In this document: in pieces, positions 1 to 64,000 of the stretch | Layout: each line of letters opens with the position of its first letter | How positions within the stretch are numbered: position 1 is the stretch's first letter | Source: Tribonema minus | Taxonomy: Eukaryota > Sar > Xanthophyceae > Tribonematales > Tribonemataceae | Assembly (NCBI GenBank): GCA_017506865.1 | Contig: JAFCMP010000516.1 | Coordinates: 722,795-786,794 of the forward strand | DNA length: 64,000 bases | Direction: 5' to 3' | The notes under the pieces: generated by a model | Seen by the model: the letters and a program-made list of their open reading frames with translations, nothing else | What the model was told of the DNA's origin: nothing | Database searches by the model: none | Position numbers and translations under genes: made by a program

Positions 1-1670
1 TTAAGCAGCTTGAAAAGCATGGCAGTCCGCGTGTGTGTGTCGTCTGTGGTGCTACGATGAGCCATCTGAACAGGCCATGATTCACAGCAGTGCAGCGCTT
101 TTCGTTTCCAGCGTGATGCAAGGGCACATTACACGAGAGCAGCAGCCTTGTAGTATTCTGACGAGCACTTGTGTCAAGATGCAAATGGGACTAATCAGCA
201 GATTGGTGTACCCGCTTGGCAGACTATGGTTGTGTGCTGTCTGCAGCCAAACGCTGAGCCACCAGAGAGCAGAGGCCTTGCCCTCTCCAGCATCATGGTT
301 CATTGTCACATATGCTGAGCACTAGGTACTCAATACAGTTGCAACACTCAAATCAACGTCACTTAGCACTCTGTCACGCCGGACAACAACTTCAAGCTCT
401 GTTTTTTATTCTATCAGTTGCGATGTGAGCGCATGCAGAGTCCTGACGGCTGGGGTCACCACACATATCTCAGCATTGAACTCAGGAGTACAGCAGTCAA
501 CACACGTGGCTTTGATGCCAGCACACCAATGCATTGCAAAACTTTGGTAGGCGGACTTCAAAAGCGTGCTGGTCAGTTGAAGTTGATGATGACTTTGTGG
601 TCAGGCAGGCAGCGAACGGCGCTGCCTGTCAAAAGTGTCAAGTACGTCAATGTTGAGATGCTGCAGAAGGTGGCACAGTATTACATTTGTGCTACGCATC
701 GGCTCCTGAGAAGTCTACATAAACGGTGCACCGTTGCTGCTCTGGCAGCAGTCATATTTGCATGGTAACTGAGACCTAACATGCCAGATGCGTGCATCAC
801 AAATGTTGACCTGTTGCACATGCAGAAACTGTGTGTTGTGGGCTGGCGGCGGCAAGAACACCGCTCACACTCAGCTCATGCTGTAATAACAGTGTTCTAG
901 ATAACATTGCTCACGCATCATGCTCACCATCATACCACACGCGGCAGAGTTCCCCGGCCAGCCAGGTACTCTACTACTAGCCAGCAGAGCGGACCACAAC
1001 TTCAATGCTGTCAACATATTCTGCCTCTGCTCACTACAGCATCACACCAAAGTCTTTTGCCACAACTTCGGCAAGAAGTATGCCCAGTTCAAGAGTCTCT
1101 GCCGATACCAGCATTGATGCCTGCATGTACATGTAGTGCCAGGCACTGCTTTTTGCCACTTTCCTTGTGTGGTGTCTTCACGTCGCTCAGCAATAGGCCT
1201 GGGTGCAGTGCAGTGCTCACATCCACCAGTAACTTCAAACAACTTCAAGTCTTGTTGCTGACAGTGAGACAGGATGCGGCTGGATAGTTTGCACCTGCAA
1301 ATTGCAGACAAGCTCAGGCTTGTCATTATCAGCCGCAAAACTGCTGCATTGATGGGAGACCTGAAAATATTGATGACCACAAGGGCATGTACTCAACCAG
1401 CTTACCTGTACCTACCTCCCATGCACTCTCCATGCGAATTCAGCCCCACGCTGGTGCCACCTACCAGCATTCATGTACTGCATTGCACTGTCCTATTACC
1501 GTACTGTCCATGTACTGTTCTGCTACTGTACTATCAATTTACAGCTACTGTACTCTCAATGTACTCTAACTGCACTTTACAGCTTCTGTACTCTCAATGT
1601 ACTCTAACTGCACACCTACCTACCTGCCCTGACCCCCCCCCCCCCCACACTGCCTTCCCATCGAGTGCAG
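1..1670. other. Upstream sequence without a resolved exon
   Basis: No reading frame here has convincing protein character. The interval probably holds introns of the gene whose last exon starts at 1671. The last 60 bases before that exon are pyrimidine-rich, with a C run near 1632-1646 and an AG at 1669-1670, as expected of a 3' splice site. A TACTGTACTNT-like AT/GC-mixed simple sequence occupies about 1485-1600. Paired ACTTCAA words occur at 1231-1250, a word common across non-coding parts of the window. Confidence 0.4.
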
Positions 1671-2336
1671 GTCAGCCTGGTGGACGAACTGGCCTGGGAG
1701 CGCATTGTCCCGGACGGCGGCGCAGACACAGGGCCCCGCTTCCTCAACACGAGCTTCGCCACCGTAGGCAGTCGCAGCCGCGGCTTCGTTGAGTGCGTCC
1801 TGCTCAAGTGGCCCAACGTCATCTTCCAGTCCGTGTACCTGGACTACTACTGGCTGCCGGACTCTGTCGCGTGGCTGCAGAAGGGCTACATGGCCAACAA
1901 CGCCGGGGTCATCGACAACCTCATCAAGATGAAGGAGATTGGCATCCTCGCGCGAGGCTTCGACGTCGTCCTGCCCGTCAACACGGCGCTCGTGCAGTGC
2001 CTCGAGCCGCTGGTCAAGAAGCTGCGCGCGAACTTTGCCGTGCACTTCATCTCCGGCGACACAGAGGCCATCCGTCCGCACCACCTCGCCGTTCAGGCGG
2101 ACTCTCTCATACCGCCGCACGTCATGTCGGGCGTCTACTGCAAGAACCAGCAGCGCCAGATAGACGACATGCTGGGGATTAAGGGCAGCGCGGCGGCGCG
2201 CGCGCTGACCATCCTCAAGCGCCTCGTTAGCGGGCGCACACTGGCGCGGACGCCAGACCTACAGGACGTGCGCTTCTTGAGGCTAACGCCGCTGCCTTCC
2301 GACCCCCTCTACATTGGCCCGATACTGTGCAGATAG
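1671..2336 (+). CDS. Last exon of an unrecognised conserved-looking protein (partial)
   Basis: The exon opens in phase 0 after a pyrimidine-rich AG acceptor and ends at TAG 2334-2336, giving about 221 residues. Composition is that of a folded globular protein: mixed hydrophobic and charged residues, aromatic patches (for example YLDYYWLPDSVAWL), few low-complexity runs and strong third-position G/C. I do not recognise the family and assign no function. The N-terminal exons lie upstream and may be outside the window. The opposite-strand frames over the same bases are G/C-driven shadows. Confidence 0.6.
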   Translation, partial: VSLVDELAWERIVPDGGADTGPRFLNTSFATVGSRSRGFVECVLLKWPNVIFQSVYLDYYWLPDSVAWLQKGYMANNAGVIDNLIKMKEIGILARGFDVVLPVNTALVQCLEPLVKKLRANFAVHFISGDTEAIRPHHLAVQADSLIPPHVMSGVYCKNQQRQIDDMLGIKGSAAARALTILKRLVSGRTLARTPDLQDVRFLRLTPLPSDPLYIGPILCR

Positions 2337-4682
2337 CAGCGGTGGGGGTGTTGGGGGGGCGGGGCGGGGGCATAACAGCCGCTGTGCTCCAGGGCCGTCT
2401 CCAACGTTGCTGCTGCTGCTGCTTCTGCGTTTGGAGCAGCACAGCGGGGGCAGGTGACTGCGGCTGTAGAGGCGCTGCGCAGGAGGCGCTCTCACTGACT
2501 AGAAGCCCACCTTGCGGCAGCAGCAGCAGCAATACCCATCTCAGTGCCAGCACCAGCAGCAGTAGCACCGGCGGCAGCTTTTGGCGCCGCCGATGCATAC
2601 AGACAACAGCGGCGCCGCAGCTGCGGAGGTGGGGGGAACAAAGCAGCGATAACGGCAGCAGCAGCAGCAGCAGCAGCAGCGGCGGCGGCGGCAGCAGCGG
2701 CGGCGGCGGCAGCAGCGGCGGCGGCGGCAGCGGCAGCGATGACCACAGTTGCGACAGCTGGAGGGCGCATGTGTGCGAGAGTGCGCACACTACATGCGCC
2801 TGTACCCCCCAGGAGCTGAGCTTAGCTTTATTCCCTTTGCTTCGTTTCCTCAGACGAGACTTCTCTCATCTCTTTTCCTGCGAAAGGGGGATTGTCTGAG
2901 GCGCTCCGCGAAGCGAGTTTGCTCCTGCTAGATAGTGCTGTTACACCCACTTGTCAGGGCCCCCTGGTGGCTTCATTCTTGTGTGCGGGCCCCAGAGTAA
3001 GGGGCCTGTGTCGGTCTAGGTTACTGTTAGGGTAGTGAGCTGAGGGAACGTTTTTCCGGTTCACTTGCGTTGCCCCCGCCATGGGCCCCCATGTACGTAA
3101 CCCTGCATAACACACACAACAGATTTGCTGCGCATCGCTGGGCGCCGATTGTGTCTGTGTCTCTGTGCGTGCACTGGTGACCGATTCTGAGTATGATGTT
3201 TGTTTGTGCATTGTATGCGACAGTAAGATTGAGTCTGCGTGCATATGCTGCCTGTTGTGTCCAATGGCTGAATCATGGCCCCTGAAGTTGAAGTGGTGCA
3301 GCATGATTGAAGTTGGCTTGTGCGCAGGCAAATTGCCGCGCTCTCCGAGGTCGAATCATTTGTGCATGAGCGCAGGGTGGAAGAAATTGGCCTGCTCTTG
3401 CTGAAGCAAGTACCATGGTGTGCACTTTGGCAGGGTTATGGCCAAGGGTTAGGGTCAGAGTTACCCCTTCTGAGGGCATGCGGTGATCGGACGAGCACGC
3501 CGACACGTGAGTAAGCAATGGCGTTGCGTCCACCAGCAATTGACGCGTGAGAGCCTCTTCTGCTCAAACTCAAGGTACATCTCAACTCCTAGCCCTAGCT
3601 TCTATGCGAAACCCTAGGCCGGGACTGGTCCCGGAGGAACGGTCCTGGCTCCATTTTACATCTGCTCTCTCCACACACCGCAGCCGTACTGTTTGCAAGG
3701 GTCTAAGGAGAGCATACCATGGGTGGAAGTTCTAGCGCGCTGGCACCTTTAAAGGTGAGTTTACTCGACATGGACAACCCAATACTCGATGCTTTCAGCG
3801 CTTGGGTACGTGGTGACAAAGGTTATAGAACACGTCCTCGTCTTTGCCTCTACAAGTAGGTTCAGAGGCTGAGCTGCTGTGCACCCAGTTTTGGAATCAT
3901 ATCTAAACCCTCCAGGTATCAGCCCTGGCGAGCTCTGTTTTGTGTTTGTCATGAGCGCCTCGGTCGCGTTCAATCAATTCTGAGAAGTGCAGTCAAGCAC
4001 AAACCGTGATAGTCAGTTGTCTGTCAAATGCGAACAAGGCACTAACGTGGCTTGTACGCAGGCAGCCTCTCTGCCCACTTCGATTGCAAGATGGCGTGTT
4101 CTCATTCAGTAAGTCTCACCCAGCTGTTTTGAACTTCAGCATAGCACAACGTTTTTCTTTTCAGTGCAGTTCACTACTAATCATTAACATCCCTGTCATA
4201 TAACACTGGCAACAACAGTGTCAGTCTTCCTGACTGATCCACCTCTGCCATGACGTACATCGACTGGAACTACAACTCAAGTCAAGCATGCTGTTGGAGT
4301 TGGGGCGCCATGTTGCCATTCTCACCAACCTTTCGCATGCTGTTTTGTACAAAGACAAAAATAAGTTGTCATCTGCTGCTGACAGCCCTTGCACTTTGAT
4401 CGTCCAATGTCCTCCTTGCAATGACTCAAATCATGAAATGCAGCTATGGCTTGTGCCACAGATGCTGATGCCAGACACGCACGCTGCCAGTGCTGCTGGT
4501 ATCGTACATTCAGGTGACAGCTGTCACCTCGTTTCGATGTTCATGTTGGGACCTGCATTTTGTGTCATGCTGCTGATTGTGTTGTGCAAGCTGCAGATGC
4601 ACACAGTATCCTCGTTTACCCTGCTGCAGCGCTCAACTGACTACATCAGTCGTGCCATGTGCCTGCAATGCTGTGTCAGGCC
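2337..4682. other. Intergenic interval with trinucleotide-repeat 3' flank
   Basis: No gene is supported here. The first 450 bases downstream of the TAG at 2336 are dominated by CAG/GGC/GCT runs that create artificial poly-Ala, poly-Ser and poly-Leu frames on both strands. From 3000 to 4650 the sequence is mixed, with a short TTAGGG-like stretch at about 3434-3462. An unrecognised 5' exon or promoter of the lipocalin gene could lie before 4683. Confidence 0.4.
2646..2740. repeat. CAG/GGC trinucleotide microsatellite
   Basis: Uninterrupted AGC units pass into GGC/AGC units. The repeat is open in all frames on both strands, giving poly-Ser/Gly and poly-Ala peptides, so its open frames are not evidence of coding. 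Confidence 0.8.
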
Positions 4683-6106
4683 ATGGAGACACCCATGTCA
4701 CTGGACAAATTCATGGGCACGTGGTATGTGATTGCTAACATACCTACCCCGTTTGAGAAGGGGGCGCACAATGCCGTGGAGGTGTATTCGGTGAGTTGAA
4801 TGCTGCATATCATACTTCATCTAAGTACATGGTTTCAGACCTGACGTCACTTGCGCAATCTGGAAAACACACATTGAAGGTTCAGCAGAGGCAGAGCATT
4901 GTGCTTGCCGTCATGCGACACTCACCATTGCCCGATCAAAAGTGCGCCATCAAAAGTATGCTGGCGTAACAAACATGCCAAAGTCACATTGAGTCTTTAA
5001 ACTGCTCGTACTTCAGAGTGGTAAATTCAAGGTACACTTCTACTTGTACAAAAGTATAAGTGCGTTCATACAACAATCCAGCCAAAGATGGCCGTACTCT
5101 GTTTCGGTAAGGTGTAGTGTCTATTGAAGGTTCAACCCTGTAATGACTTTTGTGCTCTGCCAAGCATGAGACAACAGGTTCTGTTAACCTCAATACTTCA
5201 ATGTCATGTGCTTGCCATCGGCAAGACATGCTCTGATGGAGTGTGCGTTGATAGTGCTGGTGGAATACCATAGTTGATGGATTATAATGAGGAATCTTGA
5301 CGATTGGATGTTTTCTACCTGACACTGTCAATCACTGTAGCTAGAGTGCACCAATGCAAACGTTCATTCATGGCAACGAGGCGGTTGAAGCACCAAACAA
5401 GTAGCAGCGCGCAATATGAGTGCAGCAGGTCCAACAAGTCACACCCCTCTTGCAGCCTCTGCTGAAAACACAGTACTCTAACAACTTCAACTCTTTGATG
5501 GTTTTTCATTAACGGGTTGTTGCCACAGACACTGATACCCGAGGGGCAATGAACCAGATGCACAAATTGTAGTTGCTGAATACACCCTCACAATCTGTGC
5601 AGTACTGAGTGCTCGCTAGTAGCCACATCATGCATTGACGCCATCCAATCCACACCTTATAATCAGCCATTCCATTGCGCCACTTGCAGACCCCGGAGGC
5701 CGGAAGCAGCTACGACATTGACGTGAGCTTCAAGTTCAACAAGGGCTCATTTGCAGGCTCCGTATCGGAGATGCGCCAGAAGGGCTGGGTCAAGAACAAG
5801 GAGACCTTCACAGAGTGGCGCGTTAGCCCCATCGTTGCGGGATTCACCATCCCGTACAAGGCGCCCTACATCATCTGCGACATCACCGAGGGCAAGAGCC
5901 AGTACGAAACGACCATCATCGGCTATCCGGACAGGAGCTACCTGTGGGTCATGGCACGTCAACCGCAAATCAGCGATGACACGTATCAGTCGCAGATGGC
6001 CAAGGTCAAGGAAATGGGGTATGATCTGGAGAAAGTGCAGAAGGTTCCGCAGCAGACTCCTGAGGAACGCGCCGCGAAGGCTGCGCCGCCGGCGCCGGAA
6101 CTTTAG
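4683..6106 (+). CDS. Lipocalin of the bacterial Blc / plant temperature-induced type
   Basis: Two exons, 4683-4790 and 5690-6106, joined in phase 0 over an 899-base intron (GTGAGT donor, TTGCAG acceptor), give 174 residues, the usual size for Blc-type lipocalins (about 170-180). The N-terminal lipocalin signature G-x-W is GTWY at residues 12-15, followed by VIANIPTPFEKGAHNAVE, typical of the bacterial/plant outer-membrane lipocalin group. The third conserved block is GYPDRSYLWVMAR in exon 2, and the tail is proline/alanine-rich. Family members bind small lipophilic ligands and act in membrane lipid repair or stress tolerance. There is no signal peptide from the chosen ATG, so a cytosolic or membrane-peripheral protein is inferred. 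A CAGG just before the ATG could be an acceptor for an extra 5' exon that might add a targeting sequence. Confidence 0.88.
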
Positions 6107-7701
6107 GCAGCAGCGCTCAACTCCATCAGCAGCGCTTGAAGAAGAGCTCACAGCAGTGCTCAGCAGATGACTGAAAGCAGCGCTCAAACAGGTGCTGCTG
6201 CAGTACAGGGGGCCTCGTGTACTGTAGTAGTAGAACTGAAGGCAGAGCTCATTGAGAGGTCTCGCCAATGCGCACCGGACCTGCGCGTTTGTACAGAGAG
6301 GTAGCCAGTGGTGAGGGTAACATATATACTGATCACGAGCACATGGCGAAGCACCAGCAGCGCCGGCACTGTCTACATGTGTATCTAAAAGAGCTTCCCA
6401 AGGGGCACTACCACCGATGATTGAGCCTATTTGATAGTTTTTTTTGCTCTGCTTGCCAATCTTGCAGCAATGCCAATGCATGTTCATCTTGCATACAACT
6501 ACCAGCACTTGTGGTATACTCTGCTCTGTCACGCTGTGTCTCGCATACCGCCTTGACACATGTCATGTGTGCACAGGCATTGGGAGCCTGTGCACTGAAG
6601 TAGCGACTAAGCAAGGTGCATAAGCACCCACTATTCTGGTCATTATGATCAGAATTGCTCAAACTTGCCACTTTGGCAAACGGGTCATTCGGCAGCATCA
6701 GGGAGCAGGGGCGGAAGCTGCTGGAGGCTGTGGCGACGGAGTATGCCAGCAGGATGTCAGTGCCCGGAGGAGCGCGCGCCCTAAAGCTCTTAAGGGCATC
6801 GTCCTGGCGCGCTTACGTTCGGCACTGTCGGCAGCGCTCCACATGGCGTACTCTGGCCGTGCACGACACACATGGCAGAATCTAGGGGGGGGGGGCACAT
6901 GGAGGAGGACGTAGGGGAGGATCCCGAGATGCCATCTGGCGGCGGCGGCGTTTGAGTGGTTGTTGTTGAGACACTTTCAGACTGTCACACGACATGTAGA
7001 TTCCGTACAGCAAGTGCCAAGTTAGATGCCATTCATCTGGGCTCGCGCCCTGAGCGAGAATTAATAAAAAGTACATAAGCTCAGTCAGTTGTATTCTCTG
7101 TGTTTGTCTCCATACACATAGTCTGAGGTCTTCACTCGCCACCTACACATGGTGATGCTCAAGGGCTGCCGTTAAAGCTGCGAGTACATTATGGAGCGCG
7201 AATGCTGGGCTGCGTTGCGGCGCCGGTATCCAAACTCCTAGGGCACAGCGCAGACTAGGCTGCTGCGTTGACGCAAGCTTTTCGATTGCATAGGCAACCC
7301 GGCCTCCCTTGGGCCTTTATAAATACAAGTCCATACGTACATTATGCAAGCGTGGCAGGTTTGCAACAGTACCCAAGTTGCCAAATTTGCATAGCCTGGG
7401 GCGAGTGGCAGTTTATGGGCACTAGCAGGTTGCTGAAAGCCAATGCGACTTGATGCACTGACCACTAGCACCACGCAATGTCTGTACGCCGCACTGGAAG
7501 TGGTAAGCGCTTAAACCTTTAAAGTGAATAAGATCCAAGGAACTGCACACACAAAACTGAGCGTTAGTAGCGACAGTGCGGCTTGAGACAGTGCAACATT
7601 GTCCACGTGTCTGAGCACTTCAGGCAAGCCATTGCAAGCTTACACGGCAAGTTGTTCAACACAAGTCTCCGTTAAGCTCAAGCTCACTTCAACAAGCCGT
7701 G
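6107..7701. other. Convergent intergenic interval holding a LINE fragment
   Basis: This lies between the 3' ends of the lipocalin gene (+) and the LRR/coiled-coil gene (-). Apart from the LINE copy at 6626-7073 I see only non-coding sequence. A cluster of AGCAGCGCTCA-like words follows the lipocalin stop at 6113-6190. Confidence 0.5.
6626..7073 (+). mobile_element. 5'-truncated LINE copy A (3' end of ORF2 plus tail)
   Basis: This 448-base stretch closely matches (about nine in ten bases by eye) the reverse complement of 19683-20130. In frame it encodes the C-terminal block with GSFGSIREQGRKLLEAVATE, the position where non-LTR retrotransposon ORF2 proteins carry a similar helix after their zinc motif. 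The 3' end is AATTAATAAAAAGTA. The insert is flanked by a 7-bp direct repeat CATAAGC (6619-6625 and 7074-7080), a plausible target-site duplication. It is 5'-truncated, as normal for LINE insertion, and cannot be functional. Confidence 0.75.
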
Positions 7702-10700
7702 TCATTGTTCAGCATCACTGTCGCTGTTGTCGCTGAGCATGTGGCGCGTACGCTCCACCATGCCTTCGATTCGCCGTAACAACTGCGGGTCCACGCTAGG
7801 CGCCGGCCCACCCCCCCCACCCCCCTGTGCCCCCACATTACCCCCTGTTACAGACGGCACCTGATGTGCGCCACCGCCACCGGCAGTCACAGCTACCGCA
7901 GGCGCACCAGCGCCGCCATCGCTGTGCCCTGGCTCAAGCGGTTGTGATGCCGGCGGCTGTGTCCCCTTCCGTGTGTGCTGCGCAGGGGGGCTGCTCAGCG
8001 CTGCTCGCTGCTGCCGTGGCGCTGTGACAGCGCTCAACCCTGCAGCAGCAGCGCTCTGCAGCGCCACACGAGCGGTCGTCTGAGGCCCCGCCGCCACCTC
8101 TGTTGCGGTAACGGCGCGCGGTGGCGAAGCGACACGGGCCGCTGTCGCAGCAGCAGCAGCATTGCTCAGCGACAGGGCGGCACTGGCAGTAGTGCTCCGC
8201 CCCTCGCCACCGCCCCTCGCATCACCAGCTGCCGCAGGAGCACTGCTCGGTGACACTTTGGCACCGGCAGCAGCACCCCGCCCCTTGCCTGCTGCAGCAT
8301 CTCTCAGTGACAGGTTGTTGTCACTGGCGGCGGCGCTCCGGCCCTTGCCGCTGCTGCCCCTCTGGTGGTCGCGCAGTGCGGCAAGGAGGGCGTTGCGCTC
8401 GCGCCGCACCCCCGACAGCTCCCTCTCGCGCTCCAACAGGCGCTGCTCCAGGGTCTCGCGCGTGCGCTTGGCATCCTCCTGCGTTGCGAGAGGGATGCAG
8501 AGCTTCGATGCGTTGGTCTTTCCGGTCCCGGCGAACTGCGGGCATACGGTGCATGCCTCTCACCGCCTCTGCGGGGGTAGTGGGCGCGATCGTGGCGCTG
8601 ATGGCTGTTGCTGCATCTGCGCTTAGTCTTTTCTGACTGCAATCTGCAGCATCAGCCTGCTGCATTAAACAGAATATGAACCGTGACGGCAGACGCTCGC
8701 GCATCCCGCCAGGACACAGGTTCGATGGACCCTTGACAGTGATTTATAAATAACAATTGCACGAATGCTGTGGAGAGCAACTTCTGGAATATGCTGTGAA
8801 CAACAATATGTGAGAGCACCCCAAATCCCCATACAGCACGTGCTCCTGTGGCTCACAACTTCTCATCAACCAAGAGTAACCGAGTGATCACCACCACAAC
8901 ACCGGTCTGCCACATCTCGTGACAATCATTTGTGCTGCCAACTTCAAGCACCCGCAGGCGCACCTGCAGCGCCTGCTTGACGCGCGCCACCTCCCTCTCC
9001 AGCGGTTAGGGTTAGGTTAGGGTTGTGCTGCCAACTTCAAGCACAACTTCAAGCGCAAGCGCACCTGCAGCGCCTGCTTGACACGCGCCACCTCCTTTTC
9101 CAGCGGTTAGAGTTAGGGCTGGGCTTCCAACTTCAAGTGCAACTTCAAGCGCAAGCACACCTGCAGTGCCTGCTTGACGCGCGCCACCTCCCTCTCCAGC
9201 GCGCGCTGCGCCACGGCCGCCTTGCCGTGCTCGCGCCGCAGCAGCGCGTGCTCCGCCTCCAACCGCGCATGCCTCTCCCGCGCCTCCCCCGCAGCCCTCT
9301 CGCGCTCCGCCGCCGCCGCCGCCGCAGCAGCAGCAGCCTCATCGCTCAGCAGCGTCTCACGTGCGCGCGCCTCGGACAGCGCGCGCGCTGCCGCCGCCGC
9401 AGCAGCGCTCAGCTCTTGGCGCGCTGCCGCTGCGTCGTGCTGCGCGGCGGCGGCGGCGGCGGCGGCGCGCTCCGCCTCTGCTTCCGCCGTGTCCAGTTCG
9501 CAGCGCAGCAGCTTGAGTTCGTGGCGGTACTGCGTGTGTACGGTTGTTGTGCGCGCTGCTAGCTGCTTGCCGTCGTCCCTGGGTGGCGTGCGGGCATGAG
9601 GCAGTGGGGTGAACTGTGAGAGAGAGGTTACTGAACTGTGAGAAAGAGTCCACTGAAATGTGAATAATGGTTCCCGGCACCGTGAGTCGGACAATTTTTG
9701 GTGGCAAAATCTGCCATGGCGATGGACCACAAGTGGGGTCACTGCCAACAGTGCCAGTCAACAATCATCTCCAGCAACGCATATGCTGTTGATGACGCGC
9801 GATGCCAGTTATCTTAAAGGCAGTGTACCTGGTGCTCTGAGTGCCTCATGTGCTTGCCATTCAAGAAATGATAAGCAAAACTAAGTTGGCACCTGCACAA
9901 AGTGATCAACACTTTGTGCCCTTCCCTCACATCGATGATCTACTGTGTCAAAACTGCGCTCGCTCACCTGATCTGTTCCATGAGGAACGTTCTTTCCGCG
10001 GTGAGCCGCCGCACCTCCCGCCTCAGCTCCACTACGCTCAGCGCATCCAGCTGCGCCGACGCGCCATGTGTACACCTCACCACAGCACCAACAACCGCGC
10101 TGCCATCACCGCCCCCGCCGCTGCCCCCCGTATCCTCAGCTTTCGCGCGGCACAGCCGGCACGCCGTCCAGTTCTCTGGAAGTTGAAGTTGAAGTTGGAA
10201 GAGGTCGCCAGCCAGCGGATCGCCGTGCTGTGCTGGTGCTGCTTGTGTCGCAATTGAAGTTGTAGATGAGGTTGAAGTGCGTGCGCGAGCTCTTCGTGTG
10301 GGCAGGCTGTCCGCAGTCTCGCCTGCTCCCGTGCCACCCCTGCAAGTTCCGTCGGCAGCAAGTTCAAGTTTTTCAGGTTTAATTGCTCAAGTGCATGGCA
10401 ACATGTTGGGTGATGGTGAGGCTGGAGGGCTGAGCGAAGCTGCGCATGCCGGCAAGCATATGCGACAGCGCAATGCATAATGGACGATGGTGTCAGCAGG
10501 ACCGGCATTCAAAGAGGAGGGTGCGGGGCAACAGTGGTCACTCACGATGACATGGCGAGCTGATTGCGCATTCCATTTCGAAAAATGTATGCTTCCATGG
10601 CGCGCGCAAGTACGCCGCAACCTTAGCAGATGCCACACACATACACGCCGCAAGTAAACGCTGAGACACACGGTTACGCCTGAATGACGCTTTTAGGTCA

Positions 10701-13700
10701 CCACCACAGGCTCTCTTATTATCACAAGCCTTCAAAACAGAACATCCACCATGAACATGGCATGCCCCAGGGTATATGATAGAAGTATGTTGTGTCATCA
10801 GTGCTCATCTCCATGTCGCCAGCAAGAGTAGTCCTGCTGCCGATGCTAGATGTAGATGAACGCTGACATGGATGCTTGTCAAGCCAGACATGAGTAGAAT
10901 CAGCGCTGGCCATGAGGCCTTCTAGATCATCTCCTCTCAGCACATGTCTCCAACAAACTTGTGTGACCACTGAACCCAGTAGGCGTAGTCTATGTAGAAG
11001 GCCTGATCAGAGACACACTGCACCAACCATACTTCAAGTATAATGGGGATTCCACATAGGGCACACTTCAAGTATGAATATTTTTACAACTGACCCTGGT
11101 ATGAAGCAAAGCAGGAACTCGCCCCACGTGACATCCACGCCGCCATCGCCGTCGCCGCCAGCTGCTGGTGCGTCACCGCTCTTAACCTCACATTTGAACC
11201 TGCACTCCATAGCCGTTAATGCCTGCGACCATGCCTCGCTACCAACTGCCCCAGACATAAGCCTGGTGATTCCTGGCTCATTGCGAAGCACTCTGATAAG
11301 GCGTGAAGCTTCCACACGGCCCTGTCCGCTCCTGCACGAAACAGGACGCATTCACAAATGAGGAGCAGTGAAAACCTTGCACAAGCCTGCTGTGCGGTTG
11401 TATGTATGTGTATGGCAAGTTGAAGCTGCACTTTTGTTGAATTTCTGTCACATGCACGGTATGGAACACTTGCGCAAGTGTTTTAACTTTTGTATTACGT
11501 GCATGCCATACATCAAGGGTCCTTTTGTGCCACTCAGCTGTCCAGCTTTGGGCAGCTACATGGCACCCTCAGCGAACGCAACGGCATTGCCACATCAGCA
11601 ACCCTGGCAGCACGCAGCATATGCTGACCTGTACATTGCATACTGTACTGTACTGTACTGTACATTGTGTACTGTGCCAAAACATGCATATGCACATACC
11701 CCATTCGCGCCACTTGCCTGTCCAGCTTGCAGAAAATGGCGCGCATCACCGCCTCGCACTCCGGCCTCAGCCCCTGCACAAACGCCCCCGGATCGCAACA
11801 CCCGCCCACCCCCTCATCCCCCCCTCCCGCGTGCGCCGCCGCTTGCCCCCCCTTCCGCCCCCATCAGTGCTTCCCTCCCCCTGGTTCTCCCGAGCGGGCC
11901 TAGATGGGGACCCTGATAAGAGGCGAGTTTTTGCCAGTGCGGCCAATTCGCGCCGCTGCCGCTCCTGCTGCCAGACGCGCCTGCAGCGGAACGAGCGAGT
12001 GTCACGGACGCAGTGTGAGCCAGGGCAAGTGGCATGGAGCTGCCATGTTGAAGTTGAGGTTTGCTGGCAAATTGCTGCTCTGAAGACCTGCCTGAAGTTA
12101 TGCTTGAACAAGGATGGATGGCAGCCTACAAGTCGCAAGCACGCACGCATCCTTTGTGCACAGTGCTCGGCGCTGTTGGTCATACTTCAACTCCATCGAC
12201 CATACATGACGAACTGGGGCACGCACAAATGCAGAGCAAAGTGTGCAACTTAGGCACAGTGCCAGTACATCACAGTACTTGTGCACTGTTCGCACACTAC
12301 ACCACAGTACACTTTAGGTACGCTCAACACCACAAGTGTTGTGCCTCACAATGCAGTCATACCTACGGTATGCGCACCTGTCCGCCTCCAGCGCCGCCCT
12401 GGAGTTGCGCAGCTGCACCTCTGAGCGCTGCTGCGCCGCCTGCGCCAGCCTCACGCGCCCCGCCGCCGCCGCCAGCCTCTGCGCAAACCCCTGCAGCCTG
12501 GCCAGCGCCTGTGCCACCGCCGCCTGCTTGTCGTGGTAGCTGTCGTCAGAGGGCAGCGCTGTAACTGCCATGTCCTCTACCATGGCGCGCAGCGCAGCGG
12601 TGGAGTGGGTGTGGCGGTGCATCTGCTGCTCCAGGTCAGAGCAGCTGGGGGGGGGGGGGGGGTCAAGGGGGGGTTGGGGGGGTAGGAGGGCAATTCAAAG
12701 TAAGAGCTGTGTGGTCAAAGCACAAAGTGTATTGGTTGGGAGGGTGCAGTTGTGCATTGCTACAATGTGCATGCTCGTAGCAGCTGAATGATGATAGTGT
12801 CACATATTTAGGAGAGGTCGTTGAATTGTGTAACAAAGATGCTGAACGACAGAAATGTGATAACATAAGCTGGTTTGGGCGGTTCACAATCTGCCAGCGC
12901 TTCCGCTAAACTGTGGCATCCTGCACTTTGTGCTTTGCGCCTTGTGCTACCCGTACAGGCTGATCCAAGTTTATCAGTGAACACAACAGCTTGAAGTTGA
13001 CTGGCCATTGACGGTGTTCAGCTCAGTTGTGTGCGCACAATGTCGGCGAAAAATGACCAACCACGTCTTGCTGGGTGTTAATCAGTTCTCCACCTTCTGC
13101 CGCCATATTGCACAATCAGGAAGGTGAGCTGTCAAACAACTGCTTCCATTTTGACGCCGCGTTGCACACCCCTGGATGTAGGTAAAGCGGGCGAGCTGCC
13201 GTCCCGGCCAGCCCCTGCACTCACAAATGAAGTGTCCATGAGCAAAACCTGCTTCAATGTGCACATCACACAGGCGATCCCTCACCGCATTTGACTCTGC
13301 TGCAGCTGCTGAGTTGCTGAAGCGAGTCTCATGCTGACCAGTTCCACCTCAGCTTGCGCCGCTGCCAGTTGACTCTCCAACAGCTGAGCTCTCGACTCCG
13401 CTGCTCCTCGTGCCTGTCGCTGCTGTGTCAGTGCTCGTTTTGCCTCTGCTGCCTCCTTAGCAGCCCCTTCCTGAGGACGTGACATAGTGAACGTGTCAAG
13501 GGTCCAGGGGAGCATGCGTGTAACCCATCATCATGTCTTGCCTGTGCAGGGAGTTGCTCTCTGTCAACAGTAAGAATGGCAGTCACTGTGCAGATTGCGA
13601 TTGCTGTAACTGCTGTCAGCGGCAGTTACATGCGGTTTGCTGCTGTGATGCAACAGTGCTCTATCATTATGTGCAGATGGCAAATTCTGGCATTGGATGG

Positions 13701-16700
13701 AAAGCGCAGAAGGGAATGCACTGAGATCGTTGATTGGACTGTGACCTCACATCTATCTTAAGCAGCGAAAAAGACACCCACTGACATAAAACGAGTGTGC
13801 TGTGTGCCATCAGACCTGCAAGCCGGCTTGCAGTGCACAGGGCCGTTCAATGGTGGTGATGAGGTATCATCCCTCCTGCTGTTATTAGAGTGTAACAGCC
13901 TCCCAATAAGACCAACAACACCAGGCTGGAGGGTGGTGTAGTACTTCAAGAATTGGGTGCCGTGCATCGTGTACGGGATGGCTTGCTACTGATAGGACAA
14001 GGGCAGTCAACTGCAACGCATAGCAAATGCACATTGCCACGTTCTTGTGGCGCACAGACGCGAAGCAAGTGTTGTTGTACATGATATCACTTCAACTCAA
14101 CAAATGATGCTAAACTGCAGTTGCACTTGCACTAACAAACCTTAAACGTAACCCTACCCCTAACCCTAACCCTAGTTGTTGCCACTTGCTGTGCTGGTCA
14201 ATACAATCAATCGCTTCCAGCAGGTCAGCAGTATGAGCAACCCTCGCTTTGGCTGTTTACAAACATGAGAAAAGCGCACTGGCCTGCAAGCCTCGACGCC
14301 CACGCCGTTTCCCTCACATCTGCATTGCATGTGGTGCTGCATGTTACATCACCATTGCTGCACAAGACACAACCACCAATAACTGCTCTACGTACCTCAG
14401 CCGCCCCCCTCTGCACCAGCAGCTTCACCACCTCCCGCCTCCAGCACGTCAGCAGCTTAACGTACCCGTCCTCCCTTCCCCCGCTCCCCTCATCCCCCAC
14501 CCCCACCCCCCCACCCCCTCCCCCCTCACCCCCCCCCGCCAGCCCCCGTCCCTGCCCATCCCCCCCTGGAGGCCTCCTTTCCCACGGCCGCTGAGCCCTG
14601 TGCTGCTGCAGGAATCCGGACTGCGCAGACCGCGCTGCCACCGCAGCATCTGCGAGCGCCGCCGCCTGCTTCAGAGCCGCGTTCTGGCACCGCAGCAGCT
14701 CCAGCTCCCTGAGCAGCGCTGCGGGGTCACCCACAGCGCCGCCACCTGGCATGCCTGTGCTGCCGCCACCTGGCATGCCTGTGCTGCCGCCACCTGGCAT
14801 GCCCACGCGGTCCCCGCCTGCGCCTGATGGCACCGCAGTGCGCGTGGCAGCGGCGCGTTCGCTCTGAGCGCTGCTATGACCAGTTGTGGCAGCACTCCGA
14901 TTGCTCCTCCACGGCTCAGCAGCAGGCGGCGCGCGCGGCGGCTCGCTCGCGCGTCGCCACGCCCCCGCCCCGGACCCATAAGCTTTTGATTGCGCTGGCG
15001 GCTGTTGCGCATCGGATTGGTCGTCTCGTGTCCACAGCGGTTCATGATGACCAGCAGCTGCGGGAATGCGCCCTATCGCAGGCGGCGCCGATGCGGCAGG
15101 CGCTTCGCGTGATTGGCGGGTGTGTGAGTGTTGGGTGAGCTCGCTGGCATCGGGGTCGGCCGGTAGCACTATTGGCGGTGCTGCAACGCTAGCTCCAAGC
15201 TGGTGGTGATCGCTAGGCGCATCACCGCGGAGAGCTGCCTCAAGTTCCGATGTGTTGCCCAAAATGCTCTGCAGCTGCTGTGGCGGCGGTTGCTGGTGGT
15301 GCTGCTGCTGCTGCGCCGCTACTGCTGCTTCGCCTGCTGCTGCCGCTGCACCTACGGCTGTGTCCGCGTCCTTTGCGCCCGATGTTGCTGCTGAACTCGT
15401 TGCGGTCTCAGCAGCAGTCGCAATAGCCACTAGTGCTGCAAATAGCGGACCTGTGGCTGCGCTGTCCTGCGCTACAACCGTCGGCACATGATGCTCGTGC
15501 TGGTGCTGCTGACTGCGCACATGCGCCATGCGCAGCGACGGCGGCGACACGAGATCGACATCGTGCTCTCCTTCTCCCCCCTCCTCGCCGTCATGCGCTG
15601 CCGCCGCACTGAGCACACCAGCCGCAACTGGTGAAGTAGCGCATGCGCCCCGATTGTGACTCTCCGCCTCCCCCGCGTGTCCGCTAGTGAGCTGTTGCAC
15701 TTCCGCTGGTGGCATCGCAGTGTCGGTGGCCTGCCTGCTGGCTGCAGATGGCAGTGGCGCTGCTGCTGCTGCTCCTGTGGGTGCTGCCGGTGCTCCATCC
15801 CCTTCTGGAGCTGTCACCGGCGACAGCGCTGCTGCTGCTGCTGCTGCTGCCGTTGCTGCTGCTGGTTCTGCCGCTGCTGGCATGGGCGACGCCCTTGGCT
15901 TTGTACCAGGTCGAGGCAGCGGCGGCGCTGCGTCCGCAGCAGCCGCCGCCACCGCCGCTGCTGTTGATTGCGCAGCAGCCGCGTCAGCGGTGGTGGCCCC
16001 TGGCCCAGGCCCGCTGTTAACAGTTATGTTGATGCAAAGCGCTGAGCCGCTGCTGCTGCCGCCGCCCTGCAGCACACGCGGCGAGTCGTGCGCCGAAGCC
16101 GGGGCAGCAGAGCTCAGCGGCAGCTGCCACGGCGGTACACTGGCACCGCTGACTATGGCAGTCTCGGGCGCAGCAGCTGATGCGGCAGGGGAGACAGGGG
16201 GGGCGCCAGCAGGTGGCGACTGAGCACTGCTGTCGGCCGCACTAGCTGAGCGCTGCAACTCATGGCCTGCGGGCGGGACGCTGGAGTCAGCTCCACGGCG
16301 CTCTCCGTCCGTGTGAGGCAGCTCGCTGGTGAATGGAGACTGCCCCGCTGCAGCTCCAGTGGGGTGGTGTGGCAGCTGTGGAGGTGGTGGCGGTGGCGGC
16401 GCTCCACGGTTCGGCTGCGCAATTGGCAATGGCGGTCCGCTCAGCACACCAGCTAATGCGCCTGGCCCTGTACAGCAGCAAAAATTACATCCATAGATTT
16501 ACTTGAGACGATGTGGAAGTGAAGCTATTGGCAGTGTAGAGCTGCACTGTACAAGCAGCAAGTACATGCACCAAGCGTGACCATTGCAGACACCAGATGT
16601 ACTTCAGCAACTAAGCAGGCCAGGAAGTCCAGCAAGATCGCCATGACACCATGAGGGCAGCAGCTCACCTCTTGTGACAGAACCCCCGCCGCCATCACGC

Positions 16701-17284
16701 CTGTGCTCGCCACCCCGGCGATGGACAGTGTCATAGCTAAATGACTCATCCGAGTACTGGTGTTGCTGTAGAGCAGCGATGCTGTCTGACGCACAGCTGC
16801 TGCTCAGACTCCAGCTGTCGTAGACGCCCTCGCCATCGAGCTCCTCTAGGGCAGGCAGCAACGCCAGCACCTTTCCAGAGTATCTCGGGTCCAGGGACAG
16901 GGGATTACCCACCAGATGCAGTGCCCTGAGCTTTGATAATGCTTGAAGGTGCGCAACTTGAGCCACATCGCCTATGCTGTTGTGTGCGAGGTTCAGACTT
17001 TCGAGCTGAGTGAATGATCCCGGGTGGCTGAATACAGCCAGGCTTTCGATGCAGTTGCCGCTGAGATCCAAGGATTGCAGCGCTGCAAGCCGCTGCAAGC
17101 CTTCCAGTGATCCTGGCTGACTCGTGAGGCCATTAAGAGACAGGTCGAGCTGGCACAGCAGCGGTAGCGCCTCCAGGTTTTCCACAGTTTGAATGTGGTT
17201 GCTACTCAGATTGAGCTTGCGTACCTGGCCGTAGCCTTTGATGATATCTTGCACTAGCTGCGCCGTGATGCCCGTTATCGGCAT
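7702..17284 (-). CDS. LRR / coiled-coil protein, candidate VFL1/LRRCC1-like basal-body protein
   Basis: Exons I can phase: 17284-16669, 16467-14396, 13470-13286, 12644-12378, 11980-(about 11925), 10175-9968, 9578-9161 and 8478-7702 (TGA 7704-7702). Small exons between 11925 and 10176 are unresolved (coding-looking patches at about 11780-11725 and 10350-10260). The N-terminus starts MPITGITAQLVQDIIKGYGQ and holds about five leucine-rich repeats at residues 21-126, ending in an LRR-cap-like NPLSLDPRYSGKVLALLPAL. Exon 2 encodes about 690 mostly disordered Ala/Pro/Gln-rich residues. The later exons form long alpha-helical coiled coil with E/A/R/L heptads, then a disordered acidic tail. LRR-cap followed by coiled coil is the layout of Chlamydomonas VFL1 and vertebrate LRRCC1, centriole/basal-body proteins, so a centrosomal role is inferred from architecture only. 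CEP97-type or other LRR-coil proteins are alternatives. The exon phases fit wherever both borders were found. Confidence 0.7.
8964..9199 (-). repeat. Three tandem copies of an exon tail plus 5' splice site
   Basis: The last 39 bases of the coiled-coil exon (9199-9161, 13 codons) recur at 9103-9065 and 9002-8964 inside the following intron. Each copy is followed by a GTGYGC donor, a CTTGAAGTT-rich stretch and a CCCTAA-like motif. The period is 96-101 bases. No AG directly precedes copies 2 and 3, so they look like donor decoys rather than ready exons. Confidence 0.88.
9004..9025 (-). repeat. Telomere-like CCCTAA motif at a duplication junction
   Basis: The minus strand reads as CCCTAA units (two perfect, one slipped) exactly between duplicated exon-tail units 2 and 3. 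A weaker TTAGAGTTAGGG version sits at the matching place between units 1 and 2, at about 9106-9118. Confidence 0.6.
14143..14176 (+). repeat. Short interstitial telomere-like CCCTAA array
   Basis: CCCTAA-type units (ACCCTACCCCTAACCCTAAC and following bases) lie in the second intron of the LRR/coiled-coil gene. The array is too short to be a true telomere remnant on its own, but the same word recurs near 3434, 9010, 32400 and 39975. Confidence 0.6.
14738..14812 (-). repeat. Coding tandem repeat encoding PGGGSTGM units
   Basis: Three 24-base units in exon 2 of the LRR/coiled-coil gene encode (M)PGGGSTG repeats. The repeat is in frame and in a disordered region, so it is length-variable material without predicted structural effect. 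Confidence 0.85.
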
Positions 17285-17471
17285 ACTACATGCTCTTGTT
17301 GGGACGACGGTGGGGCAGACTCAGACCGCGCGCGCGAAATGAACTCAACACAAACGAACGCACTTCAACAATCACTTCAACAATCGCACTGGTTTTATTC
17401 CTCGCACGGGCAGAGAGAGCAGCAGGCAGTTCCTAGTGAGTGTCAGGCAAACGTTCACCCTACCATTCTCC
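17285..17471. promoter_or_regulatory. Bidirectional promoter region between divergent genes
   Basis: Only 187 bases separate the ATG of the LRR/coiled-coil gene (-) from the ATG of the P-loop protein (+), so both promoters and 5' leaders must lie here or overlap the first exons. The region contains a CGCGCGCG patch at 17327-17336 and two direct CACTTCAACAAT words at 17361-17384. No clear TATA box is seen. Confidence 0.5.
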
Positions 17472-19548
17472 ATGCGCGTGCTGCTGCCTTTCGCCCAAGC
17501 CGTTATAGCCGCGAGCGCGCTTCGTCAATTGCCGTCAAGTGCCCGGAACTGGCATCAAGTGTCAGTAGCCCCATTGAGAGGCACGGCAGCCGTCCACCGA
17601 CGTTTCCTGGCTACTGACGGGTCTGCCGGAATTGTTAATGGTGCGGGTACACGCTGCGGCAGCGGTGTGGCGATCTTGCATGCTGCTGGCGACGATCGCA
17701 GCGATGGGTCGGAACTAGTCCGGGAGGTGTTGGCGCTACTGACGCCCGCACTGGCGCTGGGGCTGGTAGCGGTCCGACCCGCATTCGTTAGCCAAGTGTT
17801 GGTGAGTCGTGCTGTGTGCCCCTCAAATGCTCGGCTTCGCGAATTTGTACGTTGTACAACATGCTGTGAGGTCGGCCTCGCTGAGCAATACAGATGCATG
17901 ATGCAACACGTAGGAACAGGATGGAGTTGCGATCCTAAGCGCGCATCATAAGAAAGTAATGCAACTCTGAGTACATACTGATGAAAGTATCGTTGCAGGC
18001 ATGACTCATGAGCAAAGCAGCAGTGGAGTATCCATGCCGGCGGCGCCCGGCGACTCTGCTTTCTTCTACTTGTGTTGATCTGGTGATATGTTTTGCGTTG
18101 CACAATCCACTACACGTTTCTCGTTTCATCTTCGCGATTCATGAATTGCCCACACTCTCACAAAGTGCAACACTTGGAACTGTGTGTATTTGCAGAGCTG
18201 GACCCTGACACAAAAGGCAGTCAGCATGTACGTCACGGCCACCACGCTCTACTTCGCCTACCAGGGCCTCGAGCTGCCCTGGAGTCGTCAGCGGAGGGTA
18301 CAAAAGGTGCTGACCGGGCTGTTAGCCAGCACCGCCCCCCCTCTCGAAGATTCAGCAAGAGGCGTCTTCCTTATAGGCAGGGAGCGACTGTGTGCGGCCA
18401 TCAATCCAGCAGGCTTTCGGAGCGAGCCTTGGCCATTGACCACGCTCATCAGTAGCAACAGCGCCGCAGGCAAATCGACCGTTTCACGCCTCGCATTTCT
18501 GAACGAGAAAGGTGTCCGGTATGTGGAGCTGCCAGCTGGAGCCAAGGACATGGAGGCACTGTGGCTCACACAGATGTGCAGCGAATATGACGTCGAGGCT
18601 CGGGCGGGTGAGCCGCCATTGCTCGTGCTGCAGGCAGCGCTGCAGAAGCTCAAACGCATTCGAGAACGGCGCCAGCGCCTGCAAGCTAAGCTGCATGACG
18701 CCGAACACATCACCAGCAACGATAGCGATCCCCGTGACGTAATGCCTGTGTTCATCACAGACTTGAGCAGTCGAATACATTCAGAGCAGCTGGACCAGTT
18801 GCTGCTGCTGTTCAAGCGGCTGGGGGCAGATGCTTCACTGGCACGTTTTGTGGTAGTCGTCTCCGCTGCCCAAACCGCAGCTGGTGTGCCTACGCCTCTA
18901 GCGCTCCTCCGGGTGCAGGTGGTCGAGGTCGGTGACCTGGAGGAAGAAGAAGGCAGACGTTACGTCGCTAATGCGCTGCATGAGTGGCAGTTGCGCCGAC
19001 CCGCTGTCAGCCTGACACCGGACCAGGAAGCGCGCATCATCGGCCACACACTCGCCAGGTGCTGCACTCTGGCGGGCCGCCTCAAAATTCTGTGTCAAAA
19101 CCTCTGGCGCTCATGCAGCTCACTGGAGGAGTTGGAGCGAAGTGTTAATGTCGACGCGACCGAGGAGCAGTTCGATGCAGACGCTGGACTGGACCAGCTA
19201 GTGAGATCTCTGTCGGCCGCCGGGGCGAGCTCCGAGCGTTTAACCAACTTCTTACGCCTGTTTGTCGTCTCTGAAGCAGCGACGTCTGCTGCCGCCAGTG
19301 CTTCAGACGTTGCTGTTGATGGGGGTGGCCTGGTAGCTGGTGCAGCTGAGACAGCTATTGTAACTTTGGCTGCTGCTGCTGCTGTACTTGGCGTGGCGCC
19401 GGACAGCATCATCAAAAGCAATTTAGGTATTGTGGGGCATTCTCATCCCCTTCTCATCAACCCACGCAAAACTGAGGTGCGCGCAGCATCCATATTCGCC
19501 AAAAAAGCAATGCAGAAGCAGATCACACTTCTACAAACACAATCTTGA
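17472..19548 (+). CDS. Putative organelle-targeted P-loop NTPase (AAA/STAND-like)
   Basis: Exons 17472-17801 and 18196-19548 join in phase 0 and end at TGA 19546-19548, giving 560 residues. The N-terminus is arginine- and alanine-rich without acidic residues, up to RRFLATDG near residue 50, which resembles a mitochondrial presequence cleavage site. A hydrophobic stretch around residues 90-135 could be a membrane segment. A Walker-A-like SSNSAAGKST lies at residues 196-205, followed by VSRLAFLNEKGVRYVEL. A hydrophobic strand ending in acid (MPVFITDL, about residues 293-300) is a candidate Walker B. The remaining helical region with leucine-rich segments is compatible with an AAA/STAND lid. The first glycine of the P-loop is serine, so nucleotide binding is uncertain. 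The exact family was not recognised. The upstream GTG in the same frame was rejected in favour of the first ATG. Confidence 0.65.
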
Positions 19549-19682
19549 GTAAGCACGCCCCAGCAAAATGTGAAAATTATTTCACCCGTACACGAATGAC
19601 GCTCCCTGCTGTGATGTTGAAGTTGAAGTACGCAGAATCGAATGCTGGTACCACTGGTTGCAGTTTGATCATCCTGAAGGTA
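19549..19682. other. 3' flank of the P-loop gene
   Basis: This short interval lies between the TGA and the LINE 3' end. It contains the words TTGAAGTTGAAGTACG at 19616-19631. No other feature is seen. Confidence 0.4.
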
Positions 19683-21600
19683 CTTTTTATTGATTCTCGC
19701 TCAGGGCGCGAAAAAGCCCAGATGATTGGCATCTAGCTGTACGGAATCTACATGTCGTATGACAGTCTGAAAGTGTCGTAACAACAACCACTCAAACGCC
19801 GCCGCCGCCAAATGGCATCTCGGGATCCTCCCCTACGTCCTCCTCCATGCCCCCCCCCCCAACTGGATTCTGCCATGTGTGTCATGACACGGCAAGAGTA
19901 CGCCATGTGGAGCGCTGCCGACAGAGCCGAGCGTAAGCGCGCCAGGGCGATGCCCTTAAGAGCTTTAGGGCGCCCTCCTCTGGGCATTGACATCCTGCTG
20001 GCATACTCCGTCGCCACAGCCTCCAGCAGCTTACGCCCCTGCTCCCTGATGCTGCCAAATGACCCTAGTGCCAAAGTGGCAAGTTTGTAGCAACTCTGAT
20101 CATAATGACCAGAATAGTGGGTAGTTTTGGCGGCCTCTTGGTCGCGACAGCAAAGCTCGGGGTCTGCTGCAGTCATCTGCGCCCGCGACGCCACCTGTGC
20201 TTCGAAGCAGGTGACGTCCACCATGAGCGGCAGTTGACGTGTCGGGTCGTCGTAGCCGGTCACCGGGAAGGCGTCGGCAGGCAGCACGATGTCCTCCTGC
20301 GACTCCCCGGCGGCCCGGCGGATCCCAGAAACGGCGTGTAGTCCTCGTCCACCAGTCCCGTTTTGAGGTATTGCCGCAGGATGCGCTGCGTAGCCCTCTT
20401 GACGCTATTGTGGACGAATGGTGTCGTGCGCCTTGACGCGTGGCGCTTGACACAGCCGTGCATGCAGGGTGCCGCCCGGCGACTTCCCGCACAGCTTGCA
20501 GCCTGCCGTGTGCTCCTCTACTCCGATGGCGCGTTTGACGGCCAGCTGCCAGGATAGGCCATCGAATGAAGCCGTTGTGGAGTACATGGGCTCGTTGAGG
20601 AATGCCATGCCGATCGAGTGTATGTGGCGCTGCGACCCGAATCGAGCAAGTGCTTGCGTGCGTTGCGTGCCCTGCGTCAGCTGTTGCAGGTCCGCCTCCA
20701 CTTCATCTGCAAGCTCGGTAGCGACGGCATCTGCAAGCGCACTCTGATTAGGGCGCTTCAGGCTACACTGCAACTGCAGAGCACTGACGTCAAGTACGCT
20801 GCTGCCGGTGGTGTTGCTGCTTCCGCAGGTGTTGGTGCAGAACCTGCCGCATTGGCCGCTGCCACCGCCATTGCCGCTGTCGCAGCCGGCACGGTGGCGG
20901 CGCCGCCTGCCGCCGCTGCTCCTGTTGCAGGTGCTGCAGCAGCCCTAGTAGGGCCTGGAGCAGCTGTGTTGCCTATGCCCGCAGCAGCTGCTGGTGATGC
21001 TGCAGCTAGTGATGCCGCCGATGCCGCTTGAGGTGCAACATGTGCTGCCGCTGCTGCTGCCTCTGATGCTGGAGCAGCTGCTGCTGCCGCCGCTGCTGCT
21101 GCCGCCGGAGTAGTTGCGCCGTGCGCCGCCGCTGCTGCTGCTGCCGCTGGTGCCGCCTGTGCTGCTGCGGCGGCCCCTGATCCAGCGGTAGCTGCGCCGT
21201 GTGGTGCCGGAATGGCTGCGCCATTAGCGCGGCCTGCCGCTGATGCAGTTGCCGCTGCCGGAGCAGTCGCGCCTGCACTGACAACCGCCGCTGCCGCTGT
21301 ACCAGTTGCCGCTGCTGGTGCTGTTGGTGCTGGTGCTGCTGCCGCTGCAGCCGGCGCTGCTTGTGTTGCCGCATCCTCAGCAGCGTTGTCTGCAGCCGCT
21401 TGAGGAGCCGCCTGCTGCAGCACCCCCGCCCGTCCAGAGAGTGCTGGTTGCAGCGCTTGCAACGTGCCCGCCACATACGCAGCATCAGCGATGTCGCAGG
21501 TGCTGGTAATGCGCCATGCCGTGTTGGGAGGTACTTGGCAACTGGGTGACCCACGAACTGCCCCGTATGGATTACAGGCCTCATGCGCGACAGTCATACC
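19683..21600 (-). mobile_element. LINE copy B: decayed C-terminal ORF2 region, 5'-truncated
   Basis: The minus strand carries, in broken frames, the C-terminal half of a non-LTR retrotransposon ORF2. Order from 21597 down: a segment reading ITSTCDIADAAYVAGTLQAL (the post-RT region where LINEs have GGLGLR..AAYLAS). Then an alanine-rich stretch. Next, at about 20770-20405, LSWQLAVKRAIGVEE followed by a zinc motif C-x2-C-x7-H-x3-C (CKLCGKSPGGTLHARLC). Next FVHNSVKRATQRILRQYL (20463-20260), then LMVDVTCFEAQ and GSFGSIREQGRKLLEAVATE. At least two frame changes separate these blocks, so it is a dead copy. The 3' end AATCAATAAAAAGTAC lies at 19683-19700. The reverse-transcriptase and endonuclease domains are absent, and the 5' border is estimated. 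Confidence 0.72.
20793..21430 (-). repeat. Alanine-codon (GCN) expansion inside LINE copy B
   Basis: About 640 bases of imperfect GCC/GCT/GCA triplets encode an Ala-rich (A, P, T) stretch of about 210 residues. The run is open in several frames on both strands. Interruptions are mostly third-base changes and single codon changes, suggesting repeated slippage of a GCN tract. Confidence 0.75.
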
Positions 21601-22346
21601 GGGTTGCCCTCCTCTAAATTCGGGTTGCCCAACAAAGAAAATCTGCCCTTGTGACCGTCAGGAGTCTCACTTCAGTGCAGATGTGTGTCAAAAGGCAGTC
21701 TGTGGCTGGTCGCAAAGCGAGACGCCCCCCCTGCCCGGAGGGGGGGACATGTAGGTGGGCCCTGGCACGGCAAACCTGATTGTTTGCGCTATGTAGCTGG
21801 CTGTCAATCACGCATTCATCATTCTGCAGTCTGTGTGGATGAGAACAGGTGCTGCTGTTGTATTTTTCTTAGAAAAATGTTGTACATTGTGCATGCGAAG
21901 CAAGCACACACTGCATGTTAGATTCAGGTAAAGCGCAAGCGCTCGCAGTGGGTTCTCTCCCGCAATTGTGAAGTCTGATGATGTTGTGAACAAAGCAAGG
22001 TGATCGATGTGTCCTGCGCGATATACAATCAGATGCCCATGACTGCACACGGTGCCACAAGACTACTGGGCAGCCACTGGCAGGTGCAGACGATGTCAGC
22101 ATGCAATGTGGTGCTACCACTGATGACGCGCAAACATCAAGACAAGAAAATCAGAGGCAACAGAGACAAAGTACTTCAAATTGGGATCATATTTGCTGTA
22201 TGATCACGCATGGAATGACCCATGAACCAGTGACATTGCCACTGCAAGCCTGCAGGTCGCATGCTGCGCTGTGTTGACTGTGTTGGTGTGCTGTCGTGCA
22301 CTGTGTATGAAATAGAAAATAAAGTGCTTGTGGCAGGGCCACTGAC
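21601..22346. other. Intergenic interval, nothing recognised
   Basis: This lies between the estimated 5' border of LINE copy B and the stop codon of the Fe-ADH-like gene. A 12-base near-repeat GGGTTGCCC occurs twice at 21600-21632. No coding signal or mobile-element boundary could be supported. Confidence 0.35.
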
Positions 22347-25300
22347 TTACAACGCAGCGTCGTAAATGCGCGCAGCAAAAGCAGCATCGCTCCACGGTGC
22401 CTCATCACCATCAACCTGCAAGTGATCAAACAGGAGCTCTGCACCGCCGGCAGTCTCCGCCACAGGCAGTGTGGCATCCATATCACCCAGCAGCAGCGGC
22501 TGAAAGTGACCGGTTCGTTCGCGCACCCAGCCTGCGACAGTTTCGGAGCCTAAAACGGCTGCGACTTGCTTTAGCACAGCGTCGGCGGCTTCGTCTTCGG
22601 CTTCTGTGAACTCACTCAGGAAGTGCGGAAAGAGCGATGCCACCAGCTCGGAGTATGGCGTGAGTGGCAGCAGGCTGGAGGGGGGGGGTGGGGGGGGGGG
22701 GAAGGGTGTTGTTCATGTGCATGTCGCCACGAAGTCACATTCGATGGTGTATGATGTATGGGGCATGTGAAACGGTGTGTGGTGCTTATATACAGCGCCA
22801 TTCAGAAAGACATTGAGATACGCTTTTACGCGCTCGCAACAGGAACTTCAATTGAAGCGAGGGACCAAACTACTTATGCGTGCTGCTTTTGACCGCGACT
22901 CTTTGACTTCGGATGCGAATGATGTGCTGGTACTCATTTGGCTGCCCACATCTGTGTTGTCTAACATGTCCGCAACATGCCGCTTGCAACAGCACATGCT
23001 GGCTGCAGTAGTAGCACACAGGCAAGTACAGGCAGATATTAGGCAGACAGCGCAACTTCAATACATGCATGCGATGTCTACCACAATCTTGCTTTACAGC
23101 GACAAATGTGATACCCTGCGCGGGGCTGCTGCAGTTGAAGCTAGCGCAACGCGCAACGAATAACTGCTCTCTAGCTTTGTGTACGGCTGCTCTTGTCGAA
23201 TCAAATGCTGCCGCTGCTGCCGCTGCTGCTGCTGCTGCCGCTGCTGCTGCGTCACCCAAGAGTCAATTTGTTGCATCCATCACTATGCTGTGCTTATGAA
23301 GGGTAAATTTTGGATTTGATGAGCAGACCAAGTAGAGGCAATGATGCAATGCCTCGCAGCACCTACCTTCCGGCAGCCATGGCGATTGTCTGCATGGGAG
23401 GTGCCGCCGTTGCACCCACCGCGGTGCCGGCAGCGATGCTCGCGCGCACCAGTTCAAGCCGTTGAGCACTGTCATTGAGCGCTGTTGCTGCTGCCGCTGC
23501 CGCAGGGAGCCCTGTTGCAATGGCGCGAATGCCCTCAAGCGCGAGTGCCTGTCTGCGTGACGCTTCCGCATCCTGGTCGGCCTGCAGATGATGTCATGAA
23601 GAAGGGGAGTACAGCAGGTACATTAGACATGCAGTAGTGATGAGCAGACGGGGCATGATCATGATGTATGTGCGACAAAAGTTGAAGTTCATGACAAGCT
23701 GTGCTGGTTCCACAGCCATATGCAGCGCCTCCAAGCACAGTGGCAGTGCCTTCATGGCCGCGTTCACTGCCCTGCTGTGCCCGCTTGCTTTACTGAGCAG
23801 CAGATCAGCCACAGCGACCCCTCAGCACCTGCTTACATCACAGTTCAACAACTCTCAAGCTGCTCTCTTTACGTGCGCTGTGACTGGCCACTTCACTGTT
23901 GAAGTATAGGAAGTACTTCAAGGAGTGGTAGATGACAGTGCTTACCGCTCTTGTCGCCACAAGCAGCGCGTCCACGCACGCCGCCAACGCCGCCACAGCC
24001 ATGCTGAGCGCTGTGGTCTCCCTGAGCGATGCTGTCAGCAGCGGATCCACCAACGCGACCCTTGGCACCAGGCTGTGGTGTCGTTTCATGGGGACCAGCA
24101 GGCCGTCCTCTGGGTGTAGCACGTGTACCGATGGACTGGTGGCTGCACTGACGCCTATGCCCGACGGCACTGCTACGCAGGGTATGGCGGCGGCGCTGCA
24201 CGTTTGGGTAAGACCAAGCGCGAGGGAAACATTGTGTGTGTAGCAAAGCAGCTGTTTGAGAGTGGTTCGGGCGTTGCCGCTGCTGGATCATGTAGTGTTT
24301 GCAACGAGTTGACGATGTGAGGCAGTGGAGGTGGAGGCGGCATGGTGCATGACACTGTGCTGAGCTGTCATGATCCAACACAAGACGTGTCAACAGGGTA
24401 CTTAAACCAAGATGCAGGGCGTCGGTAAATGATGTCAGTGATGCCTGGGCTGGGCTCATGTCAAAAGGGCTCGGGGGCAAAACCAAGGTTTTAAGTTAAA
24501 CATTCTTGAGGCAGTCAGCGACGCAATACAGATAAATAAGCATCGTGGATGGTTTGGCTACTGCAGTCCGACTGTATGCTGCAGCTTTGATAACAGCGCA
24601 GAAGAACAAAGTAATCAATAACAGGCCAGTAACTGCAGAGCTGCTGGCCCATGCTTTCTTGCAGACCATGTGCCACCTATTGTGTACTCATCACACATAG
24701 CGGACCGACGGTATGGGGCAGGTCCTGAAGCTTTTACGACACTGTGTCCTCATGCATCATTGAGTTACTGATGCCTGCTCAAGCGTTGAATGCAGGCTGA
24801 AAATACAACACTGTAGCTTCCTGTGTGACCCATCATAGCGTGTCAGGCGACGTCATAGTGCGTACCTGTACGCAGCCTTGGACTGTGAAGTGCCGCTGCT
24901 GCCAAGCACCCCATCACTGGGGCTCTCCAGAAAGTGCTGACACTTGCCCTTAGTGCCCACGAGAGCTGCAATCGCTTTTGCAGTGTCAACAACACCACCC
25001 CTGCCGAGCCCCACCACGCTCATGGCTCCGATCCGCTTCGCCATCGAAAGCCCTTCGTCAATCCCAGGTGCCGTGGGATACAGGTCTTTAACAGTGTACG
25101 TGGTGCAGTCCACTCCCGCTTTCCTTATCTCGAAAAGTATCCGCTGAGCGGAGGCCTGCGCTCGATTGCTGCCGCCGTGAACGACGAGACCTTTGCCTCC
25201 CAGGCCTGCGATGCAGTCTCCGATAGCTTTCCACGAGCAGTCATCCTCCAGCGTAACATCGGTGATTTGAGAATGTGCGCCTGAGCTGCTACTAAAACAC

Positions 25301-25407
25301 CTCTGCCTGCTCCTGCCGCGCGCTGCAACAACTGCGCCTGCATTGCGTCTGGCGCCGCATGAGCACCGTATTGAGCCTGCTGCTGCTCGCAAGTTCCCGA
25401 TCACCAT
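22347..25407 (-). CDS. Iron-containing alcohol dehydrogenase-like protein, metal ligands lost
   Basis: Exons: 25407-24866, 24195-23946, an exon ending near 23700 (about 23820-23700, borders uncertain), 23581-23367 and 22674-22347 (TAA). Joins 1-2 and 4-5 fit in phase. The first ~45 residues are Arg/Ser/Ala-rich with RCFSSSSGA, a likely mitochondrial presequence. The Fe-ADH fold follows: GLVVHGGSNRAQASAQRIL, then VVGLGRGGVVDTAKAIAAL (family GGGS-x2-D-x-AK, here with G to R and S to G). Next come IPCVAVPSGIGVSAATSPSV (family PT-x-GTGSE block) and LVPRVALVDPLL. The metal site is degraded: the family Asp is kept in ACVDALLVA, but the His four residues on is Val. The two later His positions read PPMQTIAMAAG and LTPYSE. 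The C-terminus FAARIYDAAL and TAA is family-typical. A non-metal or non-catalytic role, or decay, is inferred. It is divergent from the UGPase gene. Confidence 0.75.
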
Positions 25408-25846
25408 GGTGGAACAGTGCAGCAGTGGAGAGCGATAAGCGCCGAAGGCAGAAGATCAATGACAGACAGAGCGCAGCCTGCACATGTGTACACAGAGCTC
25501 GAGCAACTTCAACCGTGAGTTGAAGCTACCCCCCCTTTTGTTCGGCCTGGAGGAAGGTTCTGAAAGTTGATCATCATGGGTTCATACCCCCTGAAAGCAC
25601 CAATTGATATTACTTCTAGGGGATGCCAAGGGGGGGTCCTAGTCACACACCTGGTGCTGGTGCTGCCTGCAGGATTCTTGCGCTGCAAGACAGCAGCGCC
25701 TTGCCCTTTGCGATGCAGCTGCTGCTACACTGGCTGCACATCTGAACAGCAACGTGGCCACTGGCAGCGGAAGGAGACGCAGCAAAAACTGTGCTTGTCG
25801 AACGCACTGCAGCTGAAGCCAACTCAGCGCGCAGCCCGCTCTCGCC
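25408..25846. promoter_or_regulatory. Bidirectional promoter region, Fe-ADH-like gene / UGPase
   Basis: These 439 bases lie between the two divergent start codons. A GGATGCCAAGGGGGGGTCC patch sits at 25620-25638, and paired CTTCAA/TTGAAG words at 25504-25526 form an imperfect inverted repeat (GCAACTTCAACC / GAGTTGAAGC). Transcription starts cannot be placed from sequence alone. Confidence 0.45.
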
Positions 25847-28800
25847 ATGTGGTACTCAGGGAGAGCGACGGCGAGTGGCGCGGATCCCGTCGACCAGCCT
25901 CCGCTTCGGAGACGAAACACTGGCTCGAAGCAGACAGCTGGACTGGCGCTGGATAGCTTGTTGCACTTTCGGCCAACGCATACTAGCGTGGAGGACAACA
26001 TGAGAGAAGCGCTGCACATGCTGGATATACTGCCTCCAGATCAGCGAAAGGTGAGCCTGATAGCATCACTTTTTCGCAATGGAGCTGAACAAAGCAGGTC
26101 CTCTAGAGAATGCGCAATTGCTAGCATGCTTAGCAGAAACGCTATAGGTAGCTCCTGCAGTCCAGCTGTGTGCAGCACTGTAGTGTCTTTGCTGCACGCC
26201 CAATATGGTTTAGGCGAGAAAAATCCTTCTTGAGCGCGATCAGCACCAAATGCTTTATGTTGGTGCTGCTACTTCAGTGATTCGCAGATCTGCGCCGCCA
26301 ATGCGAGCGATGTTGCTTGCTCGTGATGTTGCAGTTGTCGGCTGTCTATAATGGCGTATGTGTCAACTGCATGATCAGTCTAACGTACGTACCATTGTCG
26401 ACTCTCCTGGGCAATGAGCGTTTTACGTATGTGCTAAATTCCCAGACTTCAAGTTCTGTTCTGGGTACTAAAGTACAGGAAGCAGAAAGCATACATCCAT
26501 GTGCCTCTGGTTGTGCACAGCTTTCATCATGGTACCCTCCACAAATCATGAGCCATGTTTGTGGGAAAATGCTGCCTGCAGGGCACCGCCATATTTCACC
26601 ACACAACAATGCTGTTTCACTGCCAGAGTCGCCAGGCATGGCAGAACAGCACTTGCAGTGTAGGAGCTGTGTGTGCAGCCCAGGTATTGGCATGTATGAA
26701 ATGCAGACATTCATACAAAGTGTTCTGGAAGAGAACGGCAGCGCGCGCACCGTCTCCAAATGCGCTGTTATTGCGCGCTTTTGAAGTTCCTGAGGCGTGC
26801 AAAGGCTTGCCGCTGCATCACCACCTTCACTCAGCCGACCAAACTTCCACTTGTAAACGTGCGCAGCCACTTGAGATTGGAAGCATCACCTGTACTTCTA
26901 TCAGACTCACTGTACTCTGCTACATATGCATCCGATGTCTTTGCAGGTTCAGTGTGTGGATGAATGTGAGGCTTATGGAGCTGCCCCTCATGCGCATACT
27001 CAAGTGCGCAAAGTCATACCAGCTGAACCTCCTGTCTGCTCACAGCACAGCGCTCAACACAACGTTGTGCTCCGCCTTCAATGATGCTGCTGTTCACATG
27101 CATCACACCTCTCATCACGCACACCGCACTCTACTCTTCCATAATGCTGCTGCTCACATGCATTACACCTCTCATCACGCACACCGCGCTCTTCTCTTCC
27201 ACTTGTGCGAGCGCAGGGCTTCATGCAGCTCTTCAGTGCGCACTGCCAAACGCGCAGCTGCCCCGCCATAGTTCCCGCAAAGGTCCAACACCCCCCGCCA
27301 GAGATGCTCATCAACCTCGAGGACATACCCGAATGCCCGGGGGACCAGGCTCTCAGGCATGAGCTCCTGGATAAAGTCGTTATATTGAAACTGAACGGGG
27401 GGTTGGGGACGAGCATGGGGTGCAAGTTTCCGAAGAGCGCAATTGAAGTTCGGAGCGACTTGAGCTTTCTGGACCTGACGGTGCGGCAGGTCGAGTACCT
27501 CAACTCCATGTACGGGGTTGACGTGCCACTGGTGCTCATGAACTCGTTCAAGACGCACGAGACCACGGCCAAGATCATACGCAAGTACCGCATGCACAAC
27601 CTGACGATACACACCTTCATGCAGAGCTGCTACCCGCGCGTTATCAAGGTGAGCGCTGCTGCTATATCATCATCTAGTGCATTGCTGGTATTTGCATGTG
27701 ACGTATTGCCTTGTAGATTGTACTCTGTGCCTGCAAAACGATGGATGATGCAGCTTGCAGAGCACATGCGCATACTGCAATCCAACAATTGCCATGTTCA
27801 ACTGCAATTTTGCTGTGTGTGGTACGACAGCTTCAACTTCAACCAGAATGTGGCTTGTCCTGAGCCGCCACACAACATCCGGATTGCGCCACGGTCGTGG
27901 TGCCTGAACAATGCTGGCCTGTGCCCGCATTACTTCAACAACGGTGCGGTACGCAACTTGAAGTTCACACGCACCTCTGCTTTCCGTGCAGGACACTCTG
28001 CAACCGATGCCAGCGGGGTCATTCTCGCAGGAGTCCCAGGAGGAGTGGTACCCACCAGGGCACGGCGATGTGTACCAGACGCTGTACTCCAGTGGACTGC
28101 TGGAGAACTTGATAAACCAGGGGAAGGAGTACGTGTTCATCAGCAACGTGGACAACCTGGGGGCGACCATTGATCTGCGGCTGCTGTATCACGTGGTGGA
28201 TAGCGAGGCGGACTTTGCGCTGGAGGTGGTGCAGAGCACGCGCGCAGACAATGAGGGGGGGCTGCTTGTGGGGTAAGCACCAAGAATCCGCCTGTAAATA
28301 TAACTTCAACTTCTAGTTTTAGGGAGGGAGTGAACCCAGCGCCTTCCTTTTGCTCTGGAGGTGGCGCAGAGCACGCTCGCGGACAATGAAAGGGGCCTGC
28401 TAGTGGGGTAAGCACCACATATGGCCAGTAAGCATAACTGCGATTTGTAGTATTGGCGAGTGAGTGAACCCAGCACCTCTCTTTCGCTAATGTATTGTGT
28501 GCTGGAGGTGGTGCAGAGCATGCGTGCGGACAATGAAAGGGGCCTGTTAGTGGGGTAAGCATCAGTCGTGCACTCTTAAGACTATTATCCAAGTGTCAAG
28601 TGCAATAAATTCAGCGACGGTCTGTAATATCAGGCGTAGGACGGGCCAATAACGAGTCGTCGCGCGTGCGGACAATGAGGGGGGCTTGCTAGTGGGGTAA
28701 GCACCAAGTACGCGCCAGTAAACATAAGTTTAACTTTTGGTTTCATGAGTGCATGAACCCAGCACCTTCCTCTCATGTAGCGTCAGATGATAGTGCGAGC

Positions 28801-31800
28801 TGAGATCTGCCGGTGTGCGATTAATTAGAGCCATTGAAACGAAAACGACAATCTTACAGTGTGCTGCAGAGGCACCTTGAGATGGGGTCATTTGGTACAT
28901 ACTTCCTGCCCTGGGTTAGCACACGCAAACTCAACTTCTACATGCTGCGAGTTTGCAGCTATAATTAGTCGTAGTAGCTGCAGTGCACAGTGTGCAGGGG
29001 ATGGCCTTCCAACCCATGTCCACCCAACAGTGCATCCTAGTGTATCAGCATCAGCTGCAATGCGGGTGGTATGTGAGGTGACTGTATACATAGTGACGAG
29101 TGCGCGTTTTGGCTGGCACCCGAACCTCAATGTTGAAGTATGGTGCTCCCTTCTTTTCAGGGGGTGAGAAGTGTAGGCAGTGTATGCAGCGGCATGATGT
29201 GTGCACAAGCCTGAGATGTCGACCTGAGGATGTGGAAAAGACAGTTTGGCAGTTGTAAGTGCACAATGAAAGGCAGGACGAGGATCAAGATGATGTGTAG
29301 GAACTCTTAAGGCTGAGGAGGGAAAGCATCGTTCTTTACTGCCGCAATTTTGCAGTGGCAGATGGTAGCTTGTGACTGCAGGTGTAGGGGAACATGATTA
29401 TGGCAATACGGTGTTTACAAACGCCACGTCTAGTGATGCAGAGGTCTAGTCTAGTGGGCGCTGCGCATTACATTATTTGTCATGAGCAGTGCATTTCAGC
29501 CCTGTCCTGTAACTGGATCCAGGCAGATTGTGATGCCAATACTATTACAGCACCACGCAGGTGTGCTGTCCTGAAGTTCATCTTGAAGTGTGACATTGGT
29601 GCTGTCCATCCATGGGAGTTAATGTCAGCCATGCCTGCGAAATAGCAACTTTACCTGGTGTGCCTGAGTCGCAGCGCCCAGCAAGATCATTCCTGAGGCA
29701 GCCAGTGAGGCGCAATGCATGGTGGCTGCGAACATCAACAATTCACAAACCAGAACCATCAAATGATTTTTAAAAAAGCAGGAATGATCATCCCATCACA
29801 ACAAATCTCCAGCAGCGCTCATGACCTCCACATGCTGAGCTGTGGCATGCCTGTCTGATGCTGTCAATGCCGTGCCTCTCTCTTGGTGACCTCAGGTATG
29901 GTGATGTGGTGAAACCAAAGCTGCTGGAGCTCAGCCAATTGTCAAAGGACGTGTTGGACGACTTCAAAAAACGATTCAACCTGTTCAACACCAACAACAT
30001 CTGGGCAAATCTCAGGTGAGATTGCCCCCTATTTGCCTGGCGGGTAATTTTGATCATTTAACTACGGATTGTAAAATTATTCTGCAGCTAGTGTGCTGTT
30101 GACTGCCATGCATGCATTCTCACCTAGTCACCATGCCTCGTCCGCCTGTCATACACCTACTTAGAGTACAACTAATGCAAGGTGCATGTACATGGGACAC
30201 TTCAGGCAGTCATGACGCGATTCATGCTCACAACCTATGAGCTGCTTCCAGCCAGCAGGCTTCACATTTTTTCGAGACTGTGCTCAGTGCTCAGCAAGCA
30301 CCTGAAGGCAGTGCTCCACATTTGCTGGGGAGATGCACCTGGTGCTTGACGATTGAATGCTGCTCAGCAGTCACTCAGAGACGAGTGCTCAGCTGTCGAC
30401 CAGATACAGTGCTCAACAGTCGCTCAGAGACATTGCTCAGCAATGAATGAATTGGGGACACTGCTTGAGATTGGCGATAACACGCGCACTTCAGTGCATC
30501 TGGAAGCACCGGAGCGTGCAACAGTGCTTAGTCGCGCACCCACCTACCCCTCACACACACGCGTTGCACGCACACCTACGCGTCACCTCACCTCCGCGCA
30601 GGGCCATCCAGCGGCTCGTCGCCAAGGACGAACTTCACCTTGATGTTGCAGTTCACGAGCGCGTCGTGAGCGGCACGCGGACCATACAGCTGGAGACCTT
30701 TGCGGGGGGTGCCATGTGGTGTTTTGCGGCGCATGGCCACAAGGTGCTGGCGTGCACGGTGCCACGATCGCGATACCTGCCCGTCAAGAGCACCTCGGAT
30801 CTGTTCCTTGTGCAGAGCAACTTGTACAGCATCAAGGTGAGGAACCTTTTTGGAGCTTGTTTTGTGGCAGGTTGAAGTTTGGCAAAGCTTGCGCGTTGGA
30901 TTGAAGTCTTGCGATACCTACCGGTGAAGAGCACCTCAGACCTGTTCCCTGTGCAGAGCAACTTGTACAGCATCGAGGTGAGGAATCTACTTTGAGCCGC
31001 TTGAGTCCGGTTGAAGTTTGGCACAGCCTGCGCGCTGCTGAATTGAAGTGTCGCGACCCCCACTTGTAGGACGTGTTTCTGGTGCAGAGCAACTTGTACA
31101 GCATCAAGGTGAGGCCTCACGAAGCTTCAACCCGAGCAGTCATTCAGACTTGGCACATGTGTACTGCACCTGGTCGCACTCACCCACCCACTCACTCACT
31201 CACTCACTCACTTACTCAGACAAGGTCAGCACAGCATCAGCATGCCGATCTCTGCGTGCGGGTGTAGAGAACTCTTGCCATGCTCATACGGCAGTGCTCG
31301 GTTTGCAGCGAACTACCGTACATGACAGCCTGCACGTTGTCCACACCAGCGCGTTGGCGTCCGATACAGCATGAGTTCAGAGCATCTCAACGATGGTATT
31401 CTGTATGCTGTTGTCGAGAATCTGGTATGCTCTTTGCGGTGCTAATGTCCAAACTACTATACGGAGTGCTGTCACTAGTACTGCCACATCTACTCACCAG
31501 CAGCGCTGAAAAAAAAAGGCAGCTGTGCAGGCCATGCGCCGACTGACAGCACATTTGACAGCACGAGTTTCATTCATGGTTCTCTCTGCAATTTGGGGTC
31601 ACCTGGTTCTGTATGTTTTATGTAACTCAAAGTTGGCTTGCCTGTCAGTGGAGCGCTGTCACCATGCGCTTACCCCTAGTGCTGGTGTGCAGCGATTCCG
31701 CCATCACATTCTGGAGAAGCGCAAATGCACATGAATGTGCTGCTCTAACCGCGCGCGCATTGTGGTGCTCTGCGCAGCATGGCAATCTGGTTATGAGCCC

Positions 31801-32963
31801 CGAGCGGCCGTTTCGCATGACACCGCTCATCAAACTGGGACAGGAGTTCAGCCATGTTGAGGTCAGTGACGTCGAGGCACCCCTGAGTGTGTTCACATCT
31901 ATTGTGGAGTATCTTCATGAGCGTGTCTTCATGAATGCAAGACTTACTCACTCCTTAACCGGCATGTTGACGATGATTGCAGTGTCGGTGTAGTGCGTTA
32001 CATCCCCCGCCTGGCAATGAGGATTGACTGGCATGTGCTTTCAAGCATGCAGAGACATAAACTTGAAGGACACTCGAACGTCAAGGTTGCTGCAGCCAAG
32101 GTAGTAGAGTTGCATCAGCGTTCTTTCTGCTGTTGCACGCCACCGGCATGAATTCTTGCACTTGCAGCAGAGCTTGTTTACACTTTGGTAGCATGGTCAA
32201 CTGTCTCATTAGCAATATCACTTCAATACAGTCATGCTTGTTGAGGACAAGGTTTGATACGCGCCTACCTCGTTTGCTGTGCAGCAATGTCAATTCTGGT
32301 GCCCTAGGATGTAGAAGCTCACAGGATGAAGGGGTAGGGCTAGAGTTAGGGCTGATCGTAGCCTCAACATCATGACCACATCAATGCGGTCATGTTTGTT
32401 AGGGTTAGGGCTCGATGCGCGCCTACCTCATTTGCTAGAGCAGCAATGTCACCTTTCAAATTCCCTAGCGTGGTAGGGCTAGAGTTAGGGTTGGTCGCAG
32501 CCCCCATCCTGCCATAGATTTACTGCGGGGATAGCTTACCTCTCTGCAGCTTCTGAATCAGCATGGTTGCGGCGACATGTTTGTGTATGTTGTACGCGCC
32601 TGCCTCCCGTTCCGCACTCATTCCCACCACTCAAGCACACGCCCTTGGTCTGGTGCCCTCTTGACCAGCCCCTGTTGACCCAGTGCTGCACCCATTGCTA
32701 CCACTTGTGCTCATGTTGCACTTCGTCCTACCAATACTACCTACCTACCCCAGGACTTTCTCGTGCGCATCCCGCACGGCGTGCCCAACATCATAGAGCT
32801 GGACCACCTGACGGTAGCGGGCGACGTCACATTTGGCACAAACATCACGCTCAAGGGCACTGTGATCATTGTGGCAAATGAGGGCAGCATCATCATGATA
32901 CCCGACGGCACCGTGTTGAAAGACAAGGTGGTCACGGGCAACCTGCGGATACTGGACCACTAG
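25847..32963 (+). CDS. UTP--glucose-1-phosphate uridylyltransferase (UGPase)
   Basis: Seven exons (25847-26050, 27217-27648, 27992-28272, 29896-30015, 30602-30836, 31778-31861, 32754-32963) join without a phase conflict and give 521 residues, ending TAG. The enzyme makes UDP-glucose from UTP and glucose-1-phosphate in the cytosol. The uridine-binding loop [12 protein letters not shown] is at residues 127-138. Further family blocks are [57 protein letters not shown] and [15 protein letters not shown]. The C-terminal left-handed beta-helix repeats ([17 protein letters not shown]) end in GNLRILDH, as in animal/fungal UGP2, rather than the shorter plant C-terminus. The first exon ([11 protein letters not shown] to DQRK) is assigned by phase and by its helical end; it is the least certain part. 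Introns 3 and 5 contain copies of the preceding exon tails, and introns 1 and 6 contain other tandem duplications. Confidence 0.92.
27081..27200 (+). repeat. Two 60-bp tandem units just upstream of UGPase exon 2
   Basis: Units 27081-27140 and 27141-27200 differ at a handful of positions and lie 16 bases before the 3' splice site of exon 2. They fall in the branch-point/pyrimidine region, so the duplication may have doubled the branch-point sequence. Confidence 0.85.
28221..28790 (+). repeat. Four copies of the UGPase exon 3 tail and donor in intron 3
   Basis: The exon 3 end (GAGGTGGTGCAGAGC to GTGGG|GTAAGC) at 28221-28277 recurs from 28354, from 28502 and (5'-shortened) from 28662. Each copy has its own GTAAGC donor, and most are followed by a similar tail containing TGAACCCAGCNCCT. 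The period is about 133-160 bases. Copies 2 and 3 keep GYGCAG before AGC, a possible acceptor. Confidence 0.85.
30777..31110 (+). repeat. Three copies of the UGPase exon 5 tail and donor in intron 5
   Basis: The tail AGCAACTTGTACAGCATCAAG at 30816-30836 recurs at 30957-30977 (one change) and at 31088-31108, each followed by GTGAGG. The third copy is bounded by TTGTAG|GACGTG and AAG|GTGAGG. This makes an exon-like unit of 39 bases (31070-31108) in phase 0, encoding [13 protein letters not shown]. The second could act as a 21-base unit after GTGCAG. Confidence 0.88.
31178..31218 (+). repeat. (CACT)n microsatellite in UGPase intron 5
   Basis: CACT/CACC tetranucleotide units repeat about ten times. 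The tract is intronic with no coding potential. Confidence 0.8.
32236..32515 (+). repeat. Diverged ~150-bp tandem duplication in UGPase intron 6
   Basis: Blocks at about 32236-32360 and 32390-32515 share TCATGYTTGTT, ATRCGCGCCTACCTC, TTGCTNNNNCAGCAATGTCA and the ending GTAGGGCTAGAGTTAGGG. TTAGGG-like words occur at the end of both units and at their junction (32399-32412). Confidence 0.75.
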
Positions 32964-35380
32964 CTGCTCGCTGCTGCAGCGGCTGCAGGTAACACCGGCC
33001 GCTGCCGCTGTCGCTGGCGCCGACGCCACTGCCGTTTCGGCGACAGCTGCTGCTCCTGGCCATTTCTTGCTGCCGCCGCTGCTGCCGCTGCCAAGCCTGT
33101 ATGATGGCTCCAGGTTGAGCACTGCAAACTTCAAAGTTGCAGTTGCCGGCTGTTGCCGCCGCCGTAGTAACCGCTGCAGCAGCGCCTAAGGTTGTGGCCT
33201 CTGCTGCGCTCGCGCTGTGTTATCCAACACACACAATTTTGTCATCGCCTGTCCAACGCTGCAAAGCTCTCCCTGCTGGTGTCTGCCGTTGCTGCGTAGA
33301 GTGCTCTGAAGCCAGTGTTTCAACCCTAACAAACCGGAACATTCGCGTGTTTGACATCACCCTCTATAGAGAAGAAAACAGTGTCATGTTATCTCAGCAT
33401 TCCTATGCAGGCATGGCGGGGGCAAGGGCATTGTGTCGTTGGCCGTTGGCAAGTTCTCATAAATTCATTCATGAGATGCGCACTATACAAACTGTAGCTG
33501 TCACCATGACTGCTCTGAATGTCACCAAAACGTGCACTTTCAAAGCATACAACAAAAACTTCAACTTTGATTCTACACCACATTTCAAATGTGACATGGG
33601 ATTGTCAGCTGGCGGCGCAAGTGATGGTTCAGCCTCTTCAAGTACAACAAGTTGAAGTGTTTAGCAAGGTGTGTTTTCTTAGCTTGCAAGCTCATGGTGC
33701 TGCTGCATTGGCCGGATCAAGCATTGCTGCAACTTCTACCTTCATGTGCCAAATCACAGTTTGATTGCTGCAAATTCAAGTAGGTATTCGCGTGTAACAC
33801 TACTTGCTCCCAAAAGGCGACACTCATTGAGCAAGAGAATCACTGCAGGATGCTACAGCCAGAAACGCTGTTGAGCAGCACCACAAGTGGTGTCAAAAAC
33901 AATACTGCTGCAGACAATCGGGGCAAGTACTTGGGTGGAGAATGATGGGAGCTCTGCCCTCAGCCATGGCGATCCCGATGGCAATCAGCCTTCAGCGACA
34001 GTGAAATATACTTGAAGTATTGAATTATGGTGCCAATGTCACACAAACACAACATGTGTCAACGTCATCAATGACGCCATGTCACCCACCCGCCAATGAT
34101 GCCACCAACAAGAAAGGAAACCTGCACAAGCAATGGATGGCAGCAACGAAATGCGCCGAAACCACTCGATTGTGTATGCCTCGAAAGCCAGCATGGCAGC
34201 ACTGCCAGCAACACAAATTGGGGTCATGTACAGCTCAACGTCATCATGCATATGTACATACAGAATAGGTGTCAACACATCGATTGCCCACCCAATGATG
34301 TCACCAACAAACTGGAAAAAATCGCACAAGCAAAAAGTGGCAGCACAGCATTGGCAGCAGAACATCAAGCCGAAACCACGCGGGTGCGGATGCGTCGTGA
34401 GCCAGCAGCACTGCCTGAATCACAAATTGAGTCATCTACAGGTCAACGAGGCAGCATATCAATCATGCACGCGTGGACTAGTGGTGAAGAGATGCTGCGC
34501 ATGCAGTGGTCACTTGACATGTCATGATGCTGTTGCTAAGTGACAATTTGCAACGCGACAGACGGGACGTAATGAGTCACTAATACCCATGCACAGCCGC
34601 AAACAGTGCGCACAGCTGACAACCGCCACAGACAAGGGGACACAATACAACACAAGACGAGAACGCTGATTTCAGATGCTTTGTATGTGGATGGCATTGA
34701 AACCGAACAGCAGCTGAAGCCCCCTAAGCACCACAAACCATGGAATGTGGATCAGATCAACCTGCTGCCTCACACCTGGGGAGCGCATCACACTCCGCAT
34801 CTATCCGTAAATGTTGCTTAATCACAGAAATAAACTGTTGGTGTGGTGCGGCTAGCATACAGGGGTCGGAGTGGTGTGCGAGCGTAGCCGGGTGTGGGAA
34901 GCGCACATACAGTGCCTCGGTGTTGCTCAAACGTTACGGGTTATCAGGCGGCGCGAAGCGCGCAGCACACGCTGACTCATTGCGTGTGCAGTTGCGCTTG
35001 CGCGGAATCTCACAGGGCCTGTTATGTGCCATGTGCCTGCAGCATGCTCATCGCTGCTCAACCTACGGACACCGGGGGGGGGGGGTCAGCCATTTTCGCG
35101 CACATAAGCGCTGCCCCCCACCAGAAAACTGGTACAAGGACGGAAAAGAAGGGGCGGTGGTGTGGAAGGACAGGGGCGGTAACTGCTCTCAGCAGTCACC
35201 GGAGATTCAGGGGCTTGACCTAGCGCCTGCGTGCTCTGGCACCTGCAATGAGACGGAGGTCTGATGCCCAGCTGCCAACGGAGTGTATCGAAGTGTATGT
35301 GGGGGTGGGGCAGGGCTATGCCTAGGCTATGCCTACATACCCCCCCTTAGCCCCACACTTCAAGCCCATGAGCCCCACGC
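32964..35380. other. Convergent intergenic interval, no gene supported
   Basis: This lies between the UGPase stop and the stop of the minus-strand unknown gene. It starts with GCT/GCC-rich sequence (32965-33180). It then holds unremarkable sequence, a diverged tandem duplication (34056-34470), and a G-run-containing patch at 35080-35090. Frames open here lack protein character. Confidence 0.4.
34056..34470 (+). repeat. Two diverged ~213-bp tandem units
   Basis: Units 34056-34268 and 34269-34470 share, in order, GTGTCAAC, CCCACCCRMYAATGATG, CACCAACAA, AAACCACKCG, CAGCACTGCC and CACAAATTGRGTCAT words, with many substitutions. This is an old tandem duplication of non-coding sequence. Confidence 0.65.
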
Positions 35381-37276
35381 TCACGACGACACGAGGAACT
35401 GGAATAGGGCCTCATTGCTCTCTGACTCTAGAAAGCACGAGTCGGAGTCAGCGCGGTGTTGTGAGTCGCGCCACTCCGCCTCGCAGCTGCTGTGCGCTGC
35501 TGTTGGCGCCGCCGTCGCCGCCGCCGCCAGTGGCAGTGGCGCGTCTGCCGTCGTGACGGCCTGTGCCACACCCGCTGCCGATGCCTCCGCAGCAGCTGCT
35601 GTCGCAGTTGGGATGATGTTGCCCTTAAGCCAGGCAAATATGTCTGGTGCACTGCCGCCAATGTCTGCTGCCTCTATGTGGGCGCTCTTGCCATCCGCCG
35701 CCGTGCTGCCACTGCTGTTGCTACCGCTGCTGCCGCTGCCGTCACCGGTGGCTGCGGCATGTAGGTGGAAGAAGACTGCTGGCGACTGGTCGTTGCTGTG
35801 GGTGGGCGTGGCCCATGTGGACGCAGCAGCGCCAGCATCCACAGTGATGCTCAGCGGCGCACGGCTGCAGTCCTGGGACTGAGCGCTGTCACGCTGCTGC
35901 AGCAGAATGACACGCGTGGCAGCGCCGTTGAGCGTTGTGATGAGACTTGAGATGCACTGCTGGAGACGAGTTCACAACTGTGGTCTGTGTGCTCAATGCA
36001 CGAGGCTGCTATCCGCGCCAGAAGCGAATACATACATACATGTAAACATACACATACACGGCTCAGCATACATGCAGCATTGGTCATTGCCGCCAGCGGA
36101 AGCAGCAAGCCAAAGGCGAGGAGTGTCTGTTGGAGCTGGCAAAGACAAACTGCGTGTGTGGTATTGCAAATCCAGTAACGCAACTTCAGTGGTGTCATCA
36201 CAAACAAGTCAAGAGCCTCTGGCATTACACCCTTAAGTCAATAGAAGCACGGCTGCGCAATCTGCATGGTGCAGCTACACATGGCATTGCACACATAATA
36301 CTGAACATCCACTCACCTTCGATCTATAGTTCAGTATGCCCAGGCAGCAGTCTGCGATGCTTTGCGGGCAGCAGGCGCTGAACATAGGCACTGCTTGACC
36401 ATCATCATCCTGCCGCCAGCACGCGCTCATGTCGTTGCAAGCAACGCCTCCGCACGCTCGCGCCCATGCGCCATCGCCGTCTCCGCAGCAGCCGCCACTC
36501 TGAGCGGCGGCCGGGCTGGCGCTTTTCAGCGGCAATGTGCAAGAGGCGTCGCTGGTAGCGAAATGCAGATCCGCCTGCACTGTTTGCTTGAAGTCGTGCG
36601 ACCCTTGTTGCTCAGGCATGCCTTGCAGGTGCTGCCCCTGCATCTGCTGACCGTCCCGGTGCGCCTTGAGCGACCAGCCCACTGCAAGGGCAGCCACCTC
36701 GATGTGCTCTGAGGATTCGCAGGATGCAACCGCACACTGCTCAGGGCGGCAGCCGATCACAGCTGATGCAACGCCTGTTGGCTGTACAAGGACGCTGCAA
36801 CACGTTGGCGTAGGAGCACAGGTGGTGCTGCCGCTGTCGAAGCAGCAACAGCGCGGCAATGAGCAGGCGCAGCAGCAGTCGGTGCTGCAGCCATCGCTGA
36901 TGGTAGTGACGCCGCTGCAGGCGCTCTCTCTGCGCTCGCAGCAGCTGTTCCGCTTAGTATCCTCTCCCGGCAGCTCAGCCTGAAGCTTTGGCCGAGCAAA
37001 GGGTGGCTGCGTGCTGACGCTGCTTGCATTGCACAGTGCGTCCGGCCACACGAGCATCCGACTCCCCTCAGCGCCGCTGCGCTTGCCAGGAATGGTGGCA
37101 GCCTCCTCTCTGGTGCGCTTCAGGTTGCCCGAGTCAGCGCACTGTGGCATGCAGCTAGATCTGCCAGGTCCGGGGTGCTGCAGCTGCTGGTGGTATGAGC
37201 TGCATCCGCCAGCGCAGGTTGAAGCACAAGAGTCTTGCCCTGCGTCGTCGCTCCGTGCGAAGACATGCGAAGACAT
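35381..37276 (-). CDS. Unrecognised two-exon Cys/Ser-rich protein
   Basis: Exon 1 is 37276-36317 and exon 2 is 35959-35381 (TGA). The GTGAGT donor and CTCCAG acceptor join them in phase 0, giving 512 residues. Residues 1-310 are Cys/Ser/Gly-rich with many CC pairs and no spacing that fits a named zinc finger. Around the splice junction a helical segment GILNYRSKQCISSLITTLNG followed by ATRVILLQQ looks folded. The tail is Ala/Ser-rich with DIFAWLKGNIIP near residue 400 and an acidic end. No family was recognised and no function is proposed. Frame choice rests on phase agreement across the intron and a Kozak-like GCCATGTC. An alternative upstream start in the same frame exists up to 37465. Confidence 0.5.
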
Positions 37277-38185
37277 GGCGACGTGAGTTCTCTTGCCAGG
37301 GACGCAGTGGAGGCACCGCGGAGATGCACTGACTACGCACGTCAGGCGCCGCAAGGGGCTGTGATCTACCACACACTGAGTGTGGGGCGTGCGAGCCAGA
37401 ACTGCTTTTGCAGAGAAGTCCACGCACCAGAAGTACGCGCAGTGCAGTTGGCGCGGAGTTGACACACTTCAAGTAGAGACGGGCCTATACACACGCTGAG
37501 ATTGCTGCACTGCAGTCCAGAAGAGCAGGTGGTTCAGCATGAAAAGCGATAGCGATGGTGGTGTAGCGGTGCTATGCGGTATGAGGTGATGCGCACCTTC
37601 AGATCCCCGCAACAACCCGAAGCAGCACGATTCGTCACACAAGCTGGTGCTGGTGGTCGTTACGTCAATTGCATGGAGCTGAAGTGCCAGCTGAAATGCC
37701 GTCTCGATGCCGTCTCGATGCATTGCTTTGCAAGGGAAGTGATGAAGGAAGAATTCGTGGTTTGGTTATTAAGGGCATCACACCACCCGAGACCTCGCAA
37801 ATCTCAGGAGTGATCAGAGCTTCGGCTCCCTCTCGAGGGCTTCCACATCACTCGCCAGGAAACGGCACACTACCTCTGGGCCCCCATAGTGGCTCACAAG
37901 GGGGGGTCGTCAACCGAGTGTATAACCCCCCCTCATGGCAAAATGTCACATCGGCATGCCTGATAGTTTTGTGTGCACTGACTGCCACTGCTGCTACTAC
38001 ACTGCCCCCTCTCCCATCTACCATGTGAATGATGCTGCATGGCAGTCAGCCAGCCTCCCCCCCCCCCCCCCCGCCCCCCTCCTCCTCCCCTACCCCCCCC
38101 CCCAAGGCCTGGCTGACCCCTGCCCCCATCATCATGTACATACATGTGCATAGAAGTATATCATACATACATGCATGCCTCGCAG
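37277..38185. other. Intergenic or intronic interval before the coiled-coil exon
   Basis: This may contain 5' exons of the coiled-coil gene that cannot be identified. A short dispersed repeat with GAAGTGCCAGCTGAARTGCC at 37680-37699 recurs at 39431-39450. Long C runs (38059-38104) precede the acceptor at 38185. Confidence 0.35.
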
Positions 38186-38940
38186 GCACTACACAAACAG
38201 CAGCAGCAGCAGCAGCAGCAGCAGCTGCAGGAGCTGCAGCAGCAGCTGCAAAGCGAGCGCGGCAGGGCCAAGGGCCTTGAGGCTGCGCTGGCCCAAGAGC
38301 AGGAGCGGCAGCAGCAGGTGCAGGTGCAGCACGCGGCAGCGCTGGCAGACGAACGTGACGACACCGGCTGCTGCTGAGAGACGCGGTCACGGCAGCGGAG
38401 TTGCGGGTGGGCGCTGAGCTTCAGGCTGCAAAGGAGGAGCACCAACGGGTCGTTGACGCCGTTACGGCAGCAGCGATGGAGCAGCACATGATCACAATCC
38501 GGAAGCTGGATGATCTGAGGCAGCAGCACCAATCCCTGGATGACGAGTTCACATGGGAGCGTGTGCGGCGCCAAGTCACGGACATGTCGCTGACCAAGGA
38601 GCCGGAGTCTGCTGCCAGTGTGCCTCCCGAAGCCAAACCCCGTTGCGTGCTGGTGACCGTGCCACGCTTTGTGGACAAGCAGCAGCGTGTCATGCAGCTG
38701 CTGGCCGGCATGGCTGCTCCACACCAGCAGGTGATCAGCTGCGAGCGAGTGCTAGTGGACGACGGCGGCCCAGCTGACGCGCTCGGGACTTGGCGGGTGA
38801 AAGTGGCGAGCGGCATGCTTGGCAGGCGCCTGCAAGAGCACACCCGCATTGTCAAGAGGCACTGTGAGGAGCTGGGATCACTGTGGGTGAGGGGGGATCG
38901 TGCTCCGCAGCCTCAAGTACCAATGGAAAGTGATGACTGA
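38186..38940 (+). CDS. C-terminal part of a coiled-coil protein with an apparent frameshift
   Basis: After a CTCGCAG acceptor the sequence encodes LHKQ, poly-Gln and a heptad coiled coil (LQSERGRAKGLEAALAQEQE), then ALADERDD. At about 38363-38375 this frame runs into TGA, while the next frame continues as RLLLRDAVTAAELRVGAELQ and stays open to TGA 38938-38940. Both parts are the same kind of coiled coil, so one base appears gained or lost. The end holds a compact segment (KPRCVLVTVPRFVDKQQRVM) and a basic helix before an acidic tail. The frame change may be a pseudogene mark, an assembly error or a missed tiny intron; no plausible intron was found. The family is unknown. Confidence 0.45.
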
Positions 38941-40832
38941 CTGGCCCACTCAATTCATTGCGAGCCTGCAAACTCCCGCGGTGACCAGCCATCGCACTGC
39001 CACGTGGTCGTTGTAGGGTCGCGGTTGAGGCAGGTGCCGTGGTTTTACGCGCGTGGTGTCACAGGTGGGCGCCCCCCCCCCCCACCCCCCCCGCCCCCCC
39101 CCCCACACGCACACGCCCATACCCTTCGGGGGTCATGAGAGCGGATGTTTGATTGATGAATGTGCCACTGCCGTCTGCCACGATTGGTGGGCCTGTCGCA
39201 CGCTTCTGCTTTTGTAAAGTCAACGAGAGTGTCAGACTATTCGTGCAGTGGCACATACATACATATATGATGATACAACGCATGTTCTGTTGCAGCTGTA
39301 CAGCGTGTGTACAGCCACTTTGTTGCCTCAGGCTGCTGCATGTGGCACCCATGCCCCGAGTTAAATCCCATGATGTGAAACCTTGGCTTGCTGCGCATGT
39401 TGAACAAAGTTTGCCTCTAATGCGACAGCTGAAGTGCCAGCTGAAGTGCCGTCTGCCGTCTCGATGCATGCATGCTTGCTGATTGTAAGAAAAGGATCAA
39501 GAATGTTCGGCAGTTTGGTTTACTCTTGTCCAACGACTGCTATAAATACAAGATCATAAGTAATCTTTATTAATTCTTGCTCAGGGCGCGAAAAAGCCCA
39601 GATGATTGGCACCTAGCTGTACGGAATCTACATGTCGTATGACAGTCTGAAAGTGTCGTAACGACAACCATAAGTACTATTGCTGATCAAGTCAAATCGC
39701 AGTGTATCTACAATTCAGCACTTCAGCTGATGCAATGCATGTTGCAATACATCATTAACACTTGATTCTAAAGTATGTTGCATACAAGTATGTGACATTG
39801 TGTTTGACAGGTTAGACTCGAGGTGCCGCTGCCGCTGCTGTAGTAAGCTGATTGCATTCAACAGCTGCATTCGATGGGCATTGATGACTGCACACTGTAC
39901 TACCACCTGAGGTCGACATTGCACACCTCCTTTGCCCTTGGTTACCCAAGTTTTACCCCCCCCCCCCCCCCACACTAACTGTAACCCTAACCACCCTAAA
40001 TAAGCCCTCAATAAGCCCTCAATACAACACTCTCAAGCATGTACGCATCCACCCCCCCCCCCCCCCTCCTTCCCCTGCCCCGCCGTTCATGACATTTTTG
40101 CTCTCGAGACGTGCAAAGAAAGCTGCGGGCTGGTGCGGTGCCTAATACACATGGATCTCTGAAGCTGAGAGCAGTGGGTGGCACATTGCTGGGTGGCAGA
40201 AGGAGCGTTGTTGGCTGAAGGGAGCTCGGCTGAGTTGTTCGAGAGACTTCTTCTTCTGAGCGCGGAGGACACACACATGCTAGCAGGTGTGTGAAGTGGT
40301 GTCTATGGCTAGCATAATTCATTATCCGTACCGCGAGATGGGATGTGCTTGACTGCATGACCGAATAGGTACATGGCTGTGGGGCACGCTGCTGATCGAG
40401 CGTGTTTTCAATACGCCTGCTCTGGGTTCGACCGGACTTGCTCTAGGCATAGGCATGTGAAGGCCTGCAAGATTGCGTGTTTGCTAGTGCCGCTATGTAC
40501 TTGATTTGTGGAAGTGATGGTGCATGGTGCGTTCAGCCCCGCTGGTTGTGCCTTTCGCTGTACAACTCTGGAGAGTGCGGCGCGGGCTGCGGCTTTCTTG
40601 CAGTTTGACAACCCCTTTGCCTCCCGCGCAAATCTAGCTGCGTGGAAAGATATGCTGCACATGCAGCTAGCCATCAATCGCACACAAGCGACGCAGACTT
40701 CGCTGCGCCATCATTGTGCACGCGATAGGATTGAAGTTGCTCTAGCGTGCAGTTGTTCTCTTTCGAGCCAGGTTGCGTTTGCAAGCACTTCGACACTTGC
40801 AGCTTAAAGATCATTTCTGCCTTTCCTTGCAG
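38941..40832. other. Intergenic interval with LINE tip and C/G homopolymers
   Basis: Contains C-rich stretches at 39072-39108 and 39957-39972, a CCCTAACC word at 39974, the LINE tip at 39563-39668, and CCCCCC runs at 40053-40067. No convincing exon is seen. Upstream exons of the gene starting at 40833 must lie here or further upstream, because that exon begins mid-codon. Confidence 0.4.
39563..39668 (-). mobile_element. LINE copy C: 106-bp 3' tip with 8-bp target-site duplication
   Basis: Matches 19687-19795 (LINE copy B 3' end) at almost every base, including the GGGCGCGAAAAAGCCCAGAT stretch and the TGACAGTCTGAAAGTGTCGT stretch. Flanked by CATAAGTA on both sides (39555-39562 and 39669-39676). 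This extreme 5' truncation independently confirms the LINE 3' boundary and a target-site duplication of 7-8 bases. Confidence 0.85.
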
Positions 40833-43800
40833 TGCAACCCGACGTTGCGGGCGGCAGCCTTTTCCTCTCCGACAAGAGAGATGGCATGCTGCTGGCGACG
40901 GATGCGGAACTTCAGAGGGCGGCTCTGAGCGGTGCGGACCTTTTGTTCGCCAGGCAGGAGTCGCTCAATGTTTTCAGTGGTGGCTCCAATAGCAGCAGTG
41001 GGAGCAGTGAGGACAGCAGCATCATCTTTGAGGTGCCCTTCTCGATGACTGCTGCACCCGAGCCCGAGCCGGCGAGGGAGCAGCAGCGCACTTCCCCCCC
41101 CCCGGATGATGGTCAGTTGACGCCTGCAGCTGCCAATAGCACGGAGGGACACAGCAGGAAATGTTCGAGCCAGCAGAGCGGAGATGAGAGCGCAGGCCTG
41201 CCAGTGGTGCCAGCAGCGCCAAAGAGCACTGCCATGGTGGTGACGACTGCAGACAGAGAGCCTCTGCATGGGGGCCTCGTGCACCCCCTTGCCAGGCCCT
41301 TCACTGCGTCGCCGGCGCTGGGGCTGGTGGGGCACGTGGAGAACATATTTATAGCTGCATACATCAGGTGAGCGCGTTTGAAGGCGCGTCTGGGAGCGCC
41401 CTTGCTTTCACGGACTACACATTGTGCAGCAGCTGTGTAGCTAGAGCAGGGATTTCGTGATTCAATAGAGTAACACACACTGAGAGTTTAAGGTAGGCCT
41501 GCACACTGCATCATGTGAGTGGTGCCAGCACGGCTGATGAAACGCGGCAGTGGTTCTGGACTTGGCGGCGGCTAGTAGACTTTTTGAGATTTGTTTGCTC
41601 TGCAGCGGTAAGGTAATTATCAAGTCATGTTGTTCATAAGCTTCAGATACTACTGCAGGAGCTTTGCTTACGGTGTCATTTGGTGAGTCATTGCGGTTGT
41701 GGGAGTGCTTTGTGTTTTGAGCCTGTGCGACGCTCCCCATACCAAGCCCCCAACACTAGTTGTATGCTGCTAATGTGCTCTTGTTACTGTACTGGTAATG
41801 ACGCCAGTAACGCCAGTGCGTTTTGTTTGTGTGTGATGAGCACTGCTGCACCCTCAGCAAGCATCGACAGGAACGCTGCTTGGAGATTTTGTAGCCCTGA
41901 AGGCTGTTGCCATTATGAGCACACTGGCATTCTCTAGTGCAAATTAGTGGGGCCCCTTAGGGATTGTCACTAGAGGTGGTTGGAAGAGAATTGTGTTCTG
42001 TTGGCACATGCCTTCAGAGCGCTGATTACGGAGTTTAACGCCACTCAAAATTACCGCACACTTGAAGTTACAGGCCTCAAATGTGACACTGGAAGCGTCT
42101 GCTATACATGCTTTGAAGCAAGCTCAAGCTTGTGCAAATGCTGATCTGCAGCTTCTTGTTGCTGTTTGGCAGGGATCTCAACAACTTCATTCCCATGACC
42201 TCCGAGGGAGCAGTTATGTCCGGCATGCTTGAGGTGAACACAAAACTTCAACATGTAACTTGAACCACTAAGCAAAGCAGAAGGTGTGTAAGACGTTTGA
42301 CCCACCTCCAGAGCTGCCCGCATTGCTTGCACACTTGCGTGCACCTGCGACTGAATATGAGTACTTTGCCCCTAGGTCCTGTCGTGCGTCAATGAAATTG
42401 TGGTTCAAGGTGCTGCAGCTACGAGTGGTTCATTCAACAAGTGATGCCAATGTTACCAAGCGTTCCTGATGTTGTCATGCGCCGCATGACTCATTTCAGC
42501 TCAATATTGCTCAAAGCCAGCGCTGGGCGACAGCATGCCACCGCAACTGCCGCCATACATATAATAAAATGCATCACATACATACCGTACAGCCCTTCAC
42601 AGCAGTGCTCAGCCACTACATCCACCCCCACACCCAAAACGCTGCAGGCAATGGTGCAGCAGCAGCACCCCCACATCCCACAGACGGGCAAGAGCCTCGT
42701 GCCCGCCAATGCTGCGCCGGCAGCGTCCAAGCGGCGCTCAGCAAAGCTCGCCGTGTTTTGGGGCGTGGTGGCGCTGGGCAGTCGCATTCTGGGCGCGCCG
42801 AGGGCGGATGTTGAGCGCTACCGCGCACAGGTCACGGCGGCGCTGCGCGACTGCTTTGACGAGGACGACCCCATGGTGGTGCAGGTATGTATATGTCATG
42901 TCTGTAACGGTTGCTGGGGTAGGTAATGGGTATGAGATTGCTTTGACGAGGACGGCCCCATGGTGGTGAGGTATGTATGTACATGTAACGTTTTTTTGGG
43001 GGGGAAGCAGCGTACCTATAAGATGGGGATCACCTTCGTGGAATGGCCCAGGTTGAGCTGCTGGCAATAGGGTTGTAGTGGTCTGTGCCAGATGTCAGGC
43101 ATTGATGTTTGCACACAATGCTGCACTCTGTGTCAAGACATGTTCCACAGTGCTTCCCGGTCTGATCATGTGGTGTGGGCTGTTCATTCAATGGGTCCTG
43201 CTGAACACTGATGCGTGCTCGCACACGGTTCAACCCCGATGCATGCTTGAGGCAGTCACACTGCGCTGTCCTCTGCGGCGCTCACCCCAACCCTACATGC
43301 CATGTCCTGTATACATGCATACAATTGGCACTCTGCACAGACACAGACACTTGTGGCTTTCATGGACTGAAGTTTGCCGCGCGCTGAGACACCCACAGCG
43401 CAGTTCAATTCACCCTCAAGAAGGCCCGACCACACTCAAAGCATACCTACCTCACGTGCTGACGCAACTCCATGCTCTTGGCAACGGCAGGCGTACCTCC
43501 TCCTGGGGTCCCTGGAGACCATGCTGGGCAACTGCCCCAAGGCGCGGCGCTACATGCACTTTGCCAAAACGGTGCACGCGTCGCTGCGCGCCAAGAGCGT
43601 GCAGGAGCAGCACCAGGCACAGCTGGAGGGGCTGGAGACACTTCTGCAGGTGGGTAGTATATATGTATACTAGTCTATTCTGGTAGTGGTGGCACTAGCA
43701 GGGGGTACGCTACTGCATGCAGGTATGGAGGCTACTCCAACAGAGACTGGTGGCAGTTGGAGGCCCCGCTGTAGGTTTCCTGCAGGTTTTTGGAGCATCG

Positions 43801-46800
43801 TGGCAGTTACAGTTGTTACACATGCTCGTGGGACAACATGCGATTACAGCAACTGCGGTGATTGTGTCAAGAGAGACCACACTATACCGTGTTCGAGCAG
43901 CACACAACGTGGCTTCGGTCTTGTTGCTTTAGTTGCCTGGATGTCTACCTTCGATGGTCTTCAGCAACAGATGAATGGGGCAAGAGCGCAGCATGGTGCT
44001 GCAGGTTACAAGTCTGGAAGGCGCGCTTCCTCTGCGCGTAGAGTTGCAATTATGCAAAACAGGTAGCAAGCCTGACGGCTGCTCTCCTTTGTGCTTTGGC
44101 AACCTTCCACTGCACAGCCATATACGGCGTTCGGCATGTATCAGGAGATGCCGCCAATTGGTGCTAGCACCTCCTTCAAATTTGAAGTTGAAGTGACAAA
44201 AATGCGGTCTGGAACCACACCTCCAGCATAGAAAGAAGCATAGCTGCAGCTGAACAGCAAACGCAGAGGCGCTTCCGTATTCAGGTCTCGGACAACGAAG
44301 CGCAGGCTGGTCCTGACACTGTGCCGCCAATCGTGACCGTTTGCACAGGTGTTCGGGGCGCGCATGTGCGAGTGCGACGCAGTAGACGAAGGGCCATGCA
44401 CCGCCTCCGGTGCCAACACCGCCGTCGCGGCTGCAGCCTGTTCTGAGATGCTGCAGAGCATATTCATGGCGCGCACGGGGCAGGCCGTAAAGCCCATGGA
44501 TGCACTCAGGCTCACGCTGGGCATGCCCAACATCACTCGCAAGGTACGGCGGGGCTGAACATGATGAATGCATGTATGCACACATCTTCACGCTCCGTGA
44601 TGATCTACTGCACATCTTTATACTTTGGGATCATCTGCTGAAACAATGTACTTGTCTCAAAGCACTTTGGGATAAGTGGAGGCAGTATCGTCGCACATTT
44701 GAAGTATTTGTTTACCAAAGCAGCAGCACAAAGTGCATCACAATGTACGTACAGCGAAGTATCATCCGCAATAGCGTGCGCACGTCAACCCACCATGGCT
44801 AGGGCTGGTATGTATCACGCTTGCCTCAGCGCCCCACCACTCTCAAAGCATGTGGGTCAGTGGGTCTGTCCTTCTTCATGCTCCTGACAATGCTGCAAGG
44901 TCTGCGCTCATGCATCAAGTAGTTTGATTGCGCCACATATACGCTCACAGAAGGGAGTTTACGCTCTGCGCAACACGCAGCTGTGCCTCCAACGACGACA
45001 CTTAATTCCTGGGTATCTATTGCCCCAGGTGTGCCTCTTGGATGTTGCATGATGCACAAGCGTACACGTACAGTATAGGAACAGTACATATACATGTAGT
45101 GGATTTGCGTCCACATCAACATGCTGCAGCAACCCAATCATGTGCAGAAGTACCCCATAATCCTAAACCTAACACTTCTCAAGGCTCGTTCAACTGGGCC
45201 TCGGACCACCCTGCCAACGTGTCCTTGTGCAGCCACAACACCTCCTTGAATACCGCCAAACGCAAGGAAGTGCTTATGGTGAACCCTCAGTGCTCATCAT
45301 CAGCACCAATCGTGTCATTAACCCTAATGCTAACCTTACCCCTGGTCATCGCGTGGCAGGTGCTGGACCCCGAGTCCCCCTGCCCCATCGTTCTGGCGCA
45401 CCTGCACCATCTGGAGAATGCGTGCGACGGTGTTGGCGTGATTATCAACACCAGCAGCGTGCTCACGGATTGCGTGGCCATAGTCGCGCCGCAGATGATA
45501 TGGCACGGCATCACGCTCAGCATGTCGGGCCGCATACAGGTGAGCACTGCTGCAGCGTATGTATGTATGTACGTAATACATATAATGGCATGTAATAAGG
45601 ATGATATGGCACGGCGTCACGCTCAGCATGTCGGGCCGCATACGGGTGAGCGCTGCTGCAGCGTATGTATGTATGTGCGTATGTGAGCGCTGCTGCAGCT
45701 TATGTATGTATGTACCTAATGCAGATGATATGGCACGGCATCACACTCAGCATGTCGGGCCGCATTCAGGTGAGCGCTGCTGCAGTGTATGTATGTATGT
45801 ATGTGATAACACAGTGATGAGCGGTGCTGCAGCGATATGCAGTATGCACCATACCCCATGTACCCTTCTATAACCACCCATGCGATTCCTGTGAGGAACT
45901 GGCACGGCATGCATTCATGTCATTGTGCACGGCACTTGAGACTGCGCACACCTTATTGTTGTCGCACAATGCTGAGCTGTGCTGCTGTGTGTGTGCCAGT
46001 GGTCCACTTACAAGTGTGCCATCTATCGCCACTTGTAAGGCCTGTCCTCCTTGTAGGCACGCTGAGGCACCTGTACTGAAACCTTGTCAACGCACAGCTG
46101 CTGACCTTGCTGAGCATTGCTGCTAGCTGAGCATTGCTGCTAGGTGCGCCAGTGCTCAGCAAATGATTGTGATGGCGCTCTGCATGTTTGCTGGCGGCTG
46201 ACAGGCTTGTTAATGAAAACGATCAAAAGATCGTAGAGCTCTAGGTGACAAGGAATGTTAATATGTAACCGTCTCTTTTATCCTGATGAACTGCTCTCAG
46301 GCGGGCCTGAAGGAGGTAGCAGCTGGCATGGAACTTGCCATGAGCCGCCCAGGCCTCATGACCTTCCCTCTATGGTGGCACTGCATGGTGAGTGCCCTCA
46401 AAAAATCAAAAGAAAGAGTACAAAATGGAAGAATAGTTGTGTCACAGCTTTGCGTCTGCGTGTGATTGGCGAGCATTACAGGCTGCAGAGGGAGCACTCA
46501 CGATTGTGGACAAACCGCAGCTCTGCATGTCCCCGTTAAAAGCGTGCAGCGTATACCAGTTGCAGTGCTTCCATGTAGCTCTTATTACGTGTAGCCCATG
46601 TAGTTCCACATCACTTTTCAAATGTAGCCCATGCAGTCCAAGTAGTCCAAGGCTTCAACAACTGATATCCTCAGGCATCCTGCACATCATGTTTCTGGTG
46701 CGCCGCACGTTCTTAATGAAATGCTACACTGCCACATCGTCAACGCCAAGCTGGTGCTGTGTTTTGCTAGGTCACCCCCCCCCTGTGCCACCGGCCACTG

Positions 46801-48193
46801 CCCGCAGCCTCACAGTGCAGAAGCATACGCCCAACACCATGGCCTGCTGTAACCTTCATCCAATAGTTGTGCAAGACCGGCAATCATCACCCCACCCCCC
46901 CCTTCCTGCAACCCCCCTATCATGCAGCACTGCGCAGCGATCACCCTGCAGCACCACGGCCTCCGCGCCGACTACGACCGCTTCAAGGCCGTGTTTGACA
47001 ACCACTGCTACCCGGGGACGCAGCTGCCGCCGTTCGACGCCTTCAACCTGGACCACGTCTGCGGCGCTGACAACCTCTGCCGCCAGTACCAGGCGTGGCT
47101 GCTGCGCCGCATGCCGCGTGACGATCAGGGAGTGGTGCACGGCATTAATGCTGAGTGTACGGGGGAGCCCGCGCTTGCGGAGGAGTTTGAGCTGGAGGAT
47201 GTGGACATGAGCGATCTCATGCTGCCGCAAGTGCCGGGCGTGCCTGTGGAGGGCGTTGATATTGACCTCGCGGCGCAGGTGGACATGAATGAGTTCCCGG
47301 TGTCGGACATTGAGGAGGAGGGGGAGGAGGACGCGGCCGCCACGCAGGCGCTACTGGAGCTCATCGGCATGCAGGTATGTATGTATACGCTACACATTGG
47401 TATGTATGCACTAATGAAGAAGTACCTGCTGTGCGGTGCACTGTGAGTACATATGGCTTTGTTTCATACAAACTATGCGGAGAAGACAAAGGCGGAAATG
47501 CAAGTGTATACTTCGAAGTATATGAGCTGCCAGACCTGGCGCTTTTGGAGTGGTGCAGGTATGTAGGTATACACACAGGGTGCCTTCACACACCATACCT
47601 TAACTTCAGCACGAATTGATGTTGTCATGTTTTTTAGCAACCATCTTTCACAAGGAGCTGGTCAAGCATGTGGCATGCACGTTTGTACTGATGCATGTGC
47701 GCAGAGCAGGTATACATCGTTGTTGTCAAATTGGCTGTTGCACTTTTGGTGGTATGCTGTGGATCATAATCGACGATCGTACAATCCTGATGCTGCTGCC
47801 ACTTAAGCGCTGCTGTTGTGGAGACTACAGCCAAACTCTGAAGTATCATCTTGTTGTTCACATGCAGACGGCATACGAAACCTGTCCAGAGATAGCAAAG
47901 CTTCAACGAAGTGTACTGCTCAATCTCTGATTATCAGTGAGCAGCATGCTGCGGGACTGAGCTTGCTGCACAGTGTCGCTCATCGGCTAGAGCAGCATAT
48001 GTCACGCACCCTGCGCATGGCCACAAATGTTTGTACAGATTGTGCCCAAGACGTGTGCATGTACCAAACCTATGTCTTCCTGGCAAACTCTGGTTTCAGG
48101 AGAGACTTGGCGGAGCTCGGACTAAATGGATGCCTTGTTTGCGTCATGTGTGTGCCATCGCAGGAGGCGGAGCTTGACGCCATGATGTTCTAG
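40833..48193 (+). CDS. Large multi-exon unknown protein with TF-like helical region (5' partial)
   Basis: Exons phased by hand: 40833-41367, 42173-42233, 42281-42409, 42648-42884, 43491-43649, 44349-44543, 45360-45539, 46301-46387, 46928-47374 and 48164-48193 (TAG). All listed joins from 43491 to 45539, and the last one, are phase 0. A further exon may lie at about 45182-45276 and another around 46677-46750. The first exon begins with two bases of a split codon, so at least one 5' exon is missing. The N-terminal part is Ser/Pro-rich and disordered. From VENIFIAAYIRDLNNFIPMT onward the protein is helical. The segment AYLLLGSLETMLGNCPKARR plus YMHFAKTVHASL resembles the helical middle-homology region of fungal-type zinc-cluster transcription factors. 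No Zn2Cys6 cluster was found. The C-terminal exon is acidic (EELEDVDMSDLMLPQV). Transcriptional-regulator identity is weak inference. Confidence 0.55.
42853..42970 (+). repeat. Two copies of an exon tail plus donor
   Basis: The end of exon 42648-42884 (GCTTTGACGAGGACGACCCC through GTGGTGCAG, then GTATGT) recurs at 42939-42970 with few changes and loss of one base near the end (GTGGTGAG|GTATGT). Both copies are followed by GTATGTAT-type tetranucleotides. Confidence 0.85.
45495..45775 (+). repeat. Three copies of a 45-base exon tail plus donor
   Basis: The tail 45495-45539 (ATGATATGGCACGGCATCAC to CGCATACAG) recurs at 45601-45645 and 45725-45769, each followed by GTGAGCRCTGCTGCAG. Copy 3 is preceded by GCAG and copy 2 by AAGG. 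Copy 3 is therefore a ready-made 45-base phase-0 exon encoding MIWHGITLSMSGRIQ. Confidence 0.92.
46099..46144 (+). repeat. Short perfect direct repeat
   Basis: GCTGAGCATTGCTGCTAG occurs twice side by side (about 46108-46144) in an intron of the large unknown gene, embedded in TGCTCAGC-type words common in this window. Confidence 0.6.
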
Positions 48194-49525
48194 GGCGCTT
48201 TCATGGACCTTCATGACGTTCCGCTGCTACAGCTGCCTTGCTGCTCACGGTCGCAGCAGCAGGGCATGTTATGGGTACATGGCGCAGCCCCTCCTTATAC
48301 CTACACTATCGCAGTGGCAGCATCGGCTGCCTGTGCCCGAGGGCGCTGTACTGCTTTCATGTGCACTACGTGACGCTAGTTGAGAGGCGCTGTTGGACAT
48401 GATGGCCGGGGTGCATAGCAGGTGTTCCATAGTGGGGTAGGCACGTATGGTGCTCACAGGGGGCAGAGCGACGCTCTGTTATGCCATGCGATAACACCCT
48501 CCTCGCCCCCTTCGCCTCTGGGTCCATTCATTGTTCGTCAGCTTTATGGAGATGAGCGGTCTAATGGGCCATTGACATTGTCCAATGGTCCATTGACACT
48601 GACATTGCGCTGGCGCCATTGCAGTCGGTGCGACCTCCAGCCGCAGAGTTTTGCAGACGTGCATGCCTGGTGTAGAACCGCTGTGTACTGCAGACCGCCA
48701 ACACGCTGTACATATACGTAGTTCCAGCCGTTTGCTACTAGAGAGGGGGCACCGGAACTCGCGCCAGAGGCACTGGGCGAGAGTGTACCTATACAGCTTA
48801 AGTCGTGTGTGTGCAGGAGCAACAAGCGGCACTTGCGCTACACTGCGCTCCCAGCCATCCCCGAACACTCCTGTCCAGTGCTATGTGCGCTCTCGCGGCG
48901 GTGGCAGCAGCAGCGCAGTAGCCTCAGCCCCCGCGAATGCCACTGCTGGTTGTGGCCTGCAGCTGGTGTGCCTTATTCCTGTCATGCGCAACCACAGATC
49001 CAGGCCTTTTGCAATGCATCTTTGTAGATATACCCTGCAATACCGTGCTGTCCCTTTGCTCTTTTCGTCTTTGGCCTTTGAAGTTGAACTTGATGTTGCG
49101 TTAAAGTGAAGTTCCTAAAAGAGTGAATCAACTCGCCCTAGAGTGCTGCAGTGTGTCGCATGTAAGTGCTGTGGCTCATGACGAGTTGTGCACTTCCTGG
49201 GTGGAGGCGAAGGCCCCCTGCTGATGACACAAATGGCGGAATTTGATGCATCATCCATACTTGATGTGGATGTGTAAATTTTGTTGCAACACGCCAGGCG
49301 GCGCTTGGCATAACAGCTGACCAAGACTTGCACTGTGAAAACACGTGCAACAAGTTGTGCATGACATCATGAGCAACACGTGCACCAAGTTATGCTGAAC
49401 AAAACAACTTGTCAAATGGGCAGAGCATCAAGCATGAGAGGTGCAGAGAGGTGCAAAGGGCAGACTACTTTTGCACCAAAACTCATACCTTTTGAAGTAA
49501 ATACCTCTTCACAATTGCCTGCATG
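48194..49525. other. Convergent intergenic interval
   Basis: This lies between the stop codons of the large unknown gene (+) and the ankyrin-TPR gene (-). CATTGACATTGTCCAATGGTC at 48570-48590 contains an inverted word CATTGACA/TGTCCAATG. No gene was found. Confidence 0.45.
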
Positions 49526-51321
49526 TCATCGCTGCTGCTGCTGCGGCGGCTGCTGTTGCGGCGGCGACTGCAGCTGCTGCGCCTGGTGCGCCTTCCGCCC
49601 CTCCTCCACACAGCGCTGCAGCACCTTCTTGAGCTCCGCATTTGTGTTGTCCAGCTGCACACCCTCCCACGCCGACACCGCCGCCTCCTCCCACATGCCC
49701 AGCGCCTCGCGCGCTATGGCCATCCTGTAGCACGCCTTCGGCCAATCCGGCTTGAGCCTGCGCGCCACCTCCGCATCTGCCAGCGCCGCCGCGGCATCGC
49801 CCAGCGCCATGTGCACCGCACTGCGGTTGCTCCAGTACACGTGGTTATTAGCGTCGAGCTCCACAGCGCGTGTGTACGCCGCCAGGGCCTCCGCCAGCCG
49901 CGGCGGCGCCGCTGCGAACGCCGCATTGCCCTCCGTTTTCGTCGCCTCCGCCGCACGCTTTGCCTCCGTGCTGGCCTCCGGAAAGCGCGTCGGTTTGAGC
50001 GCTGCTGCCTCCGCGCGCGCCGCCTCCCGCTCCTGCGCTTCCGCAGCCTCCACGTGCTCCCTGTGCCTTTGCAGGCCCGCCGCCATGAGCTCCTCGACAG
50101 TTTCGCCGCTGCCGCCGCCGCCGCTGTTGCTGGTGGTGACGGGATGGAGCTTCTCCACGAGTGCGCGGTGTCTGCCCATGGCGGCGAGGTCGATGGGGCG
50201 CATACCCGCGTCGTTGCGCAGCGCCGCGCACTTGCGCCCCACGTCCGTCGCCAGCAGCGCATCTACCGCTGCCGCGCTGCCGAGATCCGCGCAGATGTGC
50301 AGCACTGTCAGTCCGCCGCTCATGACGAGACCCACGTCGGCGCCTGCACTCGCGAGCAGAGCTACCGTCGCGCCGTGCCCGCCCGCCGCCGCCATGATGA
50401 TGGGGGTGATGCCCTGCTTGTTGTGCGCGTCGCGATTTGCGCCTAGCGCGAGCAGTTCCTTGACAACCCCTTCGTGGCCCTCCCCCGCTGCCCAGTGAAG
50501 GGGGGCACCCGCGCCACTCTGCACCTCCAAATCAGCGCCGTGTTTGGCCAGCAGCTTGACGGATTGAAAGTCGCCGTGGCCTGCGGCTCTGTGAAGGGGA
50601 GTCACCCCTTCGGTGTCGGCTTTGTTGGGATCCGCACCGGACTCTAGCAGTCGGCCGGCGATGCTAGAGTGGCCGGTGATGAGAGAGAGGGCTAAGGCTG
50701 TGAGCCCTTTTTCGTCTGCGACATCGACGATGGCTGGTGCTCTGCCGTCCTGAAGCATCCATTCCACAGCATCTGCCTTGCCGGCAGTGCAGGCGAAGTG
50801 CAGCGCTGTCCTTCCGTTGCCGTCTTTGATGCTGAGAAGCACCTGCGCCGAGGCAAGCACACGTAAGGTACATGCACGTGACCCCAAACAATTGGCAAAC
50901 ACCAATGTGCATAATGGTCACTGTGATAAAAAGTGCTTACCCACAGCGCTCTGGAAGTAAGGCACACGACAGGTGTGATTGAAGATAACATACGGGAGGA
51001 GAAAGCGTTTGTGTTTCTTTTCCTGTTTTTGCAATCCTTCAGGTGCTGTACTAACAGAAAGGAGATGCAACTGATGCTGCTGTGAAGCCACTAAACAAAA
51101 TTGCAGCCTTATTGTTGTGTCAATCATGTTAGAAGCTTGTAACTCACATCTTGCGGCGTAATGGGAGCTCCAGGCTCGTGGTGCTCGTGCACATAGTCTT
51201 CCACGAAAGTCTTCAGTTGATCGATGTCTCCGTTTTGTGCGAAGCCCAGAAAACGCTGCACTTCCTTCCTCACAGCCTGCGCTGCATCTACCTTGTCATG
51301 GCGATCTACAATCTCCGCCAT
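49526..51321 (-). CDS. Ankyrin-repeat / TPR protein, Hsp90-Hsp70 co-chaperone type
   Basis: Exon 1 is 51321-51148 (MAEIVDRHDKVDAAQAVRKE...) and exon 2 is 50842-49526 (TGA). They join in phase 0 with GTGAGT and GCGCAG, giving 496 residues. Residues 66-292 contain six or seven ankyrin repeats (GRTALHFACTAGKADAVEWM; VTPLHRAAGHGDFQSVKLL; APLHWAAGEGHEGVVKELL). An Ala/Glu-rich helical linker follows, then three TPRs at about 353-467. The dicarboxylate-clamp residues are in place: K360 and N364 (KTEGN), N397 (YWSNRS), K427 and R431 (KACYR). These bind the C-terminal EEVD of Hsp70/Hsp90. A Gln/Pro tail ends the protein. The same architecture occurs in the plant ankyrin-TPR protein group that includes Arabidopsis TPR10, so a cytosolic chaperone-adaptor role is inferred. 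Confidence 0.9.
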
Positions 51322-51415
51322 GGCGTCCCGTGTCCGCGCGCCAGGATCTGAGGCCCTGCTAGATCGGTCAGAAGTTAAACTTCAAGAGGTGACGAGCCAT
51401 TGGGTTAAAAATCTA

Positions 51416-51924
51416 CCGTATTACAAATCTATAATTAAGCCCATAAGCCCATGGGGCGAGTTTTTTATGAGAGCGAAAAAAGGGGGGTGGGGCGCCATTA
51501 ATATTTGGGGGAAAAAAGGGTGGGGTGGGGTGCATTAATGTTTGAGCCATTTTAGCTCATTCAACACTATCATGAGGTGCCAGCATGCTTGTACGCCGCT
51601 CCTGACACCAGTTCAACGTTCAGAAAGCCAGCTGCTGCCTCCTGGAGCCTTTTTGTGGGTTTGGCTTCATTGTTAGGTGTCTTTCTGTCAGCTCTGCACG
51701 TTGCTGACAGTGCATGCATGCGTACACACAATGTGGTGTTGTAGGATGAGTCACTGAGTGTGCATAGTACACGTATGCAGAGGGCACATGCTGCGTATGC
51801 ATGTAAGAATAAGGGGGGGGGGGGCACATTTATATGAGCGAAAATTAAGGGTGGGGCGTCATTTTATGAGGGCTCGGAAACTCATAAAAAACTCGCCCCA
51901 TGGGCTTAATTATAGATAATACGG
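51416..51924. mobile_element. Non-autonomous inverted-repeat transposon (MITE-like), TA-flanked
   Basis: The ends are inverted: CCGTATTA-x-TCTATAATTAAGCCCA...GGGGCGAGTTTTTTATGAG reads inward from 51416 on the + strand and from 51924 on the - strand, about 55 bases each side with small gaps (the left arm has an extra AAGCCCAT). TA dinucleotides flank both ends (51414-51415 and 51925-51926), as expected for Tc1/mariner-superfamily insertions. The 509-base element has no transposase frame. The interior holds GGGGTGGGGCGYCATT-like sub-repeats on both sides. Confidence 0.8.
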
Positions 51925-51926
51925 TA

Positions 51927-52885
51927 TTTGGAGATTCAAGTGTTGTTTTTTGACAACAGAGACATCAAAGGACTGCTGCACAGTTGAAGGCCTTGCGGCG
52001 GCCGCACCATGCATAGGCATGCGGCGAGAAAGGCCCTGGTGGGGATTGAGCACATCTTGTTTAAACGGAACTTCACTGCTGACTTCAACTTCAACAGTCT
52101 GCCCATAGTCGGCTTCTGCTAAGCAGAAATACACCATCAATGCTGCGAACTTGGTGAGCAGTAGCGGAGGCGGTGATGCTGCGGGCGTCAAATTCACCCT
52201 TGGCTGCAGATTGAACTCGACAATCATGTCCGCAGCAAACGCCTCCCGACACATCCCCGCACAGGCAAGTCTCATGTGCACTTGTAAGCACACTGCGGGT
52301 TGTCGAGGTGCAATGGCTACCCAAACCATACTGACAGTGTGTAGCTTGCTTCCACTCCTTGCTACCTTTTTGATTTTGCCAACACGCCTTGTGTGGACAC
52401 CGAGGGTGGGGTGGTGCTACTGGCAGAGTGCGCCCTTTGTGCAAGCGTCATTATGCGCTTCACCCCCTACTGAAGTGGCTTACCTTGTGATGCTGTCATG
52501 AATGCAAACAAGCAAGCTGGAAGAGCAAAACAAGTAGACACGCTTCAGAGAACTCAAATGAAATGTTATGCGAAAGGAAACGCGATACGCTTACCGGATA
52601 TTTTATTCTGCTGCTGAGAGACGGAAGGCTTGGGGCTGGACGATGGCTGGCACAGCAAGGTTCGGGCTTGCTGCTTGCAGGGGGGGTTCTGATGCTGTGC
52701 ATGCTACTTTGATGTGCCCTTTGGCATGTGACCCAACTAGTTGCACCTGCCTTCAACTAAGGTCAGGCCAGCTCTCAATCACATGTCAAGGTCTACACCG
52801 ACTACACAGGTCTACTGAGACCTGTGCCAACCTGTGAGGTGTAACTGCCTGTAACTGTCTGAATACACCCCCAAGCCGTATCAGA
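51927..52885. other. Interval to the left of the retrotransposon; likely includes its 3' LTR
   Basis: Contains paired GACTTCAACTTCAAC words (52080-52095) and no gene. If the polypurine tract at 52887-52900 is genuine, the 3' LTR of the minus-strand retrotransposon starts near 52886 and runs leftwards with TGATACGGCTTGGGGG. Its outer end cannot be fixed because the matching 5' LTR is not in the window. Confidence 0.35.
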
Positions 52886-52901
52886 TCCCCCTTCTTTGCT
52901 G
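52886..52901 (-). other. Candidate polypurine tract
   Basis: The minus strand reads GCAAAGAAGGGGGATC directly before TGATACGG, a purine tract followed by TG as at the start of an LTR. It lies about 220 bases beyond the last Pol stop. A second GCAAAGAAGGGGG copy occurs in the leader at about 63380-63392. Confidence 0.45.
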
Positions 52902-53106
52902 AGCATCGCCCTCGATGCGGACTTGAACTCGAAGCAGCAGATCGCGGTCCCTAGTGTAGGTGCAGCATGCTCGCACTAAGTGCACTACTAAGCATGGAGG
53001 CCAATATAGAACTGGTTGGAAACCCCATTAAAAACCTGGGAGGCAAACCTGCTAGTCAGGGAAATCCTCTCTGCAGGAAAAGGGAGTCGCCGGCCTCAGC
53101 TTTGAC

Positions 53107-56100
53107 TCAACTTGAGTCCCCACAACTACTTCGCACTCTCCTCTGAGGATATACTGCGAGCGGCGAGCACGTTCCATGATGAGTATGGGTTGTCTTTTGG
53201 CGTGCGGTAGTCACCCGGACGTAAGCGCATACGCCTGACAGTCTTCTCACCGTCGAATAGTACATCAAACGTGAACTGCGACCTGGCGGGGTAAAACTCA
53301 CCCAGGACGCCGCGGCTCCAGCCTGTTGGAAGTGATACCAGATCACTTCACCCTCAAAGTCTGATCCGAAATCAGATGACAGTTTGGGCAGCCTTACCAG
53401 CGAGATCTGCGGCCGAGCAGAATCTTGGGCTGAGCTTGCCTCAGAACTAGTTTGGGAAGATGGCAGACCTCGCGTGACCTGAGAGTTGGGACTTGCACTA
53501 CTCGCGCTGTCCGGCGCGCTTTGCGCCTGCAACCTCTTGGCTTTGTCACGCACTGCCTCCGCCAACTGTATGGCAGACTTGACCTGTGTACGGGTCATCT
53601 GTTCCCATTCACCATCCTCATATCTGATCCTCCAGTATGGTGACACAAAGTTCTTAACGGCCCCCCACACGTAAGTGATCGGGCCGCCCACTACCGTTCT
53701 GTGCTCCCTGACCAGCGCCGTGCCGATGGGATAGAGTTGCAGCGCGCTCTCTCGGCGCATGCCAGCATCCTCCTTAGGTGTGGGCCTGATGGCATATGCC
53801 GGCAACCTTCCTTCGTTGCGCAGCTCATAGAGCGCGTGAAAAGCGTCTAAGGTCCATGGCGTCACTTCTTGCAGCATGTCATCCTCTGAAACCCACGCAT
53901 GTGACTTGCCATCTATGGACTGCCATTTGTACTGCCACGAGCCATTGGGGCCCGCTTGGCGGTCCAGAACTCTGTATAACTTCTCACCATCTGCTAGCTC
54001 CTCCACTTGTCGGGGGCTCAGCATGGCGTGCACACCTGGCTCCAACATGGCACTAGGCCTCATGTGGAAGGGCTTCATGTTCTCAACATGAGCTGTGGTG
54101 TGTCTAACTCTTCTGCCCATCATCCTGCAGATGAATGAGAGGCCTGATTCGCCTGTGCGAGCCTCGATCTGCCAAGGCCCCACATACCTGGCATCAAGAG
54201 CAGCCGACCTGTCTCTTTGCCTGGGTAGCCGTATCATGACATAGTCACCGACGGCGAACTTCACCGCGCGCTTAATAGCTTCATTGCGCTTGGTGATCTT
54301 CTGGGCGCGCACTTGCAGCGCCTTTGACACCACTTTGTCTGCAAGCTCAAGCATATCTAACTTGTGCTCAATCTCTTCGTGTAGGTCCAACTTCCTGCTG
54401 CCATCCTCGTGCATAAATGCATCATGTGGCAGTGAAGCTTCCCGACCGTACACACAGAAAAAGGGTGTTAAACCTGTTTCACCTCTGGGCGTTGTCCTCA
54501 GCACGAACTGCACAAGCTCTAAGCCCTCGTGCCAGTTGGTCTGTTGAGCGCTGACCCAGGATGCTAGTGCCTTCTTGGCACGACCATTTGCGTGCTCCGC
54601 CACACCATTGGTCTGGGGGTGGTAGGCACTGGTTTCTATGCGTTTCACTTTGAACGCTTTGCAAAGGTCTGTGACCACATTGCCTAGGAAGACCTTGCCC
54701 TTGTCAGAGCACAGCTCCTCCACTAGCGCGCCAATCTCAAGGAACACTGTCATGAGGTGCGGGGTAACATCGCGCGTTCCCTGGCCGTGCATGGCCGAGA
54801 GCCACACGAAGCCGGACCTTGCTTCCACTATGGTCAGGACATATCTGTGCCCTGCCGTGGACTGTATACCAGGCTCTGTGATATCTATATTGAGCCGCTG
54901 CCACATACGCACGGGCTCAGCTAACCACTGTCTGTACTGAGTGGAGCTGGCGCGTTTGCGCTCGAGGCATGTCATGCAGCTCTGCACGTACGTTCGTATG
55001 TCCGCGCCCATACCAGGCCAGAAATACCTCTCGAATATACGCGTGTGCGTAGCGCCTATGCCGCAATGCATAGCGCTTGCGTCATCATGCCCTAGACGCA
55101 TGACTAGGGTTCGTAGCACCACTGGCACGACCCACTGCAACAACACCATACCTCTCTTGGGGTGGCTCGTTGAACTGTGCACTAAGAGGCCATCTTCCTC
55201 GATGGTATACTGCTCTCTCTGTGCTAAGACGTGAGCGGCTAGCTCCGCGCCTTCGGGTATGTCACCCTCAATGAGCATCTTGCTCACTGCTTGACAGAAA
55301 CCGTCCGCTTTCTGAACTTCAAGAAATGCGGCTCTGCTGAGCATTGCTGGCGTGGCAGGCGAGTCTCCCTCGGCCACCCGTTTCAGCAACTGCACTACTT
55401 CTGGCCTTGGCAGCGTCTTCTTGCGCTTGCCTAAAACAGCTTCGCCATCCGGTGGCTCGTCTGCCTCATCTGCATCAGCAGCAGCTTCTACCTCTGGAAT
55501 CTCTCCTTCTTCCAATGAGTCTGCCGCCGGCTGAGCCGTGGTGACGCTGCACTTGGCCCTCTTTGAGCTGATGCTGCGTCGCCTGTCGCATGCGATCTGC
55601 CTTAAGAGTCGCTGCGCTTGGGAATGCTCCCACGAGCCGGTGTACTTATTGACTGGCTCTGCATACGCTGTGTTGATCTCAACTTCATCAACCTCAGCTT
55701 CCTCCACCGTGGAGTCATCTAGCCTTCTGTCCAACAACTGTGCTAGCTCCACAGCTGTCAGAGCGGCTAACCTAGCGGCCACCGCGCCTGATATGGCGAC
55801 GGCCTCGTTGAACTTGAACGCTGGCCCGTAACGTGCGTCCGCCGTGTACCCACGACAGCTGTTCACGTCGGCCACCTTGTGCGTTCTCGTGGCCTCGTCC
55901 GCAAAGCGCACACCTGACGGCGGTGCGTCCATGCTCGGGACTGCGTCTGGCCACTGTTCGTCTGCTGGCTCCGTAGAGCGCTCAGCATCTAACTCTGCCT
56001 GCTGTGGCAGCCTGGATGGGGCATCAGCATTGGCATTCCTTTTGCCAGGCCTGTGCTGAATGGTAACGTCATACTCCTGTATGCGCATGGCCCATCTTAG

Positions 56101-59100
56101 TAGCTTGCCGTTGTAGTCTTGCAACGTCAACAGCCACCTGAGCGCAGCGGCATCTGTGACCACTGTAACGGGGTTACCCCAAATGTAAGGCCTGAAGTGG
56201 TTGAGCGCCAGCACTACTGCCAGACACTCTACTGCCGTCGCTCCTAACTTCGCGTCGGGTTCAGAGTTCAGCTTGCTGAAGTAGCCAACGACTACTTCTC
56301 TGACCTCCTCGCCTTCAGCTATGCGGCGCCTGCCCGTGTGAGCATATGGCTGTCCCGCTGTTGCCCTTTCGACCTCACTCACAGGTCTGAATTGTGTAAG
56401 CACACCTGCCGTCGCCGTCTTGGAGGCGTCGGTGTACAATACGAAAGGCAGACTGAAATCTGGGTGCATCACTATGCGACTGTCGCACATGGCACTCTTC
56501 AGCCGCTTGAAAGCCCGCTCTTGCGCAGACCCCCAAACCATGACTGCTTTGTTCTTGGTCAGGGCTACTATAGGCTCTGATATCGCCCCAAAGTCGGGTA
56601 CATATCGCCTGTAATAGTTAAACACTCCCATAACCACTTGTACCAACTGCTTGTCGGGTACCCCGCCTTTCAGTGGGGGGCTCATGTCAAGCATGGCCTT
56701 GACCTTGTCAGGGTCTGGTCTTGTTCCAGCGGCGCCAACTATATGGCCTAGGAACTTGACTTCAGCTTGAAATAGCTGACACTTTGGGCGAGATACACTC
56801 ATGCCCGCCGCCCCTATGCGGCCAAGAACATCATCTAACTGCTCGATGTGCTCCTCGATGTCCGTGCCATACACCAACACGTCATCTATGTACACTAGCG
56901 CGTGGGAGCCTAAGGCATCTCCCAGCACTTGGTGCATCAATCTCGTGAACTGCGCTGGCAAGTTCACTAGCCCGAATGGCGCCACCTTGTAGTGCCACAA
57001 CGAGCCGTCTGGGGCTCTGAAGGCCGTCTTGGCCTTAGCCGTCTTGGCCAGCGGGATCTGATGGTAACCCGCTGCCAGATCTAACGAAGATAAAATCCTC
57101 GCACCTTGCACAGCCCGCATCATGTCATCCATGTTGCCTAAGCCATGACTATCACGCTTTGTGACCGCATTCAACTTCCTGAAGTCTATGCAGAAGCGGA
57201 TCTTGTCGCCTTGAACCACTAGTACTGGGTTGCTTGCCCATGCACTAGCTGATGGCTCAATCTGTTGGCGCTTTGCCATCATCTGAATCTGTTTCATGAT
57301 GTACTCGGCTTCTTTGAAAGCCCAATGGCGTGCCTTGTCCGCCACCGGCTCGGCCGTCTGAGTGTCAACATCAATCTCAAAATGCTGAGTGACTCGAGGG
57401 TTTTTAGGGTCCTTAGCAAAGACATTCCTGTGCTTTTTTAGCATGTCAAGTGCTTTTGTTTTTAAAAGTACCCCATCTTTCCCCCTTCCTTGCAAATGAG
57501 GCGCAAGCCTGCCATCTTTCACAAGGATTTCCTCCAGCTCTGCATCCGTGCAGTTTTCTAGCTGGTCATTGTGGCGCTGGCTAAGGTCTGCCAGCCGTTG
57601 CACTTCTTGTGCAACCTCTTTGGCAGTCTTGCCTATGCTAGCAGCTAATTCTGCCACTAACTTAGCATTTTCAGAGTGCCTTTTGGCCGCTATTACTAGC
57701 AGTTTGGCTTCTAGAGCCTGCTGAGTAGCTGTCTGCACTTCTAGCAGATCATCAGCCTTAATTGGAGTCACTTTTCCCCAATACGTGTTGCGGCGCACGT
57801 AAATCAGGTACATTGAAGTGTTGCTCAATGTAGCGTATATCGTGCCGCTGGCATTTACAGTGAGAGCGGTGATATTTGCCTTAACACCTTTGCCTCTCAT
57901 CATTTCTGTAGTCACTGTCTCTTCTGGTATGAGCAATGCCTCATAGGGCTGCACGCGCTTTGGCTTTGGTAGCAGCGTGAGTTCCACAATCGTCTCCGAC
58001 GATGGTGCCAGTACAGTGTTATATGCCATCCTAGCTGAGCACTGCTGAGGCTTGTCTGGTGCCTCAGTGCTCTCAGCGCTGCCATTGCCCTTGCAACTGG
58101 CTAGTGCTGCCGCATGCGCGTTCGCGTTGTCTGCGCGATTCTTGTCGTGCATGGGGCGTATGGCCACACCTTTTAGTCCCCCTGGGAAGAAGGCTGGGCT
58201 ACCGCCGTGATACGAGATGACTGAGCCATGCGGGGCAAAGAAATCCGTACCTAAGAGCACGTCCATGGGTGCGTTCACCACATAGAACTTGTGCAAGAAC
58301 ATCTTGTTATTAAACCGCAGCCATGCATTGACCACACCACTGATCTGCAGCGACGTCTTGCCGTCTGCCAAGAGGATCTCAGTGTAGTCACCTTGCTGAG
58401 GTGTACATACATAGCTGTTGGGGAGCTTGTCTGCAATGCGCTTGCCCATGATGGTTACGGTCGCACCGCAGTCTACCATGGCGCGCACATAGAGTTCTTT
58501 GGGCGTCTGAGAGTTGCTTTGTACGCGTAACGACGCGGACACAAACATCTGCCCTGGAGGTACAACACCGGCTACTGGGCGTATGTACTCCACTGGAGCC
58601 TCCGACTTGGAGCGCTCTACCGAGCTAGGCTCAGGGGACCCTACTGCAAGGCCTACATGAGGTAACTTGACTGGTTCCCTCTGTTTTGTGATCTCTTCTG
58701 TGAGATTCTTAATTGTCTCTGCCACACTCACTGGTGGGGCTGTGTCTAACTTGCTGACACCTGGCACATGGTCTAATATGCCTAGAGACTGAGCATCAAG
58801 GCCAGCGCGCCTGAGCGCTGCCTTCAACTCACCTGGGGCAAGGCGCGGGTCTGTACCGCCGCCGAGCTTCTTGCGTGCCGCTGCGGCCGCAATGGGTGGA
58901 GCACTGATTTCTGTGTCAATGTCCATGTCGTCTGCGCTACTGCAAACGCTCATAACTGACTGTGAGTCCCACTCAGAGTCAGACCCTGAGTCAGAGTCAT
59001 CGACTTCCACGATGTCAGCCATGCCGGGCTGCACCACAGCCAAGTCTACCTCTGGCTCTTCCCATGCACTGCGCATCGGAATTATGGGTACCTCTGCATA

Positions 59101-60828
59101 CCCTGCATGATGCGCCTTTGCATGTATGCTACGCGCCACTGCTGCTGAGCAGTGTGCACTTGACGAGGGCGCTGCGTGTACCGCGGTAGCGGCCTGCACC
59201 AGCGAACCACTCTGACCAGCCAACCAAGACGGGGGCGGGCAGTCAACTGAATGCCTCAACGTAGAGTCTGACCTACGCGGCAAACGTACCTGTTGTTCTG
59301 GCAGTGTGCACAGGCCTGAGGCCTCAATTGCCACGAACAAGTGAAATGCCATCTCTGGGATGAACAAGTCTGCAATGTAACGCCGTACATCACTACTGCA
59401 TGCACTCGCTGGTAATTCATGATAATACGTCATGAGCACTGCCATTTCCGCAAGCGACAGCAAGCGGGCAGATGCCACTGGACCAGCGTCTTTTGCATGT
59501 GCAACATAACTCGCAGTGGGCCTACCAGGCAGTCTGCGCACTGGGCTAGGCAACAAGCCATCAGCATCCAAAACACCAGGGTGCTGAGCACTGCATGGTT
59601 GCAAGAAGAATGTGCGTTCGGGGCAGCGCAAGCGAGAGCGAACAGATGTGGGTCTGCTTTGTAAACGCTTGGTATTTATTACCGCACCGAACCTCTGGAG
59701 TGCCTCACGTGAGGCCACCCCTGCTGGTACTATGACAATGTACACTCTCTGCCTCCTGCAAGGTACTTCAAACTCAGAAGCCTTTAACTTGGCAATGTAC
59801 AGCATGTAACCAGCAGCCTTAAGAATGCGCACTGCGCGTGCAAACGCGCGTGACACTAGCACTCCGGGCACATTCTCGTACAACACCACTTGAAGCTTGG
59901 CTCGCACGATGAGCCGTGCGGCATGAACCGTGCACTCGGCAGCTTCGCCCTCGACCCTCTTGCCCTCCGCAGAAAAATCTGTGCAGGGCGGCGAGATGGT
60001 GGTGACGTCAGGTTTCTCGTCGATGAGACGTGCAACAACCTTCGCATCAGTCATGCATGCAGTCATTGTGGGCACTTCTGGATGAACTTCATTCAGAGCC
60101 TCAATTGCCTTGACATTCTTGTCAACTGCAAGCACTGTGCGTGTTACAAAACCTGCTCTAGAGGTCAACTTACCCCCAGCTATGGCGCCTCCTAGCGCCC
60201 CACAGCAGATAGACGCGTGTTTGATAACTCTGGGTGGTGGCTCTGGCCCACCCTCAATTGCCGCCATCTGTGCGCGCAAAGAGACATCGTAAACAGCGTC
60301 AGTGGCATGCTCAGCTACCTGTGCTGAACATGCATCTGCTCTAACTACACCAGGCAATTCACTGATTGCTGATGCTGAACTTGCAGCAGGCAAGTCACTT
60401 CCTACCAAGGCAGCAGACAACTGCAAGTGTGATTCACCTTGGCGGTGCTTTTCTGCCATCCTCTTTCGGTGCGCAATGCACTGAGGGCAGGTAGTCTTGT
60501 GCCGCATAAGTGTGTCCCAGTCTCCCTGGTTCACTCTGCAGCCAAGACACTTGAAGTTGCTCTGGGGCTTGGCTCCGCCGCCGCCATTATCGCCTGCGGA
60601 GCTAGCCTTGCCCTGCGGCGCGCGGTCGCTGACTCCAAGCTGGCGACGCTCGTTAGCGCTCAGCCCCGCCAACACAGCGCGAACAGCCGAAAGCTTATTC
60701 TTCTTTTTATAGCGATGGTCGTTACTGACCACGCTCCACCCATCCTTGGCAGGGCGCTTGCCTGTGTCAGAGTAGGGGGGGGTTGAGATGTGTGCCGCGG
60801 CCATTGCAGACACAACATTTCGAGTCAA
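53107..60828 (-). CDS. Pol polyprotein: zinc finger, C5-DNA methyltransferase, PR, RT, RH, IN, chromodomain, Tudor-like
   Basis: One open frame of 2573 residues. Zinc finger: C94, C97, H110, C114, C117. C5-methyltransferase at about 203-505: motif I SICCGALGGAIAG, motif IV PPC with catalytic C282, ENV at 318-320 (motif VI), CRRQRVYIVIV at 357-367 (motif VIII), RLLSLAEMAVLM at 455-466 and an end helix near 489-503 (motifs IX-X). Protease: VDCGATVTIM with D786, and DVLLGTDFF. Reverse transcriptase at about 1150-1400, YIDD at 1313-1316. RNase H: D1467, E1534, D1559. Integrase: H1914, H1921, C1951, C1954 and the triad D1982, D2042, E2078. GPW motif near 2217, chromodomain-like 2274-2320, Tudor-like 2366-2420. 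The last about 75 residues are probably out of frame: the next frame (to TAG 53126) reads LPTGWSRGVLGEFY and FDVLFDGEKTVRRM, a better domain. The N-terminus lies one base forward of the Gag frame. Confidence 0.92.
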   Translation of the reverse strand: MTRNVVSAMAAAHISTPPYSDTGKRPAKDGWSVVSNDHRYKKKNKLSAVRAVLAGLSANERRQLGVSDRAPQGKASSAGDNGGGGAKPQSNFKCLGCRVNQGDWDTLMRHKTTCPQCIAHRKRMAEKHRQGESHLQLSAALVGSDLPAASSASAISELPGVVRADACSAQVAEHATDAVYDVSLRAQMAAIEGGPEPPPRVIKHASICCGALGGAIAGGKLTSRAGFVTRTVLAVDKNVKAIEALNEVHPEVPTMTACMTDAKVVARLIDEKPDVTTISPPCTDFSAEGKRVEGEAAECTVHAARLIVRAKLQVVLYENVPGVLVSRAFARAVRILKAAGYMLYIAKLKASEFEVPCRRQRVYIVIVPAGVASREALQRFGAVINTKRLQSRPTSVRSRLRCPERTFFLQPCSAQHPGVLDADGLLPSPVRRLPGRPTASYVAHAKDAGPVASARLLSLAEMAVLMTYYHELPASACSSDVRRYIADLFIPEMAFHLFVAIEASGLCTLPEQQVRLPRRSDSTLRHSVDCPPPSWLAGQSGSLVQAATAVHAAPSSSAHCSAAVARSIHAKAHHAGYAEVPIIPMRSAWEEPEVDLAVVQPGMADIVEVDDSDSGSDSEWDSQSVMSVCSSADDMDIDTEISAPPIAAAAARKKLGGGTDPRLAPGELKAALRRAGLDAQSLGILDHVPGVSKLDTAPPVSVAETIKNLTEEITKQREPVKLPHVGLAVGSPEPSSVERSKSEAPVEYIRPVAGVVPPGQMFVSASLRVQSNSQTPKELYVRAMVDCGATVTIMGKRIADKLPNSYVCTPQQGDYTEILLADGKTSLQISGVVNAWLRFNNKMFLHKFYVVNAPMDVLLGTDFFAPHGSVISYHGGSPAFFPGGLKGVAIRPMHDKNRADNANAHAAALASCKGNGSAESTEAPDKPQQCSARMAYNTVLAPSSETIVELTLLPKPKRVQPYEALLIPEETVTTEMMRGKGVKANITALTVNASGTIYATLSNTSMYLIYVRRNTYWGKVTPIKADDLLEVQTATQQALEAKLLVIAAKRHSENAKLVAELAASIGKTAKEVAQEVQRLADLSQRHNDQLENCTDAELEEILVKDGRLAPHLQGRGKDGVLLKTKALDMLKKHRNVFAKDPKNPRVTQHFEIDVDTQTAEPVADKARHWAFKEAEYIMKQIQMMAKRQQIEPSASAWASNPVLVVQGDKIRFCIDFRKLNAVTKRDSHGLGNMDDMMRAVQGARILSSLDLAAGYHQIPLAKTAKAKTAFRAPDGSLWHYKVAPFGLVNLPAQFTRLMHQVLGDALGSHALVYIDDVLVYGTDIEEHIEQLDDVLGRIGAAGMSVSRPKCQLFQAEVKFLGHIVGAAGTRPDPDKVKAMLDMSPPLKGGVPDKQLVQVVMGVFNYYRRYVPDFGAISEPIVALTKNKAVMVWGSAQERAFKRLKSAMCDSRIVMHPDFSLPFVLYTDASKTATAGVLTQFRPVSEVERATAGQPYAHTGRRRIAEGEEVREVVVGYFSKLNSEPDAKLGATAVECLAVVLALNHFRPYIWGNPVTVVTDAAALRWLLTLQDYNGKLLRWAMRIQEYDVTIQHRPGKRNANADAPSRLPQQAELDAERSTEPADEQWPDAVPSMDAPPSGVRFADEATRTHKVADVNSCRGYTADARYGPAFKFNEAVAISGAVAARLAALTAVELAQLLDRRLDDSTVEEAEVDEVEINTAYAEPVNKYTGSWEHSQAQRLLRQIACDRRRSISSKRAKCSVTTAQPAADSLEEGEIPEVEAAADADEADEPPDGEAVLGKRKKTLPRPEVVQLLKRVAEGDSPATPAMLSRAAFLEVQKADGFCQAVSKMLIEGDIPEGAELAAHVLAQREQYTIEEDGLLVHSSTSHPKRGMVLLQWVVPVVLRTLVMRLGHDDASAMHCGIGATHTRIFERYFWPGMGADIRTYVQSCMTCLERKRASSTQYRQWLAEPVRMWQRLNIDITEPGIQSTAGHRYVLTIVEARSGFVWLSAMHGQGTRDVTPHLMTVFLEIGALVEELCSDKGKVFLGNVVTDLCKAFKVKRIETSAYHPQTNGVAEHANGRAKKALASWVSAQQTNWHEGLELVQFVLRTTPRGETGLTPFFCVYGREASLPHDAFMHEDGSRKLDLHEEIEHKLDMLELADKVVSKALQVRAQKITKRNEAIKRAVKFAVGDYVMIRLPRQRDRSAALDARYVGPWQIEARTGESGLSFICRMMGRRVRHTTAHVENMKPFHMRPSAMLEPGVHAMLSPRQVEELADGEKLYRVLDRQAGPNGSWQYKWQSIDGKSHAWVSEDDMLQEVTPWTLDAFHALYELRNEGRLPAYAIRPTPKEDAGMRRESALQLYPIGTALVREHRTVVGGPITYVWGAVKNFVSPYWRIRYEDGEWEQMTRTQVKSAIQLAEAVRDKAKRLQAQSAPDSASSASPNSQVTRGLPSSQTSSEASSAQDSARPQISLVRLPKLSSDFGSDFEGEVIWYHFQQAGAAASWVSFTPPGRSSRLMYYSTVRRLSGVCAYVRVTTARQKTTHTHHGTCSPLAVYPQRRVRSSCGDSS
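59314..60222 (-). other. C5-cytosine DNA methyltransferase domain within Pol
   Basis: Pol residues 203-505. This part of Pol supplies SAM binding (motif I), the PPC nucleophile (C282), ENV (glutamate for cytosine protonation) and the R-Q-R-x-Y motif VIII, in canonical linear order. The spacing I to IV (about 70 residues), IV to VI (about 36) and VI to VIII (about 40) is normal for this fold. The stretch from 368 to 454 would be the target-recognition region. Nothing in the active-site motifs looks broken, so catalytic competence is plausible but unproven. Confidence 0.88.
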
Positions 60829-63133
60829 TAGGCGCTGCCTGCCACTTTTGCTGGGCAGTTGCCACGACCTTGGGAAAAGCGGTGTTCTTTAGATCCCAGG
60901 TCTCATACATGCCGTTTACTTCTTGACGGCAGCATAATGGCAGTTCATGAACGAACTTCATACGAACAATTTGCTGGTTGTCCGCGCAGCCGGCGTCGTG
61001 CGCGGCTGCAACTACCTCCCTGCCCCACACTTCGGGGCTGGTACCGGAGGTACGCGCGAGTTCATGATACTTTTGAAGTGCTATTTGCCTGGCAGATGTG
61101 CTATCGTACGCTGCCGTAAGGCATTGCACCATCTGCTCATAAGACAAATCACTAAACGCACGAGTTTCTAGCATTCCCGTGCGCTCATTGGTGACTGCGC
61201 TGGTCAGATCAGCGTACTGACTCTTGGTCAGACTCTGCAACAGCGCTTCTGAGTAGGCCGACTTGGGCACGCCACGCGTGTCGCAGCTACGCTCAAAAGC
61301 TCTAATGGAAGCTTCAAGCCTGCCTACTTGCGTTACAATGACGACGCCAGTGCCGCCGAAACCCCTCAAGTCAACTTTGGGTTTCCGCACCGTCATGGCA
61401 ACTGAGGAGTACGAGGGTTCTACTGCCCCCGAAGTCCTAATGCTCTCACCTAGAGCCGATGCGCTGGTGGCTACGCCGGCCACTGCGCCATCTTCACGCG
61501 GACTCGCAGCTGCGCCGGCTGCGTCTTCGTCCGACGTGTCGGAGTGCCCGTCAGTGTTGAGGAACGGGTGCGTCACCAGGCTGCGCGGGTAAGTGTCCGC
61601 AGCTAGGCGCGCCTCCTCGGTGACCAGAGGCGTGTTCTCGAACTCCCTTAGCATTCGCCAGAGTTCCGCCTCCTCACCGTCGCCTGTGCCGAAGGCGAAG
61701 CGATGCCAACTATTGGACCGCTTACGGTGTTCACCTATGGTCAGCAGCTCGCCGAACTGGCTAGCTTTGAAGTCATGACCACGTTTTTCCAGAAGTGCAA
61801 CATTATGCTTGCGCACCTCTTCGGCCTGCTCCGCAGCGAACGTCCGCGCCATCGGCAGCAGTGAGTTCTTCACCATGTTCTTGCTCTCACTAGGAGCTCT
61901 GGTGACGCGAAGCTGGAGCTCGCCAAGGCGTTCGTAAAGGGCACGCTCGTGAATTTCGGCGAACGTTGCAGCCGTTTTGGCGGCCTTGGCAGCTCGCTTA
62001 TGTGCCTCGACGCGAGCTTCGATGCCCTCACGCCACTGGTCATAAGCCTCATCTGTGCCCTCAGGATCAAAGGGCACACCACCCTCATCACCAGATGACT
62101 CAGAAGACTCGAGCAGTTGCCTAACTGCCCTCCGTCGCTCTGCCGCTTGTTGCTCAACTGGCTTTCGCGGTATGACGGGCGCGCTACGTGGCACAACTGG
62201 CGCACTTTGCACGACTGGCACGCTACGTGGCACAACTGGCACACGCCGCGCCTTACCACTTGCACCCCGACGCGGCTGCGTCACAGGCGATTTATCTGAG
62301 GCTTCAGGGGCCCTCGCTGGTGCAGTATAGTATGTGGGAGCCACTAGCCTAGCTGACGGCTTGGAGCTCTGAGGCGTCGGAGCCGCCGGTGCTACTTCAG
62401 GCGCCGCAACTGGGACCCGTGCACCGCGCGTAACCGACGTCTTGGCCGGCTGACTGCGCGCGACCTTAGGTGGGGCCACCGCGGGCGCAACCAGTGCTGC
62501 AACTGGCACTGTGGACTTTGCAGGTGCTGGCGCCGCAGACTTCGCGGGCGCTGCCGGCACAGCTGGCGCGGCTACCGGCACAACTGGCGCGGTTGTTGCA
62601 GCTGCACGCGGTGTCTTGCGTGGGCTTTTCGTTGGTGCGAGTTTTTTCTCAACAGCTGCACGTGCAAAAGCTTCTTCGCCTTCTGCTACCTGGGCTTCGC
62701 TAAGCATAATGCCCATTGCTGCAAGCTGTTCTCTTTTCTGCCTCAAACGTAACTGCCTTGCCACTATGGCTTCGGCTTCTGAGCCGCCACCGCCGGGCTC
62801 GTCGCTGGACTCAGCGAAATTACGTATAAAAGGAGGTGCGGCACCAGTGACTACTGATTCTGTGGACCGTACCGAGGCAGACGTGTCGGGCGCGCTGGCA
62901 CCGACCTGGCTGGGTTTGCGGACGCTGCCGCGGGCCGGGGAGGGGGGCTGACGGCTTGTCACCCGAGCTTGGTGCGGGGCGCGTAGCGGAGCGCTGACCG
63001 CCCTTGTTGCCCTTAGCAGCAGTGCTGCCAGCAGGCCTAGCACCGCCACTAACACCTCCGCTGCGGCTTGACCCACTCGTTGGCTTCTTGGAGCCATGGT
63101 CAGTCTTGACCATTTATGGTGTATCCTGCACAC
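60767..63133 (-). CDS. Gag-like protein of the retrotransposon
   Basis: The open frame spans 63133-60767. Its first codon is not ATG. Residues 100-330 are Ala/Pro/Val-rich and basic. Residues 340-770 are helical and capsid-like, with VDLRGFGGTGVVIVTQVGRL, SEALLQSLTKSQYADL and YEQMVQCLTAAYDS, typical of Ty3/gypsy capsid. The C-terminus is a short CCVC-x4-TH cysteine knuckle (CCVCNGRGTH) just before the stop. The true start is probably ATG 63113-63111 in the neighbouring frame (MVKTDHGSKKPTSGSS...), which reads as a normal basic N-terminus up to a C6 run at 62947-62942. After that run the main frame takes over, so a second one-base slip is suspected. Gag packages the element RNA into cytoplasmic particles. 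Confidence 0.8.
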   Translation of the reverse strand: MCRIHHKWSRLTMAPRSQRVGQAAAEVLVAVLGLLAALLLRATRAVSAPLRAPHQARVTSRQPPSPARGSVRKPSQVGASAPDTSASVRSTESVVTGAAPPFIRNFAESSDEPGGGGSEAEAIVARQLRLRQKREQLAAMGIMLSEAQVAEGEEAFARAAVEKKLAPTKSPRKTPRAAATTAPVVPVAAPAVPAAPAKSAAPAPAKSTVPVAALVAPAVAPPKVARSQPAKTSVTRGARVPVAAPEVAPAAPTPQSSKPSARLVAPTYYTAPARAPEASDKSPVTQPRRGASGKARRVPVVPRSVPVVQSAPVVPRSAPVIPRKPVEQQAAERRRAVRQLLESSESSGDEGGVPFDPEGTDEAYDQWREGIEARVEAHKRAAKAAKTAATFAEIHERALYERLGELQLRVTRAPSESKNMVKNSLLPMARTFAAEQAEEVRKHNVALLEKRGHDFKASQFGELLTIGEHRKRSNSWHRFAFGTGDGEEAELWRMLREFENTPLVTEEARLAADTYPRSLVTHPFLNTDGHSDTSDEDAAGAAASPREDGAVAGVATSASALGESIRTSGAVEPSYSSVAMTVRKPKVDLRGFGGTGVVIVTQVGRLEASIRAFERSCDTRGVPKSAYSEALLQSLTKSQYADLTSAVTNERTGMLETRAFSDLSYEQMVQCLTAAYDSTSARQIALQKYHELARTSGTSPEVWGREVVAAAHDAGCADNQQIVRMKFVHELPLCCRQEVNGMYETWDLKNTAFPKVVATAQQKWQAAPIDSKCCVCNGRGTHLNPPLL
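60775..60782 (-). other. C8 run at the Gag-Pol overlap: frameshift site or homopolymer error
   Basis: Gag ends at TGA 60769-60767 just after a run of eight C on the coding strand, and Pol is open through the same bases one nucleotide ahead. Shifting on this run would join Gag to Pol. This may be programmed frameshifting, or a one-base length error in a homopolymer that hides a single Gag-Pol frame. Confidence 0.5.
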
Positions 63134-64000
63134 GATTCACGCGCATGAAGCTGAGTGCGACGACAAAACCATGATTTTTAATTGTCAGCGCACGAGCCGT
63201 CTATGCCCCGCACGCCTCTGCACGAGGTCTGATGCTACTAGGGCACTCTGAACTGCAAGCCAGCCAGTTTGACATAGCAGTTGTACAGATCGACCGCGTT
63301 GTCAATTCTGCAACACAATTGCGGCCGTACAATCATGAAGCAAAATTGCATCGCTTTGCTCTAAAGCTAGACTCCTCTCCCCCTTCTTTGCAAAAAGCTA
63401 GTCATATCAGCTTTAGAGCAAATTACTAAGGAAGAGCATGCGGTAGGGTTTTTATTCTAGTCATAGGCAACCGTTACAGCCAGAAAAGTGGCAGCGCATG
63501 CCCCTTTGTGCGCTTATTCTCGAGACTTCTCGAGTGCAACCACTTAACACTGTCTATGACAAGTCACTACCGTTTCTGTGACTTCTGATACACAAGCTAT
63601 CACGTGTCCCCCCTAAAGGATCTCCGCGCGTTCTCCCGGAGACTCTGGTGCGTTCGTGACGTGATAGTGTACGGCGCGCAAGCTGGTGTACACAGCGCGC
63701 TACCGCACGGGTCTACCCTCGATGTCCTATATGGGTCCACGTGACCACGTTCATCAACCACAGATGAGCCGCAGAATAAGGCCAGCTAAATGAAGTTGCA
63801 TGTTCATTGCTGCTCAGACCCGTGCAGCACGCACTGCGTCGTTGACATCAAGGGGGCGGGTCACGACGTAGCGGTGCACCACTACGCCGCCCCGTCATAA
63901 GCATTCTAGTGCAGGAACCTAGCGTGATTAACGTTTTAAACTCGCTTCCACGGCTGTTCTTTACGTATTGCTTTACGTAATCTGGGTCCTCGAAGGCTTT
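63134..64000 (-). other. 5' untranslated leader of the retrotransposon
   Basis: No open frame of note upstream of Gag. The leader contains strong inverted repeats (63355-63422; and TATCACGT/ACGTGATA at about 63598-63667), compatible with structured packaging RNA. No stretch matches the putative 3' LTR at about 52.4-52.9 kb, so the 5' LTR and primer-binding site lie beyond 64000 or diverge beyond recognition. Confidence 0.5.
63355..63422. repeat. 14-bp perfect inverted repeat (hairpin) in the leader
   Basis: TTTGCTCTAAAGCT (63355-63368) and AGCTTTAGAGCAAA (63409-63422) are exact reverse complements around a 40-base loop. The loop carries the minus-strand purine tract GCAAAGAAGGGGG. Confidence 0.85.

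Follow-up and report, generated by a model that had tools for sequence, protein, structure and literature searches.

A C5-cytosine methyltransferase domain in the Pol frame of Ty3/Gypsy-type retrotransposons of the alga Tribonema minus

Introduction

Why would a genomic parasite encode the kind of tool that hosts normally use for silencing parasites? DNA methylation is a standard weapon against transposons, and elements that carry the enzyme themselves form a paradox that was described in 2018 and that stands unresolved in the literature we searched. The locus analysed here poses this question in a Tribonema minus sequence of 64,000 nucleotides (assembly GCA_017506865.1, contig JAFCMP010000516.1, positions 722,795 to 786,794), henceforth referred to as the window. 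In it, an earlier note had described a retrotransposon polyprotein encoding its own cytosine methyltransferase. We find the same paradox in several Gypsy groups of an alga whose plastid is of red type, with an enzyme for which no Dnmt3 chain is named among the matches listed.

Fragments of plastid rbcL are present in nuclear contigs (L054 on C334 and L055 on C112), and one of them was scored against Rubisco chains. This fragment reached 97–98 bits with 6ftl, 5mz2, 5oya and 1bwv, which we take to be diatom and red-algal Rubisco, versus 55–59 bits with 1gk8, 1ir1 and 1ej7, presumably the enzymes of Chlamydomonas, spinach and tobacco. Two antenna proteins also match ACP- and FCP-type chains; the best single-domain matches of the first are ACPI and CAC chains (114 bits), and the four rows above these belong to multi-repeat LHCI chains of 9vfj, a single repeat of which scores no more than 28.6 bits in two alignments. 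The chlorophyte host that the earlier note had entertained is therefore contradicted by both the rbcL fragment and the antenna proteins.

Results

The window element is a Ty3/Gypsy-type retrotransposon with a methyltransferase in Pol

The element occupies the end of the window and is read on the minus strand. Its features, from 5' to 3' of the element, are as follows.

63134..64000 (-), 5' untranslated leader, 98.8% identical to the leader of copy C64
60767..63133 (-), Gag-like frame, 788 aa, with a CCHC-like C-terminal end and a 62-base overlap with Pol at a C run
53107..60828 (-), Pol open frame, 2573 aa from a TTG (open frame 2593 aa)
59293..60231 (-), C5-cytosine DNA methyltransferase domain, pol residues 200-512
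59983..59985 (-), catalytic cysteine codon of motif IV (PPC), pol residue 282
59869..59877 (-), motif VI ENV, pol residues 318-320; E119 and N120 invariant in alignment A6
59746..59754 (-), motif VIII R-x-R, pol residues 359-361; R160 and R162 invariant in alignment A6
58237..58488 (-), aspartic protease, pol residues 781-864; PF13975, E 1.7e-4, under the curated cut-off
56737..57207 (-), reverse transcriptase (RVT_1), pol residues 1208-1364; PF00078, E 9.7e-27
56071..56460 (-), RNase H, pol residues 1457-1586; PF17917, E 5.5e-22
54616..55128 (-), integrase; zinc-binding domain, residues 1901-1959, PF17921, E 1.3e-16; core, residues 1977-2071, PF00665, E 1.6e-5
52884..52897 (-), polypurine tract adjoining the 3' LTR, recognised by sequence and found too in copies C34 and C64
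52471..52883 (-), 3' LTR, 413 bp, TGATACGG...CTTCA, 98.8% identical to the 5' LTRs of copies C64 and C34

Pfam, motifs and fold confirm that a C5-methyltransferase shares one open frame with protease, reverse transcriptase (RT), RNase H and integrase. From N to C terminus, Pfam gives the order DNA_methylase, protease, RVT_1, RNase H, integrase zinc domain and integrase core, in which the core (PF00665) and the protease (PF13975) score under their curated cut-offs though in place, and the other Pol domains score over them. Judged by the order protease-RT-RNase H-integrase and by these Pfam matches, the window element is a Ty3/Gypsy-type LTR retrotransposon. The hallmarks of this class are present: TG...CA LTRs, a primer-binding site, a polypurine tract and a short target duplication, the primer site and the duplication being taken from copy C34. 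In that copy the putative primer site, of tRNA type, reads TGGCACCCGAAG, and the two LTRs are identical at 403 of 403 compared positions and flanked by a 4-bp CAGG duplication, which suggests recent integration. The element's ends were defined by comparison with the ends of copies C34 and C64, and the 5' LTR of the window copy lies off the contig, since contig C513 ends at 786794 (window 64000).

The 788-aa frame has no Pfam match, so the name Gag rests on its position and its zinc-knuckle-like end. Five other copies at 98% identity (C34, C537, C89, C218 and C64) have single frames of 3306–3376 aa, which is about the length sufficient for Gag and Pol together; the split in the window copy may be either real or a reading error in the homopolymer.

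Several further features of the surroundings were recorded. The C-terminal tail past the integrase (window 53110-54531, minus strand) weakly resembles SH3_Tf2-1 (E 0.032) and a Tudor-like domain (E 0.033), neither of which reaches its cut-off. Downstream of the element lies a perfect 28-bp inverted repeat (window 51444-51471 and 51881-51908). Ordinary host-type genes of the window include those for an ankyrin-repeat protein (49526-50905, minus strand) and a leucine-rich-repeat protein (16604-17284, minus strand), as well as a piece of a UTP-glucose-1-phosphate uridylyltransferase gene (27205-28173, plus strand). At L042 (C64:353300-354606), a TTAGGG array running to the contig end cuts the copy's 3' LTR, so that this copy seems telomeric; TTAGGG is the telomere-type repeat of the genome.

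Motifs and predicted fold of the methyltransferase domain

The Pfam DNA_methylase match covers pol residues 218-365 (window 59734-60177, E 7.3e-17), and motifs I, IV, VI and VIII, together with the fold of the structure model, indicate a C5-methyltransferase. The catalytic cysteine column, C83, is invariant in alignment A4 and absent only from L094 in alignment A6. Motif X of C5-cytosine methyltransferases canonically carries GN. We looked for this pair in the window domain and did not find it, IADLFIPEMA standing in its place (group C, described below, has ANAV), although the motif X helix is present in the model.

In the fold searches with the model, the closest structural neighbours among the matches listed are the DNA enzymes M.HhaI and M.HaeIII, at 16–18% identity in the structural alignments. 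A profile built from ten element domains scores best with DNMT2 chains (72–82 bits), with HaeIII, DNMT1 and HhaI at up to 56 bits. The DNMT2-type motif IV is not found: the element has PPCTDFS, versus PPCQPYTR in a DNMT2-type exon of the host. No chain named Dnmt3 is among the 55 chains listed up to E 10 in the profile search or among the best 50 matches listed in each fold search, neither of which had a positive control; this absence is not decisive and does not exclude Dnmt3 identity.

The host exon in question (L004, C523:358815-359333) is assigned to a DNMT2-type gene on our assumption that PPCQPYTR marks this type. The genome's three best PF00145 matches are free C5-methyltransferase-like frames of 367–390 aa (L001, L002 (C223) and L003 (C181)), which are 15–21% identical to the element enzymes.

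The domain is repeated across the genome and kept by selection

The methyltransferase domain belongs to the element, and selection keeps it. Searching the genome (158.18 Mb, 554 contigs) with pol residues 1-526 gave 84 matches. By an eye count, 31 of them (with the window copy) cover residues 199-495 at 95% identity or more, and one of the 31 has a stop. The domain runs without gap or stop in 28 of the 29 other copies examined, a sample biased to intact copies because, with the window, it comprises the 30 best-scoring rows. PPCTD is present in 28 of 28 copies of the window's group, and PPC in all aligned domains of groups A and C.

In the set at or above 95% identity, pooled pN/pS is 0.189 for the methyltransferase (26 copies plus the window, with pairs that are not independent and some short contigs that may be redundant), 0.189 for the protease (based on few differences, with 3 synonymous-only and 6 nonsynonymous variable codons), 0.296 for residues 60-198 and 0.689 for the linker after the domain. 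Four diverged pairs within groups A, B and C give dN/dS values of 0.18, 0.20, 0.07 and 0.23, which are partly saturated because dS is 0.4–1.7.

Among copies of at least 95% identity (L012-L038), synonymous diversity is 0.0586 at pol 200-508 (methyltransferase) versus 0.0089 at 510-770 (linker), a difference that suggests recombination between subfamilies.

At least five element groups carry the enzyme, in two domain orders

The earlier note had envisaged a further capture or a wider distribution; the distribution proves wider than it stated, and the picture of one capture in one element does not hold, as the methyltransferase is carried in this genome by five or more element groups, which show two domain orders. 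In groups A (window, L046, L047, L093 and L006), B (L048, L050, L052 and L053; motif IV SSC or APC) and D (L092; motif IV TLC), the domain follows the Gag zinc region and precedes the protease. In group C (L049, L051, L008, L007 and L005) it lies past the protease, upstream of RT where the locus extends so far, and group E (L094 and L095) has the same order. Identity in RT is 32% between A and C and 35% between C and E. The group E domain scores 37.5 bits with Pfam in L095, whose motif IV reads STRC; in L094 it scores 22.4 bits alone (cut-off 22) and 15.8 within its frame.

With the group C domain as query, 47 of 125 rows cover at least 300 of 332 residues without a stop, and with that of group B, 105 of 129 rows cover at least 285 of 311 residues without a stop (45 of group B and 60 of group A, at 33–36% identity). 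Counted by eye over groups A, B and C, with D and E left out, uninterrupted domains stand at no fewer than 152 places, a lower bound from the best candidates scored in which short contigs may be redundant. Four candidates for relatives free of the enzyme (C117, C201, C33 and C15) all carry the domain, and there is no Gypsy group without it among them.

Group E splits in two. In L094 (L094:1751-2623, C33), an in-frame loss of 25 residues removes the catalytic loop and the cysteine, and with them all of motif IV. This loss is common to L094, L096 (C292) and L097 (C214), which we call E2; the domain is identical in all three inspected copies, their open frames are 3452–3455 aa long, and RT matches of near-equal score occur on many contigs. 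The loop is kept in the three inspected copies of the other branch, E1, including L098 and L099. Across the E1-E2 split the domain has a dN/dS of 0.145 at dS 1.45, a ratio that does not demonstrate constraint after the loop loss because it averages both branches. E2 points to an element line able to amplify with its catalytic loop gone, which may draw on enzyme supplied in trans by other elements or make use of the fold alone.

One capture or several

Profile comparison joins groups A and B at E 2e-50 and groups A and C at E 3e-26 over almost the full length. All trees were quick ones, run with no bootstrap and without Dnmt1, 3, 5 and 6 rows. In a tree of 96 rows, A/B/D group with the metagenome protein P0001 (support 100) and group C with P0003 (support 99); the two are unjoined, yet both fall inside a set of 30 rows that includes 15 phage rows (support 85). 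The second and third trees leave out 12 rows that were long or gappy, the host DNMT2-type exon among them. A/B/D and C then form one branch against 70 others (SH-aLRT 97), and, once E is included, the element enzymes all fall in a single branch at 93.6, a value not significant by the tool's mark, with a branch of A/B/D and E at 98.7. The alternatives of A/B/D with C and of C with E are not rejected (p 0.404 and 0.417), nor does the AU test reject A/B/D with the eight nearest phage-side rows (p 0.466).

The simplest reading of these sequences would be that the enzyme was captured once, long ago, and that the domain later changed its place in the polyprotein. We also advance, tentatively and as somewhat the less probable side of the question, the wider proposal that the methyltransferase is an established part of Pol throughout a Gypsy radiation. 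On this view an enzyme captured once was handed down, or exchanged, among element groups that split deeply; it changed sides of the protease and, in one amplified branch, lost its catalytic loop, so that the fold as well as methylation would serve the element. As to relatives elsewhere, the domain alone finds 2 metagenome proteins and the ten-member profile finds 48, P0001 and P0003 among them; none of polyprotein size scored, and 33 viral-contig loci have no RT similarity.

Discussion

What the enzyme may do

The explanation that we prefer, and to which we give an even chance, is that in this Ty3/Gypsy-type element the C5-methyltransferase of Gag-Pol, set between the Gag zinc-knuckle region and the protease, putatively methylates the element's own cDNA. 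The enzyme would most likely ride in the particle, either attached to Pol or processed from it, and would there methylate cytosines of the newly made double-stranded cDNA; the new copy would enter the genome already bearing the host's mark. This mark could let element DNA pass as self or, alternatively, could damp expression of the new copy, sparing host and element. Self-methylation or camouflage is our hypothesis, and methylation of cDNA is the reading that would follow by analogy with the nearest published case, SymbioDIRS-Dnmt3. When expressed in yeast, the Dnmt3 domains of these DIRS elements from dinoflagellates methylate CG sites de novo (PMC5890265). Also in favour are the single frame shared with protease, RT, RNase H and integrase, the repetition of the domain and the selection on it, the PPCTD kept in 28 of 28 copies, the structural closeness to M.HhaI and M.HaeIII and the recent integration of copy C34. 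It counts against this reading that the available text of PMC5890265 names the yeast activity for the SymbioDIRS enzymes and does not list the K. nitens Gypsy enzyme as active.

Several findings speak against self-methylation. CpG observed/expected is 0.81 in the element versus 0.75 in window 1-52000, which is no depletion. Groups B and D have lost the prolines of motif IV, E2 has lost this motif entirely, and motif X is without its usual GN. CpG transitions between copies are in 3.2-fold excess over all sites. At fourfold-degenerate sites 12 of 48 in CpG context vary, versus 14 of 88 others, with an excess on the G side only; CpG decay was dropped as proof of methylation, as the all-site excess is not clearly held there.

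It is possible, if rather unlikely, that the domain serves chiefly in a non-catalytic way, binding DNA or RNA within the particle or the pre-integration complex, and that methylation is dispensable. E2 argues for this, keeping its long open frames and identical domains in three of three copies without motif IV and cysteine, with RT matches near its own score on many contigs; so do the dN/dS of 0.145 across the E1-E2 split and the variable motif IV prolines of B and D. However, that ratio averages both branches, E2 may borrow another element's enzyme in trans, and PPCTD persists throughout the window's group and PPC in all aligned A and C domains. Since this genome contains natural variants whose catalytic loop is intact, altered or deleted, it offers a way to ask whether the element needs the methyl mark or the fold only.

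Two other substrates have been weighed beside the element's own cDNA. Methylation of RNA, such as primer tRNA or genomic RNA, in the manner of DNMT2 appears improbable; it would fit the best scores of the ten-domain profile, which are with DNMT2 chains, and the tRNA-type primer site that the element carries. That the enzyme works in trans, with the host genome or rival DNA (that of viruses or of other elements) as its target, we regard as quite improbable: the 152 or more uninterrupted domains could mean a large dose, and the available text of an opinion paper proposes an antiviral role (PMC6338049), but the enzyme would have to be released from the particle. An assembly chimera, or a host gene read jointly with a retroelement, has a negligible probability and was rejected, for although the window copy stands at a contig end, many copies on other contigs keep the same frame through methyltransferase and Pol and related domains occur in other groups.

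Comparison with known systems

In the literature searched, the one primary report of methyltransferase-bearing retrotransposons is PMC5890265, which cites two earlier sightings and is repeated by the survey PMC12344493. The survey names streptophytes and dinoflagellates as hosts of retrotransposon DNMT3, treats the SymbioLINE enzymes as orphans and calls the LTR case Copia; DNMT3 is seemingly absent from the haptophytes studied in PMC9998398. Among the papers listed by the searches, with few subscription journals or preprints, none describes such a retrotransposon from a red-plastid alga outside the dinoflagellates. The earlier note's suggestion of a wider distribution, beyond the two lineages of PMC5890265, is supported here; the domain is repeated across the genome and under purifying selection.

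Closest in element type is KnitGypsy-Dnmt3 of Klebsormidium nitens (de Mendoza et al. 2018, PMC5890265), which is likewise Gypsy-type, with a C5-methyltransferase in the Pol frame, several copies and purifying selection. Its domain is Dnmt3-related, whereas our profile search lists no Dnmt3 chain, a difference that is not decisive. According to a legend in PMC5890265, its repeats are arranged as in DIRS, whereas the element here has ordinary LTRs. Its host is a charophyte, a green alga, in contrast to the red-type plastid host here, in which several element groups and two domain orders coexist.

SymbioDIRS-Dnmt3 of Symbiodinium (PMC5890265) resembles the present system in having a methyltransferase in Pol beside RT and two domain orders per genome, but it is a DIRS element with a tyrosine recombinase and a Dnmt3 enzyme, in place of the integrase, protease and LTRs found here. 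SymbioLINE-Dnmt, also of Symbiodinium (PMC5890265), shares a retroelement methyltransferase outside the standard eukaryotic families and differs in being a LINE with the enzyme in a separate upstream ORF and in its CpG depletion, which the element here lacks. M.HhaI, M.HaeIII and the phage C5-methyltransferases (phrog_116 and phrog_363) have the same fold and motif order, but are free enzymes, with 16–18% identity in structural alignments. The methylase-bearing Sola transposon of Ectocarpus (PMC12477816) is likewise a mobile element with a DNA-modifying enzyme, though a DNA transposon whose predicted methylase is of N4/N6 type with a ParB-like domain. The kind of system is known; new in the present case are the host lineage, the apparent type of enzyme, the placing of the domain on either side of the protease and a branch that lacks the catalytic loop.
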